From Prevotella merdae (GTDB lineage Bacteria; Bacteroidota; Bacteroidia; Bacteroidales; Bacteroidaceae), in assembly GCF_900290275.1 (NCBI RefSeq), contig NZ_LT985325.1, forward strand, positions 168,589 through 232,588: 64,000 bases of DNA. The letters are read 5' to 3'. The notes beneath the pieces are model-generated. The model saw only the letters and a list, made by a program, of their open reading frames with translations. It had not been told where the DNA came from and did not search any database. The position numbers and the translations under genes are program-made. Each line of letters opens with the position of its first letter. The stretch's first letter is position 1. Positions 1 through 64,000 of this stretch are shown in pieces.

Positions 1-118
1 ATACGTACCTTATATTATATATAGTATGCGTTCTTAGTTGTTTGTGGGTATGTTAACTTCTGTATCATCTTCTTTTTGCTAACTTTTGTTGATATTAATC
101 AAAAAAACTATAAAATAT

Positions 119-149
119 TTTGTTGCAAAAATAATTATTTGTAACTTTG
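119..149 (+). promoter_or_regulatory. Bacteroidota-type promoter
   Basis: TTTG at 119-122, a 19-nt spacer and TAACTTTG at 142-149 match the TTTG-N19/20-TAnnTTTG consensus exactly. Transcription would begin near 156. The first coding start downstream is at 353, beyond a terminator at 232-264, so this promoter seems to serve a short noncoding transcript. Confidence 0.65.
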
Positions 150-155
150 CCAGTA

Positions 156-264
156 GTTAATAAAAACGCTAATAGTAGCGAAGATTTTTTGATTTGTTTT
201 AGTAGATTAGTTTTTAAGTAGTTTGTTTTTGAAAATCGGATGTCGGGAGACAGCCGATTTTTTT
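156..264 (+). ncRNA. candidate small RNA
   Basis: A stretch of about 108 nt lies between a consensus promoter and a strong intrinsic terminator and holds no usable reading frame. It contains a short stem-loop (CGCTA-loop-TAGCG, about 168-181), a T-rich unpaired middle and the terminator hairpin. I do not recognise an RNA family. It could also be the leader of the 66-residue gene at 353 acting as an attenuator, although that gene has its own -7 element. Confidence 0.35.
232..264 (+). terminator. intrinsic terminator
   Basis: AAAATCGG at 232-239 pairs with CCGATTTT at 254-261; an inner TGTC/GACA stem extends it with one mismatch, and seven T follow. It ends the transcript expected from the promoter at 119-149. 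Confidence 0.7.
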
Positions 265-297
265 GTGCTTTTAATCGACGTTTCTTTTTATTATTTG

Positions 298-305
298 TAA
301 TTTTG
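298..305 (+). promoter_or_regulatory. -7 element of the small membrane protein gene
   Basis: TAATTTTG matches TAnnTTTG and lies 48 nt before the ATG at 353. No TTTG is present at the right distance upstream, so only half of the promoter is supported. Confidence 0.4.
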
Positions 306-352
306 CAGTTGCTAATAATTTCGCTTAATTTTACTTTAAATAAAACAAAAAG

Positions 353-553
353 ATGTTCAAAGATATTTCAATTAAGATATTGGTGTCGTGTATAATAATA
401 TGTGTTGGCACTTATATACTAACTAAATCGCTATCCATAACAGCTGGAGTTGCAATCCTCTTATATTGTATTGACCGTTTGTTGTCTGCTTGGGTAGAGA
501 AGAAAGAGCGTCAGTATTTTCATAAAAACGATAATAATGATGATAATGCCTAA
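353..553 (+). CDS. small hypothetical membrane protein
   Basis: This 66-residue protein has two hydrophobic stretches (about residues 8-24 and 28-46) that could span the membrane as a hairpin. They are followed by a charged tail (EKKERQ) that ends in Asn and Asp. I do not recognise a family. It lies 40 nt before the kinase/RapZ fusion gene on the same strand and could be cotranscribed with it. A role in that pathway is not indicated by the sequence. Confidence 0.55.
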   Translation: MFKDISIKILVSCIIICVGTYILTKSLSITAGVAILLYCIDRLLSAWVEKKERQYFHKNDNNDDNA

Positions 554-593
554 CTGTTAGACCAAAACTTTAGAAATAATAAAAATATATATA

Positions 594-2138
594 ATGGAGA
601 AACTTGTTGAACTATATGATATGTGGCATAATTCAATGCCTGTTAATACAGTACGCTTGGCAGGTGCTGGTAGCAATCGTGCTTATTACCGTCTTTTTGA
701 TGAGGAAGGCAATAGTGTTGTTGGTGTTGTAGGAACAAGCCGAGATGAAAATCATGCTTTTATCTATCTTTCAGAGCATTTTACTAAACGTCAATTACCG
801 GTTCCACAGATTCTTGCTGTAAGTGATGATGGTTTACGTTATTTGCAGACTGATTTGGGTGAAGTTTCACTTTTCGATGCCATTCGTGGTGGACGAGAGG
901 CAGGTGGACGATATAATCTTGATGAGCAAGAATTATTAAAGCGCACAATACGCCAGTTGCCTAACATCCAGATACGAGGAGCACGTGAACTTGATTGGCA
1001 GAATTGTTATCCGCAACCTGAGTTTGACGAGGACAGTGTGCTTTTTGACCTTAACTATTTCAAGTATTGTTTTTTAAAACCTTCTGATCTTGACTTTAAT
1101 GAACTGAAACTTGAGGCCAACTTCCGATTGTTTGCAAAAGATCTTACTTCCGAGCAATGCGATTCATTTATGTATCGTGACTTCCAAGCTCGTAATGTGA
1201 TGCTTGATGCAGGTGGCAATCCCTTCTTTATCGACTATCAAGGTGGTCGTAAAGGTCCGTTCTACTATGATCTTGCTTCTTTCCTTTGGCAAGCATCGGC
1301 AAGATATTCAAACAAGTTGCGGCGTGAGCTTGTTTTGGAATATTATAATGCTTTGCAGCAATATATTGAGGTGCCGAGCGTACGACATTTTGTAGCCAGG
1401 TTGAGTCTGTTTGTTTTGTTTCGCACATTGCAAGTGCTTGGAGCATACGGCTTCCGTGGCTATTTTGAGCGCAAGAAACATTTCCTTGACTCTATTCCAC
1501 CAGCAATGGACAACTTACGTGCATTGTTGAAGCTTGGTGAGGATGTATTCCCTTATCCTTATATGATGGATATGTTGCGCCGTCTAACCGACATGCCTCG
1601 TTATGCTCACATCGAAGAACCGGCAGTATCGCGTGCGGATGGTTATAAGACCACCGACAAGAATGTTTATGCAGCACATCCACAGGATGGTCCTGCCACT
1701 TTCTCTAAGTATGATGGTAAGGGACCGTTGCGTGTTCGTGTATTCAGTTTCTCTTATCGTAAAGGTATACCGGCAGATGAGTCGGGTAATGGTGGAGGGT
1801 ATGTATTCGATTGTCGCTCGACACATAATCCTGGTCGTTATGAACCTTACAAAAAATTAACAGGACTCGATGAACCAGTAATACGATTCCTTGAAGATGA
1901 TGGCGAGATTCTGACATTCCTTGAAAGTGTGTATAAACTTGCCGATGCCCATGTACAGCGTTACATAGACCGTGGCTTTACTGACCTAATGTTCTCGTTT
2001 GGTTGTACTGGTGGTCAGCATCGAAGCGTATATTCAGCTCAACATCTCGCAGAGCATATACATAATAAATATGGCATAGAAGTGCATGTGTGTCATCGTG
2101 AGCAAGGTATAGAGCAGACATTAGAGGCAGAAAAGTAA
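594..2138 (+). CDS. AmgK-like sugar kinase fused to a RapZ C-terminal domain
   Basis: The 514-residue protein has two parts. Residues about 1-320 are an aminoglycoside-phosphotransferase-fold kinase, with the catalytic loop YRDFQARN at 194-201 (Asp196) and the metal-binding FIDYQGG at 212-218 (Asp214). The closest role I can suggest is AmgK, the anomeric MurNAc/GlcNAc kinase of cell-wall recycling. Residues about 377-505 match the C-terminal domain of the RNase adaptor RapZ, including GLDEPVIRFL and GCTGGQHRSVY. In enterobacteria that domain binds small RNAs and senses glucosamine-6-phosphate. The MurU-like gene downstream supports the recycling assignment. Whether the RapZ part binds RNA or only a sugar phosphate here is unknown. 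The N-terminal P-loop nucleotidase of true RapZ is absent. Confidence 0.8.
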   Translation: MEKLVELYDMWHNSMPVNTVRLAGAGSNRAYYRLFDEEGNSVVGVVGTSRDENHAFIYLSEHFTKRQLPVPQILAVSDDGLRYLQTDLGEVSLFDAIRGGREAGGRYNLDEQELLKRTIRQLPNIQIRGARELDWQNCYPQPEFDEDSVLFDLNYFKYCFLKPSDLDFNELKLEANFRLFAKDLTSEQCDSFMYRDFQARNVMLDAGGNPFFIDYQGGRKGPFYYDLASFLWQASARYSNKLRRELVLEYYNALQQYIEVPSVRHFVARLSLFVLFRTLQVLGAYGFRGYFERKKHFLDSIPPAMDNLRALLKLGEDVFPYPYMMDMLRRLTDMPRYAHIEEPAVSRADGYKTTDKNVYAAHPQDGPATFSKYDGKGPLRVRVFSFSYRKGIPADESGNGGGYVFDCRSTHNPGRYEPYKKLTGLDEPVIRFLEDDGEILTFLESVYKLADAHVQRYIDRGFTDLMFSFGCTGGQHRSVYSAQHLAEHIHNKYGIEVHVCHREQGIEQTLEAEK

Positions 2139-2181
2139 CTATTTTGCATGTTATATTGCTTCAATATTGGGTCTTTTCATC

Positions 2182-2232
2182 AAATCCCGGTAAAAAGTAG
2201 ATATAAGTATGCCTATTTTACCGGGATTTTCT
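2182..2232 (+). terminator. terminator or attenuator between kinase and nucleotidyltransferase genes
   Basis: A 14-bp stem (AAATCCCGGTAAAA at 2182-2195 with its complement at 2216-2229) is followed by only a short T run. A new -7 element begins two bases later. It may end the upstream transcript partly. Confidence 0.5.
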
Positions 2233-2233
2233 G

Positions 2234-2241
2234 TAACTTTG
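2234..2241 (+). promoter_or_regulatory. -7 element upstream of murU-like gene
   Basis: TAACTTTG matches TAnnTTTG 24 nt before the ATG at 2265. The -33 region falls in the terminator stem and has no TTTG. Confidence 0.4.
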
Positions 2242-2264
2242 CATTAACATTATAAATTATCCTT

Positions 2265-3017
2265 ATGATGCAAGCAATGATTTTCGCGGCTGGACTTGGC
2301 ACACGTCTCAAACCGCTAACCGACACTATGCCAAAAGCGTTGGTAAAGGTAGGTGGTGAGCCGCTCATAAAACGTGTTATCGATAAGCTATCAGCATCGG
2401 GCGTTGACCGTATTGTTGTCAACGTGCATCACTTTGCACAACAAATTACCGATTATCTAAATGATAATGCCAATTTTGGTAAGGATATACGCATATCCGA
2501 CGAGACAGATGGCTTACTCGAAACTGGAGGCGGTATAAAAAAAGCCTATCCTCTGTTTGATAGTTCTTCGCCAATATTGATACACAATGTGGATATTTTG
2601 AGCAATGTTGACTTACGTAGTTTTTACCAATTGGCAGAAAAGGCAGAAGGTAAGGACCAAGCAGTTGACGCCGTATTATTGGTAAGTTGGCGTAAGACCA
2701 AGCGTTATCTTCTATTTTCGGATGATATGCGTCTAGTGGGTTGGACCAACATAGAAACTGGCGAGGTAAAGAGTCCGTATCCGAATCTCGATCCGTCAAA
2801 GTGTCGTATGTATGCCTTTGCTGGAATACACGTGATATCGCCCAAACTTGTAATGACGATGGACGAAATGCCTGATCGATTTGGTATAATCGACTTTTAT
2901 CTAAAGGAATGTGCAACACATAATATATTAGGTTATGTCAAGGACGCTCTAAAGCTGATGGACATAGGCAAGCTTGACACCTTGGCCCAGGCAGAGGAGT
3001 TTTTAGCCGAACTATAG
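2265..3017 (+). CDS. MurU-like sugar-1-phosphate nucleotidyltransferase
   Basis: The 250-residue protein has the nucleotidyltransferase signature AAGLGTRLKPLTDTMPKALV at residues 8-27, and an LLETGGGI segment like that of MurU, the N-acetylmuramate-1-phosphate uridylyltransferase. Together with an AmgK-type kinase this would convert salvaged MurNAc to UDP-MurNAc in the cytoplasm, bypassing new synthesis. The call rests on the GLGTR and LETGGGI motifs and on the kinase next door. A glucose-1-phosphate thymidylyl- or mannose-1-phosphate guanylyltransferase is the main alternative. Two ATG codons are adjacent (2265 and 2268). The next gene, guaA, begins 64 nt downstream with no clear promoter between them. 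Confidence 0.75.
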   Translation: MMQAMIFAAGLGTRLKPLTDTMPKALVKVGGEPLIKRVIDKLSASGVDRIVVNVHHFAQQITDYLNDNANFGKDIRISDETDGLLETGGGIKKAYPLFDSSSPILIHNVDILSNVDLRSFYQLAEKAEGKDQAVDAVLLVSWRKTKRYLLFSDDMRLVGWTNIETGEVKSPYPNLDPSKCRMYAFAGIHVISPKLVMTMDEMPDRFGIIDFYLKECATHNILGYVKDALKLMDIGKLDTLAQAEEFLAEL

Positions 3018-3081
3018 AAACCAGTGACAACCATTGTTAAGAAAAATAATAATTAACAACTAATAATAAAACAATTAAGTA

Positions 3082-4692
3082 ATGCAACAGAAGATTATAA
3101 TTCTTGATTTCGGTTCGCAGACAACGCAGCTCATCGGCCGCCGTGTTCGCGAGCTTGATACCTTCTGCGAGATTATGCCTTACAACAAGTTCCCTAAGGA
3201 CGATCCCAGTGTTATCGGTGTTATCCTCAGCGGAAGCCCTTACTCGGTACATGACGAGGAAGCCTTTAAGGTTGACTTAAGTCAGTTTGTGGGGCGTATC
3301 CCGGTGCTTGGCATCTGCTATGGCGCTCAGTTTATAAGCTACGCCAATGGTGGAAAGGTAGAGGCAGCAGATTCTCGTGAGTATGGACGTGCCAACCTTG
3401 AGCATTTCGATGCAGAAAATCCTCTATTTAAGGGATTCGTTGAGAACTCGCAGGTGTGGATGAGTCATGGCGATACCATTACTGCCATTCCTGAAGACTA
3501 TAAGTGCATAGCGTCAACTGCCAATGTTAAGTTCGCTGCTTATGCTTCAACCAAGCAGCCAGTATGGGCTGTGCAGTTCCATCCAGAGGTGTTCCATTCT
3601 TTGCAAGGCACACAGCTCCTTAAGAACTTTGTGGTAGACATCTGTGGAAGCCGTCAGGATTGGAGTGCTGATTCATTTGTTGAAACTACAGTAGCCGAGC
3701 TTAAGGCTCAATTGGGTGACGACAAGGTTATCCTTGGACTTTCTGGAGGTGTAGACTCAAGCGTAGCAGCTGTATTGCTGAACAAGGCTATTGGTAGCAA
3801 CCTTACATGTATCTTTGTTGACCACGGAATGTTGCGCAAGAACGAGTTCCGTGATGTTATGGAGGATTACAAGTGTCTTGGTTTGAATGTTATCGGTGTA
3901 GACGCATCAGAGAAATTCTTCAATGACTTGGCTGGTGTTACCGATCCAGAGAAAAAGCGTAAGATTATTGGTCGCGACTTTGTTGAGGTATTCAATGCAG
4001 AGGCCAAGAAGCAGATTGGTGCAAAGTGGCTTGCTCAGGGTACAATCTATCCCGACCGTATTGAGTCGCTCAACATCACAGGCAAGGTAATCAAGAGCCA
4101 TCACAATGTAGGTGGTCTGCCTAAGGAGATGAATCTACAGTTGTGCGAGCCATTGAAGTGGTTGTTTAAGGATGAGGTTCGTCGTGTAGGTCGTTCTATG
4201 GGAATGCCTGAGCACCTTATCACTCGTCATCCTTTCCCAGGTCCTGGCTTGGCAGTACGTATCCTTGGCGACATCACTCCAGAGAAGGTTCGCATTCTTC
4301 AGGATGCCGATGATATCTATATCCGCGGTCTGCGCGACTACAAGGTAAAGCTTAGTGGTGAGGATGCACGCCGTGTGCTTGCTGCAGGTGTACCAGCAGA
4401 TATGCATGATGGCGAGATAGAAGTATCGCTTTACGACCAGATTTGGCAGGCAGGTACAGTACTTCTCTCTACCGTTCGCTCAGTAGGCGTGATGGGTGAC
4501 GAGCGCACATACGAGCATCCAGTTGCTCTTCGTGCCGTTACATCTACCGATGCTATGACAGCCGACTGGGCACACTTGCCTTACGACTTCATGGCTAAGG
4601 TAAGCAACGAGATTATCAATAAGGTTAAGGGTGTCAACCGCGTATGCTACGACATCTCTTCAAAGCCACCATCAACAATTGAGTGGGAATAA
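3082..4692 (+). CDS. guaA: GMP synthase (glutamine-hydrolysing)
   Basis: The enzyme makes GMP from XMP, ATP and glutamine, the last step of guanine nucleotide synthesis. The glutamine amidotransferase half carries the nucleophile in GICYGAQ (Cys79) and the His/Glu pair in QFHPEVFHS (His167, Glu169). The ATP-pyrophosphatase half carries the PP-loop SGGVDSS at 221-227. The C-terminal dimerisation part ends with KPPSTIEWE, as is usual for GuaA. At 536 residues it is a normal single-chain enzyme. A strong terminator follows. Confidence 0.97.
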
Positions 4693-4700
4693 TCTAAAGA

Positions 4701-4754
4701 AAAATGAGGAACAACAGGCTTTTGCATTGATGCCTGTTGTTCCTCATTTTTTTT
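4701..4754 (+). terminator. guaA terminator
   Basis: A perfect 19-bp stem (AAAATGAGGAACAACAGGC at 4701-4719 against 4732-4750) with a 12-nt loop is followed by a run of T. Confidence 0.9.
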
Positions 4755-4789
4755 GTATTAAATAATAGGTACGTTATTTTCTCGCTTTT

Positions 4790-4820
4790 TTTGTTATGTC
4801 CTCGAAAATAAGTAACTTTG
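4790..4820 (+). promoter_or_regulatory. glnS promoter
   Basis: TTTG at 4790-4793, 19 nt, and TAACTTTG at 4813-4820 give a full consensus promoter. The ATG is at 4867. Confidence 0.75.
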
Positions 4821-4866
4821 CAATCTATATATACTTATAATTAGAAATATAAAAAATAATCAAGAT

Positions 4867-6582
4867 ATGGCAATAACAGAAGAAAAACCAGTTGAAGAGA
4901 AGAAGAGCTTGAGTTTTGTAGAACAGCTCGTTGAGCAGGACCTTGCTGAGGGTAAGAACGGAGGTCGTATACAGACCCGTTTCCCGCCAGAACCAAACGG
5001 CTATCTTCACATTGGTCATGCTAAGGCTATTTGTATGGACTTTGGTGTGGCAGAGAAATATAATGGTGTGTGCAACCTTCGTTTCGACGATACCAACCCA
5101 ACAAAGGAGAACAACGAGTATGTAGAGAATATCCTTAACGATATCTCATGGCTCGGATTCAAGTGGGGCAACATCTACTATGCTTCCGATTATTTCGACA
5201 AGCTGTGGGAGTTTGCCATTTGGATGATTAAGAACGGACATGCATATATCGATGAGCAGACAGCTGAGCAGATTGCCGAGCAGAAGGGAACACCTACAAC
5301 TCCTGGTATTGCTTCACCTTACCGCGACCGTCCTATAGAGGAAAATCTTGAGTTGTTCAACAAGATGAACACACCTGAGGCTGTCGAGGGTAGCATGGTG
5401 TTGCGTGCAAAGCTCGATATGGCAAATCCTAACATGCACTTCCGCGATCCGATTATCTATCGTATAATCCATACACCTCACCACCGTACTGGTACAAAGT
5501 GGAACGCATATCCTATGTACGACTTTGCCCATGGACAGAGCGATTTCTTTGAAGGAGTAACCCACTCAATCTGTACACTTGAGTTTGTGCCTCACCGTCC
5601 ACTTTACGACAAGTTTATCGACTTCCTTAAGGAGATGCGTGGCGAGACAGAGAACATTCACGACTTCCGTCCACGTCAGATCGAGTTCAACCGCTTGAAC
5701 CTTACATATACAATGATGTCAAAGCGCAAGCTTCTTGCTCTTGTTAACGAGGGTGTTGTAGCTGGTTGGGACGATCCACGTATGCCAACTCTATCAGGTA
5801 TGCGTCGTCGTGGTTATTCACCAGAGTCAATACGCAAGTTCATTGATTCTATTGGCTACACCAAGTTTGATGCACTCAACGACATGGCACTGCTTGAGGC
5901 AGCTGTACGTGATGATCTTAACAAGCGCTCATTGCGTGTATCTGCTGTACTCGATCCAGTTAAGCTCGTAATAACCAATTATCCAGAGGGACAGACCGAG
6001 GAGATGGTGGCTATCAACAATCCTGAGAACGAGGCAGACGGAACACACACAATAACATTCTCTAAGAACCTTTGGATTGAACGTGGAGACTTTATGGAGA
6101 ATGCATCTAAGAAGTTCTTCCGTATGACTCCAGGCAAGGAGGTTCGCTTGAAGAATGCTTACATCGTTAAGTGTACTGGTTGCACCAAGGATGCTGATGG
6201 CAACGTTATTGAGATTCAGGCTGAGTACGATCCAATAAGCAAGAGTGGTATGGAAGGTGCCAACCGCAAGGTTAAGGGCACACTTCATTGGGTATCTGCC
6301 GACCACTGCAAGAAGGCTCAGGTACGTGTATACGACCGCCTTTTCACTGTAGAGGATCTCGGAGCAGACGAGCGTGAATTCCACGAATTGCTCAACCCAG
6401 ACAGTCTTAAGACCATAGACAACTGTTATGTAGAGGAGTATGCAGCAGAGCGCAAGCCAGGCGAGTATCTGCAGTTCCAGCGCATTGGTTATTTCATGGC
6501 CGATCTCGACTCTACACCAGACAATCTTATATTCAACAAGACTGTTGGTCTGAAGGACACTTGGGCTAAAAAGAACAAGTAG
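4867..6582 (+). CDS. glnS: glutaminyl-tRNA synthetase
   Basis: This is a class I aminoacyl-tRNA synthetase of 571 residues that charges tRNA-Gln. The HIGH-type motif lies in PPEPNGYLHIGHAKAI (about residues 41-56), and the KMSKR-type motif is MMSKRKLL. The DDTNPTKE segment and the C-terminal beta-barrel anticodon-binding region are those of GlnRS rather than bacterial GluRS. It has its own promoter and sits alone between a terminator and a 25-bp inverted repeat. Confidence 0.96.
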   Translation: MAITEEKPVEEKKSLSFVEQLVEQDLAEGKNGGRIQTRFPPEPNGYLHIGHAKAICMDFGVAEKYNGVCNLRFDDTNPTKENNEYVENILNDISWLGFKWGNIYYASDYFDKLWEFAIWMIKNGHAYIDEQTAEQIAEQKGTPTTPGIASPYRDRPIEENLELFNKMNTPEAVEGSMVLRAKLDMANPNMHFRDPIIYRIIHTPHHRTGTKWNAYPMYDFAHGQSDFFEGVTHSICTLEFVPHRPLYDKFIDFLKEMRGETENIHDFRPRQIEFNRLNLTYTMMSKRKLLALVNEGVVAGWDDPRMPTLSGMRRRGYSPESIRKFIDSIGYTKFDALNDMALLEAAVRDDLNKRSLRVSAVLDPVKLVITNYPEGQTEEMVAINNPENEADGTHTITFSKNLWIERGDFMENASKKFFRMTPGKEVRLKNAYIVKCTGCTKDADGNVIEIQAEYDPISKSGMEGANRKVKGTLHWVSADHCKKAQVRVYDRLFTVEDLGADEREFHELLNPDSLKTIDNCYVEEYAAERKPGEYLQFQRIGYFMADLDSTPDNLIFNKTVGLKDTWAKKNK

Positions 6583-6588
6583 TTTATA

Positions 6589-6666
6589 TTTAATGTTTAA
6601 TGTTTAATGTTTGTAGTTTAACAGGATTGTTTCCGAAACGCCAAACATTGAACATTAAACATTAAA
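6589..6666. repeat. inverted repeat with 7-nt units
   Basis: A 25-nt arm at 6589-6613 consists of three TTTAATG heptamers plus TTTG. The arm at 6642-6666 is its reverse complement with one wobble position. The loop is 28 nt. It lies between glnS and the TPR gene with no T run, so it is not a typical terminator. Arms built of heptamers recur around 18208-18623, and a one-sided heptamer run occurs at 47436. Confidence 0.75.
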
Positions 6667-6676
6667 CAATTAATTA

Positions 6677-8101
6677 ATGGACAACAAAGAAACTTATTTC
6701 AACAGCAAAGAATTTCGCAAGATACTCCAACGTTACGAACAATCTATAAAGATGGAACAACAGGAGTATTTTGAATCGGAAGAGCTGACAGACATTGCCG
6801 AGTTCTACTATAAGGAAGGTAGAGTAGGCGAGGCTATCAGCGTTCTCGACTATGCTATACGCTTGCATCCAGGTGCAGCTATGCCTCTTGTTTTTAGAGG
6901 ACGTATGGCTCTGATAGACGAGAACGATGTAGAGTCTGCACGTCATTATGTAGACATGATTGTCGACCAGCTCGACCTTGACTGCCTTTATCTGCAAGCA
7001 GAGATTATGATAGCCGAGAAGGATGTTGATGGAGCCGACCGTTTCTTGCGCTCCAACTTAGAGCGTATCGATGAAGACGATGTGCCCGACTATATTCTCG
7101 ACATAGCAATGCTGTTTATTGATTATGGTCAGCCGGATAAGGCGGCAGAATGGCTTGAACGTTCTGACGAGACCGATCTTATGGACTATCGTGAGGTTAA
7201 GGCACGCATAGCATTTGCCCATGGCGATTACGAGCAAAGCGAAAAGATATTCGAGAAACTTCTTGACGAGGACCCTTACTCTGGCCGTTATTGGAACTCG
7301 CTTGCCTCTACACAGTTTATGAGCAACCGTATAAACGATTCTATAACGTCGAGCGAATATTCGATTGCTATCAACCCCAACGATCAGGAGGCTTTGCTCA
7401 ACAAAGCCAACGGACTCTTTTCGCTTGGCAATTATGCCGAGGCGTTGAAGTATTATTCCCGTTTCTACAAGCTTGCCCCAGAAGAAGGAGCAGCTCCGTT
7501 GTTTATGGGTAATTGCTTGCTCAATATGGGTAAGGCTTCCGAGGCGCTGCCACATTATGAAGAAGCATTAAACTTGTTGCGCAAGCGTCAGATCAGCACT
7601 TCGGAGGTGTTGCAGTGTTTGGCATTCACTTATTCGCAGCTTGGACGTCAAGACGAAGCTCTTGCAAGTATTGACGAGGCTTTGCAGTTGTCTGATGTCA
7701 ACAAGGGTGAGGTGTTGGTTGTCAAGGGACACATACTCTTGGAGAACAGCCGTGTTAAGGAAGCCATCAATTGTTTTGTAGAGGCTCTGCGTACAACCTC
7801 GTTCTCGCAAGATGTATTCTTTCGTATAGCCATCTCGGTGTTTGATTGTGGCTATCCTACAATTGCCTACCGTATGTTCAAGACATACATCGAGACCAAT
7901 GACGATACTGGTGGCGAAGGGCTTGCCTATCTTGCCTCATGCTGTCTGCATCTCAACAAGAGGGACGAGTATCTTGAGTATCTTAAGTTGGCATGTGATA
8001 AAAATCCGTTAGAGGCTCGCAAGATTCTTGGCGACGAGTTTCCACAAGGTATGGAGCCGAAAGACTATTATAGTTACGCCATAAGTCGCCAATCTATTTA
8101 A
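6677..8101 (+). CDS. tetratricopeptide repeat protein
   Basis: This acidic 474-residue protein has no signal peptide or membrane segment. It consists largely of TPR-like helix pairs, for example A-x-Y-Y-K-E-G-R, LGNYAEALKYYSRFYKLAP and YSQLGRQDEALASIDEAL, spread from about residue 60 to 440. TPR proteins act as scaffolds, and no catalytic motif is visible. The DedA gene starts 28 nt downstream, so the two are probably cotranscribed. The specific partner is unknown. Confidence 0.8.
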   Translation: MDNKETYFNSKEFRKILQRYEQSIKMEQQEYFESEELTDIAEFYYKEGRVGEAISVLDYAIRLHPGAAMPLVFRGRMALIDENDVESARHYVDMIVDQLDLDCLYLQAEIMIAEKDVDGADRFLRSNLERIDEDDVPDYILDIAMLFIDYGQPDKAAEWLERSDETDLMDYREVKARIAFAHGDYEQSEKIFEKLLDEDPYSGRYWNSLASTQFMSNRINDSITSSEYSIAINPNDQEALLNKANGLFSLGNYAEALKYYSRFYKLAPEEGAAPLFMGNCLLNMGKASEALPHYEEALNLLRKRQISTSEVLQCLAFTYSQLGRQDEALASIDEALQLSDVNKGEVLVVKGHILLENSRVKEAINCFVEALRTTSFSQDVFFRIAISVFDCGYPTIAYRMFKTYIETNDDTGGEGLAYLASCCLHLNKRDEYLEYLKLACDKNPLEARKILGDEFPQGMEPKDYYSYAISRQSI

Positions 8102-8129
8102 AACAATAACAAATTATATCATACAGATT

Positions 8130-8771
8130 ATGAATTCTGCAGAACTTTTTCTTTGGATTCTCAACAATCTTAACTATTGGGTTGTTACGCTTTTCATGGC
8201 TATTGAGAGTTCGTTTGTTCCATTCCCGTCAGAGGTAGTTGTGCCACCAGCCGCATGGAAGGCTATGGATCCTGATAGCGGTATGAGCTTTGTGCTTGTA
8301 ATAGTATTCGCTACAATAGGTGCCGACTTTGGTGCACTCATCAACTATTATCTTGCCAAGTGGCTTGGTCGTCCTATAGTTTATCGCTTTGCCGACAGTC
8401 GTTTAGGACACATGTGTCTCATAGACCGTGAGAAGGTAGAGAAGGCCGAGGCTTTCTTCCGTGAGCATGGTGCGTCTTCTACATTCTTTGGACGTCTTGT
8501 GCCTGCTGTTCGCCAGCTTATCAGCATACCGGCTGGACTTTCTGGCATGCGTGTAGGCAAGTTCTTGCTTTACACTACATTAGGAGCAGGTGTATGGAAC
8601 ACTGTGCTTGCCATTATCGGTTGGGCGATATACAAGTATACCGACTATAAGACTACACATGATGTATATCTTCAGGCTGTAAAGTATAGCCACGAGATAG
8701 GATATGTACTCTTGGTGTTGGCTGTTTTGGTAGTAGGTTTCTTGGCTTATAAGGGATTGAAGAAGAAGTAA
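8130..8771 (+). CDS. DedA family membrane protein
   Basis: The 213-residue inner-membrane protein has the VTT/SNARE-associated fold of the DedA family. It has several hydrophobic segments, an early acidic E-S-S-F-V-P-F-P-S-E motif (residues about 26-35), and the conserved FFGRLVPAVRQLISIPAGLSGM region (about 112-133). DedA-family proteins are known to flip lipid carriers such as undecaprenyl phosphate and phosphatidylethanolamine. The substrate cannot be read from sequence. It follows the TPR gene closely and ends at a bidirectional terminator. Confidence 0.9.
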   Translation: MNSAELFLWILNNLNYWVVTLFMAIESSFVPFPSEVVVPPAAWKAMDPDSGMSFVLVIVFATIGADFGALINYYLAKWLGRPIVYRFADSRLGHMCLIDREKVEKAEAFFREHGASSTFFGRLVPAVRQLISIPAGLSGMRVGKFLLYTTLGAGVWNTVLAIIGWAIYKYTDYKTTHDVYLQAVKYSHEIGYVLLVLAVLVVGFLAYKGLKKK

Positions 8772-8801
8772 GAATACACATTATATAATTACTACCATTC
8801 T

Positions 8802-8859
8802 ATATTACAATGATAAAGGGCTATGGCTTTAAAGCCATAGCCCTTTATCATTGTAATAT
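8802..8859. terminator. bidirectional terminator
   Basis: A perfect 58-nt palindrome centred between 8830 and 8831 separates the convergent DedA and mannose-1-phosphate guanylyltransferase genes. Confidence 0.85.
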
Positions 8860-8869
8860 CAAATATTTT

Positions 8870-9937
8870 TTAGTTTTCCTCAGCAAACTGTCGTATGCGC
8901 TGTTCCTCAGATAGCTTGCATACAAGCAAGGCGTTGTCCTTTTCGGCAACGATGTAGCCGTCAAGACCTTGTACCACAACCTTCTTCTCCTGGGTGGTGT
9001 GCACAATGCAGTTGTGCGAATCGTAGAAGTGGATATTGTCGCCAATGGCAGTATTACCATATAGGTCGTGCTTTGTCTGTATCATAAGTGATGTCCATGT
9101 TCCAAGGTCGCTCCAACCAAAGTCTGCCGGGCAAACAAATATCTCCTCAGCCTTTTCCATAATGGCATAGTCTACAGAGATATTCTCGCATTCAGGATAT
9201 TTCTGGTCTATCATAGCCTGCTCCTCCGGAGTGCCGTAGATGTCGAGCATGCTCTCGAAAATCTTGCTTATTGCCGGGTTGTAAATACGGAAAGCGTTGA
9301 CGATAGTAGATACGCTCCAGATAAATATGCCAGCATTCCAGAAGTAGTTCTTGTGCGAGATATATTCCTTTGCTGTCTGCAAGTCTGGCTTTTCGCGGAA
9401 CGAGTCGATGCGGTATATCTCCTTATTGCGTGGCGAAGCTGTAGATAGGTCGGCTTGAATATATCCGTATCCAGTTTCTGGTCGTGTTGCATTCATGCCG
9501 AGTGTAACAATAGCATCAGTTTCGGCAGTAAACTTAAGGCACGAAGATATAATGCGGCGGAACTCGTCAGTATCTGTAACGATATGGTCACTTGGGGTCA
9601 CCACAATGTTAGCCTTTGGATTCTTGGCCTTGATATGCCAGCTAACGTATGCAATACACGGAGCTGTGTTGCGACGGCATGGCTCAAGCAGTATATTGCC
9701 TTGTGGAATATCGGGCAATTGTTCGCGTACGATGTCAGCATACTTCTTGTTTGTTACTACCCATACATTTTCGGGCGGACATATTCCTTTAAAACGTTCG
9801 TATGTAAGCTGCAAAAGCGTGCGACCAACGCCTAGTATGTCGATGAACTGTTTAGGGCGGTCTACTGTGCTCATAGGCCAGAATCTGCTGCCTACACCGC
9901 CTGCCATAATTACCAGATGATTACTTACTTGCGCCAT
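8870..9937 (-). CDS. manC: mannose-1-phosphate guanylyltransferase
   Basis: The 355-residue enzyme joins mannose-1-phosphate and GTP to give GDP-mannose, the precursor of GDP-fucose and mannose-containing glycans. The signature is MAGGVGSRFWPMSTVDRPKQF at residues about 11-31, and VTPSDHIV, ETGYGYI and GWSDLGTW are typical of GDP-mannose pyrophosphorylases. It lacks the C-terminal isomerase domain of bifunctional ManC/AlgA enzymes, as is normal in Bacteroidetes. It is monocistronic. Confidence 0.93.
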   Translation of the reverse strand: MAQVSNHLVIMAGGVGSRFWPMSTVDRPKQFIDILGVGRTLLQLTYERFKGICPPENVWVVTNKKYADIVREQLPDIPQGNILLEPCRRNTAPCIAYVSWHIKAKNPKANIVVTPSDHIVTDTDEFRRIISSCLKFTAETDAIVTLGMNATRPETGYGYIQADLSTASPRNKEIYRIDSFREKPDLQTAKEYISHKNYFWNAGIFIWSVSTIVNAFRIYNPAISKIFESMLDIYGTPEEQAMIDQKYPECENISVDYAIMEKAEEIFVCPADFGWSDLGTWTSLMIQTKHDLYGNTAIGDNIHFYDSHNCIVHTTQEKKVVVQGLDGYIVAEKDNALLVCKLSEEQRIRQFAEEN

Positions 9938-9994
9938 ATATTAATTGTATTATGTTTCTAATGTTTTAAGAATAATTTTCAATATTAATATCTA

Positions 9995-10002
9995 CAAAGA
10001 TA
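9995..10002 (-). promoter_or_regulatory. -7 element of manC
   Basis: The minus strand reads TATCTTTG, 58 nt before the manC start. No TTTG is found at the expected distance. The rest of the AT-rich spacer up to 10158 shows nothing else I can name. Confidence 0.45.
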
Positions 10003-10158
10003 GTCAAAATAAGTTATATAAGGTTGGTTTTATCAATAAAACATTAAAAAATAGTGTTTTTATGTGCTTTTATGCCTTAAATGTATGATTTTTATACCTT
10101 TAAATCAATGTTTATTGAGCTTTTAAGGTGTAGTTTGTTACTCTTTTAAAGCGGTATT

Positions 10159-10503
10159 TTAGAAGTCGAATAGTAAAATTTGTGTATTGTTTTTCTGGTT
10201 GTCTTTATAGGTATCTTCATTTTTGTCGTTGTTTTCGCCAAACTGTAGCATAAGTTTTTGCGTTTCATTCGATTTAGGATTTAGGCGATACAATCCTCTT
10301 TTCTCGCAATGTTCTACCGGAGCTGTGCTGTGTCTTGAGTTGGCAAGTAGCCATCTCTGCACGTCTATGCGCACATTGTCAAAGTCTATTGGCGAGAATA
10401 GCGTATTGCGTTGGTTGTGTACGTGTATAGCTATCTTGTGCACCGACAGTCCGTCGTTGCCAGCCTCGTACAAAGTCTCCAATATCTCCTTTTCGTATTT
10501 CAT
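10159..10503 (-). CDS. small winged-helix-like hypothetical protein
   Basis: The 114-residue protein starts MKYEKEILETLYEAGNDGLSV, followed by HKIAIHVHNQRN, which reads like a small helix-turn-helix/winged-helix fold (residues 1-75). A hydrophilic tail rich in Asn, Asp and Lys follows. It resembles small uncharacterised Bacteroidales proteins. DNA binding is plausible but not shown. It is separated from the upstream gene by a terminator at 10524-10574. Confidence 0.6.
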   Translation of the reverse strand: MKYEKEILETLYEAGNDGLSVHKIAIHVHNQRNTLFSPIDFDNVRIDVQRWLLANSRHSTAPVEHCEKRGLYRLNPKSNETQKLMLQFGENNDKNEDTYKDNQKNNTQILLFDF

Positions 10504-10523
10504 GTGGTTTAGGTCTTAAGCCG

Positions 10524-10574
10524 AAAAAGGAGCTGTATGCATATCGTTGTCGACATGCGTGCAGCTCCTTTTTT
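10524..10574 (-). terminator. terminator of the winged-helix gene at 10611
   Basis: AAAAAGGAGCTG at 10524-10535 pairs with 10562-10573, and the stem continues inward with wobble pairs. Read on the minus strand it ends in T. Confidence 0.8.
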
Positions 10575-10610
10575 ATAGTATAAATGTTATAGTCTCTTCT
10601 GATGTAGAGA

Positions 10611-10907
10611 TTAAGCGAGAGTGATGAGGTATTCCTCGTTCTTCACCTTGCCTTCTTTCAAGAGCCAGCCAGTGCCGAGGTATACTTCCTCTGTGCTGAT
10701 GTTGGCAGCCTTAGCGATTTCGGCTACGCTCATAGGCTTCTCGGCTGCTGCCAATGCCTGATAAACGTCACCGGCACGGAAACCAGCGTTCTCTGCACTA
10801 ACAGCGATTTCTACTTTCTTGGTAGTAGTGCGCTTGGCAGTAGTTGTCTTTGTAGTTGCAGCCTTCTTTGTTGCAGTCTTCTTTACAGTTGCTTTCTTTT
10901 CTGTCAT
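10611..10907 (-). CDS. winged-helix protein with histone-H1-like Lys/Thr/Ala tail
   Basis: Residues 1-31 of this 98-residue protein are nearly all Lys, Thr and Ala (repeats like KKTATKKAATTKT), as in bacterial histone-H1-like tails. Residues about 42-98 form a compact winged helix of the DUF2582 type (FRAGDVYQALAAAEKPMSVAEIAKAAN, then GWLLKEGKV). The layout suggests an abundant nucleoid-associated protein whose tail contacts DNA nonspecifically. This is inference from composition and fold. A terminator follows it. Confidence 0.75.
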   Translation of the reverse strand: MTEKKATVKKTATKKAATTKTTTAKRTTTKKVEIAVSAENAGFRAGDVYQALAAAEKPMSVAEIAKAANISTEEVYLGTGWLLKEGKVKNEEYLITLA

Positions 10908-11035
10908 AATTTAGTATAAATACATTAAAACTCTTCTTAATCTCAACGATCTTGAAGTCTACTTTTTTTGATTATATTAAGCTGTTGTGTGTCACTTTTT
11001 CAAGTGTTGTTAGCGTTCACAACAACTAACTATGG

Positions 11036-11043
11036 CAAAAGTA
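11036..11043 (-). promoter_or_regulatory. -7 element of the winged-helix gene
   Basis: The minus strand reads TACTTTTG, leaving a leader of about 125 nt before the ATG at 10907. No -33 TTTG at the right spacing was found. Confidence 0.4.
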
Positions 11044-11082
11044 GTCATTTATTTTCAATAAGTTGCGGTATTTTGCACAAAA

Positions 11083-11108
11083 AAAGCCCGATTGCTCGGG
11101 CTTTCTTT
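11083..11108 (-). terminator. aspS terminator
   Basis: AAAGCCCG pairs with CGGGCTTT around a short ATTGCT loop. On the minus strand a run of seven T follows. It lies about 90 nt beyond the aspS stop. Confidence 0.8.
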
Positions 11109-11197
11109 TGATAGTATTATTTTTTTTGACGTATATCAACCGTAAAATGACATATTGTATACTTGTATACGTGCAAAATATTATTATTTGGCAATAT

Positions 11198-12961
11198 TTA
11201 GTCTTCTTTGATATTAACCTTAAGTTGCAGCTCGTCAAGTTGTTTTGGGTCGAGCACAGAAGGTGCGTCAAGCATAACGTCGCGTCCGCTGTTGTTCTTT
11301 GGGAATGCAATGCAGTCGCGTATAGAATCGAGACCAGCCATAATAGACACAAAGCGGTCGAGACCGAATGCAAGACCTGCGTGAGGAGGTGCTCCGTACT
11401 TGAAGGCATTGATAAGGAATCCAAACTGAGCCATAGCGCGCTCTTCTGTGAATCCAAGGATGCCGAACATCTTCTCCTGAAGCTTGCTGTCGTGTATACG
11501 GAGGCTTCCGCCACCAACCTCGATACCGTTGCATACAAAGTCGTATGCCTTGGCACGTACCTGCTCTGGATGTTCATCGAGCAATGGTATATCTTCTGGG
11601 TTAGGCATAGTGAACGGGTGGTGTGTAGCCATAAGGCGCTGCTCCTCGTCGCTCCATTCGAACAGAGGGAAGTCGATAATCCACAAGCACTCAAACTTGT
11701 TCTTGTCGCGCAGACCTAAACGGTCTCCCATCTCAAGACGCAGTGTGCAGAGCTGTACACGTGTCTTGTTTGCATTATCGCCTGAAAGGATAAGCACAAG
11801 GTCACCGTCCTTGGCACCAGTTGTCTCCTTAACCTTGGCAAGAACCTCAGGTGTGTAGAACTTGTCTACCGACGACTTCACTGTGCCATCCTCGTTGAAC
11901 TTGATGTATACCAATCCCTTAGCACCCACCTGTGGACGCTTAACAAAGTCGGTTAACTGATCAAGCTGCTTGCGTGTATAGTTTGCGCAACCAGGTACAC
12001 ATATACCACCGATGTAAGCAGCATCGTTGAATACAGAGAAAGTGCCAGTGCCCTTAAGGTCGTCCATCAGTTCTACAAACTCCATACCGAAGCGCAAGTC
12101 AGGCTTATCGCTACCAAAGCGGCGCATAGCCTCGTGCCATGTCATCTGCTGCAGCTTAGCAGGCAGTTCGACACCACGTACTTCCTTAAACAGATGGCGT
12201 GCCATATCCTCGAAGAGGTTGATTACATCGTCTTGGTCAACAAACGACATCTCGCAGTCAATCTGTGTGAATTCAGGCTGACGGTCGGCACGAAGGTCTT
12301 CGTCACGGAAACATTTTGCAATTTGGAAGTAACGGTCGAAACCGCTAATCATAAGTAGCTGCTTCAATGTTTGCGGGCTCTGTGGCAGAGCATAGAACTG
12401 TCCTGGGTTCATACGCGAAGGAACAACAAAGTCGCGAGCGCCTTCAGGTGTAGAACCAATAAGAATAGGAGTCTCAACCTCAATAAAGTTCTGAGCATCG
12501 AGGAAGTTGCGTATAAGGATAGTCATACGATGACGCAGCTCCAAGTTCTTGCGTACAGTAGGGCGACGCAAGTCAAGGTAGCGATACTTCATACGGATAT
12601 CGTCGCCTCCGTCTGTGTTGTCCTCAATAGTGAATGGAGGTGTTGCACTCTCAGATAGGATGTTCAACTCAGTGGCTAAAATCTCGATGTCGCCAGTAGG
12701 AAGGTTGGCATTCTTGCTCTCACGCTCGTTTACCACACCAGTTACCTGTATGCAGTATTCGCGTCCAAGCTTGCTTGCACGTGCACAAAGCTCGCTGTCG
12801 TCAGAGTCGTTGAACACAAGCTGTGTGATACCATATCGATCACGCAGGTCGACAAAAGCCATGCCGCCCATCTTTCTAACACGCTGTACCCATCCGGCAA
12901 GTGTCACTGTCTTGCCGTTATCAGAGAGGCGAAGCTCTCCACAAGTGTTTGTTCTATACAT
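11198..12961 (-). CDS. aspS: aspartyl-tRNA synthetase
   Basis: A class II synthetase of 587 residues that charges tRNA-Asp. The N-terminal OB-fold anticodon-binding domain ([21 protein letters not shown]) is followed by class II motif 2 ([18 protein letters not shown]) and motif 3 ([15 protein letters not shown]). The large GAD insertion of bacterial AspRS lies between them. Length is typical. The sequence alone does not decide whether it also charges tRNA-Asn. Confidence 0.96.
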
Positions 12962-12998
12962 TATTTATATTGTATTTTGTATTTTCGCTATTTTAGCA

Positions 12999-13030
12999 CA
13001 AAGTTATATCGTTTATTCTGAACTACCAAA
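12999..13030 (-). promoter_or_regulatory. aspS promoter
   Basis: On the minus strand TTTG (13027-13030), 20 nt, TAACTTTG (12999-13006), 38 nt before the start codon. Confidence 0.7.
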
Positions 13031-13060
13031 TTTATCACCCGTAATCTCACGAAAATATAT

Positions 13061-13068
13061 TATCTTTG
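13061..13068 (+). promoter_or_regulatory. -7 element of the hsd operon
   Basis: TATCTTTG lies 57 nt before the hsdR ATG. The -33 position has no TTTG. Confidence 0.45.
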
Positions 13069-13124
13069 TAGGCAAATAGGCTAAAGCCGTACAAACCTAA
13101 GTGTAACGATAAAAAAGATAAGAT

Positions 13125-15986
13125 ATGCCAGTACAAAGTGAAGCTGCCCTCGAAAACGGACTTATAGATACTCTTCAAAAGATGAACTACGAGTATGTTC
13201 ATATTGAAGAGGAGAAGAACCTGTCTGCAAATTTCAAGAAACAGTTGGAGAAACACAACAAGAAGAAGTTGGAAGAATTGGGTCGTACAGAATTTACAGA
13301 GTCTGAGTTCGAAAAAATACTTATCTATCTTGAAGGTGGCACTCGCTTTGAAAAGGCAAAGAAACTGCGTGACCTATTTCCGCTTGAACTGGAAAGCGGT
13401 GAACGCCTATGGGTGGAGTTCTTGAACCGCACTCACTGGTGTCAGAACGAGTTTCAGGTTTCCAATCAGATTACGGTTGAGGGCAGAAAGAAATGCCGTT
13501 ACGATGTGACGATACTTATCAATGGTCTGCCTTTGGTTCAAATAGAACTGAAGCGTAGAGGCGTAGAGTTGAAACAGGCATATAATCAGATACAACGCTA
13601 TCACAAGACTTCTTTCCATGGACTGTTTGATTACATCCAACTGTTCGTCATATCCAATGGTGTAAACACTCGCTATTTTGCAAATAATCCGAATAGCGGA
13701 TATAAGTTCACTTTCAACTGGACGGATGCAGCCAATGTGCCTTTCAACGACTTGGAGAAATTTGCCACAGTGTTCTTCGACAAGTGCACGTTGGGCAAGA
13801 TTATAGGCAAGTACATAGTATTGCATGAGGGCGACAAATGTCTGATGGTGCTTCGCCCTTATCAGTTCTATGCAGTGGAGAAGATTCTCGACCGTGTGGA
13901 AAACTCTAATGATAACGGCTATATCTGGCATACAACAGGTGCAGGTAAGACCTTGGCATCATTCAAGGCAGCCCAACTCGTATCAGAGTTGGACGATGTT
14001 GACAAGGTGATGTTTGTGGTTGACCGCCACGACCTCGACACGCAGACGCAAGCCGAATACGAGGCTTTTGAGCCTGGTGCCGTTGACAGTACAGACAACA
14101 CAGACGAATTGGTGAAGCGTCTGCACAGTAATTCAAAGATTATTATTACCACCATTCAGAAACTTAATGCAGCTGTCAGCAAGCAGTGGTATAGCAGTCG
14201 TATAGAAGAAATACGTCATTCTCGCATCGTGATGATATTCGATGAGTGTCATCGAAGCCATTTCGGAGAATGCCACAAGAACATCGTAAAGTTCTTCGAC
14301 AACACGCAGATATTCGGCTTTACTGGCACACCTATCTTTGTTGAGAATGCGGTGGACGGACATACCACAAAGGAAATCTTTGGCAACTGTCTTCACAAAT
14401 ACTTGATAAAGGATGCCATTGCCGATGAAAACGTGCTTGGTTTCCTTGTGGAGTATTACCACGGTAATGAGGATGTGGATAATGCCGACCAAGACCGCAT
14501 GACAGAGATTGCCAAATTCATCCTTAATAATTTCAATAAGTCAACATTCGATGGAGAGTTTGACGCATTGTTTGCCGTGCAGTCAGTGTCGATGCTAATC
14601 CGTTACTACAAGATATTTAAGAGCCTCAATCCGAAGATAAGGATTGGAGCCGTTTTCACATACGCTGCCAACAGTAGTCAAGACGATGAGCAGACTGGTA
14701 TGAACACTGGCGGTTTTGCAAGCGAAAGTACAGGCGAGGCAGACGAGCTGCAAGCCATCATGGATGATTATAATAATATGTATGGAACGAGTTTTACCAC
14801 AGAAAACTTCCGTGCATATTACGATGACATCAACCTCCGCATGAAGAAAAAGAAGGCAGACATGAAGCCTCTTGACCTTTGCTTGGTTGTCGGTATGTTC
14901 CTTACTGGCTTTGACAGCAAGAAACTCAACACTCTCTATGTTGATAAAAACATGGAGTATCACGGATTATTGCAAGCGTTCAGCCGTACCAACCGTGTGT
15001 TGAATGAGAAGAAGCGTTTCGGTAAGGTCGTTTGCTTCCGCGACTTGAAAAGCAAGGTGGACGAGTCTATCAAACTTTTCAGCAACAGCAATAATCTTGA
15101 AGATATTGTGCGCCCACCATTTGATGATGTCAAAACCCACTATCAAGAGCTGACAAAGAACTTCTTAGAGCATTATCCAGAACCGCACTATGTGGACTAT
15201 TTGCAGAGTGAGAACGACAAGAAGCAGTTTATCCTCGCTTTCCGTGACATCATCAAGAAGCATGCAGAGATACAGGTCTATGATGAATTTGAAGAGGATG
15301 ATCCAGACCTCGGAATGACCGAACAGGAGTTTATGGACTTCCGCAGCAAGTATCTTGATATATACGATTCGTTTGCTGTGCAAAACAAAGAGCAGCCAAC
15401 AACATACCAAGTATCAGAGGACAATCCCAGCATGGTTGGTGAACCAGACCCTCAACAAGAAGCTGCTACAGGCATGGGAGATATAGATTTCTGCTTGGAA
15501 CTTCTGCATAGCGACATCATCAATGTTGCCTATATATTGGAGTTGATTGCAGACCTTAATCCATACAGTGAGGATTATTCAGAGAGGCGCAAGCACATCA
15601 TCGACACAATGATTAAGGATGTCGAACTTCGTAGTAAGGCAAAACTCATTGACGGATTTATCCAGAAGAATGTGGATGATGATCGTGACAATTTCATGGC
15701 TCGCAAACAAAAGGCTGATGGTACAAGCGACCTTGAAGAACGGTTGAACAACTACATCGTCACCGAACGTAACAATGCAGTCAATACGCTTGCGAAAGAT
15801 GAGGATTTGGATGTTTCCGTGCTCAATCATTACCTCTCGGAATATGACTACTTGCAAAAGGAACAGCCTGAAATCATACAAGAGGCTCTCAAGGGCAAGC
15901 ACCTCGGACTGATAAAGAGACGCAAGGCATTAACAAGAATACTCGATAAATTGCGTTTGATTATAAGAACATTTAGTTGGGAATAA
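13125..15986 (+). CDS. hsdR: type I restriction enzyme R subunit
   Basis: The 953-residue motor and nuclease subunit cuts unmodified DNA at a distance after ATP-driven translocation. An N-terminal PD-(D/E)XK nuclease is marked by Asp127 (RYDVTI) and the Glu141-x-Lys143 pair in QIELKRRG. The SF2 helicase core has GAGKT at 272-276, DECH at 373-376, the TGTP motif, and GMFLTGFDSKKLNTLY plus QAFSRTNRV in the second RecA fold. It is the first gene of an operon with a peptidase-like gene and hsdM; the gap to the next start is 3 nt. Confidence 0.95.
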   Translation: MPVQSEAALENGLIDTLQKMNYEYVHIEEEKNLSANFKKQLEKHNKKKLEELGRTEFTESEFEKILIYLEGGTRFEKAKKLRDLFPLELESGERLWVEFLNRTHWCQNEFQVSNQITVEGRKKCRYDVTILINGLPLVQIELKRRGVELKQAYNQIQRYHKTSFHGLFDYIQLFVISNGVNTRYFANNPNSGYKFTFNWTDAANVPFNDLEKFATVFFDKCTLGKIIGKYIVLHEGDKCLMVLRPYQFYAVEKILDRVENSNDNGYIWHTTGAGKTLASFKAAQLVSELDDVDKVMFVVDRHDLDTQTQAEYEAFEPGAVDSTDNTDELVKRLHSNSKIIITTIQKLNAAVSKQWYSSRIEEIRHSRIVMIFDECHRSHFGECHKNIVKFFDNTQIFGFTGTPIFVENAVDGHTTKEIFGNCLHKYLIKDAIADENVLGFLVEYYHGNEDVDNADQDRMTEIAKFILNNFNKSTFDGEFDALFAVQSVSMLIRYYKIFKSLNPKIRIGAVFTYAANSSQDDEQTGMNTGGFASESTGEADELQAIMDDYNNMYGTSFTTENFRAYYDDINLRMKKKKADMKPLDLCLVVGMFLTGFDSKKLNTLYVDKNMEYHGLLQAFSRTNRVLNEKKRFGKVVCFRDLKSKVDESIKLFSNSNNLEDIVRPPFDDVKTHYQELTKNFLEHYPEPHYVDYLQSENDKKQFILAFRDIIKKHAEIQVYDEFEEDDPDLGMTEQEFMDFRSKYLDIYDSFAVQNKEQPTTYQVSEDNPSMVGEPDPQQEAATGMGDIDFCLELLHSDIINVAYILELIADLNPYSEDYSERRKHIIDTMIKDVELRSKAKLIDGFIQKNVDDDRDNFMARKQKADGTSDLEERLNNYIVTERNNAVNTLAKDEDLDVSVLNHYLSEYDYLQKEQPEIIQEALKGKHLGLIKRRKALTRILDKLRLIIRTFSWE

Positions 15987-15989
15987 TAT

Positions 15990-16646
15990 ATGAGTTCGAT
16001 AAAAGTAATAAATACGATAAGGCTTTGTTCTAAAGGTGTCCTTGCAAAGGATGCCAATGGAAAGTATGTAAAGTTGCATAAACGCCAAGGAGATATGGAT
16101 GGAGCTTGCTCTGTCTATTCTTTGGCGATGGCATTGCTGTGCCTTGGCGTAGTAACAGAGGATGACTTGAATATTTACAACAAGCCAGATAGACGGACTC
16201 AGAAAGGTAAATTTTTAAGTCATTTCCTTGAAGAACAAGGCTTGGTAAGGAACGGATATTACTTTTCAACACTTGCAAAAGAAATCAACGAACAAGACTT
16301 TGGAATTATTGCAACACGAAAGTGTCGACAAGATACCAATGACATTATAGATATAATAGCCGATACTCTTGATGAAGAAATGCCTGTTATTATATCAACC
16401 GATTTTCCTGATGGTGGGCATGCAATGCTTGCAGTTGGTTATGAAACGAACAATGAAGAAGATGCAATAACAAAAATTCTGTGCTTAGACCCAAGTGAAG
16501 AAGCACCTAATTTTTCATCGTGGAACTGCATCATTGATGTTGCACATAAATACAGCAAGTCTGAATATCCATTTGACAACATAACAAAATCCCAGTCTTA
16601 CAAAGTAGCATTGGGAGATATTTTAATAATAGAAAAAAGGAAATAA
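15990..16646 (+). CDS. papain/C39-like putative cysteine peptidase in the hsd operon
   Basis: This 218-residue protein has no signal peptide or membrane segment. Three segments appear in the order of a papain-like active site: QGDMDGACSVYSLAMAL (Gln33, Cys40), GGHAMLAVGYE (His144) and LCLDPSE (Asp167). They suggest a C39-like or related cysteine peptidase, amidase or transferase fold. It is placed 3 nt after hsdR and 4 nt before hsdM, so it is translated as part of the R-M operon. I know of no standard type I subunit like it. Its substrate could be the R or M subunit, a phage protein or a host protein. The fold is inferred from motifs only. Confidence 0.6.
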   Translation: MSSIKVINTIRLCSKGVLAKDANGKYVKLHKRQGDMDGACSVYSLAMALLCLGVVTEDDLNIYNKPDRRTQKGKFLSHFLEEQGLVRNGYYFSTLAKEINEQDFGIIATRKCRQDTNDIIDIIADTLDEEMPVIISTDFPDGGHAMLAVGYETNNEEDAITKILCLDPSEEAPNFSSWNCIIDVAHKYSKSEYPFDNITKSQSYKVALGDILIIEKRK

Positions 16647-16650
16647 CGAT

Positions 16651-18204
16651 ATGAGCGAAGAATTACAACAGAAACTCCGTGACCAACTTTGGGAAGTCGC
16701 TAACAAACTGCGTGGCAATATGTCGGCAAGTGACTTCATGTACTTCACCCTTGGCTTTATCTTCTACAAGTATTTGTCGGAGAAGATGGAGCAACACGCC
16801 AATGATGCATTGGTGGATGATGAAGTTACGTTTAAAGAACTGTGGGCAATGGAGAAAGACGAAGATATAGAAGAACTTCAGGAGGTTGTCAAGACCGAAT
16901 GTTTGGAAAATATCGGCTACTTCATTGAACCAAACTTCCTGTTCTCGTCTGTCATTGAGAGCATTAAGAGAAAGGAGAACATTCTGCCTATGCTCGAACG
17001 CTCTTTGAAGCGTATTGAGGACAGTACCCTCGGACAGGACAGCGAAGAAGACTTTGGAGGTCTATTCTCTGACATTGACCTTGCTTCACCCAAGTTGGGC
17101 AAGACTGCCGATGACAAGAATACTTTGGTAAGCAACGTACTTCTTGCACTTGATGATATTGACTTTGGTGTGGAGGCATCGCAAGAGATTGATATTCTCG
17201 GTGACGCCTACGAGTATATGATTAGCCAATTTGCCGCAGGTGCTGGCAAGAAAGCTGGTGAGTTCTACACTCCTCAGGAAGTGAGCCGTATCTTGGCAGA
17301 GATCGTAACCATCGGTCATGCTCGTCTGCGCAATGTCTATGACCCAACTTGCGGTAGTGGTTCGCTGTTGCTACGTGCAGCAAGCATAGGTCATGCAAAC
17401 GAGATTTTCGGACAGGAGAAGAACCCTACGACCTACAACTTGGCTCGCATGAATATGCTTCTTCATGGCATAAAGTTCAGCAACTTCCGCATAGAGAATG
17501 GTGATACCTTGGAGGCTGATGCTTTTGGCGATACTCAGTTTGACGCTGTGGTAGCAAATCCTCCTTTCTCTGCCGAATGGAGTGCAGCCGATAAGTTCAA
17601 CAACGATGATCGTTTCAGTAAGGCAGGACGCTTGGCACCACGCAAGACAGCCGACTATGCCTTTATTCTCCACATGATTTACCACCTCAATGAGGGTGGC
17701 ACAATGGCTTGTGTCGCTCCTCATGGCGTGTTGTTCCGTGGCAATGCCGAGGGCGTAATCCGCCGTTTCCTCATTGAGAAGAAGAACTATGTGGATGCCA
17801 TCATCGGTCTGCCTGCCAATATCTTCTATGGCACAAGCATCCCGACATGTATCTTGGTGTTCAAGAAATGCCGTAAGGAGGATGACAACATTCTGTTCAT
17901 TGATGCCAGCAAGGAGTTTGAAAAGGTCAAGACCCAGAACAAACTCCGTCCGCAGCATATCAAGAAGATTGTTGACACCTATCGTGAGCGCAAGGAGATA
18001 GAAAAATACAGTCATCTTGCCACACTGCAAGAAGTAGCTGAGAACGACTACAACCTCAACATTCCTCGCTATGTGGATACGTTCGAGGAAGAAGAACCTA
18101 TCGACATCCATGCTGTCATGAAGGAAATCAAGGACCTGGAAGGCAAACGTGCTGACCTTGACAAGGAGATTGAATGGTATTTGAAAGAGTTAGGAATTAT
18201 TTAA
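16651..18204 (+). CDS. hsdM: type I restriction-modification M subunit
   Basis: The 517-residue N6-adenine methyltransferase subunit carries the helical N-terminal HsdM domain (residues 1-150). Motif I is DPTCGSG at 231-237, for S-adenosylmethionine, and motif IV is NPPF at 303-306. With an S subunit it methylates the recognition site, and with HsdR it forms the restriction complex. The C-terminus is a coiled segment that usually contacts HsdS. It is separated from hsdS by two accessory genes. Confidence 0.95.
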   Translation: MSEELQQKLRDQLWEVANKLRGNMSASDFMYFTLGFIFYKYLSEKMEQHANDALVDDEVTFKELWAMEKDEDIEELQEVVKTECLENIGYFIEPNFLFSSVIESIKRKENILPMLERSLKRIEDSTLGQDSEEDFGGLFSDIDLASPKLGKTADDKNTLVSNVLLALDDIDFGVEASQEIDILGDAYEYMISQFAAGAGKKAGEFYTPQEVSRILAEIVTIGHARLRNVYDPTCGSGSLLLRAASIGHANEIFGQEKNPTTYNLARMNMLLHGIKFSNFRIENGDTLEADAFGDTQFDAVVANPPFSAEWSAADKFNNDDRFSKAGRLAPRKTADYAFILHMIYHLNEGGTMACVAPHGVLFRGNAEGVIRRFLIEKKNYVDAIIGLPANIFYGTSIPTCILVFKKCRKEDDNILFIDASKEFEKVKTQNKLRPQHIKKIVDTYRERKEIEKYSHLATLQEVAENDYNLNIPRYVDTFEEEEPIDIHAVMKEIKDLEGKRADLDKEIEWYLKELGII

Positions 18205-18207
18205 GTG

Positions 18208-18623
18208 TTAAGTGTTAGTGATTAGTGATTAAGTTATGAGAGATAGTATTTTGAAAAACAAAAGTAAGGCTTTTGCTTTAAGGGTTATACGCTTATATAA
18301 ATATCTGTGTGATGAGAAGAAGGAATACATTCTCTCCAAGCAACTGATGCGTAGCGGTACAAGTATCGGAGCTAACATTGCAGAGGCTTTCTATGGTCAA
18401 AGTGAAGCCGACTTTATTTCAAAACTGTCAATTGCGCAAAAAGAGACAGGAGAAACTATGTATTGGTTAGAACTCTTGCATGAAAGCGATTTTTTAAGAC
18501 ACAACGAATATGATAGCATATATAACGATGCCGAAGAGTTGATAAAATTATTAACTTCTTCTATTAAGACCGTGAAAGAAAAATCACGGCAAGCAAACTT
18601 AATCACTAATAACTAAAACTTAA
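18208..18623. repeat. 26-bp inverted repeats flanking the four-helix-bundle gene
   Basis: The arm at 18208-18233 and the reverse complement of 18598-18623 agree at 24 of 26 positions. The arms are made of degenerate heptamers (TTAAGTG, TTAGTGA). They start 3 nt after the hsdM stop and end 8 nt before the DUF1016 gene, enclosing one complete gene. In the operon mRNA they would form a long stem with the gene in its loop, the layout of an intervening sequence in bacterial 23S rRNA. Confidence 0.75.
18236..18616 (+). CDS. four-helix-bundle (IVS/S23-type) protein
   Basis: The 126-residue all-helical protein shows the family signature QLMRSGTSIGANIAEAFYGQSEADFISKLSIAQKE split over residues 37-71, then a helix around ETMYWLELL. 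Relatives are encoded by intervening sequences inside 23S rRNA of spirochaetes and others, and are also common as stand-alone genes in Bacteroidetes. The biochemical role is unknown; a homopentamer that binds nucleic acid has been proposed. It sits between hsdM and the nuclease gene and is enclosed by inverted repeats, so it may be a small insertion unit rather than an R-M component. Confidence 0.85.
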   Translation: MRDSILKNKSKAFALRVIRLYKYLCDEKKEYILSKQLMRSGTSIGANIAEAFYGQSEADFISKLSIAQKETGETMYWLELLHESDFLRHNEYDSIYNDAEELIKLLTSSIKTVKEKSRQANLITNN

Positions 18624-18631
18624 TACATAAT

Positions 18632-19738
18632 ATGACATTGGCAAGTAATAGCGAGTTTAAAAGCTGGGTCTCGCAGTTGAAAAAAGATATACGCAGCGCA
18701 CAGGTTAAGGCGGCAATCAAAGTGAACACAGAATTGCTTCGCCTTTATTGGCGTATGGGTGCAGGTATTTGCGAAAAGCAGAAATCTGCATCTTGGGGCG
18801 ATGGCTGGTTCAAAGAATTGAGCCGTGAGCTTATGGCGGAGTTTCCAGATATGAAAGGGCTTTCATACAGGAATCTACAATACATTAGACAATGGTATCT
18901 CTTTTATAATCAAGGAAATATAATTGTGCAACAAGTTGTTGCACAATTACAAGAAGGACATGGGCAACAACTTGTTGCCCAAATTAGCGAGGAGGCTTTC
19001 TTCTCCGTTCCTTGGGGGCACCACTTGTATATCATATCGCAATGCAAGGATGTTGATCGTGCCGTGTTCTACTTGAAAAAGACAGTAGAAAATGGTTGGA
19101 GCCGTGCTGTTCTGCTCAATTATCTTGATACCAATCTGTATGAGCGACAGGGAAAGGCAGTAAACAATTTCAATAGATTGTTGGCTAATCCACAAAGCGA
19201 ATTGGCTGCTCAAACATTGAAAGACCCTTATAATTTCGATTTCCTCACACTTGATGGTGAATACAGAGAGCGAGAATTGGAACAGGGACTTACCCAAAAT
19301 GTCACACGCTTCTTGCTTGAATTGGGTACGGGCTTTGCTTTTGTCGGGAGTCAAGTTCCACTACAAATTGGAGAAGATACGTTATATCCCGACTTGCTTT
19401 TCTATCATTTGGAACTGCGCTGCTATGTGGTCGTTGAGCTGAAGATTACGAAATTCAAAGCAGAACATCTGGGACAGTTGGGCGTATATGTGAGTGCAGT
19501 CAATCATATAAAAAAGAAGCCTACTGACAACCCTACGATAGGTTTGCTTATCTGCAAAACCAAGAACAATGTGATGGCTCAATATGCTCTCGAATCAACC
19601 AATCAGCCAATAGGCATCTCCGAATATCAGTTATCTAAGCTCATGCCTGAAAACATACAGAGCCAGTTGCCTACAATTGAAGATATTGAAGCAACACTTT
19701 CTGATATAAAGGAGACTAAGGATTTCAAAAAAGGGTAA
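18632..19738 (+). CDS. DUF1016 / YhcG-type PD-(D/E)XK nuclease
   Basis: The 368-residue protein has the N-terminal DUF1016 region (WRMGAGICEKQ, GLSYRNLQYIRQWY) and a C-terminal PD-(D/E)XK nuclease-like domain with Pro253-Asp254 (LYPDLLFYH) and Glu269-x-Lys271 (VVVELKITKFK). Such proteins often lie in or next to type I R-M loci. They are presumed to be nucleases; no defined reaction is established. Residues about 97-118 are encoded by two in-frame DNA palindromes (18922-18980), an unusual insertion between the two domains. Confidence 0.85.
   Translation: MTLASNSEFKSWVSQLKKDIRSAQVKAAIKVNTELLRLYWRMGAGICEKQKSASWGDGWFKELSRELMAEFPDMKGLSYRNLQYIRQWYLFYNQGNIIVQQVVAQLQEGHGQQLVAQISEEAFFSVPWGHHLYIISQCKDVDRAVFYLKKTVENGWSRAVLLNYLDTNLYERQGKAVNNFNRLLANPQSELAAQTLKDPYNFDFLTLDGEYRERELEQGLTQNVTRFLLELGTGFAFVGSQVPLQIGEDTLYPDLLFYHLELRCYVVVELKITKFKAEHLGQLGVYVSAVNHIKKKPTDNPTIGLLICKTKNNVMAQYALESTNQPIGISEYQLSKLMPENIQSQLPTIEDIEATLSDIKETKDFKKG
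18922..18980. repeat. two in-frame palindromes within the DUF1016 gene
   Basis: A 13-bp-arm palindrome (18922-18948, centre 18935) and a 9-bp-arm palindrome (18962-18980, centre 18971) share the core GCAACAA-TTGTTGC. They translate as Gln/Val-rich residues with a QQxVAQ motif twice. Confidence 0.75.
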
Positions 19739-19980
19739 TGAAATGCTCAAATCTCTATATAATACGCAAATGGTATTTGTTCTATTCTTCACAAATTGAT
19801 TTTTTGTACCAAACTGGTACAAAATTACAAAAGGTGGATAATGTAACAACCCCAATGCCAGACTAGCAGAATCTGTCTACCAAGTTGGTAGACAAATAAA
19901 ACAATGTAACAGGCATGTAACTACCATGTAAACTGGTATGTAACAGAGCCATATTGGTGAATTAAAATTAAGGATTAAAA
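19739..19980. other. spacer with palindromes before hsdS
   Basis: This 242-nt spacer has no gene. It holds two palindromes like those in the gene upstream: TTTTGTACCA/TGGTACAAAA (19802-19824) and TGTCTACCAA/TTGGTAGACA (19874-19894). A series of GTAAC- or GTAA-initiated steps 11-12 nt apart follows (19906-19952). No convincing promoter for hsdS was found. Confidence 0.6.
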
Positions 19981-21225
19981 ATGACAATGACAATAAATAA
20001 CGAACATAAGAAACTCAATGTCCCAAATCTCAGATTTAAGGAGTTTCAGGGGGAGTGGAAAGAGAGTACCATTGGAGAAATGTTTGATTTGTATTCTGGC
20101 AACACCCCAAGCCGACTTAACAAAGAGCATTTCAAAGGGACTGTTAATTGGATTTCAAGTGGTGAGTTGAAAGAACATTATATATACTCTTCCAAAGAAC
20201 AAATATCGGAGGAAGCAGCCAAAAGTCTAAAGCTGCTACCTGTGGGTACTTTTGTTATCGCAATTTATGGTTTGGAAGCTGATGGTGTAAGAGGGACAGG
20301 CTCAATAACACAAGAACCTTCAACAATTAGCCAAGCATGTATGTCTTTCATCCCAAAAGGAGTGATTGAAAATGAGTTTCTATATTCGTGGTACAAGAAA
20401 CATGGTAATGTGATTGGCATTAGATACGCACAAGGTACAAAGCAACAAAATCTTAGTTATGACATCTTGGAGAAATTCAGAATTGCATATCCAAATACCA
20501 AAGAACAAGAAAAACTGAATAAGTTTATTTCTCTTCTTGACGAGCGCATTGCGACCCAAAACAAAATCATTGACAAATTGCAGTCCTTAATCAAGGGACT
20601 GGAGGACAATTTATTAGATAATCCTTTGTGGGAAAAGACATATTTACGTTCATTTATGCAATTCTTCCCTACCAATTCGCTATCATGGGAGCAACTGGGT
20701 TATAAAGAAGGTGCAATTAGGAATCTACATTATGGTTTAATACATAGTTTTCAGACACGTGGAATTAACTCTGCCTCTTTACCGATGATTAAAAATGAAG
20801 CAGTACCTAAGCAATATGTATTATGCCAAGTTGGAGATGTTGCTTTTGCTGATGCTTCAGAAGATACTGGCGAAATAGCTAAATCCGTAGAATTTGTTGA
20901 TACTATTGAAGGTGATACAATCTGTGGATTACATACTATTCATGGTCGTGATATAAAGAACAGGACAGTTGTAGGCTTCAAAGGCTTTGCATTTAATTCA
21001 CGTTATTTCCATAATCAAATCAAGCGATTGGCACAGGGGACAAAAGTGTTTTCAATAACAGCAAACAACCTTTCTTCTTGTTATGTCTATCTCCCTGATT
21101 TAGAAAAACAAAAAGCTATAGTTAAATTGCTAAGATCTTATGAAGAGCAACTTATAATTGGCAGAATGATTTTGAAACAATACGAAAAACAAAAGCAGTA
21201 TCTGCTTCGCCAAATGTTCATATAA
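19981..21225 (+). CDS. hsdS: type I R-M specificity subunit, expressed copy
   Basis: The 414-residue subunit sets the DNA sequence recognised by the methylase and nuclease. It has two target-recognition domains (about residues 10-165 and 215-385). Each is followed by a conserved helix: SLLDERIATQNKIIDKLQ (centre, about 183-200), and the C-terminal helix ends in YEKQKQYLLRQMFI. The first 14 residues (MTMTINNEHKKLNV) lie outside the inverted repeat and supply the fixed start. The rest can be exchanged with the silent copy. Stop codons of the two copies overlap tail to tail. Confidence 0.93.
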   Translation: MTMTINNEHKKLNVPNLRFKEFQGEWKESTIGEMFDLYSGNTPSRLNKEHFKGTVNWISSGELKEHYIYSSKEQISEEAAKSLKLLPVGTFVIAIYGLEADGVRGTGSITQEPSTISQACMSFIPKGVIENEFLYSWYKKHGNVIGIRYAQGTKQQNLSYDILEKFRIAYPNTKEQEKLNKFISLLDERIATQNKIIDKLQSLIKGLEDNLLDNPLWEKTYLRSFMQFFPTNSLSWEQLGYKEGAIRNLHYGLIHSFQTRGINSASLPMIKNEAVPKQYVLCQVGDVAFADASEDTGEIAKSVEFVDTIEGDTICGLHTIHGRDIKNRTVVGFKGFAFNSRYFHNQIKRLAQGTKVFSITANNLSSCYVYLPDLEKQKAIVKLLRSYEEQLIIGRMILKQYEKQKQYLLRQMFI

Positions 21226-21910
21226 ACATCTGGCGGAGCAAGTATTGCTTCTGTTTTTGATAGCATTCTCCCAATAGGGTAGCTTTCCTTTCTTTCTCTG
21301 TAATGGTATTTAGCATTTTGGCTATAGCCTTTTGTTCTTCGATTACAGGAAAACGATGCTTAGTGTTGAAGTAATCTGTTATAGAAACATTTAACAGGCC
21401 ATGATTTCTCGCCCCTTCACCAGCAATATCAGACAAGCCTCTATGCCATTTAGTTGATTCGAAGTAATAGGTAAGATAATCAGAATCAACTATGGTTTCA
21501 TTTATTTTGAAGCATATATAGAGAGTTGATAGAACACCTTCGTCATAATTGTCTAATCGTTTGACGGCTCCCCAATCATATCCAGCAGAGTAACTTCTGT
21601 TATAAGCAAATTCTCCTTTATGAAGCAAATAATATCCTGTAAGATTTTCGCTTGCAACGGATTTGTTAAAGAATGATTCTTGATTAACTAGACCATATTG
21701 TGCAGCGATAGTTAGCACTAATGAACACTTGGAATCCTTGTTTTTTGTAGCTATGCGAGAACTAAAGTCACTCATCTTGTAAGTAGACAGTGCTTGCTCA
21801 AATCCCTCAATACGACACATAGGATTTTTTTGGTTTGGAGAACAAAAGACCTTTTCAATAATCGCGGATTTTAGCTTCTTCAAGTCCTCAATGATTTTGT
21901 TTTGGGTCGC
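20551..21910. repeat. inner 23-bp inverted repeat of hsdS
   Basis: Positions 20551-20573 recur perfectly inverted at 21888-21910, in the codons of the central helix (ATQNKII). Matches extend further outward with a few mismatches. Inversion here would exchange only the second target-recognition domain, so combined with the outer repeat four specificities are possible. Confidence 0.82.
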
Positions 21911-22381
21911 TATGCGCTCATCAAGCAAAGACAGAAACTTACCTATTTTCTTTTGCTCTTGTAAACAAGGCCTCTTGTTAGGCAACATTTCAAAGGCAGA
22001 CTTAGATATTATGGGAACGGCTTGCACAGCAATAGATGACAAATAACGAGGAAAAGCACTCTGTATAGCGTAGTAAACAAACTCATTGTCGTTATTGTCA
22101 TTGACCACAATAGAATTTATTTGCTGATTTGTTGACATTTCTTTTGTAGCCATTCCTGCTTTACCAATAGTAGAACCTATACATGTTACAAGAACGCTAC
22201 CTTTTGGCAATGTCCTTGTTTTTGAAAAACCTTGGGCAGACAACATGGTCTTTGTCTCTGTAATTGACTTTATTGTCCCTAAATCAGCAGGAGAAGCCCA
22301 AAGATATGTTCCATTTTCGTAATTCTCAATATCTTTAGTTGGAGGAGTGTTGCCTGTTACTACTTTTCCGTAATCTCCCAA
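21218..22381 (-). CDS. silent hsdS cassette
   Basis: The 387-residue frame encodes two target-recognition domains, with SLLDERIATQNKIIEDLK in the middle and QKQYLLRQMFI at the end, matching the helices of the plus-strand hsdS. Its coding frame runs up to 22432 through the shared repeat, but an in-frame TAA stands just beyond and there is no ATG; the frame's first possible start at 22381 is a TTG. It therefore looks like a reservoir of specificity domains rather than an independently expressed gene. The domains differ clearly from those of the expressed copy. Confidence 0.85.
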   Translation of the reverse strand: MGDYGKVVTGNTPPTKDIENYENGTYLWASPADLGTIKSITETKTMLSAQGFSKTRTLPKGSVLVTCIGSTIGKAGMATKEMSTNQQINSIVVNDNNDNEFVYYAIQSAFPRYLSSIAVQAVPIISKSAFEMLPNKRPCLQEQKKIGKFLSLLDERIATQNKIIEDLKKLKSAIIEKVFCSPNQKNPMCRIEGFEQALSTYKMSDFSSRIATKNKDSKCSLVLTIAAQYGLVNQESFFNKSVASENLTGYYLLHKGEFAYNRSYSAGYDWGAVKRLDNYDEGVLSTLYICFKINETIVDSDYLTYYFESTKWHRGLSDIAGEGARNHGLLNVSITDYFNTKHRFPVIEEQKAIAKMLNTITEKERKATLLGECYQKQKQYLLRQMFI

Positions 22382-22487
22382 CTTGCATTTCTCCCACTCC
22401 CCCTGAAACTCCTTAAATCTGAGATTTGGGACTTAATGGTTTTCTTTTCTCTAATTATTATATAGACCTTTAAAATTAAGGATTACA

Positions 22488-23414
22488 ATGACAACAAAAA
22501 CAATTAGAGAAATTGCGTTGGCTTGGAAAAGTGACAAGCAACGCTATGTTAAGCAGTCTACATACGCTGCTTATGTGTTAATTTTGGAGAACCACATTCT
22601 GCCATCATTTGGCGATTGTGAGGCTCTGGGTGAGAAACTTGTGCAGGAGTTCGTTTTGCAGAAACTGAATGGCGGTCTAAGCATTAAGACGGTGAAGGAT
22701 ATCCTTATAGTCTTGAAAATGGTGATGAAGTTCGGAGTAAAGAACGAATGGATGAACTATTGCGAGTGGGACATCAAGTACCCTACGACAGAGACCAACA
22801 AGGAAATTGAGGTACTGACGGTGGCACACCATAAGAAGATACTCGATTTCATCAAACAGAACTTCACATTCCGCAACCTCGGCATCTACATCAGTTTAAC
22901 CACCGGATTGCGCATCGGCGAGATTTGCGGCTTGAAGTGGTCGGACATCAACACCGACAATGGTACTATCACTGTGAACCGTACCATTGAGCGTATCTAC
23001 ATTGTGGATGATGAGCGCAAGCATACAGAATTGATTACAAACACGCCAAAGACCAAAAACTCATGCCGTGAGATACCTATGAACAAGGAACTTTTAGCTA
23101 TGGTGAAGCCACTAAAAAAGGTAGTCAATGCAGACTTCTATGTACTGACTAATGAGGAAAAGCCTACAGAGCCACGCACTTACCGCAACTACTATCATCG
23201 GTTGATGAAGCGTCTCGACATACCTCGGCTGAAATACCACGGACTGCGCCACAGTTTTGCTACGCGCTGCATTGAAAGCAACTGCGACTACAAGACAGTA
23301 AGTGTATTGCTCGGCCATGCCAACATAACCACGACACTCAATCTATATGTTCATCCAAACATAGAGCAGAAAAGAAAATGTATTAGCAAGATGTTCAAGT
23401 CTCTTGGAAAATAG
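22488..23414 (+). CDS. tyrosine recombinase (putative hsdS invertase)
   Basis: The 308-residue site-specific recombinase has an N-terminal SAM-like core-binding domain (residues 1-100) and a catalytic domain. Catalytic residues are Arg142 (TTGLRIGEICGLKW), His251 and Arg254 (HGLRHSFATR), His277 (LLGHANITTTLNLY) and Tyr287. It lies 56 nt from the outer inverted repeat of hsdS, the usual position of enzymes that invert type I specificity genes. An origin as an integrase of the whole island cannot be excluded. Codons appear ordinary for the region. Confidence 0.92.
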   Translation: MTTKTIREIALAWKSDKQRYVKQSTYAAYVLILENHILPSFGDCEALGEKLVQEFVLQKLNGGLSIKTVKDILIVLKMVMKFGVKNEWMNYCEWDIKYPTTETNKEIEVLTVAHHKKILDFIKQNFTFRNLGIYISLTTGLRIGEICGLKWSDINTDNGTITVNRTIERIYIVDDERKHTELITNTPKTKNSCREIPMNKELLAMVKPLKKVVNADFYVLTNEEKPTEPRTYRNYYHRLMKRLDIPRLKYHGLRHSFATRCIESNCDYKTVSVLLGHANITTTLNLYVHPNIEQKRKCISKMFKSLGK

Positions 23415-23534
23415 ATAAGATAAAAGGCAAGCGTTTCCTCAATCCAACAAGGTTAAAAGAATGAATAAAAGCCTTTTATTGTATAATAAATCTAAAAAAA
23501 CGGGCTTATAATGTAGTCGAACTAATAGTTTTAT

Positions 23535-23542
23535 TAATTTTG
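23535..23542 (+). promoter_or_regulatory. -7 element of the DUF1573 gene
   Basis: TAATTTTG lies 64 nt before the ATG at 23606. The -33 match is poor. Confidence 0.45.
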
Positions 23543-23605
23543 TAGCGATTTTCGCATTGATGCGATATCAACAGGTTAATATAGAGAACTTTAAACAGAA
23601 AAAAT

Positions 23606-23998
23606 ATGAAGAAGTATTTGATGATGTTTGTTATGCTCTTTGCGAGCCTGACATTCGTTACAGCACAGACAAAGCAGGCGTCAATTAAGTTTGACAAGCT
23701 CACTTATAATTTCGGTACATTCTCTGAGAAGACTCCTGTACAGAAGTGTGCATTTACATTCACCAACAAAGGCACAGCTCCTTTGGTTATCAATCAGGCT
23801 GTTGCAAGTTGCGGTTGCACAGTGCCTGCCTACACCAAGACACCTATAATGCCTGGCGAGAAGGGCGAGATTAAGGTGACATACAATGGTAAGGGTGCTT
23901 TTCCTGGTCATTTCAAGAAGACCATTACCGTTCGTACCAATGGCGAAACCGAGCTTACACGTCTCTATATAGAGGGTGTGATGGAGGAGGCCAAGTAA
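23606..23998 (+). CDS. exported DUF1573 protein
   Basis: The 130-residue protein has a signal peptide (MKKYLMMFVMLFASLTFVTA, cleavage about residue 20) and then an Ig-like DUF1573 domain. That domain has FDKLTYNFGTFSE, the conserved NQAVASCGCTVPAY and PGEKGEIKVTYN. The family is exported, widespread in Bacteroidetes and of unknown function; the Cys-Gly-Cys may matter. It lies just outside the R-M island and is followed by a terminator. Confidence 0.9.
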   Translation: MKKYLMMFVMLFASLTFVTAQTKQASIKFDKLTYNFGTFSEKTPVQKCAFTFTNKGTAPLVINQAVASCGCTVPAYTKTPIMPGEKGEIKVTYNGKGAFPGHFKKTITVRTNGETELTRLYIEGVMEEAK

Positions 23999-24046
23999 GG
24001 CGAAATCTTCATAAGGGACATTAAATAATAATTAATTGTTAATCGT

Positions 24047-24084
24047 AACGGGCGGAGACACAGCGTTTCTGCCCGTTTTCTTTT
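24047..24084 (+). terminator. DUF1573 gene terminator
   Basis: A 13-bp stem with two G-T pairs begins AACGGGC (24047) and closes with GCCCGTT (24071-24077), followed by T-rich TTCTTTT. Confidence 0.75.
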
Positions 24085-24095
24085 ATCACATATAT

Positions 24096-24896
24096 ATGAT
24101 ATTCTATTTCTCGGGAACAGGAAATACACTTTGGGCTGCCCAAAAGATGGCGGCAGCTACAGGCGACTGCCTTGTAAACATTGCCGAGGCTATGCTTTCT
24201 AACGACAAGGCCTACTGTTCCAACCAATGTCTTAGCTATACTCTTGCCGATGACGAGCGCATAGGTTTCTTCTTTCCGGTGCACGGATGGCGTCCACCTC
24301 GCTTGGTGCTCGATTTTATCGACAAGCTTAATATCAATAATGCCGGCAACCATTATGCCTACATAGTGTGCACGGCAGGCGACACCGTAGGCGAGGCTGT
24401 CAGCATAATGGAGAACCGTTTGCTGTCTATTGGTATAAAGGTAGATAGTGCCATATCGTTGATTATGCCTGAGTCGTATGTCGGGTTGCCGTTTATGGAT
24501 GTAGACACACCAGCCAAGGAACAGTGCAAGAAGATGGAAGCCGACACGAAGCTGTCTCGTTTTATTAGCGATGTCATGGAGCGTCGTTGTGGAGTGTGCG
24601 ACATTACGATAGGACGTTGGCCGCGCATCAACAGCAGGCTTATTGGTTCGGTGTTTGTCAACCATATTGTTACCGATCGTCCCTTCCATGTTATTGCTGA
24701 CCGTTGCTTGCATTGTGGCAAGTGTGCCTCGGTATGTCCGGTTGCCGATATCCACTTCGATAAGGGTAGCGAGCCTACATGGTTGCACAATGGCAAGTGT
24801 CTATCTTGTTTCGCTTGCTACCATCATTGCCCCACACATGCCATAGAGTATGGTGTAAGAACCAAGAACAAGGGGCAGTACTACTATAATAGATAG
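24096..24896 (+). CDS. EFR1-type flavodoxin/ferredoxin protein
   Basis: The start ATG at 24096 is chosen because MIFYFSGTGNTLWAA is the first strand and FMN-phosphate loop of a flavodoxin. An upstream TTG start would overlap the terminator. Residues 1-160 are flavodoxin-like. The C-terminal part has two 4Fe-4S motifs, CLHCGKCASVCP and CLSCFACYHHCP. It should shuttle electrons in the cytoplasm between FMN and iron-sulfur clusters. The partner is not known. It is monocistronic. Confidence 0.88.
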   Translation: MIFYFSGTGNTLWAAQKMAAATGDCLVNIAEAMLSNDKAYCSNQCLSYTLADDERIGFFFPVHGWRPPRLVLDFIDKLNINNAGNHYAYIVCTAGDTVGEAVSIMENRLLSIGIKVDSAISLIMPESYVGLPFMDVDTPAKEQCKKMEADTKLSRFISDVMERRCGVCDITIGRWPRINSRLIGSVFVNHIVTDRPFHVIADRCLHCGKCASVCPVADIHFDKGSEPTWLHNGKCLSCFACYHHCPTHAIEYGVRTKNKGQYYYNR

Positions 24897-24928
24897 TGCA
24901 AGCTGAGGCTGATAATAAGTAAAAAAAG

Positions 24929-24990
24929 CATCCGGCATTCATTGTGATTAAAGTATAAATCTATACTTCAATAACCATGAATGCCGGATG
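24929..24990. terminator. terminator-like hairpin after the EFR1 gene
   Basis: CATCCGGCATTCAT (24929-24942) pairs with 24977-24990, and an inner stem AAGTATA/TATACTT lies inside the loop. An A run precedes it and AT-rich sequence follows, so it could work in either direction. Confidence 0.6.
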
Positions 24991-25026
24991 AATGTTATTT
25001 ATATTTCTTTGTAAACAATCCCAGTA

Positions 25027-25180
25027 CCGTTTTTAGTACTATATAACTGGTACTGCAGTTTATATTATATGGTACTGGAGTACCAGTTATATGGTACTGC
25101 AGTTTATATTGACTGGTACTGTAGTTTCATTTAACTGATACTGCAATTGATACTGATATGCAATGTAACTTCAATTAACC
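25027..25180. repeat. array of 22-nt degenerate tandem units
   Basis: From 25049 to 25136 four consecutive 22-nt units begin with GGTACTG (25049, 25071, 25093, 25115). Degenerate units extend the period to 25027 on the left and 25180 on the right. The units contain palindromic cores such as ACTGCAGT and GGTACTGGAGTACC. There is no gene in it. It occupies the space between two convergent genes. Confidence 0.75.
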
Positions 25181-25211
25181 AACGTATCAGTATCATTTGG
25201 ATGTTGTGCCT

Positions 25212-25889
25212 TTAATATACTCTTTCGCCAAATATATAGGTTCCTACTCTAACCATTGTCGACTGGCATTGCACCGCAATCTTATAGTCGTGGCTCATGC
25301 CCCAAGAGCGTTCGCAGAAGCTTGGGTCGTTGGCAAAGTAGCGAGCTTTAACCTCGTCGAAGAAGTTGGCAGCCAGTTCAAATTCGCTGCGAATAAGTTG
25401 TTCGTCGTCTATATGCGACGCCATCATCATCAATCCGCAAATCTTAACATTGGTAAGGTTTCGCCATTCTCCCTCTTCCAACAGCTGTCTGCAAGCGTCG
25501 AGAGACAGTCCATATTTGGTTTCCTCCTCGGCAATGTGCAGCTCGAGCAGTACTTTTATGGTTCGGTTGTGGTTGGCAGCTTGCTTGTTAATTTCGCGAA
25601 GCAACTTCATGGAGTCCACTGCGTCAATCATCGAAATGTATGGTGCAATGTACTTCACCTTGTTTGTTTGCAGGTGTCCAATGAAGTGCCACTCTATATC
25701 TTTTGGCAGCGCTTCAACTTTCTTAGCCAATTCCTGTTCGCGGCTTTCGCCAAAGATGTGCTGTCCGGCGTTATAGGCAGCCATAATATAGTCGGCAGGA
25801 TGAAACTTGCTGACAGCCACAAGTTGCACACCTTGTGGCAAGCCGTCCTTCACGTCGTGAAGTCTACGTGCAATGTCTGTTGTTTCCAT
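25212..25889 (-). CDS. YggS/PLPBP family PLP-homeostasis protein
   Basis: The 225-residue cytoplasmic protein binds pyridoxal phosphate through Lys28 in VAVSKFHPADYI. The family motifs IFGESREQEL, WHFIGHLQTNK, MIDAVDS and SWGMSHDYKIAV are present. It has no known enzymatic reaction; loss of homologues disturbs vitamin B6 and amino acid balance. It lies 48 nt after the DUF4494 gene on the same strand and is probably cotranscribed. Confidence 0.95.
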   Translation of the reverse strand: METTDIARRLHDVKDGLPQGVQLVAVSKFHPADYIMAAYNAGQHIFGESREQELAKKVEALPKDIEWHFIGHLQTNKVKYIAPYISMIDAVDSMKLLREINKQAANHNRTIKVLLELHIAEEETKYGLSLDACRQLLEEGEWRNLTNVKICGLMMMASHIDDEQLIRSEFELAANFFDEVKARYFANDPSFCERSWGMSHDYKIAVQCQSTMVRVGTYIFGERVY

Positions 25890-25937
25890 ATTAAGAATGT
25901 TGAATGCGTTATCAGTTAATTGTTTTAAAGGATAGGT

Positions 25938-26429
25938 TTATCCCTCAAATTCGGGCTTATCGTTCTTTTCCTCCTTCTTTACAGGAGCGTTGTGCTCGAA
26001 TACATCCATAATCTTTGTCTCGGCAATGTTTACGATGATGTAGTCGATGGCTGTCTTGCCCATAGCCTCGTCTATATTCTTAACGGCAGCATTGAATGTT
26101 GCGGCCTGTACCAGGAAGTTCACGGCCGAGCGCTTCTCCTTGGCTGTCTTCTCGTCGAGAGTGATAAAGGAGAGCTTAGCCTTGTACCAATGGTCGTCGT
26201 TGTCGTTGTCGCTGAAGAAAATCTCGCCATACGATGCTGGTGTGATGTTCTTCACCTCAAACTCGCCGCTTACGAACGGCTCCATTTCCTTGGTAATAGC
26301 CTCTTCTGCCTCGCCAAAGCTCAAAGCGTCTACAACATATAGCTCGTTAACCTTCTTCTGTCCTGCATCTTCGGTCTGGCGCTCGTAGCGTACTGTGGTT
26401 TCAAACCAGTTTGCTGTTCTTGATCTCAT
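25938..26429 (-). CDS. DUF4494 protein
   Basis: The 163-residue soluble protein begins MRSRTANWFETTVRYERQTE and has the conserved VDALSFGEAEEAITKEM segment of the Bacteroidetes family DUF4494. The tail from residue 147 is charged (KKEEKNDK) and probably disordered. Function is unknown. It has a possible promoter and precedes the PLP-homeostasis gene. Confidence 0.85.
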   Translation of the reverse strand: MRSRTANWFETTVRYERQTEDAGQKKVNELYVVDALSFGEAEEAITKEMEPFVSGEFEVKNITPASYGEIFFSDNDNDDHWYKAKLSFITLDEKTAKEKRSAVNFLVQAATFNAAVKNIDEAMGKTAIDYIIVNIAETKIMDVFEHNAPVKKEEKNDKPEFEG

Positions 26430-26470
26430 TTCTTTTCGTTTTATTATGTGTCTTTTTATTTTTCGGACAA

Positions 26471-26478
26471 CAAAAGTA
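26471..26478 (-). promoter_or_regulatory. -7 element of the DUF4494 gene
   Basis: The minus strand reads TACTTTTG 41 nt before the start; the -33 element is not recognisable. Confidence 0.4.
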
Positions 26479-26527
26479 ATAATTTATTCTGACATATTAT
26501 ACAGGTGGACGTACAAATATTGCTTTT

Positions 26528-27463
26528 TTAAGATTTGTCATTGTCTTGTGGTTCGGCATATTTGCCTTGCCACGAGTCCATACGCTTCATATAATTGACG
26601 AAGCGGTTGGCAAACTCATAGTTCTTTAGTCCCCACTTGGGCGCCACAAGCAGTTCTTTGGGCGATTGACTTACAAATCGTTCGAGCACCATATCGGGTC
26701 TCAGGCGCTCGATATAGCGTCGGCACAGGTCTATATACTCGTCGGCTGTGTATAGATTAAAGGGTTGGCGCTCGTATTCGGCAGCAAGCTGGGTGCCGCG
26801 TATTATCTGCAGTTGGTGCAGCTTTAGGATGTCTATGGGCAAGGCAGATATGATGTCGGCTTGGCGCACATTGTCTTCTGCCGACTCGTCAGGCAGTCCT
26901 AATATAATGTGTGCACCGGTCAGGATGCCTCGGTTATGTGTTTCTATTATGGCGCGGCGCGAACATTCGAAGTTGTGTCCGCGGTTTACACGGCGTAGGG
27001 TATCGTCGCTAACCGATTCGATGCCGTATTCCACTATCATGAATGTCTGCTGGTTGAGGCTTTCAAGATAGTTCAGTATCTCGTCTGACACGCAGTCTGG
27101 TCGTGTGCCAATCACTATTCCCACAACATCCTCTGCCGATAGAGCCTCCTCGTATCGGCGTTGCAGTGTGTCGAGTGTTGCATAAGTATTGGAGAAAGCT
27201 TGGAAGTAGGCCAGGTATTTCATGTCTGGATACTTGTGTCTGAAAAACTCCTTGCCTTCAGTTATTTGCTCGGTTATCGACTTGGAAGGCTGACAATAGG
27301 ATGGATTAAACGTGCGGTTGTCGCAGAAGGTGCATCCTCCGTGCGATATATGGCCGTCGCGGTTGGGGCAAGAAAAGCCTGCATCTATGGAGATTTTCTG
27401 TACGCGAAACGGAAATTGGCGTCTCATCCATGCTCCGTAGTCGTTGTATATCTGGTGTGGCAT
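26528..27463 (-). CDS. TIGR01212-type radical SAM protein (YhcC-like)
   Basis: The 311-residue protein has the radical SAM cluster cysteines in CPNRDGHISHGGCTFC (Cys32, Cys44, Cys47), an elongated spacing typical of the YhcC/YtqA family. IGTRPDCVSDEIL, VEYGIESVSDDTLRRVNRGH and GAHIILGLPDE are further family motifs. The reaction is not established; the family is often proposed to act in RNA modification. It is divergent from the phosphatase gene. Confidence 0.9.
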   Translation of the reverse strand: MPHQIYNDYGAWMRRQFPFRVQKISIDAGFSCPNRDGHISHGGCTFCDNRTFNPSYCQPSKSITEQITEGKEFFRHKYPDMKYLAYFQAFSNTYATLDTLQRRYEEALSAEDVVGIVIGTRPDCVSDEILNYLESLNQQTFMIVEYGIESVSDDTLRRVNRGHNFECSRRAIIETHNRGILTGAHIILGLPDESAEDNVRQADIISALPIDILKLHQLQIIRGTQLAAEYERQPFNLYTADEYIDLCRRYIERLRPDMVLERFVSQSPKELLVAPKWGLKNYEFANRFVNYMKRMDSWQGKYAEPQDNDKS

Positions 27464-27561
27464 AATTGGTATGGGTTGGATTGTAAGTGTAAAGTTACGA
27501 ACAAAAGTCGGTTGTACGAAGAAAAAGCCGTAAAGAAATGCCGAAATAGGGGATTTTTGGC

Positions 27562-27569
27562 TATATTTG
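27562..27569 (+). promoter_or_regulatory. -7 element of the phosphatase gene
   Basis: TATATTTG matches TAnnTTTG and lies 28 nt before the ATG. No -33 TTTG is seen. Confidence 0.45.
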
Positions 27570-27597
27570 TACAGCTAAAACTTAAACGAAAATAAAT

Positions 27598-28074
27598 ATG
27601 GAAAAGAAAAAGAAACACTCACTCCTTTTTATATGTCTTGGCAATATATGCCGTTCGCCGGCTGCTGAGGGCGTGATGAAGGCAAAAGTGCATGCCGCAG
27701 GACTTGATGCTGATTACTTTATTGATTCGGCTGGTATAGGCGATTGGCATGTTGGTCAGCTGCCAGACAGTAGAATGCGTGAGCGTGCATCGCTACGTGG
27801 CTATCGTCTTAACAGTAGAGCGCGTCAGATACGTGTAGAGGATTTTGACGACTTTGATATGTTGCTTGTTATGGATCGTGACAATTACCGCATCGTAACA
27901 TCTAAGGCTCCTAACGACGAGGCACGTAAGAAGGTGTGTATGCTTACCGATTATCTGTCAATTCATAAAGGTACCGATGTGGTGCCTGATCCTTATTATG
28001 GCGACCTATCCGACTTCGACTATGCGCTTGACCTTATAGAGGATGCGTGTGAGGGTTTGCTCGAAATGTATTAA
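27598..28074 (+). CDS. low-molecular-weight protein tyrosine phosphatase
   Basis: The 158-residue enzyme has the active-site loop CLGNICRS (Cys13, Arg19) and the general acid Asp131 in VVPDPYYG. Such phosphatases remove phosphate from tyrosine and often control exopolysaccharide kinases. No kinase or capsule gene is adjacent, so the target is open. An arsenate reductase of the same fold is less likely, because the DPYYG motif is that of phosphatases. Confidence 0.93.
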   Translation: MEKKKKHSLLFICLGNICRSPAAEGVMKAKVHAAGLDADYFIDSAGIGDWHVGQLPDSRMRERASLRGYRLNSRARQIRVEDFDDFDMLLVMDRDNYRIVTSKAPNDEARKKVCMLTDYLSIHKGTDVVPDPYYGDLSDFDYALDLIEDACEGLLEMY

Positions 28075-28096
28075 TAGGGGTGTCTACAGTGCGCCA

Positions 28097-29656
28097 TTAC
28101 TTGCGTAGGAAGCAGTATTCGCGCACTGTGGCTCCTTGCTCGTCGGCAAGAAACTTTATGTAGCCTTGTTTGTTGATTGGGTCACCGCTTTCGGTAGCCA
28201 CAAGCTTGGTTCCATCTATAAGTTTCTGTCCGTTTACACTCACTGTGATGTTATCGCCATTCACGCTTATATTGGCGGTAGACCAGTCGCCAATAGTATC
28301 GTACTTGTGCCATTTGCTATCGCCTACAAGCTTAAGTCCCTTTTCTTTGTTAAACATAAGCACAGGCATAGAGCGTAGGCTAAGCGTTAGAGTGCCTTCT
28401 GATAGCCAGTCAAAAGCAAGGTTAAAGTCGGCCAGTTGGTCGTGTATAACCCAGAAGCCTCGTTTCTCCATACGTGTCACTTCGGTATGAGCCATATTGT
28501 ATCCGCCTTCGGCATGCCAGTTGTCTATTGCCGCAAGCACCTGATCGATGCGTGTGTCTACGTCCTTTTCGTCGTAGTGATGTATGTAAGACTGCTTGGC
28601 TGCATATAGCATAGCGCTTACCATACGTCCGGCATTGGCTTCGGGTTGATAGGCTATCAGCTCTGTGGTAGCTACAGCAAGCGCGTCGGCATATGCTTTG
28701 TTGCCATAGTATTTACGTAGATAGCTTATTGCCTGTGGACAATGTGTGTAGCCAAGAGCAACAATTATACGCTGGCGAATGTAATCGTCGGTTGTCAGTT
28801 CATCAGCATCACGCAGTAAAAGATACATTAAGTCACCGCTTGTTGCAGTGCGTTCGGCTGTAATAAGGAAACGTGCTATAATGGCATTGCGCTCGTCTCC
28901 TTGTTTTTTAGCTGCAAGCTTTATCAGCAAAGGCATGGCATCCTCAGGCTTATTGTCTATCAGTATTTTGTTTGCATCGTCTGTTGTCTTGCTTGCCACA
29001 TCGGCTATGACCTTGTCTAGACTTTCTGTCCAGAATGGCAGAGCTTCGGGTTTGGGTTTTGTTACAATTGCAACAGGCGTCTTCTTCTTTCCGGCATGTA
29101 TGTCGAGTATCTCCTTTACCTTGTTCTTTATGCCAGGTTGGGCGGCAGCAGCATCGGCTATTATGTCATCGATGTCGTTCATATTAAGAAGAATATTGTA
29201 TGCGGTAGGTGCAAGTTCTGGCACCTCAAGGTACATAGCTATATGCGCAGCGTCGCCTTTTTTGACACAACGTGCAAGTTGGTTCATAATGTGTAGCTGT
29301 ACGTTGGGTTCGTAGCTGCGGTCGAGAGCCTTCTTTAATCCACTTCTCACTATGTCGGTATAGCGTCGTCCGGTAGTGGTTTGGCTATAGTCTACAATAT
29401 GGTCTATAAGCTTAAGACATGCAGCCGACTGGCGTTTGTCGTCAGGATCGCCCATTCGGCTAAGCATTTCCACACTAACTTCGGCATTGTTGGCAAGCGA
29501 GTCAAGAACATCAACAGTTGGCTTGCGACCGATAAGTGTTATCTGTTTAACCGCTTCGGTAGACCATCGCTCTATGGTTCGGCGACTGGTTTGAGCATTG
29601 GCATTAATGGCAAAGAGTGCGAATAATAATATGCCGATAATAGTTATCTTGTTCAT
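28097..29656 (-). CDS. exported HEAT-like repeat protein
   Basis: The start at 29656 is chosen because MNKITIIGILLFALFAINANA is a signal peptide. The longer frame would run into the tRNA-Cys gene. The mature part of about 500 residues is helical with HEAT-like pairs (IVALGYTHCPQAISYLRKYYG). The C-terminal 120 residues look like a jelly-roll domain (ANISVNGDNITVSVNGQKL, YIKFLADEQGATVREY) as in DUF1080 glycan-binding or hydrolase proteins. It is periplasmic or surface-associated; no catalytic residues can be assigned. Confidence 0.7.
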   Translation of the reverse strand: MNKITIIGILLFALFAINANAQTSRRTIERWSTEAVKQITLIGRKPTVDVLDSLANNAEVSVEMLSRMGDPDDKRQSAACLKLIDHIVDYSQTTTGRRYTDIVRSGLKKALDRSYEPNVQLHIMNQLARCVKKGDAAHIAMYLEVPELAPTAYNILLNMNDIDDIIADAAAAQPGIKNKVKEILDIHAGKKKTPVAIVTKPKPEALPFWTESLDKVIADVASKTTDDANKILIDNKPEDAMPLLIKLAAKKQGDERNAIIARFLITAERTATSGDLMYLLLRDADELTTDDYIRQRIIVALGYTHCPQAISYLRKYYGNKAYADALAVATTELIAYQPEANAGRMVSAMLYAAKQSYIHHYDEKDVDTRIDQVLAAIDNWHAEGGYNMAHTEVTRMEKRGFWVIHDQLADFNLAFDWLSEGTLTLSLRSMPVLMFNKEKGLKLVGDSKWHKYDTIGDWSTANISVNGDNITVSVNGQKLIDGTKLVATESGDPINKQGYIKFLADEQGATVREYCFLRK

Positions 29657-29720
29657 CCCTTTAGTTGTTTGTCTTTTATATATATATTGCTGAGTTAGGG
29701 TAGGGGGCATTATACAATTA

Positions 29721-29750
29721 AAGCGGAAATTCCGTAAGGAATTTCCGCTT
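29721..29750 (-). terminator. tRNA-Cys terminator
   Basis: A perfect 13-bp stem (AAGCGGAAATTCC, 4-nt loop) lies 10 nt beyond the tRNA 3' end on the minus strand. Confidence 0.75.
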
Positions 29751-29759
29751 AGCTTAAAG

Positions 29760-29830
29760 AGGTACCTAGCAGAGTCGAACTGCTCTACACGGTTTTGCAG
29801 ACCGTTACCTAACCGATCGGCCAAGGTACC
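29760..29830 (-). tRNA. tRNA-Cys (GCA)
   Basis: Read on the minus strand the acceptor stem GGTACCT pairs with AGGTACC and the discriminator is U, as expected for tRNA-Cys. The anticodon stem ACGGT/ACCGT holds the loop CTGCAAA with anticodon GCA. The T arm contains GTTCGACTC. CCA is not encoded. It has its own promoter and terminator. Confidence 0.95.
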
Positions 29831-29902
29831 AAATTGCATTTATTATTGAAACATTCTGTCTTGTTGTTTGTTGCAAGTAGTGTTGTTTCTTAATTGCGAG
29901 TG

Positions 29903-29934
29903 CAAAGGTAGTATTATTTATTCAAACTACCAAA
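29903..29934 (-). promoter_or_regulatory. tRNA-Cys promoter
   Basis: On the minus strand TTTG (29931-29934), 20 nt, TACCTTTG (29903-29910). It touches the 3' end of the FeoB-associated protein gene. Confidence 0.65.
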
Positions 29935-29937
29935 TAT

Positions 29938-30141
29938 TTATGCGCCTTTTTCCTTAAAACATTCATATTTCTTTGTTTTAGGGTCTTTTTTAGCGTGTTT
30001 CTTCATCATTTGTTCCTTTATGGCGCATCCTTTGCATCCGTAGCATCCACTTTTCGACTCGCGAAATGTTTGTCTTATACGACGTATTGTGTATGCAATG
30101 GCAAGGAATAGGAGCAGGAAGACAATGGCGTATTGAATCAT
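29938..30141 (-). CDS. FeoB-associated Cys-rich membrane protein
   Basis: The 67-residue form starting MIQYAIVFLLLFLAIAYTI at 30141 fits the family better than a longer frame starting at 30183. It has one N-terminal membrane helix and a cytoplasmic tail with CYGCKGC, which could bind iron or zinc. Relatives usually accompany the ferrous iron transporter FeoB. No feoB or feoA gene is present in this window. Confidence 0.75.
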   Translation of the reverse strand: MIQYAIVFLLLFLAIAYTIRRIRQTFRESKSGCYGCKGCAIKEQMMKKHAKKDPKTKKYECFKEKGA

Positions 30142-30165
30142 AATGTATAAAATATAGGTTAAACG

Positions 30166-30196
30166 TAGGAGGTACGACTTCAAGCCGTACCTCCTA
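30166..30196 (-). terminator. glyA terminator, TAGGAGGTACG palindrome
   Basis: TAGGAGGTACG (30166-30176) pairs with 30186-30196 around a 9-nt loop, 29 nt beyond the glyA stop. The T run is weak. The same arm starts the large hairpin at 60318-60412. Confidence 0.65.
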
Positions 30197-30224
30197 TTAT
30201 ATATGTCGCCCTAAGGCGCCTTGT

Positions 30225-31505
30225 TTACCAAGCAAAGAGAGGATAGTTCTTCATCGTCTCGTTAACTTTCTGGCGAACGCGTGCTATTACAGCCTCGTCC
30301 TCAGGAGCATTGAGCACTTCTTCGATAAGTTCGGCAATAAGTACCATAAGATCTTCCTTTGCACCACGTGTTGTTATGGCAGGTGTACCAAGACGTATAC
30401 CAGATGTCTGGAATGCGCTGCGCGAATCGTAAGGCACCATATTCTTGTTAACAGTGATGTCGGCTGCAACAAGGGCGTTCTCGGCTACCTTACCTGTGAG
30501 GTCGGGATATTTAGAGCGCAAGTCTACAAGCATAGAATGGTTGTCGGTACCACCGCTAACTATGGTGAAACCACGCTTTATAAGCTCTTCGGCCAATACA
30601 CGCGCATTGGTTTGTACTTGCTTGGCCCATGTCTTGAACTCAGGCTTTAGTGCTTCGCCAAATGCAACTGCCTTGGCAGCGATAACATGCTCAAGTGGTC
30701 CGCCCTGCTGACCAGGGAACACTGCCGAGTTGAGCAACTGGCTCATCATCTTTGTAACTCCCTTCGGTGTCTTAAGACCCCAAGGATTCTCGAAATCCTT
30801 ACCCATGAGGATGATACCGCCACGTGGACCACGCAGAGTCTTGTGTGTTGTAGATGTCACAATATGTGCATACTTAACAGGATTGTCGAGCAATCCGGCA
30901 GCAATCAATCCGGCTGGGTGTGCCATATCTATCATCAGAAGAGCACCAACCTTATCGGCAATCTCGCGCATACGCTTGTAGTCCCACTCGCGGCTGTAAG
31001 CCGAACCACCACCAATAATAAGCTTAGGCTTATGCTCAATAGCAAGTTGCTCCATATGGTCGTAGTTTACACGTCCAGTCTCAGGGTCGAGGTCGTAGCC
31101 AATGGCATTATATAGAATGCCAGATGTGTTTACACTTGAGCCATGAGAAAGGTGACCGCCGTGAGCAAGGTTAAGTCCGAGGAATGTATCGCCTGGCTTA
31201 AGTACTGCCAACAGCACAGCAGCGTTGGCCTGTGCACCAGAGTGAGGCTGCACATTTGCATACTCTGCACCAAAGAGTTCCTTAATGCGCTCGATGGCAA
31301 GATTCTCTACTTCGTCCACAACTTGACAACCACCATAATAGCGTTTGCCAGGATAGCCTTCGGCATACTTGTTGGTAAGGTACGATCCCATTGCTTCCAT
31401 CACTTCGTCGCTGACAAAGTTCTCTGAGGCGATAAGTTCAATGCCTCTCAACTGACGCTGGTGTTCTTTCTCGATAAGGTCGAAAACTACTTGGTCTCTT
31501 TTCAT
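30225..31505 (-). CDS. glyA: serine hydroxymethyltransferase
   Basis: The 426-residue PLP enzyme interconverts serine and glycine and loads tetrahydrofolate with one-carbon units. Motifs include [23 protein letters not shown] and the PLP-lysine loop [13 protein letters not shown] (Lys222). Length and motifs are standard. It follows pyrB and pyrI by 45 nt on the same strand, so cotranscription with the pyrimidine genes is possible. Confidence 0.97.
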
Positions 31506-31550
31506 ATTGCTTAGGGTTTTAAGGGTTTATATATAATAATGTAGAGAAGC

Positions 31551-32009
31551 TTATACCAATTCTACATTTTCTATGTATTGTTCCTTGTCGCAGTAGTGGC
31601 ACTTAAGTATGCCGTGCACCTTGTCTACCACGTTGAAAACGGTGTGCATTGGCTCGTTATTGGTAATGCATTTTGGGTTGTTGCACTTAACAATGCCGCG
31701 CAGTTCGTTAGGTGTTACTACGGTTTTCTTCTCAACAACCTCATAGTCTTTGATTATGTTGAGCACCACATTAGGCGCTACAACCGATAGACGTGATATT
31801 TCTTCATCTGTGAAGAACTTGTCCGACACCTTGATAATGCCCTTGCGTCCTATCTTGCTTGAAGGATAGTTGTAGCCAATGGTTACAGGATTCTCCAATG
31901 TTTGGAGTTTCAGAAGACTAACAACCTCATAAGTCTTCTCTGCTGGAATATGGTCGATAACGGTACCGTTCTTGATAGCGGCTACCAGTCGTTCTGTCTT
32001 GTTGTTCAT
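31551..32009 (-). CDS. pyrI: aspartate carbamoyltransferase regulatory subunit
   Basis: The 152-residue subunit binds allosteric nucleotides and links the catalytic trimers. The zinc site is visible as CNNPKCIT and CHYCDKEQ near the C-terminus. The N-terminal allosteric domain has the [10 protein letters not shown] segment. It lies 36 nt after pyrB in the same operon. Confidence 0.96.
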
Positions 32010-32045
32010 TTTTTTAGATTAATTGATATAATAAAATAAACATTA

Positions 32046-32990
32046 CTACTCAATGATGGTCTTGTCGTTCTTTACATCGTCGAGCGATATACCAAGAACG
32101 TCGCAGAAGATAGCCTCGCGAGCAAACAGACCATTGCCTGCCTGCTGAATGTAGTAAGCGTGCTGGCTCTCGTCAACATCGTATGCAATCTCGTTTACAC
32201 GAGGTAGCGGATGCATAATCTTCATGTTAGGCTTGGCCTTTGCAAGCATCTGGCGCTTTAGGATGTATACATTCTTTACGCGCTCGTATTCCATAAGGTC
32301 GGAGAAACGTTCCTTCTGCACGCGTGTCATATAGAGAATGTCGGCATCGGCAATGATGTCTTCGTTGAACTCGGTATGCTCAACATACTTGATACCATGG
32401 TTGCGGCAATATATTTTATATTCTTCCGGCATGGCAAGCTCTTTAGGAGCTATGAAGTGGAATGTAGGATTGAAGTGGCGCATTGCTGTGATGAGCGAGT
32501 GTACGGTACGTCCATACTTCAGGTCGCCTACAAGATAAATGTTGAGGTTGTCGAGGGTGCCTTGAGTCTTGTATATAGAGTAGAGGTCAAGGAGACACTG
32601 TGAAGGGTGCATGTGTGCACCATCGCCAGCATTGACGATAGGCACTGGAGCTACTTCGCTTGCATATTGAGCTGCTCCTTCTACATAGTGGCGCATAACG
32701 ATGACGTCGGCATAGTTGGAAACCATAAGCACTGTGTCCTTCAGTGTTTCGCCCTTAGAAACGCTCGAAGCCTTTGCGTCAGAGAAACCTATAACACGTG
32801 CGCCAAGACGATTGGCTGCTGTTTCAAAGCTAAGACGTGTACGTGTGGACGGCTCGAAGAAGAGAGTCGCTACCACTTTGCCTTTAAGAAGTTCGCGATT
32901 AGGATGCTTCTCAAATTCATGTGCCATTTCAAGGAGGTACATTATCTTCTCCTTTGAAAGGTCGGCGATTGTAACAAAATCGTGTCTCAT
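32046..32990 (-). CDS. pyrB: aspartate carbamoyltransferase catalytic subunit
   Basis: The 314-residue enzyme makes N-carbamoylaspartate, the first committed step of pyrimidine synthesis. The carbamoyl-phosphate loop is [26 protein letters not shown] and [10 protein letters not shown] are further signatures. Presence of pyrI means the enzyme is the allosteric class B type. Confidence 0.97.
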
Positions 32991-33019
32991 TTGTTTATTT
33001 TAGAATTAATGGTTGTTGC

Positions 33020-33835
33020 TTATTTTCCTTGAAAATCCTTATACGAATGCTCAAGATCCAAATAGTGGAAGTTGTGCTGTCTTTGTTGCTCTAACGGTGG
33101 TATTGCCATATAGTTGCCATACTTATTGGATAGGTATGTGTTGTAGTCGGCCACACCGTTAAGCATTGTGTCCTCGAAGGTGTAGGGTGTAGGTGTTCCA
33201 AGTGTCGACTTTAGCAATGTGCCTTTGCTGCCATCATCATAGTCGGCAACCAGTCGGCACTTGTCGTAGTCGTATTTCTGTAGCAGAGTCTTGATATGTT
33301 CCTGAATCTGCTTCATGTTATATATCTTTCGGCACAGCAGTGGAAGCCATGAACTTGGTCCGTGACCGTGCTTGTATGGGTCGCGATGTATGAGGTAGAG
33401 CACACGCTTATAATACTCGTACTTGGCGAAATGCATCTTGCGTTTAAGCCAACCTTCGGGTGCACCGTCAATAGGAAACACATCGAGGTATATGCCACCT
33501 ATATATTTAAGGTGCATACGTTCGATAAGGGTTGTTGATGCATCCTGTATCTTACCAAATGGCAATGGATATTGATCGTCGTTCTCGGCACATACAAACT
33601 CGAATGGTTGCGGCAGCCACTGTTTTGCATTCTTTATAAGAAGATTGTAGTCGGCACGTGGCATAGCAATGTCAATATCGTCGTCCCATGGAATAAATCC
33701 CTTATGACGTATGGCGCCAATCATTGTACCTGCCCAGATATAGTAACGCAGGTTGTGCTCTTGGCATACCGAGTGCAGAGTCTTGGCAATGCGAAGTATA
33801 TGCTTGTGTACATCGTTGATGTTGTAATTCGCCAT
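33020..33835 (-). CDS. LicD family phosphotransferase
   Basis: The start at 33835 (MANYNINDVHKH) is preferred to a TTG 24 nt upstream. The 271-residue protein has the LicD signature GTMIGAIRHKGFIPWDDDID at about residues 36-55, with the metal-binding aspartates. LicD enzymes move a phospho-amine such as phosphocholine from a CDP donor to a sugar. The upstream LicC-like gene (33868) and the aminotransferase (34599) fit such a pathway. The acceptor glycan and the amine are not known. Confidence 0.9.
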   Translation of the reverse strand: MANYNINDVHKHILRIAKTLHSVCQEHNLRYYIWAGTMIGAIRHKGFIPWDDDIDIAMPRADYNLLIKNAKQWLPQPFEFVCAENDDQYPLPFGKIQDASTTLIERMHLKYIGGIYLDVFPIDGAPEGWLKRKMHFAKYEYYKRVLYLIHRDPYKHGHGPSSWLPLLCRKIYNMKQIQEHIKTLLQKYDYDKCRLVADYDDGSKGTLLKSTLGTPTPYTFEDTMLNGVADYNTYLSNKYGNYMAIPPLEQQRQHNFHYLDLEHSYKDFQGK

Positions 33836-33867
33836 ATTGCAATAGTTTCTGTTAGACAAGTTTTTTT

Positions 33868-34596
33868 TCAGATGAGGCTTGCTGGTATAAGCTCATTTGC
33901 CTGATTGAAGTCTTCTACGGTATCAAGCTCTATAGAGAAGAGGTCTGTGGTGTTGACGGCACGGAACTTGTGTCCCTGAGGTATAAGGCGCTCAAAGGCT
34001 CGCTCGTAGAATATGTCTACAAGTTTCTCGTTTTCTATCATCTGCTCAAGTTCGCTATATAGCGCCTTGCTGTATACTGCGTCAATCTTCTCTATGCCAA
34101 CCGACTCGCCCATTGCCTTTGCTATGTCGAGTGTCTTGCTTATCTCTGTCACCATACCGTCGGCTCCAGCTATAACCTTCATCTCTTCCTCGCCAAGCTT
34201 ATGTGTATTTACGGCAAGAGCAGTGCCTTCTGTTTGTGCTATGCGTGCAACAATAGCTGGGTCGAAGAGTATGTCGCTGTCTAGTAAAATGAAGTCTTCA
34301 GCATCGACACTTGGACGTGCCAGCCACAACGAGTATATGTTGTTGGTGGTTTGGTAGTCGTTGTTCTGTATGAAGGTGAGCTTCATGTCTGGATAATGAT
34401 TGGTGAGGAAGTTGCGTATCATCTCCTCGCGATAACCAGTAACAACAGTCAAATCGTTTATACCTATTGCTTTGATGCTGTCTACAGTACGCTCAAGCAA
34501 TGTGCGTGAGCCAACACTAAGCAGGCACTTAGGGCATTTATCGGTAAGCGGGCGAAGGCGCGAAGCCATACCAGCTGCAAGAATCACTGCTTTCAT
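33868..34596 (-). CDS. LicC-like nucleotidyltransferase
   Basis: The 242-residue enzyme starts MKAVILAAGMASRLRPLTDK, a sugar/choline-phosphate nucleotidyltransferase signature. The NDYQTTNNIYSLWLAR segment with the following DSD (metal-binding aspartates) is typical of CTP:phosphocholine cytidylyltransferases and relatives acting on phosphoethanolamine or aminoethylphosphonate. It is 2 nt after the aminotransferase gene. The product would be a CDP-amine for LicD. Confidence 0.8.
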   Translation of the reverse strand: MKAVILAAGMASRLRPLTDKCPKCLLSVGSRTLLERTVDSIKAIGINDLTVVTGYREEMIRNFLTNHYPDMKLTFIQNNDYQTTNNIYSLWLARPSVDAEDFILLDSDILFDPAIVARIAQTEGTALAVNTHKLGEEEMKVIAGADGMVTEISKTLDIAKAMGESVGIEKIDAVYSKALYSELEQMIENEKLVDIFYERAFERLIPQGHKFRAVNTTDLFSIELDTVEDFNQANELIPASLI

Positions 34597-34598
34597 CT

Positions 34599-35660
34599 TT
34601 ATTTGTTGTTTAGTGCAATGCGCTTAATTACATCGCACACAAGGCGGTTCTGCTCGCGGCGTCCGAGTGTTATGCGCATATGTGTGTTGATGTCAGGCTC
34701 GTTCATAAACTTTACCTTATAGCTTTGGCTAGCAAACTCAGCCTCCAAAGCCTCCTTCAACTCAATAGGATATTTAATTAGGATGAAGTTGGCAATAGAC
34801 TTGTAAACCTTAAATCCTGGCAAGGCGCCAATCTCCTCGGTATACATAGCGCGTGCCTCGTCCATTACATTGGCTATTTCGCGGTAATGGCTTTCCGATT
34901 TAATTGCGGCTATAGCCACCTCTTCGGATAGACGGTCGTAGCCGAGATATTTGTTGGCATAACGGCCAAAGCGTTCCATCATCTCGCCTTTTCCTACAAA
35001 ACCAAATCCCCAACGCAAGCCAGGGAGGCCATAGAACTTAGACAGTGTGCGGCAGAAGATGATATTAGGATGGCGCTCAATCATATCTTTTATGTAGCTT
35101 ATGTCGGATGTTACATACGAGGCGTAAGCCTCGTCAACAAGCATTACCGATGTTTCTGGCAACATCTGTGCAAGAAGCTCAAGCTCGTCAACGGTCAGAC
35201 CGTTGCCGGTTGGGTTATTGGGCGATGCTACAAGCATAATCTTAGGCTGCTCTTCGTCTATCATCTTCTTCAAAGCTTCGAAGTCGTAGGCAAAGGAGTC
35301 GTTAGTTTCGTACACGGGATAAAGCATTGTATTACCGTTAACCTCGTCGGCTATAGACTTGTAATACCACCAAGAGAACTTTGGAATGAACATCTTGCGG
35401 TTGCCATCTTCGCCTGTAAGGAAGTAGTGAACAGCCATCTTCAGAAGGTCCTCGGCACCATAACCAAGGAGAATCTGTTTTTCGTCGATACCATAGTATT
35501 CGGCAAGAAATTCGGAGAATATACTTTTCTTACCCTCATCGTAGATACGGGTGTAGAATGCAAGCTTGCGTATGTCGAAGTTTTTTATAGCGTTCACAAC
35601 TTCGTCTGATGGGGTGAAATTGAATTCGTTCCTATCGAGATAATTCAACTCTTTATTCAT
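34599..35660 (-). CDS. HisC-like PLP aminotransferase or decarboxylase
   Basis: The 353-residue fold-type I PLP enzyme has SPNNPTGN at 146-153, DEAY at 176-179, and the PLP lysine Lys208 in TLSKFYGLPGLRWGFG. This resembles HisC and the CobD threonine-phosphate decarboxylase group. Next to a LicC-like and a LicD gene it may make the amine, for example by decarboxylating a phospho-amino acid or by aminating a phosphono-aldehyde. Histidinol-phosphate aminotransferase is unlikely, as no his genes are near. Confidence 0.75.
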   Translation of the reverse strand: MNKELNYLDRNEFNFTPSDEVVNAIKNFDIRKLAFYTRIYDEGKKSIFSEFLAEYYGIDEKQILLGYGAEDLLKMAVHYFLTGEDGNRKMFIPKFSWWYYKSIADEVNGNTMLYPVYETNDSFAYDFEALKKMIDEEQPKIMLVASPNNPTGNGLTVDELELLAQMLPETSVMLVDEAYASYVTSDISYIKDMIERHPNIIFCRTLSKFYGLPGLRWGFGFVGKGEMMERFGRYANKYLGYDRLSEEVAIAAIKSESHYREIANVMDEARAMYTEEIGALPGFKVYKSIANFILIKYPIELKEALEAEFASQSYKVKFMNEPDINTHMRITLGRREQNRLVCDVIKRIALNNK

Positions 35661-35675
35661 TATAATGATTATTTT

Positions 35676-37007
35676 TTATTTAGATGCAAAGGTAGTGCAA
35701 TTTTCTGAGTTAGCAGTAAGTTTGCTCCGAAAAACAAAGAATATTACTGCTAAAGTCACCGAAGCAACGCTGGCGGCTATGGCAATAAGGAAGAATTGAC
35801 GGTAGCCAATGTCCATTTGTATCAGTCCGGCAAACACTCCAGCTACTATTGTTGTTGTCCAAGTTAAGCTTGCTGCTGTGGCTCGCCTTAACTGGCTTCC
35901 GTCTTTTGTTGCAAACAGTTCGACAATGGCTGTATAGGCATTGCTGCCAAAGCCAATAGCTATACCGCATGCCAACATTATGCCACACACATCAAACAGT
36001 GAGTAGGCTATGTTGTTGCTTAGATTTTCGAGTAGGATGCTGTATGTAAGTAGTGCTGTAGACATTGGTATAATACACTCTTTCCATTGGCAGCGCCTTA
36101 TAGCAAGTTTTCCAATCCAGCGTCCTACAAATGTGGCTACTACTCCCACTGTGCCTAAAGCCAGTCCTAACTCTTGTGGGGCAAGGCTCAACCCTCCATT
36201 GTGTGTCATATCTATAAGGAATAGGGGTACGATGATAATGGTGAGCGATAGTGGCAGCATAAATATTAAGAAGAAACATAGCATCAGTCGGTTGCGCCAG
36301 CCTTGCATCATAAGGTCTACTGCTTTGACATGGTCGTGACCATGCAATCCGAATATATCTTTCTTGGCTACTACAGGTTTCTTGCCACCTGGTAGGAATA
36401 TGCTATGCCAAAGCCAGATACAGAACTCAACGCCTGCCATTATGTAGAATACAAGGCTCCACGAATAGCGCACGTTGCGCGTAACCACCTCCATATTGCC
36501 TGCCAACATTGTCATTACGCCAATGCCAAAAAGCAAGGCAAGGCTCTTGGATAATAGTGCAAACAGACGGTGTTGATGGTTGGCTGTTGCTTCGTCATCG
36601 GTGTAGAAGCGGTTGGCAGCAATGCTGTAGAACACTCCTGATACAACAACAAAAGGCATAAAACATAGTGTGCCTTGCAGCCAATATGAAGTTGGCAGCG
36701 TGAATGCAACCAACCATAGTGATAGTGCAGATATGAACTCTGCCGAAAGAATCCATACTTTGGTTGTGCCACGGAAGTAAGTTACTACCATTTCGAATAA
36801 TGGTCGTAGCGTAAAAGGTATGGCTAACAACGATACGTAGAGTGCAATTTGACTGTTATTCAGTCCGTATCTACGCATCATAATAGTGGTAAGCACAAGG
36901 ACAGACAGCAACATACCGTCGCCGAAGTGCAGCGACGGAAACCATGACCAACGCATACGGCGCGGTGCCGTAGTTTTGGTGTTGTTGGTTGTTGTGTTGT
37001 CTGTCAT
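35676..37007 (-). CDS. AmpG-like MFS transporter, second copy
   Basis: The 443-residue permease has about 12 hydrophobic segments and starts with RMRWSWFPSLHFGDGMLLSV. It resembles its neighbour at 37021 in layout (SLLAIPFTLRPLFEMVV against [15 protein letters not shown]), but it lacks the [13 protein letters not shown] segment. It could import muropeptides or another saccharide. The gap to the upstream permease is 13 nt, so both belong to one operon with the SpoIID fusion gene. Confidence 0.75.
   Translation of the reverse strand: MTDNTTTNNTKTTAPRRMRWSWFPSLHFGDGMLLSVLVLTTIMMRRYGLNNSQIALYVSLLAIPFTLRPLFEMVVTYFRGTTKVWILSAEFISALSLWLVAFTLPTSYWLQGTLCFMPFVVVSGVFYSIAANRFYTDDEATANHQHRLFALLSKSLALLFGIGVMTMLAGNMEVVTRNVRYSWSLVFYIMAGVEFCIWLWHSIFLPGGKKPVVAKKDIFGLHGHDHVKAVDLMMQGWRNRLMLCFFLIFMLPLSLTIIIVPLFLIDMTHNGGLSLAPQELGLALGTVGVVATFVGRWIGKLAIRRCQWKECIIPMSTALLTYSILLENLSNNIAYSLFDVCGIMLACGIAIGFGSNAYTAIVELFATKDGSQLRRATAASLTWTTTIVAGVFAGLIQMDIGYRQFFLIAIAASVASVTLAVIFFVFRSKLTANSENCTTFASK
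35687..35694 (-). promoter_or_regulatory. -7 element upstream of the aminotransferase gene
   Basis: The minus strand reads TACCTTTG inside the last codons of the upstream permease gene, 27 nt before the aminotransferase start. No -33 TTTG is seen. Confidence 0.35.
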
Positions 37008-37020
37008 GTGGTTTGTTTTT

Positions 37021-38295
37021 TTATTTCTTCTTTCCGAAGTCTGGGTCTATCTTCAAGAACGCCGTAACGATGAATGTGATTAGGCAGCATGCCATGACGA
37101 TGATGAAGAAGGTTTGGTAGCCTACAATATCCTTTATATATCCCGACACCATACCTGGAAGCATCAGTCCGAGATAGGAAATGCCAGTACATATAGAGTA
37201 GTGGGATGTTTGAAACTTTCCCTTGCAGTAGTACAGCATATATAGCGTTAGCACCGTAAAGCCTAATCCATATCCAAATTGTTCAACAAATAGGCACGAT
37301 GATACGAGCCAAATGTTGGAGTTGAGTGTATAGCTTAGGTATATGTACACCACGTCGGGCAATGTTATGGCGCAAACCATAGGCCAAAGCCATTTCTTCA
37401 TGCCGTCTCTACTAACTAATACGCCACCTATGATGCCGCCAAGAAGCAAGCCTATTATGCCTACAAATCCTTGGGCAAAACCATATTCACCAAGTGTAAG
37501 TCCGAGTCCGCCTTCTGTACTTGGGCGCATTAGAAATGTCTTGGTCATTGTATTTAGCAATGCCTCAGGAAAGCGATACAGCAAGAGGAACACCATGGCA
37601 AAGATGGTATCCTTTAATTCGAACTTGCTGAAGAATGTTATAAACATCGACTTCAGTTCTCTTGCAATATCGGACGCTTTCTTTTGTGTGGCAACATCTT
37701 CGTCAGAGCGTGGCATTACACGACTATGGTAGAGCCATATGCAGATGAACAGACCTGCAAGACCATAGAATACCAAGGTCCATGTGTACACAACACTCAT
37801 ATTGAAATAGTTCTCAAGCTTGTCGGCAAGTTTGGCAAGACCAGCATTGACAAACACAACGGCAAGTCTATAGAAAGTGTTTCTTAGTCCTACATATTTG
37901 GTTTGGTTGTGCTCGTCAAGCATCAGCATGTAGTAGCCATCTGCGGCTATGTCGTGTGTGGCACTGGCAAAAGCCATGGAGAAGAAAAAGAACATTGTGC
38001 CTTGAAACCAAAATGCTGTTGGCAACGTAAAGGCAATACCAGCCAATGCACCTCCAATGAGCATCTGCATTGTCAGTATCCACCAACGCTTGGTTTTTAG
38101 GATGTCTATAAACGGACTCCATAATGGCTTCAACACCCACGGCAGACAAAGCCATCCGGCATACAATGCCACGTCGGCATCACTCAGTCCCATCTGCATA
38201 TACATAAATACAGACAGGGCTGTTACGATGATGTTGGGCAGTCCCTCAGCAAAATACAGTGTGGGAATCCATGCCCACGGATTGGTCTTCATCAT
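37021..38295 (-). CDS. AmpG-like MFS transporter
   Basis: The 424-residue inner-membrane permease has about 12 segments. [20 protein letters not shown], the [18 protein letters not shown] loop after helix 2, and [12 protein letters not shown] correspond to segments conserved in AmpG, the proton-driven importer of GlcNAc-anhydroMurNAc peptides. Its start overlaps the stop of the SpoIID fusion gene by 4 nt, indicating coupled translation. That link supports a peptidoglycan-recycling substrate. Confidence 0.8.
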
Positions 38296-41200
38296 TTGTA
38301 TATCTTCTTTATCTCCGCGCCACGATAGTAGTGCAGCAAGATGTTGTCGTACTTATAACCTTTGGCACCCATAACAGCAGCACCAATCTGGCACATGCCT
38401 ACGCCATGTCCCCATCCGGCTCCTGTAAGTTGGAAGGTTTGTGGCACACCATTCTTTATGTCTTCCTTGTCTACCACAAACGCACTGCTATATAGATGCG
38501 ACTCGCTAAGAGCACGACGAATCTCAAGTTCCTTGCCTACTGTAAATGTACGCTCTGTGCCCACAATCTTCAGTCTACTTATACGTCCGCTTGTACCACG
38601 TTCTATTGGTATGATGTCTACAATGTCGCCGAATTCTATCTTCAACTTGTTTGACAAGAGATTCTTAATCTGTTCCTGTGTGTAGGTTACATGCCAGCGA
38701 TAGAAGTCGGTTGTCTCTTGGTCGTAGTCGTTAAGCACCTCAGACAGAATCTTCTTGTCGTTGGTGTTGCAGAACGACTCAGGTGATGTGCGAATCCATT
38801 TATCAGCATTAGCCTCAATAGTTAGATCAGGCAGCTTGGCAGTATCAATGTTCTTGCCGCTGCATCCGTCTTCGCTTGTCACCCAGTCTCTTACTCCAAT
38901 TAGATAAGGCTTTTTTATATTCTCCCAGCAATACTGGAACTCCTCTGTAGCACCTCCGCAACACTTGGAGAAACGTGCGTCGCATATCTCGTCGCCATCT
39001 ATAAGAATCTGTCCACGAGTTTCGTGTATAGCCTGTGCAACGTTAGGACTTGTTGCCTTTGTTATACCCTGATAGCGTTGGCAGTGGTCGTCGGCACATA
39101 CATCAAATATGGTATGGTCCTCACGGTCGTACCATTTTATTAGCTCGTCGTCTTTTCTTATGAACGAGAAGAATCCGTTTTGTCCGGCACCTGTCTGCTG
39201 CTTGCGTCGTTGCTCTATTTGTGATAGCAGCCAACTACGTGATATCACAGCATGAGCCTTTAGCAGTTCTAGGCTTGATGTGGCACGCATCTCGCTTGAT
39301 ATAACGCTTTCCAGATACGATTCAACAGGCAATTCGTTTATGGCGCACACCATATCCGAGTCGACAACAAGTCGCAGTGTTCCAAGGAATGTCTGTGTCT
39401 CCTGACGTTCCCAGTGATAATTCACGCCTATTGTAACGTCGTGTAATGAGAATGAAGCATCGGTCGACTGTGGATGGAAGGTTAGTTCTCTGTACTGGTT
39501 GCCGTTCCACATGATGCCACCCTCATGGAATTCAACAATCTGTTCGCCTTCAATAAGGTTTCCCTTAGCCATATACGGCTTATTGAGCGAGAATGATATC
39601 TTGGCTCCGCTTACAATGCCTACTGATACAGATGGTTGCTTTCCGGCAAAGTGAGCAGTAGAGCTGAGCTGGTCTTCAGCACGCATGCGCAGCTTTTCTA
39701 CTGTTTCCTTGAAATCCTGCTGGCGCATACCACATTCCTTTAATATTTCAAGAGCCTCGTCGGCAGTAATGTTCTCGAAGTCTTCATGTCGTGGTGTAAC
39801 GATGAATCCCGACATATCTATAGCCCCCGGGCTAATGATTCGCTTGGCATCGTCTTCGGCAAAGTAGCAGTCGGGACGATGTTTAGCACGTGGAATAACA
39901 ATTGTTATATAGCTGTCACCATCGCGCCATGCCACAATATTCATCATAGGCTCGGTGTCGCCGCCGTGCATAGGCAGTACAGAATGTAGTATACGGAACA
40001 GTTGTTCGCCAGTAGCCGTGTCGGTACAGCGTATAACAAATAGCGGAATAGCAGTTGGTATAGCAGCAATCTCGCCTTTATCGTCCTTCTTTATAAGTAC
40101 CTCCATATCACGGCTAAGTCGAGCCCAATCGGTCTGCAATGGTAACAAGCCTGAGCATATAGCTTGGAAGTGCATATGATCAGGTGCCGATGCTCCACAC
40201 TTAGGACCGTTATAGAACACGGTTAGAGCCGGATAGATGTTAAGCAATTTGTACATTTCGCCATAGTTGATGCCAATGCTCTGTGGGCGATGTGCACGCA
40301 AGGCGATAGTGAAATGCTGCGGCATGATAGGGAATGGATTGACAAGAAGTGTAAAGTTCTTGTCTATCTGCTTCTGCATCTGTTCCTTTGGACGGTTCTG
40401 CTCACATAAGAAACAAGGACGCTGAGCTATGCTCTTCTTGTCGATACTTGCTCCGGTAGACACCATTCGTGCCGGGTTAAACTGCAACTTAATTGTTATC
40501 TCGCCGCAAGTAAGCTCGCGTGTCTTTACGTTTTGCAGGTCACGGAAGTGTTGACGTGCATCTTCCCACAACTCAAGTTGTCGGTTAAAGAAGCGTTGCA
40601 GCGAGCTGTCGGCTGTAGTATCAGTGCATCCAGACGATAGTTGCTGACGTGCGGCAATCTCAAGAGTGCGTAGACGGTCCTTATACAGATTGTTTGCATT
40701 CTGTCGTTCAATGCTAAGGGCTGCATCGCTATTGCCGTCCCAACGGCGGCATAGATACAGTTCGTCGAATATTCTGCCTATACGATACTTGCGCGAGAAG
40801 GCAAGTCCAAGGGCATAATCCTCGCCGTAGCTTGTATTAGGAAATTGTATCTGGCGCAATATTGGTGTAAAGAAAGCACGTGGAGCGCCAAGTCCGTTTA
40901 TGCGCAAGGCATTGTTCGGACCATTTAGGTCGGTCCACTCGCGATGGTCTATTAGGCCTGGAGGCAATGTTTCAAGTTGGAAGTTGCACATACGATAGCT
41001 TCCTACGATCATGGCAGCCCCTTGACGATGAAACTCATCAACGATGCGCTGCAACGTTTGTGGTGATGAGTATAGGTCGTCACTATCGAGCTGGACGGCA
41101 AATCTACCGCATCGCATATCGTCTATTGCAATATTCCAGCAACCGCCAATACCGAGATCGGTGCGTGTTGGTACGATATGTACAAGGCGTTTGTCGGTTT

Positions 41201-42110
41201 CGGCAATAGAGTTGAGTATCTCTGTTGTGCCATCGGTAGAATGGTTGTCTACAACAATTACATTGAACTTGAATGTTGTCTTCTGTGATAGAGCCGAGTT
41301 TACGGCATCTGCCACCGTTTTAGCACGGTTGTATACAGGTATAACTACAGATGCCTCGAAGTCGAAGTCTTGCTCACTGAAGTCGGGACGTGTATAATGT
41401 GCCGTGTCTACCAATGCCCCTATGGTGTCAAGATGCTTGGTTGCCACTTGTTCCATCTCAACTTGGACATCGCGGTTGCGTGGATTTACGTAATCAAACT
41501 GACGTTCGCCACTCTTGCGCAAGTCGGTTTCTATCTGAGTATATAGATACTCGTTAATGTGGAAAATCTGTGCCTTACGACTGATGAATAGGCGGAAGTC
41601 GTAAAGTCCAGCCCATTCGTATGATGTATTTGAGCGTTGTGCTGCATATTCGTGCAACAATGACGAGCGGATAAGCAATAGCTGGCCGAAGTCAAAATCG
41701 TCGCGTATGCTTCCCACTTGATAGTCAATAGTGGGATGTTTCTCTACCTTATCCTCCTTTTTAATATAGCTGTCGGCATATACCATACCAGCTCCACTGT
41801 CTGTAGCTACGCGCAACAGGCGTTCAAGAGCATGCAAACCAAGGCTTACGGGTGTGGTTTTAAGGCTAAGAAGCACATAGTCGGCGTCGGTATGGGCGTC
41901 GATATCAAGCAATGTCTTAGTAGATGCGAGGCTGCCGATTGTAATGAAAGTACAGTCGTCGGCGCTGCTTTTGTCAAGGCTTGCATTTGCTTCATCGTCA
42001 ATCAGCAGATTTATATGTTGTATGGTCTTGCTTTGTCTTAGCGTTTGCAGCGTTTCCTTTATGTCGGACAAATCGCAACAAGGCATAAAGCAGTCAATTT
42101 TCTCTCTCAT
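38292..42110 (-). CDS. glycosyltransferase + DUF4922 (HIT-like) + SpoIID/LytB fusion protein
   Basis: The start at 42110 ([14 protein letters not shown]) is preferred over an upstream hydrophobic extension. The 1272-residue protein has three parts. Residues 1-430 hold a degenerate and then a typical GT2 fold ([21 protein letters not shown] at 342-345). Residues 540-780 are DUF4922, with CFLC at 566-569 and the HIT-like His645-x-His647 in PDHMHFQ. Residues 830-1272 are a SpoIID/LytB domain with the probable catalytic Glu940 in VISSEM and the closing [18 protein letters not shown]. SpoIID enzymes cleave stripped peptidoglycan strands. No signal peptide is obvious, which is odd for that role. 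It is coupled to two AmpG-like permeases. Confidence 0.85.
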
Positions 42111-42146
42111 TGTTATTAGTTTGTATTTATTTCGGTTATTGTATGG

Positions 42147-42154
42147 CAAAATTA
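42147..42154 (-). promoter_or_regulatory. -7 element of the SpoIID fusion operon
   Basis: The minus strand reads TAATTTTG 36 nt before the start at 42110; no -33 TTTG at the right distance. Confidence 0.4.
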
Positions 42155-42250
42155 CACAAAATATTCTAAGCATCTGCCTTAACAGCGATATTATTTATTG
42201 GTGACGATGCTATTTCATTAGTTAATGTAGGTTAATAGGCTGATTTGGAT

Positions 42251-42282
42251 TTTGGCACATTGAAATCAAAAAGCTATTTTTG
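42251..42282 (+). promoter_or_regulatory. promoter of the esterase-like gene
   Basis: TTTG at 42251-42254, 20 nt, TATTTTTG at 42275-42282; the ATG is at 42315. Confidence 0.7.
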
Positions 42283-42314
42283 TCAATGAAAAATACAAAC
42301 AAACGATTTACAAC

Positions 42315-43358
42315 ATGAGGAAATATGTCTTTTTGGTATTCTTTGCGTGTTCGGCAATACTTTGCGCCCAGGATAATGGCAAATGGAGTTTGGTACGAGA
42401 ACATCAGCAGAAGAGTTTTGCAAATACAATTCCACCTGGCAACTACAGCGGCATCACTCCGCTTGGCGACGATGTCTATGCGATGGTGAGTGATAAGTCG
42501 GACTCGGCTCTTTATTTTAATGTACGTCTGTATATAAGCAAACAGACTGGCGAACTGTTGCAGGCCGAATATCTTGGACCGCAAGGAAGGGTGGATACTA
42601 TATCGCTCGACAACGAGGCTATTGCGCGTGTGTCCGACTCGACTGTGGTTATAGCAAGCGAGGGTAAGTATAGGTTGAAGGAGTATATGCTTAACAGCGA
42701 TAATGTTGACCAAGGTCTGTGGGAATGGTCTATGCCTAGGTCTGATTTCTATCCCAACTATGTTTTCGAGTCGGCAGCTTACGATAGCGTGCATCACCGA
42801 CTTTGGACTATAAACGAGAGTACTATGCTACGCGACGGAAAACCGGCTACAACGCAAGACCCGCATAACAATGTACTGCGTCTGATATCCTTCGACTGGA
42901 CCAATAAGCGCAACGCTTCGCCCGTGTCGTATCTATACAAGATGGATATGCCCACAACGATGAAGAGGGCTATGACGTACGTCATGGGTGTTAGCGAGCT
43001 ATGTGTCTTGCCAGATGGCAAACTGTTGGTGCTCGAACGCGAGGCTTTCATCCCTCACATTAAGCTTGGTGCTTTCTGCCAATGCAAGTTGTATGTAGTC
43101 GATCCGTATATTGAAACACCATATGCTCTTGACAAGGAATTGGAGCCTGGAGCTCCTTATGTAACTAAACATCTGTTGACATCATGGCGCACCAAGCTTG
43201 GCATAACCAAATATCAATGGGCTAATTACGAGGGCATGTGTCTTGGACCGAAGTTGGAGAATGGCGACCAGGTGGTAGTGCTTGTAAGCGACTCGCAGGA
43301 CGGATATGCGGGAGTGCTTAAGGATTGGTTTAAGACTATTGTAATAAAGAAACAATAG
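42315..43358 (+). CDS. exported esterase-like phytase-family protein
   Basis: The 347-residue protein has a signal peptide (MRKYVFLVFFACSAILCAQ). A six-bladed propeller-like domain of the 'esterase-like activity of phytase' family (PF13449) follows. Markers are SGITPLGDDVYAMVSDKSDS, SLDNEAIARVSDSTVVIASEG, MGVSELCVLPDGKLLVLERE and NYEGMCLGP. The substrate is unknown; these are periplasmic proteins with acidic clusters that may bind calcium. It is monocistronic with its own promoter and terminator. Confidence 0.88.
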   Translation: MRKYVFLVFFACSAILCAQDNGKWSLVREHQQKSFANTIPPGNYSGITPLGDDVYAMVSDKSDSALYFNVRLYISKQTGELLQAEYLGPQGRVDTISLDNEAIARVSDSTVVIASEGKYRLKEYMLNSDNVDQGLWEWSMPRSDFYPNYVFESAAYDSVHHRLWTINESTMLRDGKPATTQDPHNNVLRLISFDWTNKRNASPVSYLYKMDMPTTMKRAMTYVMGVSELCVLPDGKLLVLEREAFIPHIKLGAFCQCKLYVVDPYIETPYALDKELEPGAPYVTKHLLTSWRTKLGITKYQWANYEGMCLGPKLENGDQVVVLVSDSQDGYAGVLKDWFKTIVIKKQ

Positions 43359-43405
43359 GCGAGTCAAATCTGATATTTCTTTTTTTATTTAACGAGCTAT
43401 ACAAA

Positions 43406-43447
43406 ATCGGGTCTAAAGAAAGCCAAGCGACTTTCTTTAGACCCGAT
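43406..43447. terminator. bidirectional terminator
   Basis: A perfect 17-bp stem (ATCGGGTCTAAAGAAAG and its complement) with an 8-nt loop separates the convergent esterase-like gene and galE. Confidence 0.85.
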
Positions 43448-43470
43448 AAATATTTAATGACGATTGTCTA

Positions 43471-44508
43471 TTACATTACGCCGTCAGCACGAAGCTTCTC
43501 CTGCCACTTCCATGCTGAGCGAAGAACATCGTCGAGCTTAGCTTCAGCCTTCCAACCGAGAACCTTGTTAGCCTTCTCTACGTTGCCGAAGATTTCCTCG
43601 ATATCGCCCTCACGACGTGGACCGAACTTCCAGTTAAGCTTAACGCCAGTTGCCTTCTCGAATGTGTTTACAATCTCGAGAGTAGAGTTGCCCTTACCAG
43701 TACCAATGTTGAAGAACTCTAATGGCTCAGTCTCCTCATCGAGTACGCGGCGCATTGCAGCTACGTGAGCCTTAGCAAGGTCTACTACATAGATATAGTC
43801 GCGGATACATGTTCCGTCAGGAGTACTGTAGTCGTTACCGAAGATGGTAAGCTCTTTACGTATACCCATAGCAGTCTGGGTTACGAAAGGAATGAGGTTG
43901 TTAGGCACACCGTTTGGCAATTCGCCAATCTCTGCAGATGGGTGAGCTCCTATTGGGTTGAAGTAGCGCAGAACGATACTCTTGATATTTGCACCGCTGT
44001 GGATGTAGTCGGTGATAATCTGCTCGTTGATTTCCTTTGTGTTGCCATAAGGAGATGTAGCCTTCTGATGTGGGCAATCCTCCTTTACAGGCAGGTTCTC
44101 GAGCTTAGGCTGACCGTAAACAGTGCAGCTTGACGAGAAGATAATGCCCTTGACATTATACTTAGGCATGAGCTCAAGAAGGTTGACAAGCGAGACGATG
44201 TTGTTGCGATAGTAGAGCAAAGGTTTTTGTACGCTCTCGCCTACAGCCTTTGACGCAGCGAAGTGAATGATACCCTCGATGTCTGGATACTTAGCGAAGA
44301 CAGCCTCTGTGGCAGCAAAGTCGCGAAGGTCTACCTGCTCGAATGCAGGACGAACGCCAGTGATCTTCTCAATGCCGTCGAGTACCTCGATCTTTGAGTT
44401 TGACAGGTTGTCAACGATAACTACTTTGTAGCCAGCTTCGATTAGTTCTACAGTAGTGTGTGAGCCGATAAAACCGGTTCCACCAGTTACTAAGATTGTT
44501 TGTTTCAT
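43471..44508 (-). CDS. galE: UDP-glucose 4-epimerase
   Basis: The 345-residue short-chain dehydrogenase interconverts UDP-glucose and UDP-galactose. The NAD-binding motif is TGGTGFIGSHT (8-18), the catalytic Tyr-x3-Lys is in SPYGNTKEINE, and RYFNPIGAHPS and GDGTCIRDYI-like DGTCIRDYIYV are typical of GalE. It lies about 100 nt downstream of rnfA and may be read from the rnf operon or from a weak -7 motif inside the end of rnfA (44632-44639). Confidence 0.95.
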   Translation of the reverse strand: MKQTILVTGGTGFIGSHTTVELIEAGYKVVIVDNLSNSKIEVLDGIEKITGVRPAFEQVDLRDFAATEAVFAKYPDIEGIIHFAASKAVGESVQKPLLYYRNNIVSLVNLLELMPKYNVKGIIFSSSCTVYGQPKLENLPVKEDCPHQKATSPYGNTKEINEQIITDYIHSGANIKSIVLRYFNPIGAHPSAEIGELPNGVPNNLIPFVTQTAMGIRKELTIFGNDYSTPDGTCIRDYIYVVDLAKAHVAAMRRVLDEETEPLEFFNIGTGKGNSTLEIVNTFEKATGVKLNWKFGPRREGDIEEIFGNVEKANKVLGWKAEAKLDDVLRSAWKWQEKLRADGVM

Positions 44509-44613
44509 TTTGTTTAATATTAATGGTTGGTTAAAAATTAAGTCAATATGTATGTGGGGCTTTTCAGAACAATGTATGTTGCTGATATCTTTTGGGCTTT
44601 TAGCCCGTGGCGT

Positions 44614-45213
44614 TTAGTTGCCAAAGATAGCCTTCAGACCATTGTCTACACCGCTGAATCCCATAAATGCCAACGACAGCAAGCCTGCTGTGATGAGCAC
44701 AATGCTCATGCCGCGCATGCCTTTAGGCACATTGGTAAGTGCAAGCTGTTCGCGCAGACCAGCAAACACAATTAGCGCAAGTGCGAAGCCTATGGCTGTA
44801 GAGAAAGCATACACAACACTCTCGATAAGCGAGAATTGCTTTTGTATCACAAGAATTGCCACACCAAGCACGGCACAGTTGGTTGTGATGAGCGGCAAGA
44901 ATATGCCAAGAGCCTGATAGAGTGGGGGAGATATCTTCTTCAGTATAATCTCTACCATCTGCACCAACGATGCTATTACCAGGATGAACGATATGGTTTG
45001 CAGATACTCGATGTGCAGCGGAACCAGCACAAACTGCTGTAAGAGGAACGTTACTATTGTGGCAAGCGTAAGTACGAAAGCCACGGCAGCGCCCATACCC
45101 ATAGCCGTGTCTACCTTCTTCGACACTCCGAGGAACGGACATATGCCTAAGAACTGCGACAAGACGATGTTGTTTACGAATATCGCCGATATGAAGATTA
45201 GTATGTATTCCAT
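44614..45213 (-). CDS. rnfA: Rnf complex subunit A
   Basis: The 199-residue integral membrane subunit has six helices, with the conserved [20 protein letters not shown] at the start and [15 protein letters not shown] in the middle. RnfA and RnfE are related antiparallel halves of the membrane core of the ferredoxin:NAD oxidoreductase, which couples electron flow to sodium or proton export. It is the last gene of the operon. Confidence 0.96.
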
Positions 45214-45262
45214 TTCTTTGATGTTGTAATGTTATGTCATTTTTATCACGCTTGTGTAGTGT

Positions 45263-45844
45263 TTAGCCTCTAAGCTTGTTTACTATAGCTATAAGATAGC
45301 CAAGTGTGATAAAGGCTCCCGGAGGCAATACAAACAACAATACGTTGCATGTCTCGGGCAGCAAGGCTATGCCGAACAGTGTGCCGGCACCTATCAGCTC
45401 GCGCACAGCACCGAGTAATGCAAGTGCAAAGGTAAATCCTAATCCAATGCCAATGCCGTCGCATATGCTTGCAAGTGGATTGTTCTTGCAGGCAAAAGCC
45501 TCGGCTCTGCCAAGGATGATGCAGTTTACTACTATAAGCGGTATGTATATGCCCAGCGACTTGTTGATACTTGGCAGATAAGCCTCCATAAGCATTTGCA
45601 GCGTAGATACAAAGGCTGCTATCACAACTACAAACACAGGTATGCGCACCATGTCGGGCACTACATTCTTAATGAGCGATATAACGAAGTTGCTGCATAT
45701 CAGCACAAACATTGTTGCCAGTCCCATAGACATGCCGTTGATGCCCGATGTGGTGGTGGCAAGTGTAGGACACATTCCAAGGAGAAGCACAAAGGTTGGG
45801 TTCTCCTTTATAATGCCGTTGGTTATTGTTTTGATATAGTTCAT
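45263..45844 (-). CDS. rnfE: Rnf complex subunit E
   Basis: This 193-residue membrane subunit is homologous to RnfA. NPTFVLLLGMCPTLATTTS at the start and YIPLIVVNCIILGRAEAFA with its conserved cysteine distinguish it as RnfE. It lies 49 nt before rnfA and 12 nt after rnfG. Confidence 0.95.
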   Translation of the reverse strand: MNYIKTITNGIIKENPTFVLLLGMCPTLATTTSGINGMSMGLATMFVLICSNFVISLIKNVVPDMVRIPVFVVVIAAFVSTLQMLMEAYLPSINKSLGIYIPLIVVNCIILGRAEAFACKNNPLASICDGIGIGLGFTFALALLGAVRELIGAGTLFGIALLPETCNVLLFVLPPGAFITLGYLIAIVNKLRG

Positions 45845-45856
45845 ACGTTCGTTGTT

Positions 45857-46432
45857 TTATTCTGTTGCTTCACATGCCTGTCTAACAGCCTTTAGAAAGG
45901 CTCTCGATGTTATTGTCGAGGCTGTTATGCCGTCGATGTCGCCATTGTCTTTTGATACGGCGAAGCTTTTGCTCAGTGGATCTTTACCGATGATGCTTCC
46001 CTTGCCGTCCTTCTGAAACCATTCTTCGGCTTTGATGCCTAAGCCTGGAGTCTCTGATGTTTGTCGTATGGCATAACCAAGCACCTTGCCTTGAAGGTCG
46101 AGTCCTACAAGAACTGTAAGGTCGCCTCCAAATCCCATTGTGGTACTTTCTACTGCTTTGCCCAATGGGGTGCCGTTTGTCAGGGCCACGTAGTGTACAA
46201 CAAACTCGTAAGTCTTTCCGTCAAACTCTTTTGTTATGTTCTTTACGTCAGTCTCCTTTACTGTTTTGCCGCCCATAACCTTACTAATGTCGGCGGCAAG
46301 TGAACGTTGTTGCTCGGCAAGTTTAGGCGCTTCTGTTACGTGGTTTACCCAAGCAAGCAGGCCACCTGTTATCAGAGCCACACATGTCAATACTATGACC
46401 ATGTTGGGCAATGTAGACTTTAGCTTCTTCAT
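45857..46432 (-). CDS. rnfG: Rnf complex subunit G
   Basis: The 191-residue subunit has one N-terminal membrane helix and a periplasmic FMN-binding domain. The covalent FMN site falls in DGITASTITSRAF near the C-terminus; here the usual Ser-Gly-Ala-Thr reads Thr-Ala-Ser-Thr, keeping the flavinylated threonine. TSETPGLGIKAEEW is also typical. The start overlaps the end of rnfD by 4 nt. Confidence 0.93.
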   Translation of the reverse strand: MKKLKSTLPNMVIVLTCVALITGGLLAWVNHVTEAPKLAEQQRSLAADISKVMGGKTVKETDVKNITKEFDGKTYEFVVHYVALTNGTPLGKAVESTTMGFGGDLTVLVGLDLQGKVLGYAIRQTSETPGLGIKAEEWFQKDGKGSIIGKDPLSKSFAVSKDNGDIDGITASTITSRAFLKAVRQACEATE

Positions 46433-47424
46433 TTCTTCAGTACCTCCCCAAATCGTTTAGGTTTGCAATAGTTGTTGATAAGTGGCGTAAAGGCGTTCAT
46501 TATCAGAATAGCGAACGACATGCCTTCTGGGTAGGCTCCCCAGTTGCGTATTACTATGGTTAGCAAGCCAATTGCTGTACCGTATATCAGTTGTCCGCGT
46601 CGGGTCATAGGCGATGTGGTATAGTCGGTGGCCATAAATATGGCTCCAAGCATCATACCACCGGTAAGCACAACTGATATTGGGTCGGCATAGATGGGGT
46701 TGGCTATGTGCAACACCGATGCAAATACGAATGCCGAGAGGATGATGCTCACAGGTATATGCCATGTGATAATCTTCTTCCAAAGCATAAACGCCAAACC
46801 TAACAACAAAGCCAAGGCGCATACCTCGCCTATAGTGCCTGCTCCGCCATTGACATTATTGCCAAGCAACAGATGCAGCGAGCTTGGCATAGAGTCGAGC
46901 ACGGATGCGTCGCCAGAGCTGATGGCTTTCTTCATAAGGCTAAGTGGTGTTGCTCCAGTTGTAGCGTCAGTATAACTCATCTGCTGACCAACAACAGGCC
47001 ACGATGTCATTTGTACTGGAAAGCTTACAAGCAGCATGCATCTGCCCACAAGAGCCGGATTGAAAAGGTTGCAACCCAAGCCTCCGAATGTCATCTTGCC
47101 TATACCTATTGCCACAACAGCTCCAAGTATAACGATGCCTACAGGCAAGTTACAGGGAAGGTTCATACCAAGCAATAGGCCTGTTATTACAGCCGAACCG
47201 TCGTCAAGAGTAGGCTTGCGGTGCAGCATATACTTGGTTATTACCCATTCGGTTAGCATACATGCTGCTATGCTTGACAGGCAGACTATTACCGAGCCTA
47301 TGCCGAAATAGGCAAACGACACAATCAAGGCTGGCATTAGGGCGAATATCACGCCGTACATATTGCGCTTTGTGCAGTCGCCGCCGTGTATGTGGGGTGA
47401 TAGTGAAACTATGAGGTTTGACAT
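46429..47424 (-). CDS. rnfD: Rnf complex subunit D
   Basis: The 331-residue membrane subunit carries the second covalent FMN at the threonine of the TTGATPLSLM motif (about residues 155-164). It starts with the conserved SLSPHIHGGDCTKRNMYGVI and has about nine helices. It is translationally coupled to rnfG. The 126-nt gap to rnfC upstream is the longest within the operon and holds a heptamer repeat. Confidence 0.95.
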   Translation of the reverse strand: MSNLIVSLSPHIHGGDCTKRNMYGVIFALMPALIVSFAYFGIGSVIVCLSSIAACMLTEWVITKYMLHRKPTLDDGSAVITGLLLGMNLPCNLPVGIVILGAVVAIGIGKMTFGGLGCNLFNPALVGRCMLLVSFPVQMTSWPVVGQQMSYTDATTGATPLSLMKKAISSGDASVLDSMPSSLHLLLGNNVNGGAGTIGEVCALALLLGLAFMLWKKIITWHIPVSIILSAFVFASVLHIANPIYADPISVVLTGGMMLGAIFMATDYTTSPMTRRGQLIYGTAIGLLTIVIRNWGAYPEGMSFAILIMNAFTPLINNYCKPKRFGEVLKK

Positions 47425-47435
47425 GCGGTGTATTA

Positions 47436-47463
47436 AGTGAAGAGTGAAAAGTGAAGAGTGAAG
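47436..47463. repeat. four AGTGAAR heptamers between rnfC and rnfD
   Basis: AGTGAAG, AGTGAAA, AGTGAAG and AGTGAAG follow without gaps. There is no inverted partner nearby. Only one side of the kind of arm seen at 6589 and 18208 is present. Confidence 0.7.
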
Positions 47464-47550
47464 AATCCGTTTGCCGGTATTCTATGTTATGCTCTTGTTT
47501 TGTTATTGTTTTACGTTAAAGGGGTTGGCGATGAAATAATTTGTTGTCTC

Positions 47551-48894
47551 TTATTTCTTAGCCCTTCCCTTTATTATTGCCATTACGCTTTGCTTGCCTA
47601 TGCGTATATTGTCGAGCAGCGGTCTAAATGCGGGACATGTAAACTGGCACGAGCCACACTCGATGCACGATGTTATAAGTTCTTCCTCGCACTTATCCCA
47701 CATCTTCATTGATGATGCTGTTGCAAGCAGGTAAGGTTCGAGTCCCATAGGGCAGACATCTACGCACTTGGCACAACGCAAGCATGGTCCTGGCTCATGG
47801 CGTTTGGCCTCGCGTCCGCTTATTACGGTTATGCTGTTTGAGCCCTTAACGATAGGAGCGTCGATGGATATAAGTGCCTTGCCCATCATAGGTCCGCCCG
47901 ACAACACTTTGTTCTCGCTTACAGGCAGTCCGCCGCAAGCCTCTATCAGCTCGCTTGCCGGTGTTCCCATGCGTACAAGAAAGTTGGCGGGCTTTGCCAT
48001 CTCCTTTCCTGTTACGGTGGTGTAGCGCTCGAACAGCGGTTTATGCTTCATAACAGCCTCGTATACTGCGAATGCTGTTGCCACATTCTGCACAATGGCG
48101 CCCACATTTACCGGTATGGCAGGAGGCGCGGGCACTTGTCTGTTTATCACAGCATCTACAAGTTGCTTCTCGCCACCTTGTGGGTATTTCTGTTTCAGTT
48201 CAACAATTTCTATATTGTCATTATTCTTTGTCTTCTCCTTGAATAGGGCTATAGCTTTGGGTTTGTTGGCCTCGATGCCAATGTATCCGCGGTTGGTTTT
48301 GGCAGCCTTCATCAATAGATCCAGACCAACAAGTATCTCGTCGGCATGCTCCATCATCAATCGGTAGTCGGCTGTTATGTATGGCTCGCATTCCACACCG
48401 TTCAATATCACGCATTCGGCTGTGCATCCCGGAGGAGGCATAAGCTTTATGAAGGTAGGAAATCCGGCACCACCCATACCTGTAACGCCAGCCCATTTAA
48501 TGCGGTTTACAATCTCCTCGGGTGTCAGTTCGGTGTGGTCTGCCACACGCTCAAGTTTTGTAGAGCGGTCGATAGTTTCTTCCCATTCATCGCCTTCTAC
48601 GTTTATTATGATTGCAGGCTTGCGATAGCCTGATGCATCTATGGTTGTGTCAACCTTGAATACAGTGCCCGACACACTACTATATATAGGTGCCGACACA
48701 AAGCCTCCGGCTTCGGCAATGAGTGTACCTACCTTTACGTGGTCGCCCTTTTGTACTACCGGTTTGGCAGGTGCGCCGATATGTTGAGACAGAGGAAACA
48801 CTGCTTGCTTAGGCAACGGGGCTGCAACAGTAGGTATTTCTGCTGATAGCTTGTTTTCCTCGGGATGTATTCCGCCTATTCTGAATGTTCTCAT
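47551..48894 (-). CDS. rnfC: Rnf complex subunit C
   Basis: The start at 48894 (MRTFRIGGIHPEENKLSA) overlaps the rnfB stop by one base, and is the normal RnfC N-terminus. The subunit of about 447 residues holds the NADH and FMN site (GMGGAGFPTFIK, ECEPYITADYRLM) and two 4Fe-4S motifs, CLRCAKCVDVCP and CIECGSCQFTCP. It passes electrons between NAD and the membrane part. Confidence 0.95.
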   Translation of the reverse strand: MRTFRIGGIHPEENKLSAEIPTVAAPLPKQAVFPLSQHIGAPAKPVVQKGDHVKVGTLIAEAGGFVSAPIYSSVSGTVFKVDTTIDASGYRKPAIIINVEGDEWEETIDRSTKLERVADHTELTPEEIVNRIKWAGVTGMGGAGFPTFIKLMPPPGCTAECVILNGVECEPYITADYRLMMEHADEILVGLDLLMKAAKTNRGYIGIEANKPKAIALFKEKTKNNDNIEIVELKQKYPQGGEKQLVDAVINRQVPAPPAIPVNVGAIVQNVATAFAVYEAVMKHKPLFERYTTVTGKEMAKPANFLVRMGTPASELIEACGGLPVSENKVLSGGPMMGKALISIDAPIVKGSNSITVISGREAKRHEPGPCLRCAKCVDVCPMGLEPYLLATASSMKMWDKCEEELITSCIECGSCQFTCPAFRPLLDNIRIGKQSVMAIIKGRAKK

Positions 48895-49742
48895 TATTCT
48901 GCTTGTAATGTTTTTAATGGGGGAAAGTTGACGCTCACTATTGCATGTCGTGGACATGCCTTCTCGCATTTGCGACACATGCGACACTTGGTTGGGTCGA
49001 TGTAGGCCAGATTATTTTCTATAGAGATAGCATCAAAGGCACACTCCTTGGCACATTTGCCACAGGCTATGCACGATACGTCGCAAGCTTTGACTGCAGC
49101 TGGACCTCGGTCTTTGTTTTGGCAACTTACGTATAGACGTTTGTCCTTAGGACCGCGTGGCCGCAATTCGATTATGCCTCGTGGACATGCCTTTGCGCAG
49201 GCGCCGCATGCTGTGCACAAGTCGGGATCAACCTCGGGTAGTCTGGTTTCCTCGTTAATCTTTATGCCACCGAAAGAGCAGGCCTCGGCACAATCGCCAC
49301 AACCTAAACAGCCATATCCACATGCTGTCTCGCCCATGCCACATGCATTCATGGCACGGCAGGTATTCAGTCCGTCATACTGGGCTATAGTCTTGCGCTT
49401 GTTGCAATCGGCCTGACAGCGCACTACAGCAATGCGTCGTTCGCCTTCTGCAACAGTCATTCCCAGTATGTTGGCTATCTTCTTCATTGTCTCGTTTCCG
49501 CCTACAGGGCATGCCAATCCTTCTATAGAGCCATTGTCAGCTGCCTTTACAATGGCGGCAGCCAATCCAGAGCAACCAGCAAAGCCGCATCCGCCACAAT
49601 TGGCTTGTGGTAAGGCTTGCGCCACCTCGCCTATGCGAGGGTCCTCGGTTACGGCAAAGCGCTTGGAGCATACGTATAGCACAACAGCCGCAATAATGGC
49701 TATAGCGCCAAGAACGACGAGTGCTGTAAGGATGTAATTCAT
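48894..49742 (-). CDS. rnfB: Rnf complex subunit B
   Basis: The 282-residue ferredoxin-like subunit has one N-terminal helix and then a first cluster at Cys49, Cys52, Cys57 and Cys78. Four more Cys motifs follow, at about 141-155, 176-186, 224-234 and 253-263. It takes electrons from ferredoxin. With that many clusters it is longer than the enterobacterial subunit, as is common in anaerobes. Confidence 0.95.
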   Translation of the reverse strand: MNYILTALVVLGAIAIIAAVVLYVCSKRFAVTEDPRIGEVAQALPQANCGGCGFAGCSGLAAAIVKAADNGSIEGLACPVGGNETMKKIANILGMTVAEGERRIAVVRCQADCNKRKTIAQYDGLNTCRAMNACGMGETACGYGCLGCGDCAEACSFGGIKINEETRLPEVDPDLCTACGACAKACPRGIIELRPRGPKDKRLYVSCQNKDRGPAAVKACDVSCIACGKCAKECAFDAISIENNLAYIDPTKCRMCRKCEKACPRHAIVSVNFPPLKTLQAE

Positions 49743-49844
49743 AATTGTTGTTATTGTTTCTTGGTTTAAAAATTGTTGGTCGGCGGTTCCTGTTTGTCGG
49801 TCAACTGTATATTTACGTTGGTCAACGTTTCTGCTAACTGTTCT

Positions 49845-50264
49845 TTATTGGCAATCGGCAAGGCGTATTTCGAAGTGCCGGTTGATGCTCTTTCTTGCCA
49901 TATATATAATAAGGTAATAAACCACAAGCACACCTATTGCGCAAAATGCAGCTGTCTCGTCCTTTGCACCGGCATAGTGAATGGCAAGCAGAGAGGCTAC
50001 AAATAGCAATAGTGGCAGTCCGAATCCAATAATCACGGCATTGCGTCCCGATTTGGCTGTCATCTCCACATGCACGCGGTCGCCTTTGTTGTATTTTGCA
50101 AGACGCTTGTCTTCTACGTCAACATACATTGTTTTACTGCTGTGCACCTTGCATCCGTTGCTTGCCTCGCACGTTTGACATGCCGAGGAGCGCATAATCT
50201 GTATGCGTGCGTGGGTGCCGTTTATGCTTTCTATCACCCCGCATTGGCGTATCTTGGTGGTCAT
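49845..50264 (-). CDS. RseC-type protein, first gene of the rnf operon
   Basis: The 139-residue protein belongs to the SoxR-reducing system/RseC family. It has an N-terminal cytoplasmic domain with four cysteines (SACQTCEASNGCKV) and two membrane helices (about residues 73-95 and 101-121). Relatives help assemble or regulate Rnf-type complexes. It starts the operon directly downstream of a good promoter and precedes rnfB by about 100 nt. Confidence 0.9.
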   Translation of the reverse strand: MTTKIRQCGVIESINGTHARIQIMRSSACQTCEASNGCKVHSSKTMYVDVEDKRLAKYNKGDRVHVEMTAKSGRNAVIIGFGLPLLLFVASLLAIHYAGAKDETAAFCAIGVLVVYYLIIYMARKSINRHFEIRLADCQ

Positions 50265-50328
50265 ATCTTAGTCGTTTATTTGGCTTTATTAAGGGTGCCG
50301 ATGTGGTCGGCATACTTGTTGAACATTG

Positions 50329-50360
50329 CAAAAGTACGATTTATATGTGGTAATGGCAAA
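50329..50360 (-). promoter_or_regulatory. rnf operon promoter
   Basis: On the minus strand TTTG (50357-50360), 20 nt, TACTTTTG (50329-50336). The first gene starts at 50264. Confidence 0.7.
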
Positions 50361-50387
50361 TAAATTGTTGATATTTTGTTACTTTTG

Positions 50388-50419
50388 TTTGGGCTATACA
50401 CTAAAAAAGTGTACATTTG
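50388..50419 (+). promoter_or_regulatory. promoter of the gene at 50447
   Basis: TTTG at 50388-50391, 20 nt, TACATTTG at 50412-50419. Transcription starting near 50426 rules out the TTG start at 50417 and supports the ATG at 50447. Confidence 0.7.
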
Positions 50420-50446
50420 CAATATAATCTAAAACACTTTAGCGAA

Positions 50447-50893
50447 ATGATGAAACCTTCTGAACAAACAACACAACAGATTGAGCGTTTTCTTAAGAAA
50501 ATTGCCCAGAAATTCCCTACCAATGAAGATACCTCTTTAGTGACGGATATTCATGTTAGGGTGTCGCAGGATAGTGGCGAAATGGTGGCATTTGATGATG
50601 ACGACAAGGAGATAACTCGTTGTGTCGTTGAGCAGTGGATTGGAAACACAGACGAAGACTTCTACGACAACGTAGAGCGTGTGTTGCACAACACCATTGC
50701 TACATTCAACATACTTGCCGACAACCTCGGCATATTGAAGCCTTATAGCTTTGTGCTTGAAAACGACGATAAGGAGACGGTTGGCGAACTTTATATTGCC
50801 GACGACGATACTGTGATTATCGGCAAAGACCTTATGGAGGGGCTTGACAGCGACCTTAACTCTTTCCTTGATACATTGTTGAAGGAAAACTAA
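50447..50893 (+). CDS. conserved-looking acidic hypothetical protein
   Basis: The 148-residue soluble acidic protein starts MMKPSEQTTQQIERFLKKIA. It has a mixed alpha/beta pattern, ending with GELYIADDDTVIIGKDLMEG and a helix. I do not recognise a family. It is divergent from the rnf operon and shares a 130-nt regulatory region with it. The function is unknown. Confidence 0.7.
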   Translation: MMKPSEQTTQQIERFLKKIAQKFPTNEDTSLVTDIHVRVSQDSGEMVAFDDDDKEITRCVVEQWIGNTDEDFYDNVERVLHNTIATFNILADNLGILKPYSFVLENDDKETVGELYIADDDTVIIGKDLMEGLDSDLNSFLDTLLKEN

Positions 50894-50958
50894 AGAGTGG
50901 GTTTGGGCTTGTCATGTTATATAAATATATGTGACTTAATGTGCTGTATATCCCTTAA

Positions 50959-51046
50959 AAAGTAATATATATTAAATGGCAAAGTAATATATATTAAATG
51001 ACTAAGTAATATATATTGCTTTGCCAAGTGATATAGACTCATGTCA
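50959..51046. repeat. array of four 22-nt tandem units
   Basis: Units start at 50959, 50981, 51003 and 51025. The first two agree at 21 of 22 positions (AAAGTAATATATATTAAATG plus GC or AC). The third keeps the first 15 bases, the fourth about half. The period equals that of the array at 25027-25180, but the sequence is different. Confidence 0.78.
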
Positions 51047-51394
51047 GCATTCAGAATCTACCTTACATCTGCTTATAAGCGCAAGGCTCGTTTTGGTAAA
51101 CAATCCGGAACGTCCATTAATACAAAGCCTCATGTGAGTCGTTTTGCGCATATCGGCATCAAAGCTGCCATGGTACAGGCTTGTAAGTCTGCTATGCAGC
51201 ATAATGCGGTAATCAAAGCATACGCACAGAGGCTGTACGCAAAAGGCAAACATGAGGGAATTGTCATGAATAATGTAAAGAATAAGGTTGTGCACATTAT
51301 TTTCAAGATGATACAGACACAAACCTTATGGGAACAGGAATACCAACAAAAACACACGAAAGAGGACAAAGCTATTCCGGAAAAAATGAAATAG
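51041..51394 (+). pseudogene. IS110-family transposase remnant (C-terminal part)
   Basis: Residues about 20-100 resemble the C-terminal helix-rich domain of IS110/IS116/IS902 transposases: SGTSINTKPHVSRFAHIGIKAA, then NAVIKAYAQRLYAKGKHEG and VKNKVVHIIFKM. The N-terminal DEDD catalytic domain is missing, and upstream sequence is a 22-nt repeat array. It is a decayed element. The following 200 nt hold only short hairpins (51391-51416, 51543-51557, 51568-51590). Confidence 0.75.
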
Positions 51395-51600
51395 GAGCCA
51401 CCGAAGCAGCTCCTATGATTAATGCGGCGTTGAAAACTCCTTCATCTGTTGTTGAATGCACATTTATAGAAGAACATTCTTTTCAAAAGAACAGCAAAAA
51501 AACTTCAAGTTTTTCTTGCGTAGAAACATAGAATGCACACCCTTATTGTTGCAATAATCCTCAGTTACTATGCGTAGAGCCTACGTATAGAGAGTGAGCC

Positions 51601-53154
51601 TTAAATTCTACAACGTTTGATTCTCGACATATAAGAACGCAATGAACCCTTGCTAACACAAAGCAGATCTGATATCTCATCATCGCTTTTGCCTATATGT
51701 TTCAACATCAAAATCAATAAATTCTGTGTAGTTAGATTATTATATTGGTGTTCCATTTGAATAAAGAAATCTGCATCAACAACTTTATAAAAAGTCAATA
51801 TGTCCTCCATAGCCCTTGCATCACGCTTTTCAACAATTTTGCCCAAACATACCCCCTCATACAACTTATGCCCATGCGAAACACTCTTAATATAAGAATC
51901 CATTTTTCTCTCCATCTCTCTAATTAGAATCTTCTTCTCCTTATTGCTGTCATTTTTTATTTTATTCAAATAAGCTATTTCATTTGCATAGTTTTCAAGT
52001 TCTTTTTTCTTTGACCGTATTTCCCGATTGTTTTTTCGGTAAACTACAATAAATGTAACAGCAATCAATATCAACACACCAACTAAGATACAGAATATAT
52101 ACACCATTTTCGACATTTTATGTGTATTGTTTATAACTACATTCTTATAATCTGCCTTATACTGTATATCCTTCACATTTTCTTTTTGATGCTGTTGAGC
52201 TAAAGAATCCATGATATCTATTTCCTTATTGAAAAAGAAAGAAGCCTTATCGTAGTTATTTTGACACTTCATTACATTTCCTAATCCATTTAATGCCTCT
52301 GCTTCATGTCTAAGACTTACAGATTCTTTCAATTTCTTTTGGTACATTTTTTCTGCTTTCTCATAGTCCTTCATCCATAAATAATATGCGCCAGCAATTC
52401 CACACACAACTGGATCTTCACCCAATTCCAATGCTTTGTTAATATATAATTGTGCTTTAACGGTATCATTTTGAGTAATATAATATGCACAAACTTCTGC
52501 AAAATACACTCTTTGTTCTTCCTTAGTGCCATATTTTATATAAGGTATATACTGCTTTGTACATATATTAGCACTATCATGATTCCCTATCATATCAAAA
52601 CTAATAGATTCGTAGTATTTAGAGAAAAGAAATCGGTCTGGACTTCTTAAATCAATAGCAATCTTACTACTTTTCTTTGCATACTCAAGAGAAATGTGAT
52701 AATTTTCAGACACAAAATTGCAGAAAGCTAATGATGAATAAATCTTATATTTCACTTGTAAGCTACCTCCTTCTGCTAATTTTTCTGCCTTTTTAAAATA
52801 TACGATTCCTTCGGAAACATTACCTCTATCATACAACTCACCACCTTTATAGTAATATAGTTCAGATAGTTTTGCTTTGTCGTTATATTTCTCGTAATAA
52901 ACAATACAGCTATCTATAATACAATTCGGTATCGGCTCATATTTTCGCGAAAGTATCTGGATATGCAGGAGTTTTAAATAATATAATTCTTCTTCCGACA
53001 TACCATTCTCGTTAATTACCGCAAGTTGTTTTTCGGCTTTATTAATACTGTCATGGACCAAGAGACTATCTACATATGATAGTTTCTGAATAGCTGAGCC
53101 TGGTCGACAAGCAAATAAAATAAAAGTAATGAGAATGATAAGTAAATGCTTCAT
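51601..53154 (-). CDS. lipoprotein-anchored TPR regulator with C-terminal helix-turn-helix
   Basis: The start at 53154 gives the lipoprotein-like signal MKHLLIILITFILFAC. The 517-residue protein has TPR helices (residues about 25-330), a membrane helix (MVYIFCILVGVLILIAVTFI, about 350-370), a coiled coil, and a C-terminal helix-turn-helix, HIGKSDDEISDLLCVSKGSL. This is the layout of Bacteroidales one-component membrane regulators. The divergent gene at 53431 is the likely target. The ligand is unknown. Confidence 0.8.
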   Translation of the reverse strand: MKHLLIILITFILFACRPGSAIQKLSYVDSLLVHDSINKAEKQLAVINENGMSEEELYYLKLLHIQILSRKYEPIPNCIIDSCIVYYEKYNDKAKLSELYYYKGGELYDRGNVSEGIVYFKKAEKLAEGGSLQVKYKIYSSLAFCNFVSENYHISLEYAKKSSKIAIDLRSPDRFLFSKYYESISFDMIGNHDSANICTKQYIPYIKYGTKEEQRVYFAEVCAYYITQNDTVKAQLYINKALELGEDPVVCGIAGAYYLWMKDYEKAEKMYQKKLKESVSLRHEAEALNGLGNVMKCQNNYDKASFFFNKEIDIMDSLAQQHQKENVKDIQYKADYKNVVINNTHKMSKMVYIFCILVGVLILIAVTFIVVYRKNNREIRSKKKELENYANEIAYLNKIKNDSNKEKKILIREMERKMDSYIKSVSHGHKLYEGVCLGKIVEKRDARAMEDILTFYKVVDADFFIQMEHQYNNLTTQNLLILMLKHIGKSDDEISDLLCVSKGSLRSYMSRIKRCRI

Positions 53155-53177
53155 TTTTCTTTTTTTTATACTGTATA

Positions 53178-53209
53178 CAAAAGTAATGGATTTATCCCAT
53201 CCTAACAAA
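53178..53209 (-). promoter_or_regulatory. promoter of the TPR regulator gene
   Basis: On the minus strand TTTG (53206-53209), 20 nt, TACTTTTG (53178-53185), 24 nt before the start at 53154. Confidence 0.7.
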
Positions 53210-53394
53210 TTAAAGCTTAGAAATTGTTATATCATACAGAAGTCTTTATTGCAATACGTATTGCGAATAGGGGTATTTATCTATAATAAATTAAAGATAA
53301 CAAACTATATATCAATACATTAATAGCTTTTCAACAATGCAACAGCAACAGTTCTTTTTACGGTCATATAATTGTGACAAAGAGATATTTTTAT

Positions 53395-53402
53395 TAGATT
53401 TG
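53395..53402 (+). promoter_or_regulatory. -7 element of the small secreted protein gene
   Basis: TAGATTTG lies 29 nt before the ATG at 53431, with a weak TTGT 19 nt upstream. The remaining 220-nt spacer to the divergent regulator shows no other clear site. Confidence 0.5.
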
Positions 53403-53430
53403 CAACAATAACAATCAAAATAGTAAAATT

Positions 53431-53850
53431 ATGAACAAGATTTATTTTTTAATTCTTCTATCCATGTATAGCATAGGTATACAATCTAAGGAGAATAAAA
53501 TCATACATGAGCATCACGAGAAATCACTGAATGCTTATGTCGAAAACGAATACTATATCGTAATAAACAACGGTGAAAATGTTAAAGAAAAGAATAACGG
53601 ACAAATCAAACGTCCTCATCGTAATCCTTCAAATGTTGGCATACTTACATTAGTTTTTAATTCGGATTTCTCAAACATATCTATCTGTATAAAGAAAAAT
53701 GGAGACACTGTTTATTATGACAACGAACTATCCATTAAAACTTTTGATATTATTTCTATTAACATTAAAGAATTTGGTAGTGGTTTATATTCTGTCCAAA
53801 TCAAAGAAGAAGAAAAAGTGTTATTAGAAAGAGAGATTGAAATAGACTAA
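53431..53850 (+). CDS. small secreted DUF3244-like protein
   Basis: The 139-residue protein has a signal peptide (MNKIYFLILLSMYSIGIQS) and a beta-rich C-terminal half (GILTLVFNSDFSNISICIKK, GSGLYSVQIKEEEKVLLERE). That half resembles the short Ig-like DUF3244 proteins of Prevotella and Bacteroides. Its place next to a TPR regulator is typical of that family. Function is unknown. Confidence 0.7.
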   Translation: MNKIYFLILLSMYSIGIQSKENKIIHEHHEKSLNAYVENEYYIVINNGENVKEKNNGQIKRPHRNPSNVGILTLVFNSDFSNISICIKKNGDTVYYDNELSIKTFDIISINIKEFGSGLYSVQIKEEEKVLLEREIEID

Positions 53851-54002
53851 CTGATTCACCTTTAAAAAGGTACCGTTCAAAACAGAGTGGGGGAACCTCA
53901 AAATGCTTACAGTTTAAAACTAAAAAGCATTGAAAGGCCTCTCTGTCTGACAACTTAAATCTTAGAGATTTTTTGACATTATTTATTTTAAACTTATTTA
54001 TT

Positions 54003-54500
54003 ATGAGAAATTTAGTAATCATGCTGTTAGGATTGTTCCTTTTTTGTTCATGTTCTTCTTCGGATTCGTTCGAAAATGTTGACGTTAATAATGTAATGTC
54101 TGAAGAATCATTACAGGAAGATCAATTGGTTTCTGTACAGTCACAAATTGAATCTCTTAATCAAGAGATGTTTACATCGTCTAATGAGACGAGAGGCTTT
54201 TGGAAGTTTTTTACAAAGATAGTATGTACGGTTTTTGCAGATGCCGTAGGTGGTCTTGTTGGCGCAGGATTGAGTGGTGGAAATCCCGTTGTTGCAGCTT
54301 CGACAGCCGTTTCTGCTTCTGGGCTTGTGGCATTTGCAAATAACGACAAACTATCATTTAATGCGCATGTAAAGACAAATAAAAAAAAGAAAAATGGTAT
54401 TATAGACTTAGGAATGAATCATGATACTTTGTCCATTAATGCAACATTAATACCACAAGAGTCAAAGTATAAACAATTTGTTACATTAAATGATAAGTAA
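54003..54500 (+). pseudogene. 5' part of a lipoprotein gene split by IS630
   Basis: The part left intact reads 164 residues, then enters the insertion element and stops after one foreign codon. It has a lipoprotein signal (MRNLVIMLLGLFLFCSCSS), an acidic stretch, and then residues 78-110 rich in Gly and Ala (FADAVGGLVGAGLSGGNP), which resemble glycine-zipper membrane-active segments. Joined to 55604-56064 across the TA duplication it gives an uninterrupted 317-residue protein. I do not recognise the family. Confidence 0.8.
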
Positions 54501-54570
54501 GTGATCTAAATTATTTATATATATCAGTACTAATATGGTTCATTTTCCGTTTTATAGAAAAAGTAGAATT

Positions 54571-54987
54571 ATGAAACCAATAAAAGTACTTGAATTATCA
54601 GAGGTTGATCGCCTCAAATTAGAGAAAGGCTATCATAATGGCCCTACTCATAGTTTTCGTATCAGATGCAAATCCATATTGCTGAAGTCAGAAGGTAAAT
54701 CAGCTCCCAAAATAGCAGAAATGCTTGAGGTGACTGTACCTACTGTCTACGCATGGGTAAAACGTTATGAAGAAAATGGCATCAAAGGCTTGGAGACACG
54801 TCCTGGTCAGGGTCGAAAGCCTATTATGGATTGTTCTGATGAAGAAGCAGTCCGCAAGGCAATTGAGGAAGACCGTCAAAGCGTGTCTAAAGCACGTGAG
54901 GCATGGCAGAATGCGACTGGCAAAGAAGCCAGTGACATTACCTTCAAACGTTTTTTAGAAACATTGGTGCAAGATATAAGCGTATAA
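54571..54987 (+). CDS. IS630 transposase, first frame (DNA-binding part)
   Basis: The 138-residue frame has two helix-turn-helix units (SFRIRCKSILLKSEGKSAPK, AEMLEVTVPTVYAWVKRYEE) that bind the element's ends. It contains the slippery heptamer TTTTTTA (54951-54957), read as CGT TTT TTA. A -1 shift there joins it to the catalytic frame. Without the shift it ends QDISV. Confidence 0.85.
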   Translation: MKPIKVLELSEVDRLKLEKGYHNGPTHSFRIRCKSILLKSEGKSAPKIAEMLEVTVPTVYAWVKRYEENGIKGLETRPGQGRKPIMDCSDEEAVRKAIEEDRQSVSKAREAWQNATGKEASDITFKRFLETLVQDISV

Positions 54988-55580
54988 GAAAACGCCCAAG
55001 GGGCAAACCCTCACCGCAGCTCTACGCATACAAGAAAGAGAAGTTGCAAGAACTTGAAGAACTTGATTCCAAAGGGGAACTTGTGCTATATTATGCCGAC
55101 GAAAGCCATGTCTGTACAAATGGATATGTTCCATATGGCTGGCAATTCAAGAATGAGGATGTTTACATCCCATCCGAGAAAGCTGCCCGGCTTAATATCT
55201 TTGGTATGATTACCAAAAGGAACCAATATAAAGGCTTTACCACAAAAGAGTCCATCAACGCAGACAAGATTGTGGACTATCTTGACAGATTCTCTTTCAA
55301 TGTCACGAAGAAGACTGTAATTGTCTTGGACAATGCTTCTGTTCATAGAAATCGGAAGGTGAAAGAACTGAGGAAAATTTGGGAGAATAGAGGATTGTTC
55401 CTCGTCTATCTTCCACCTTATTCTCCAGAACTTAATCCTGCCGAGATTCTTTGGCGTATACTTAAGGGCAAATGGATAAGACCGATAGATTACGAGACTA
55501 CGGACTCGCTTTTCTATTGTACGAACAGGGCCTTGGCCTCTGTGGGTACGAACTTATTCGTGAATTATTCATATTTGTAA
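54957..55580 (+). CDS. IS630 transposase, second frame (DDE catalytic part)
   Basis: The catalytic frame continues from the -1 shift (ARYKRIRKRPRGKPSP) into the DDE domain. Acidic residues are in YYADESHV, VLDNASVHRN and the closing PPYSPELNPAEILWRILKGKW. All three are present, so the enzyme could be active if the frameshift works. A start codon inside the frame, the TTG at 55044, would give only the catalytic part. Confidence 0.85.
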   Translation, partial: RNIGARYKRIRKRPRGKPSPQLYAYKKEKLQELEELDSKGELVLYYADESHVCTNGYVPYGWQFKNEDVYIPSEKAARLNIFGMITKRNQYKGFTTKESINADKIVDYLDRFSFNVTKKTVIVLDNASVHRNRKVKELRKIWENRGLFLVYLPPYSPELNPAEILWRILKGKWIRPIDYETTDSLFYCTNRALASVGTNLFVNYSYL

Positions 55581-55603
55581 AATTAATTTTGAACAGTTAC
55601 TTA

Positions 55604-56064
55604 GTATTGGTTATTATCATAATGTTGTATTGAAAGATTTGAGTCTTTCTTTGGCTAGTAATGATATTCAAGTTGATACATTGATATCAAAAGTTGCTCT
55701 TACAACAAGTAAATATTATCAAACACCTGTTAATGATATTCTTGTGGCTTTAAAAAACAAACGTTCTTTTTTTGATGGATTGTTATATATAAAAGGCACT
55801 GCTATGGAAAAATGTAATAATCTTCATGACTTAGTTACACTTTTTAAAATGCAAAATAAAGGTTTGAATATAGAATTTGACGTTCTTGAGGAATTTTTTA
55901 AAGGTCTCGTAAACGTAGAAGTGGTTGATAATAATGGCGAATTTATGAATAGGGCTTTAATAATTGTAGATAAGTCATCATTGGACGAAATTACAAAAAA
56001 TAATCTTCGTAATGCTTTTATCGTAGGAAATGCAAGTTATCAATTATGGAATACAGAAAATTGA
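55604..56064 (+). pseudogene. 3' part of the lipoprotein gene split by IS630
   Basis: The frame is open from the element's TA duplication to the stop at 56064. Joining base 54495 to 55604 restores the frame as Asp-Ser-Ile-Gly-Tyr-Tyr-His-Asn. This part of 153 codons shows no known motif. It has no start codon of its own except a TTG at 55630. Confidence 0.8.
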
Positions 56065-56114
56065 TTTACAACTAAACATCTACCCTTATAAGAATACACA
56101 AAAAAAGTAAAATT

Positions 56115-56657
56115 ATGACACGTAGAAAAAACTCGTTAAAATCTCTGGTTATGGGATTGTTATTGGCTTTTGTATGTCCAGTATGCGCTCAAGTAACTGG
56201 AAGTAAGGTTTTCCCTTTGCATGTGGAAGCCAGTTTTGAAAGTGGCACTTCTTATCATAAGATGATGCCAATGGGCGCGGTTGCTGATTTAGGCTACTAT
56301 ATTAATAGGTTTTCGCTTCATGCTGTGGCGCAAGGTGATTATTTTCTTCCCAAAGAAGGCAATACATATAAGTATAATAATGCCAGTAATATAGGAGGAG
56401 GATTAGGATTTGTCCTCTTTCCCGAGAATTCAGATAATCTGGGAATTATGGAGCTAAGGGCTTTGATGACGACATCTGTGAGTGGAAGCAAGTCAATGGA
56501 AAACAATTCTTATAAAGTGGGATTGTATTGGTATGGAAGTTCAAAGTCAAGGAAAGCGGTTCCATTGGTTAGCTTAGGCTATACGATTAAGAACTTCCAT
56601 AGTAATGGAGTTCCAACTTATCGTGGTGCTTATGTTTCGCTTGGAGTGCGTTTCTAA
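56115..56657 (+). CDS. probable small outer-membrane beta-barrel protein
   Basis: The 180-residue protein has a signal peptide (KSLVMGLLLAFVCPVCAQ, cleavage about residue 26). Alternating strands follow, and it ends in GAYVSLGVRF, with a terminal phenylalanine as in many outer-membrane barrels. It may be a conjugative-transposon-like TraO/OMP homologue. It lies 50 nt after the disrupted lipoprotein gene, so the two may have worked together at the outer membrane. Confidence 0.65.
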   Translation: MTRRKNSLKSLVMGLLLAFVCPVCAQVTGSKVFPLHVEASFESGTSYHKMMPMGAVADLGYYINRFSLHAVAQGDYFLPKEGNTYKYNNASNIGGGLGFVLFPENSDNLGIMELRALMTTSVSGSKSMENNSYKVGLYWYGSSKSRKAVPLVSLGYTIKNFHSNGVPTYRGAYVSLGVRF

Positions 56658-56663
56658 TGATGT

Positions 56664-56719
56664 AAGTAACAGTTCTGAATTATCTTTATATAAGTAACAA
56701 TTCAGAATTATCTTGCCAT
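56664..56719. repeat. two 28-nt direct repeats
   Basis: Units at 56664 and 56692 begin AAGTAACA and share 23 of 28 positions. The rest of the 319-nt spacer up to 56976 holds a terminator at 56847-56890 and no gene I can support. Confidence 0.55.
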
Positions 56720-56846
56720 GTACTCCTCCTATAGAAAGTAGCTCATATATAAACCTTAATTCCGCAATACTATAAATTTTAACTTTTATATCAATATCCC
56801 GCACCACTAAGTAAGTACCGGGAATTGCTGCCGGATAAATGGAAAC

Positions 56847-56890
56847 AAAAAAATATCGCTCAAGTTTTTATTCTTGAGCGATATTTTTTT
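56847..56890. terminator. bidirectional terminator
   Basis: An 18-bp stem (AAAAAAATATCGCTCAAG and its complement at 56873-56890) with an 8-nt loop carries A and T runs on both sides. It lies between the outer-membrane protein gene and the GH20 gene, which converge. Confidence 0.85.
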
Positions 56891-56976
56891 CTGATTGTAT
56901 ATTCAAGTCTTTTGTTGATGCCCTGATGTCAGTCTGTCGCAAAAGCTTTGACAGATTAGTGTCAACAGCTATTGTT

Positions 56977-58593
56977 CTACTTCTTTACAGCCTGCTCAAT
57001 ATCCTCCTTATAGTTGAGGCCCTTAAGTCGGTAAATGTCATGAATGTGGAGCATACGCTGTAGGAACGAGTCGAGATTGCGTTGTTCCTTCTGTGTCCAC
57101 TGAACCTCGCACAGTGCGGCAAGACGTGGCAGTAGTTCCCATTCCAGTTTCTTGCTGTCCTTAACCCATTCTGTCCAGATACAACCCTCGGCTCCAATTA
57201 CGTTCTTCTGCTCTTCGGCTGTAAGTCCATCCTGATATGGATCGAGGTTGTACACGCGCTCAATGCTCGGTATGCCGGTGATTTTGTTTATGCGGAGGTT
57301 GCTGAAGTAGAAGTTCTGTATAGGAGCAATAACGGTAGGATGACCTTCCTTTGCAGCGCGAACCGTAGCCTTCGGACTTGTCCATCCAATAACGGTGATG
57401 TCCTTGGATGGAGTTCCGTCTAGAATCTCGTCCCATCCAATCATCTTTCTTCCGCGAGCACGTATGTCCTTAGCCACCTCGTCCATGAACCAAGTCTGTA
57501 ACTGGTCTTCCTTAGAGTGACCTTCCATGTCCTTTAATCCCAATTCGGCAATCTTTGCCTGACAATTTGTGCACTCCTTCCAACGGCCTTTCGGACACTC
57601 GTCGCCACCGATATGGATGTACTGCGAAGGGAATATGTCCATAATCTCGTTGATAACATCCTTGGCAAATTGCAAGGTCTGAGCCTTTCCGGCACACATC
57701 ACTTCCTTGATAACGCCGAAATGCTGGCACACGTCATAAGGACCACCTGTGCAACCAAGTTCGTTGTATGACGCAAGAGCCGCCTGAGTATGGCCAGGCA
57801 TGTCTATTTCGGGTATCACGGTAATGTAGCGTTCGGCTGCATAGCGCACAATCTCGCGTGCGTCGTCTTGTGTATAGTATCCAGAAACAGGCACCTTGTC
57901 GTACTGTTCAGAGCGAGGAGCCGTAATGGTGCCAGAGCGCTTTGAGCCAATTTCGGTAAGCTTAGGATACTTCTTAATCTCGATGCGCCAACCCTGGTCT
58001 TCGGTGAGGTGCCAGTGGAAGTAGTTGATGTTGTGCATGGCAAATACGTCGATAAGCTTCTTCAGGTAGTCTACACTAAAGAAGTGGCGTCCACAATCTA
58101 TCATGAATGCGCGGTAGGCAAAGCGTGGAGCATCGCTTATGTTGGCTGCTGGCAGCATTACCTGCTTGGCGTCTTTAACTATAGGTAGCGCCTTCATAAT
58201 GGTTTGCATGCCGTAGAACACGCCTGCATGTGTGGTACCTTCCAGCACAACGGTCTTTTTAGTAACGTCAAGACGGTAGGCCTCGTTGCCTCCCGTAACG
58301 TTGGCTATGCCTAATTGTATCTGGTTATTACCCTTACGGGTTGTTGTAGCCACGTTGATGCCGGTAATCTCCTTTATATACGAGGCAAGGAATTCGGCAT
58401 TGCGCTTCTGTTTAGCATCGCCGTTGGCATAATAGATAGTGGTCTTGCCACTTAGGGCGAAAGGCTGTCCGCCTGTGGTTGTCACCTGCTTGGGCAATGG
58501 TATTATTTGCCAAGTGGCTGTGGCTGCTGTCTTTGCCGAAAGACAAAGGCAGAATAATGAAACGAAAATTGTTGTGATTAATTGTTTAAACAT
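56977..58593 (-). CDS. exported beta-N-acetylhexosaminidase (GH20)
   Basis: The 538-residue glycosidase has a signal peptide (MFKQLITTIFVSLFCLCLSA), a GH20 N-terminal domain (residues about 27-155) and a TIM barrel. The catalytic pair Asp331-Glu332 lies in HIGGDECPKGRW, and MIDCGRHFF and WHLTEDQGWRIEIK are standard GH20 motifs. It releases terminal GlcNAc or GalNAc from host glycans or chitobiose and acts in the periplasm or at the surface. No SusC/D pair is adjacent. Confidence 0.95.
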   Translation of the reverse strand: MFKQLITTIFVSLFCLCLSAKTAATATWQIIPLPKQVTTTGGQPFALSGKTTIYYANGDAKQKRNAEFLASYIKEITGINVATTTRKGNNQIQLGIANVTGGNEAYRLDVTKKTVVLEGTTHAGVFYGMQTIMKALPIVKDAKQVMLPAANISDAPRFAYRAFMIDCGRHFFSVDYLKKLIDVFAMHNINYFHWHLTEDQGWRIEIKKYPKLTEIGSKRSGTITAPRSEQYDKVPVSGYYTQDDAREIVRYAAERYITVIPEIDMPGHTQAALASYNELGCTGGPYDVCQHFGVIKEVMCAGKAQTLQFAKDVINEIMDIFPSQYIHIGGDECPKGRWKECTNCQAKIAELGLKDMEGHSKEDQLQTWFMDEVAKDIRARGRKMIGWDEILDGTPSKDITVIGWTSPKATVRAAKEGHPTVIAPIQNFYFSNLRINKITGIPSIERVYNLDPYQDGLTAEEQKNVIGAEGCIWTEWVKDSKKLEWELLPRLAALCEVQWTQKEQRNLDSFLQRMLHIHDIYRLKGLNYKEDIEQAVKK

Positions 58594-58624
58594 AATAGGT
58601 TTGTTTTAGGATTAATTTTCAGTG

Positions 58625-58632
58625 CAAAGTTA
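58625..58632 (-). promoter_or_regulatory. -7 element of the GH20 gene
   Basis: The minus strand reads TAACTTTG 31 nt before the start. No -33 TTTG is found. Confidence 0.45.
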
Positions 58633-58730
58633 CAATAATTTGGCGGAATTATCCACTTGCTTATTATTTTATTGTGTTTGTACAAGAATTATTTGTAACT
58701 TAGTGGCATAAAAAAAGAAACGACCCAATC

Positions 58731-58737
58731 AAGGAGG
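58731..58737 (+). promoter_or_regulatory. strong Shine-Dalgarno sequence
   Basis: AAGGAGG stands 9 nt before the ATG at 58747. Most other genes here lack such a site, so this one is unusual and also fixes the start. Confidence 0.7.
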
Positions 58738-58746
58738 ATAAAGGTT

Positions 58747-60303
58747 ATGGCAGAAATAAGAAAATATCCGGTAGGAATACAGACTTTCAGCGAGATTCGT
58801 GAGCGCAACTATATATATGTTGACAAGACACAGTATCTTGCCGACTTTATTGGTAATGGCTACAAATATATATTTCTGAGTCGTCCAAGACGATTCGGCA
58901 AGTCGCTCTTTGCCTCAATGATTCACTCGTATTACGAAGGTCGCAAGGAGCTGTTCGAGGGTCTTGCTATCAGTAAGAAAGAACGTGATTGGACGTGCCA
59001 TCCGGTGTTGCACTTTGACATGAGTACAGCAAAGCATTGTGCAGAAGAAGATCTCAAATCAGAACTTGATTACAAACTTACTGTCTACGAGGAAATATAT
59101 GGTTGCGTTGGTAAGAATGTAAATCTTAACCAACGTTTTCAAAACATCGTAAAGGCAGCCTATGAGCAAACACATCAAAAGGTAGTGCTTATTATAGACG
59201 AGTACGACGCTCCGCTTCTTGACGTTGTGCACGAGGAACAGAACCTTGCTGCATTGCGCCGAATAATGCAGAACTTCTATTCGCCTATAAAGTCGCTCGA
59301 CCCGTATTTTGAGTTTGTCTTCCTTACAGGCATCACCAAGTTTTCACAGCTAAGCATCTTTAGCGAACTGAACAATCTGTACAACATATCGATGTACGAC
59401 CAATATTCGGCTATTTGCGGTATAAGCAGTGACGAATTGCATACACAGATGCTTCAGGATGTAGAGAGGCTTGCCAAACATCTGCATATAAGTGTAGATG
59501 AAACCTTTGCTCTGTTGAAGAAGAAATATGACGGATATCATTTCAGTAAACATTCAGAGGATGTTTACAATCCATTTAGTTTGATTAAGGCTTTTGCTTC
59601 TGGTGATATTGGCAACTATTGGTTTGAGTCGGGAACACCAACATATATCATTAAACTTCTTCAGAAGTATAATGTCAGTCTGCGTGATGTGTCAGGGCGT
59701 GACGCAAGTGTTGAGGAGTTTGATATATCTCCTGAGAATATGACAACAGCCTTGCCCTTGCTCTATCAGAGTGGCTACCTCACCATTAAGCATTACGATC
59801 CGATGTTCGGTGTGTACACCCTTGCTTATCCTAATGAGGAGGTTGAAATGGGTATGGTGCGTTCGTTTGCAAGCAACTATCTTATACCTGCATCTGGTTC
59901 GAACAGTAGCTTTGTTGTAAAGTTTGTCAAGGCTCTTCTTGCCGATGATATGGAGGAGGCTCTTATACAGATGCGTGCTTATCTTGCTGGTTTGAGCTAT
60001 CGTTTGTCAAACAAGACGGAACGCGATGTGCAGACTATCTTCTATCTGCTGTTCTCGCTTATAGGAGCTTATGTAAAGGTGGAGGAACAGAGCGCTCATG
60101 GCCGTGCCGACATCGTGATAACACTCCCTAATGTTGTGTATGTTATGGAGCTTAAGTTTGATGGTTCGGCAGATGCAGCCATTAAGCAGATTGACGATAA
60201 GGGTTATCTTGTTCCGTATATTGCAGATGGCAAGCGTATAGTTAAGGTTGGGGTGAACTATAGTAGCGAGGAACGCACTATTACGGATTGGATAATAAAG
60301 TAA
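58747..60303 (+). CDS. AAA-ATPase-like protein with C-terminal PD-(D/E)XK nuclease-like domain
   Basis: The 518-residue protein starts with the PF09820 signature [20 protein letters not shown], then a Walker A site SRPRRFGKS (45-53) and Walker [14 protein letters not shown]. The C-terminal PF08011 domain has [19 protein letters not shown], with the Asp and Glu-x-Lys of the PD-(D/E)XK nuclease fold. The family is very abundant in Bacteroidales, often in many copies, and its role is not known. Defence or mobile-element functions have been suggested. Confidence 0.88.
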
Positions 60304-60317
60304 AAATAGAGTTATAT

Positions 60318-60412
60318 TAGGAGGTACGGTCTCCGAACCGTACCACTCAAGCTGCTATATATTATTGATAGCCAATTATTTGAGTGGTACGGTTTGTAGA
60401 CCGTACCTCCTA
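60318..60412. terminator. large cruciform-like terminator, TAGGAGGTACG family
   Basis: A 33-nt arm at 60318-60350 pairs with 60380-60412 except at a few positions. Each arm also has its own inner palindrome (GGTACGGT / ACCGTACC). It separates the convergent ATPase gene and the hybrid sensor gene. T-rich sequence follows on the plus strand. Confidence 0.75.
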
Positions 60413-60452
60413 TTTTTCTTAAACATTGTTTGCTCGGCGAACAGTTGTCTGC

Positions 60453-63400
60453 TTATTCTTCTCCATTTCTAAACGCAGATGGCTGTATCTTATAGGTGTC
60501 CTTAAAGCACTTGCAGAAGTAGCGTGGCGATGAGAAACCATTGGCATAGCTCACCTCTGATATACTCATTTCTCGTCGGTTGCGCAACATATCTGCAGCC
60601 TTACGCAGTCGCATATTAAGGATAAAACCCTTAGGCGTATCGCCTGTAAGGTCTTTCCATTTGTTGAAGAACGCTGTGCGCGACATGCCAATCTCTTTGG
60701 CAAATGTGTCAACGCTAAATGACGAGTCGGTGTAGTACTTGTCTATAATCTTCATTGCGCGGTCGAGCAGGTCCTTATCCAAAGGATTCGTTGCAAGCAC
60801 ATCGGCCTCTGTATGCGGATGCTCGCTGAACTTGCGTTGCAACAAACGCCTTGTATTTACAAGGTTGTTACAACGTGATATCAACACATCGCTGTTGAAA
60901 GGCTTTGTAACGTAGTCGTCGGCACCCGTCTTAAGTCCTTCTATAGTCTGCTCAACAGCAGTTCGTGCTGTGAGAAGCACCACTGGAATATGGCATATAG
61001 AGAAGTCGCGTTTAATGGCTCGGCACAATTCTATACCCGACATATGCGGCATAAGCACATCGCTAAGTACAAGATCGGGCTTTTCGTCTGCTACCATCTC
61101 GAGCGCTTCTCTTCCGTCTACAGCAGTAGATGTGCGATAATAAGGACAGAACAGAGTGACGAGCAACTGTCGTATGTCGTCGTTGTCCTCGACTATGAGT
61201 ATAGATGGTCTACTCTCGGCTTCTGAATCATCGGCTGATACATGCGCTTCTGGTTCTGATTGCACAGTTGTTACCGGCAGGATAGATGATTCGGCTGTAT
61301 CGGTCTGCATAGCAGGTGTATCGCTAATCTCAGATGGGTTGAATGCTTCGCGCTGCATAGGTAGTATTACGGTGAAGGTAGTTTCCTTGTCTGGAGCAGA
61401 GTCAACGCTGATGGTTCCATGATGCATCTCTACGATACCCTTGGTAAGGTCGAGTCCGATGCCAGTACCTATATCAGAGAACGACTCAAGCTTGCGTGAC
61501 TGATAGAAACGCACAAAGATATTCTTAAGATCGTCTGGTGCGATGCCCTTGCCAGTATTGCTAACCTTAAATATAGCCGTGCCATCGGCATTGGCTTTAG
61601 CATTCACGCTTACGGTACCTCCTTGCGGAGTGTGTTTAAGAGCGTTGGATATAAGGTTGCTTGCTACCTTCATCATCTGCTTACGGTCGAACCACATAGG
61701 CATAGATGTAGGTACATTAAGCTCGAGAGCAATATCGTTGCTTGTGGCATACTCCTTAAAGAGCATAACATTCTCGCGCAAGAAGATGGCAAAGTCGTTT
61801 TGCTGTACGTATATGCGTGTATGACCTTGCTCTTGCTTGCGGAAGTCGAGCAACTCGGATATCAGTCCGCGCAGCTGCGAACTGTTGCGGTAGATGCCAA
61901 GAATCTTGTTGTGCACGTCGTTGGCAAAAGCCGATGACTTGAGCAACGATTCTGACAGGCCTATGATAACCGTAAGTGGTGTGCGTATCTCGTGCGACAC
62001 ATTGGTAAAGAAGCGCAACTTAGACTGATTCTGTTCTTCTATGTCCTTGACATGCTGCTGCTCAAACTTAAGCGATTCGCCCAAGCGTATGCGGTCGCGA
62101 TATTCGCGAATGAGCCACCAGCCAGCTCCGCCAATCAAGGCTATATATATAATGTATGCCCACCACGACATATACCATGGTGGCAGAATCTTGATGCGAA
62201 GACTTACTGGCTCGATGTCGCTGCCAGGGCAACTCAGTTCGAGCGTGTAGGTACCGGCACTAAGTCCGTTGAACGATATAACCTTAGTGCGGATGGTTAT
62301 CCATTGGTCGGACACACCTTTCATTCTATATTGCAACGGCATGTCGTATGTGCGGATGAAGTTGGTGGTAAACGGCTCAACGCTGAATACCTTGTCGTCG
62401 TGGCTCAGCACAATCTCCTTGGTAAAGCGTAGCGCTTCGTCGAGTATGCCACTATCATCTCCAGGCTTTATCTCCTCGCCATTAACGTAGAGTTCGCCAA
62501 ATCCTATATAGTAAGGTTGCGGTCTTTTGTATAGATCACGCTCATTGAACTTGGCCATGCCATCTATACCTCCAAGGTATATATCACCGTTTTTAGCTAC
62601 ATAGAGTGCATTTTCGTTGATGCTCTCAAGCGGAATGCCAGACGTGCGGTCGTAGTTGTGGAAGCGGTGTTCCTTGCTGTCGAACACGGAGAATCCGCGG
62701 TTGGTGATAAGCAGAATGTCACGATTGTTGAGCGATGACGGCGCTGTGGCATATACAGCATCGCCCGACGGGCCCTCGGCACCGCCATAACTACTGAATG
62801 TATCATCATTGTCGTTGTAGGTGCAGATGCTGTTGTTGGCCATGGCAAACCATAAACGTCCATTGCGGTCGACAGATATGTTGTTGATATAATTGCTGAC
62901 AATGGATGTTGGAGTGTTGTGCTTATGCAGATACTGTTTGGTCTTGCCGTTCTTTGGATTGACGCAGAACACGCCGTCACCCTCGGTGGCAATCCACAGT
63001 TGCTGCTTATTGTCGACACATACACTTGGTACTGGCACGCTAAGCTTGCCTACAAGCAGAGGTGTGAAGCTATTTTGACTGAGTGTGGAAGGATTGAGCA
63101 TGGCCACGCCACTTTGGGTGCCTATTACAAGTTTGTCGCCATAGGCTGTAATAGACCTAACCATATCAGAAGGTAGTGTGTGGCTGTTGCCTCTCTGATG
63201 TTTGTATACATAGGTCTTGCCAGTAGAAAGATCGAGTCGGTAGAGTCCGCCGAGGTGCGTTCCAACCCACATGGTGTTTCGCTTGCTGTCGAAATGTACA
63301 ACCTTTAGATTGGCAATGTTTATACTGCCAATACGTTCAATCTTGTTGGTGCGTATATCAAGCACGTTCATGCCACCTCCCTCTGTGCATATCCACAAAC

Positions 63401-64000
63401 GTCCACGGTTGTCCTCGGTCATGCTACCCACAACTGGGAATGACAGACCTGCATTGGAACCTGCAATGGCACGATAGCGTGTGTATATCTCGTTTTCGGG
63501 ATTAAAGTAGTTTACACCACCAAAGTAGGTGCCAATCCATAAGGTTCCCTGGCGGTCTTTGATGATGCTCCAAATGCTTGAGTTGGTAAGGCTACCCGAC
63601 ATACCGTCGGCAGTAAACAGACGATGAGTGCCAGTGGAAGGGTTGTAGCTCATCAGTCCATGGTAAGTGCCAATCCAAATATTGCCGCGATTGTCCTCGC
63701 TGAAAGTGCGCACAAAGTTGCTCACAAGCCACTTTTGGGTGGTTGTGTTCTCTATTTTGCCATTAGGCGATATAGTCCAAAGGCCACGGTTCCAGCTGCC
63801 CACCCAAATATTGTGCTTGCTGTCCTCGTATATGGTGGTGATGTGTGCGTCGTTGATTACATGGCTCAGTTTGCCCTTGGCATAGCAATAAAGACCTCCG
63901 TTATAGGTGCCAATCCACAGACGATTGCGGCTGTCGCAAGTCATCGACTCAATTAGTTCGCCTTTAGGCAGGCGTGTAAGTACGGTGCTTTTCTTGCAGT
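60453..64000 (-). CDS. hybrid two-component system regulator (partial at 5' end)
   Basis: The frame is open to the right edge, so the signal peptide and first propeller blades lie outside. The visible part of about 1180 residues holds two-component propeller repeats (W-I-G-T-x-x-G-G-L type), a Y_Y_Y domain, one membrane helix near WAYIIYIALIGGAGWW and a HisKA domain with the phospho-accepting His encoded at 61992-61994 (NVSHEIRTPL). An HATPase (NLISNALKHTPQGG), a receiver domain with Asp encoded at 61059-61061 (LSDVLMPHMSG) and an AraC-type helix-turn-helix follow. Such proteins sense periplasmic glycan fragments and switch on polysaccharide-utilisation genes; the target is probably outside the window. 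Confidence 0.95.
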   Translation of the reverse strand, partial: CKKSTVLTRLPKGELIESMTCDSRNRLWIGTYNGGLYCYAKGKLSHVINDAHITTIYEDSKHNIWVGSWNRGLWTISPNGKIENTTTQKWLVSNFVRTFSEDNRGNIWIGTYHGLMSYNPSTGTHRLFTADGMSGSLTNSSIWSIIKDRQGTLWIGTYFGGVNYFNPENEIYTRYRAIAGSNAGLSFPVVGSMTEDNRGRLWICTEGGGMNVLDIRTNKIERIGSINIANLKVVHFDSKRNTMWVGTHLGGLYRLDLSTGKTYVYKHQRGNSHTLPSDMVRSITAYGDKLVIGTQSGVAMLNPSTLSQNSFTPLLVGKLSVPVPSVCVDNKQQLWIATEGDGVFCVNPKNGKTKQYLHKHNTPTSIVSNYINNISVDRNGRLWFAMANNSICTYNDNDDTFSSYGGAEGPSGDAVYATAPSSLNNRDILLITNRGFSVFDSKEHRFHNYDRTSGIPLESINENALYVAKNGDIYLGGIDGMAKFNERDLYKRPQPYYIGFGELYVNGEEIKPGDDSGILDEALRFTKEIVLSHDDKVFSVEPFTTNFIRTYDMPLQYRMKGVSDQWITIRTKVISFNGLSAGTYTLELSCPGSDIEPVSLRIKILPPWYMSWWAYIIYIALIGGAGWWLIREYRDRIRLGESLKFEQQHVKDIEEQNQSKLRFFTNVSHEIRTPLTVIIGLSESLLKSSAFANDVHNKILGIYRNSSQLRGLISELLDFRKQEQGHTRIYVQQNDFAIFLRENVMLFKEYATSNDIALELNVPTSMPMWFDRKQMMKVASNLISNALKHTPQGGTVSVNAKANADGTAIFKVSNTGKGIAPDDLKNIFVRFYQSRKLESFSDIGTGIGLDLTKGIVEMHHGTISVDSAPDKETTFTVILPMQREAFNPSEISDTPAMQTDTAESSILPVTTVQSEPEAHVSADDSEAESRPSILIVEDNDDIRQLLVTLFCPYYRTSTAVDGREALEMVADEKPDLVLSDVLMPHMSGIELCRAIKRDFSICHIPVVLLTARTAVEQTIEGLKTGADDYVTKPFNSDVLISRCNNLVNTRRLLQRKFSEHPHTEADVLATNPLDKDLLDRAMKIIDKYYTDSSFSVDTFAKEIGMSRTAFFNKWKDLTGDTPKGFILNMRLRKAADMLRNRREMSISEVSYANGFSSPRYFCKCFKDTYKIQPSAFRNGEE

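Follow-up and report, generated by a model that had tools for sequence, protein, structure and literature searches.

The window analysed here, a 64,000-nucleotide stretch of the Prevotella merdae contig NZ_LT985325.1, contains a type I restriction–modification (R-M) operon. Its hsdR gene (13125..15986, plus strand; TIGR00348) is followed by a C39-peptidase-like gene (15990–16646) and by hsdM, which encodes the methyltransferase subunit (16651..18204, plus strand; TIGR00497, 464 bits). Next comes a small gene for a 126-aa four-helix-bundle protein of the PF05635/TIGR02436 family (18236..18616, plus strand), hereafter IVP, enclosed by a left arm (18201..18235, plus strand) and a right arm (18596..18630, minus strand) of an inverted repeat. 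The downstream neighbour on the plus strand (18632..19738; PF17761, PF06250) is a DUF1016/YhcG gene with a PDDEXK nuclease domain. It precedes hsdS (19981–21225), a minus-strand ORF read as a second hsdS without a profile scan (21218–22381), and a tyrosine recombinase gene (22488–23414), and the stretch from 19981 to 23414 has the layout of a phase-variable specificity locus. The C39-peptidase-like gene product is only 32%–33% identical to its counterparts in L195, L200 and L202, where hsdM is 85%–96% identical, and the hsdR/hsdM junction resembles a slot at which accessory genes are exchanged. Imperfect palindromes (caacaagttgttg, caacaacttgttg) occur at 18919–18980 inside the DUF1016/YhcG coding sequence.

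The window IVP matched PF05635 with 104.8 bits (cut-off 33.8) and TIGR02436 with 117.8 bits (cut-off 24). These matches and the arms confirmed the first-pass annotation in describing a gene of the rRNA intervening-sequence (IVS) family between inverted repeats in an R-M operon. According to the inverted-repeat search, the arms are 35 nt each and 89% complementary. Each consists of five tandem heptamers of the TTAGTGA/TTAAGTG type, which in phase, as read from the sequence, are TTAAGTG, TTAAGTG, TTAGTGA, TTAGTGA and TTAAGTT on the left and, in inverted orientation and given here as reverse complements, TTATGTA, TTAAGTT, TTAGTTA, TTAGTGA and TTAAGTT on the right. The 26-bp repeats (24/26 matching) noted previously are a real pair that forms only the inner part of these arms, and they had been thought to begin after the hsdM stop codon, which actually lies within the left arm (18202–18204). 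The IVP start codon directly follows the left arm, the IVP stop lies inside the right arm, and a single base separates the right arm from the ATG of the DUF1016/YhcG gene. The arm pair scored 50, compared with 17, 35 and 48 at the 50th, 95th and 99th percentiles for arms swapped between loci. A search of the 64 kb for TTAGTGATTAGTGATTA with up to three mismatches returned the two arms only, although two matches were also reached in 5 of 100 shuffles.

As in an IVS, an S23p ORF is bounded by complementary ends; no 23S rRNA gene surrounds the unit, and an Rfam scan of the whole window gave one tRNA only. The arms enclose the PF05635 ORF and an antisense 69-aa frame left out of the profile scan, with no transposase among these contents. 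No reverse transcriptase was found among the seven neighbour proteins that were profile-scanned at 13.1–23.4 kb.

The same packaging is general in the family. In a first sample, made up of the window, five relatives in viral contigs and the 80 best among 588 relatives from named genomes, the median arm score was 41, against 17 (95th percentile 35) for arms swapped between loci. Lag-7 autocorrelation reached 0.41/0.39 in the 120-nt flanks and 0.26–0.28 in ORFs and distant flanks, so that the period of seven is confined to the flanks of PF05635 ORFs. With an arm pair called at a score of at least 26, which 8% of swapped pairs from different loci reach, 194 of 234 distinct PF05635 loci with both flanks (many of them interrelated) had an arm pair and 40 fell below the cut; concordant period-7 arrays in both arms were present at 136. 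Among other genes of 90–200 aa in 2.0 Mb of three genomes, an arm pair was found at 19 of 447 and concordant arrays at four. Eight IVP genes lay inside these unbiased control stretches, five with arms and three with concordant arrays. Heptamer-rich repeats flanking the same family in other genomes had been anticipated by the first-pass annotation, which took their absence from other copies as the outcome that would speak against it; since 194 of 234 loci share the packaging, that outcome did not occur.

Loci with arms come from Bacteroidota, Bacillota, Spirochaetota, Cyanobacteriota and Chloroflexota; in the class of a genome labelled Gammaproteobacteria, 26 of 29 loci have them, and no LSU rRNA was detected at the 20 of these 29 loci that were scanned. 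IVP scored above the cut-off in 220 of 296 genomes from the phylum of a Prevotella genome, 11 of which had at least 15 matches; G202, in which all candidates were scored, has 15 copies. In the class of the genome labelled Gammaproteobacteria, 56 of 321 genomes carry IVP, mostly as a single copy. One 5.5-kb locus (L041) contains two IVP genes with DNA 87% identical.

The arms are tandem arrays of 7-nt, sometimes 8-nt, units, a period of eight being preferred in 22 of 152 loci. The median array length is 32 nt, with four to five units in 162 of 272 arms. After rotation, the units fit a common frame, A-R-T-K-N-N-N (A 97%, purine 94%), which carries 5.0 bits compared with 4.1 (maximum 4.3) for shuffled units. 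The two arms of one locus agree closely (unit distance 0–1 letters in 67 of 91), whereas only 6.6% do so between loci. Different IVP copies of one genome may carry different units (e.g., L061 and L074, or the ten copies of G696). Units of about 8 nt (AAGGTTCT and similar) recur at a conserved site in L274, L145, L127, L275, L097 and their relatives. Two further properties were considered and rejected: coupled arm lengths, prompted by a Nostoc locus (L372) with one heptamer fewer per arm, gave a Spearman coefficient of 0.26 that was non-significant without long arms, and arms acting as a frame-independent stop cassette gave 2.22 frames with a stop, compared with 2.10 for permuted units.

The heptamer is linked to the protein. 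Among 130 distinct loci, considering only pairs without any common neighbour gene, the unit distance was 0–1 in 56 of 64 pairs above 70% protein identity (34 loci), in 193 of 457 pairs at 60%–70% identity and in 99 of 1861 pairs below 40%. This comparison shows a heptamer that differs between loci yet tracks the IVP lineage, to other places too. Slippage offers another explanation, in which the arrays arise by polymerase slippage at hairpins, gene conversion makes the two arms similar and the gene has no part in the process. Many genomes contain an excess of heptamers, ascribed to slippage in the accessible text of PMC4692102 and PMC4679880, and in Flavobacterium and Nostoc the copy number shifts by single heptamers between related loci. 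However, slippage would not account for concordant arrays at 136 of 234 PF05635 genes against 4 of 447 others, nor for a unit that follows the protein between places without common neighbour genes. Slippage is disfavoured on the basis of the control genes, and we give it very little credence.

The AlphaFold2 model of the window IVP has four helices (pLDDT 93.3), and its best structure matches were 2RLD (BT_0352, 56% identity) and 2GSC (Xcc0516), each with five chains per entry. The title of the paper on one solved relative reportedly speaks of five four-helix bundles. Recognition of the heptamer by the IVP protein is likely, and several signals point to residues that might take part. Between equally identical proteins whose units differ, residues 4, 53, 107 and 109 vary most, exceeding the maximum of 40 permutations, and a further comparison gave a similar picture; covariation with unit position 6 was seen for residues 68 and 75. 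Overall, the suggestive covariation signals fall at residues 4, 53/54, 61–75 and 105–111. Several of these residues should lie towards one end of an up-down-up-down bundle. With 68 independent pairs, no column passed correction (best p 1.2e-4 of 690 tests); therefore, a residue-to-base code is a lead only.

The first-pass annotation had interpreted the unit as an RNA-level parasite with a functional stem, that is, an intervening sequence whose arms are kept for pairing in mRNA and for cutting by RNase III. In silico, the RNA of the window unit folds strongly (z = −4.7, with 0 of 100 shuffles equally stable), as expected of any inverted repeat, and the order of heptamer variants in its two arms is mirrored at z = 2.0. 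Selection on pairing in the sense RNA should favour G·U over A·C mismatches. Across 132 loci, however, the arms contained 142 G·U and 177 A·C mismatches; without a G·U excess, nothing indicates that the sense RNA is under selection. Over 48 loci, variant order was mirrored no better than in in-phase shuffles (mean z 0.15, s.e. 0.19). Co-directionality with neighbour genes, considered as a sign of an RNA route, was set aside as weak and barely above the local background (89/86% vs. 81/75% for 68 control genes). In favour of such a parasite, the accessible text of PMC4990558 describes in vitro RNase III cleavage of rRNA intervening sequences that encode this protein family, and heptamers in the Coxiella one. 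Nevertheless, the mismatches, the unmirrored variant order and the presence or absence of the unit at the DNA level, described below, all run against the functional stem proposed earlier, and we consider its maintenance in mRNA improbable. On balance, the arms resemble a single putative protein-binding word arrayed twice, in opposite orientations, and not a stem that is maintained.

The first-pass annotation had also suggested a search for sites with and without the unit, and both kinds exist, in R-M operons, Flavobacterium and Nostoc. Among 30 relatives of hsdM with flanks of 1.5 kb (some shorter), only L194 has an IVP gene within the flanks. Its hsdM is 98% identical to that of the window, but its IVP, 79% identical and with the same heptamers, lies between hsdR and hsdM instead; read from the sequence, the final codons of hsdR there give way to the left arm, which provides the stop codon. 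Twelve of 13 close hsdM loci, with hsdM 79%–96% identical in these twelve, have no IVP copy in their flanks; absence at the window's exact junction is known only from related operons with other downstream genes. At a Flavobacterium junction before a cobU-like gene, read from the sequence in 30 species, five species have an IVP gene (one apparently interrupted), ten have ORF-less heptamer hairpins, one has an arm remnant, seven have short gaps without heptamers and seven have other repeats or are unclear. Three Nostoc plasmids carry the unit in place of approximately 330 nt of a gene for a DNA cytosine methyltransferase, which three others have intact. Comparison of homologous gene junctions shows presence or absence of the whole unit, arms and gene together. 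No target-site duplication was found at the sites compared, where the flanks of filled and empty sites are too diverged or have been replaced.

Other features adjoin these sites. The uninterrupted methyltransferase gene of the Nostoc comparison (L186, L371, L372) has one CAATTCG, the heptamer of the unit, at the left boundary, and targeting of insertion by the heptamer word is possible there. A second small repeat (approximately GCGTTAGGGATAG...GGGAACGCC) occurs at the same Flavobacterium junctions as the heptamer units in L226, L230, L231, L235 and L241, and also adjoins IVP in L042 and L066. An annotated DNA methylase or R-M gene lies near the PF05635 gene in five of the eight plasmid regions first sampled (L186, L187, L190, L192, L193).

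A few pairs of loci are extreme in their divergence. In Nostoc, the synonymous difference is 0–0.026 in the IVP gene and 0.28–0.32 in its neighbours; for L403/L405 the corresponding values are 0.039 in the unit and 0.42 in the neighbours, and for L175/L177 they are 0.058 and 0.51. The converse swap is seen in L130, which has the neighbours of L143, L167, L169 and L185 (synonymous difference approximately 0.3) but an IVP that differs from theirs (non-synonymous difference 0.29) and a different unit. Pairs of this kind would be expected from homing-like spread to preferred junctions. Among 33 non-overlapping pairs at the same site, the unit was less diverged than its neighbours in 23 (p 0.20), so there is no general shift in divergence between unit and neighbours; in same-site pairs picked by their flanks, IVP was less diverged in 109 of 166 (with some loci entered twice) and in 100 of 148 without those. 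The homing case rests on a few pairs, extreme in either direction, and is not general. A higher identity of ORFs than of flanks in 18 of 20 pairs was discarded as biased because the pairs had been picked by ORF identity. Recent duplication within a genome was likewise rejected: identical pairs were one place sampled twice or had identical flanks (L319/L320, two places of G202), and no fresh jump was caught among the loci compared, since identical copies have identical flanks.

These patterns also bear on whether IVP is instead part of a host regulatory module, binding the heptamer arrays as RNA or DNA and controlling its own operon, with gain and loss by ordinary recombination. TRAP, a ring-type regulator, provides a model for such a role. 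Purifying selection on the IVP gene is strong (dN/dS 0.03–0.12 where computable, among the 30 closest of 521 pairs), and the unit is kept at the same site in several Flavobacterium species, which is also compatible with a host gene, with no general excess conservation of unit over neighbours. Arm edges lie near stop and start codons; in 56 of 107 loci, no more than 7 nt separate the arm edge from the upstream stop. TAACTGA arrays just 5' of start codons have been proposed to act in translation, according to the accessible text of PMC4679880. However, neighbour genes change from site to site, from R-M genes in the window to recF, a DMT transporter, helicases and methylases in annotated plasmids; the Nostoc unit interrupts a gene; and swapped units in similar flanks together with near-identical units in diverged flanks are what a mobile unit would be expected to produce. 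A host regulator is thus rather unlikely, though it is the alternative that we take most seriously.

Hairpins of the same heptamers without an ORF extend the range of the unit. In 800 kb of G696, hairpins of periods 7 and 8 numbered 19 and 15, whereas those of periods 5, 6, 9, 10, 11 and 12 numbered 1, 4, 6, 0, 0 and 1. From 1.2 Mb of this genome, 36 ORF-less period-7/8 hairpins in 16 unit families were kept, and eight of these families matched the genome's own IVP flanks, compared with 16% for random locus sets outside the genus (p 0.0004; nine of the ten IVP loci, L289 being unusable, and base composition unmatched). The mean coverage by the genome's own IVP flanks was equalled by 0 of 5000 random sets; under a stricter score, the match gave p 0.07–0.15. 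In G202, five ORF-less hairpins matched its own IVP genes with p 0.27, and none were found in G076. The sharing of units between ORF-less hairpins and the IVP genes of their own genome, as judged from these matches, is therefore significant in one of two genomes testable.

A second comparison concerned the AGTTATG-bearing protein of L291. Among 101 Flavobacterium genomes, the median number of (ARTTATG)x3 windows per genome was 12 for the 15 that have a relative of at least 69% identity and 0 for the other 86; any such window was present in 14 of 15 and 39 of 86, respectively. The contrast gave p 5e-7, or 0.003 after subtracting six for the gene's own arms, with the 69% cut set after the list had been seen and with phylogeny and genome size uncontrolled. 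G664, which has a 74% relative, contains no ARTTATG array, and the relative found in G697, the richest genome with 76 windows, is only 53% identical. These comparisons show ORF-less hairpins that seemingly share their heptamers with IVP units, within one single genome and across genomes that have a close relative of the IVP. At L297, two heptamer hairpins enclose a glutamine-amidotransferase gene, an arrangement that looks like chance.

Our results suggest that the window feature is probably one copy of a minimal transposase-less mobile DNA unit, consisting of a gene for the pentameric IVP protein closed by inverted heptamer arrays. The anatomy, generality and DNA-level gain and loss of the unit are well supported. 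The IVP ring would bind an array such that each subunit takes one heptamer (5 × 7 = 35 nt, as long as an arm of the window unit) and could hold the two unit ends together. A host polymerase, recombinase or reverse transcriptase might then, with IVP, copy or move the unit into gene junctions, and the same junction would sometimes be re-entered in a homing-like manner. The unit encodes no transposase or nuclease, and the sites compared gave no target-site duplication, which counts against this scheme for insertion. ORF-less hairpins could be satellites served in trans. The inverted arms would form a stem in mRNA, and a unit landing in a 23S rRNA gene would become an intervening sequence trimmed out by RNase III; rRNA intervening sequences would thus be unit copies in 23S genes. 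IVP units may also be a source of the heptamer repeats long seen in bacterial genomes.

If this is true, a mobile unit without a recognisable recombinase would join three puzzles, namely the entry of intervening sequences into rRNA, the role of the very common genes annotated as 'four helix bundle protein' and the origin of intergenic heptamer repeats. The specificity of the family could perhaps be read from hundreds of natural protein–word pairs, which would make the recognition question directly testable. A bolder and more tentative proposal, which we favour less than the unit itself, is that PF05635 constitutes a class of transposase-less mobile elements over many phyla, in which the pentamer reads a lineage-specific 7-nt word, one per subunit, by a residue-to-base code and spreads any word-capped hairpin; the cyanobacterial, Xanthomonas and Beggiatoa heptamers and the rRNA intervening sequences would then all be its products.

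REPIN/RAYT and IS/MITE systems combine one gene-bearing form with short palindromic forms that have matching ends. The IVP unit and the ORF-less hairpins may form such a pair, with matching ends seen in G696 and in the Flavobacterium set but short of significance in G202. Unlike REPIN/RAYT, the IVP unit has no HUH transposase or other known catalytic domain, and its ends are heptamer arrays that vary between copies. Weaker structure matches of the window IVP included the Avd protein from the Bordetella phage retroelement and one chain from a retroelement ribonucleoprotein (4DWL, 8UBE; Foldseek TM 0.85 and 0.79 by target length, E 0.09 and 0.17), indicating a similar fold in the Avd proteins of diversity-generating retroelements, and a kinship of PF05635 with Avd is stated in the accessible text of PMC10053308. 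Such retroelements have a reverse transcriptase nearby, and the profile scan of seven proteins around the window IVP gave none.

The 23S rRNA intervening sequence of Coxiella, as described in the accessible text of PMC4990558, resembles the window unit in its protein family, in having an ORF between complementary ends and in its size of approximately 0.4 kb. Its tandem GACAGAT heptamers, variable in number, lie upstream of the ORF, whereas the window unit has lineage-specific heptamer arrays on both sides; it is located in 23S rRNA, whereas the units here occur in intergenic or coding DNA in up to 15 copies (G202); and its ORF is described as decaying, whereas IVP genes are under strong purifying selection. 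GACAGAT fits the A-R-T-K-N-N-N frame with one exception. In the open-access literature searched, the accessible texts mention heptamers beside a PF05635-family ORF for Coxiella only, and nowhere make heptamer flanks a property of the family. The BrickBuilt MITE of P. gingivalis, with a 23-nt unit (PMC4596501, accessible text), is unrelated.

Heptamer simple sequence repeats (SSRs) are known from several other lineages. The accessible text of PMC4692102 reports GGGAATC arrays in Xanthomonas, one genome of which has 70 inverted pairs, as well as GGGGA(T/C)T arrays in Nostoc and, cited from Helicobacter pylori, GTGATTA, a heptamer identical to the window's own unit; the same text describes heptamer SSRs as generally without association to mobile elements. 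Planktothrix IVP arms consist of AATCCCC, the complement of GGGGATT. Like IVP arms, the TAACTGA, GGGAATC and GGGGA(T/C)T repeats are 7-nt arrays, mostly intergenic, that fit the frame with at most one exception, whereas no link to PF05635 is described for them in the accessible texts of PMC4679880 and PMC4692102. TAACTGA on the other strand fits the frame fully. The TAACTGA arrays of Beggiatoaceae lie mostly before start codons (PMC4679880, accessible text), which is the position of the right arm in IVP units.
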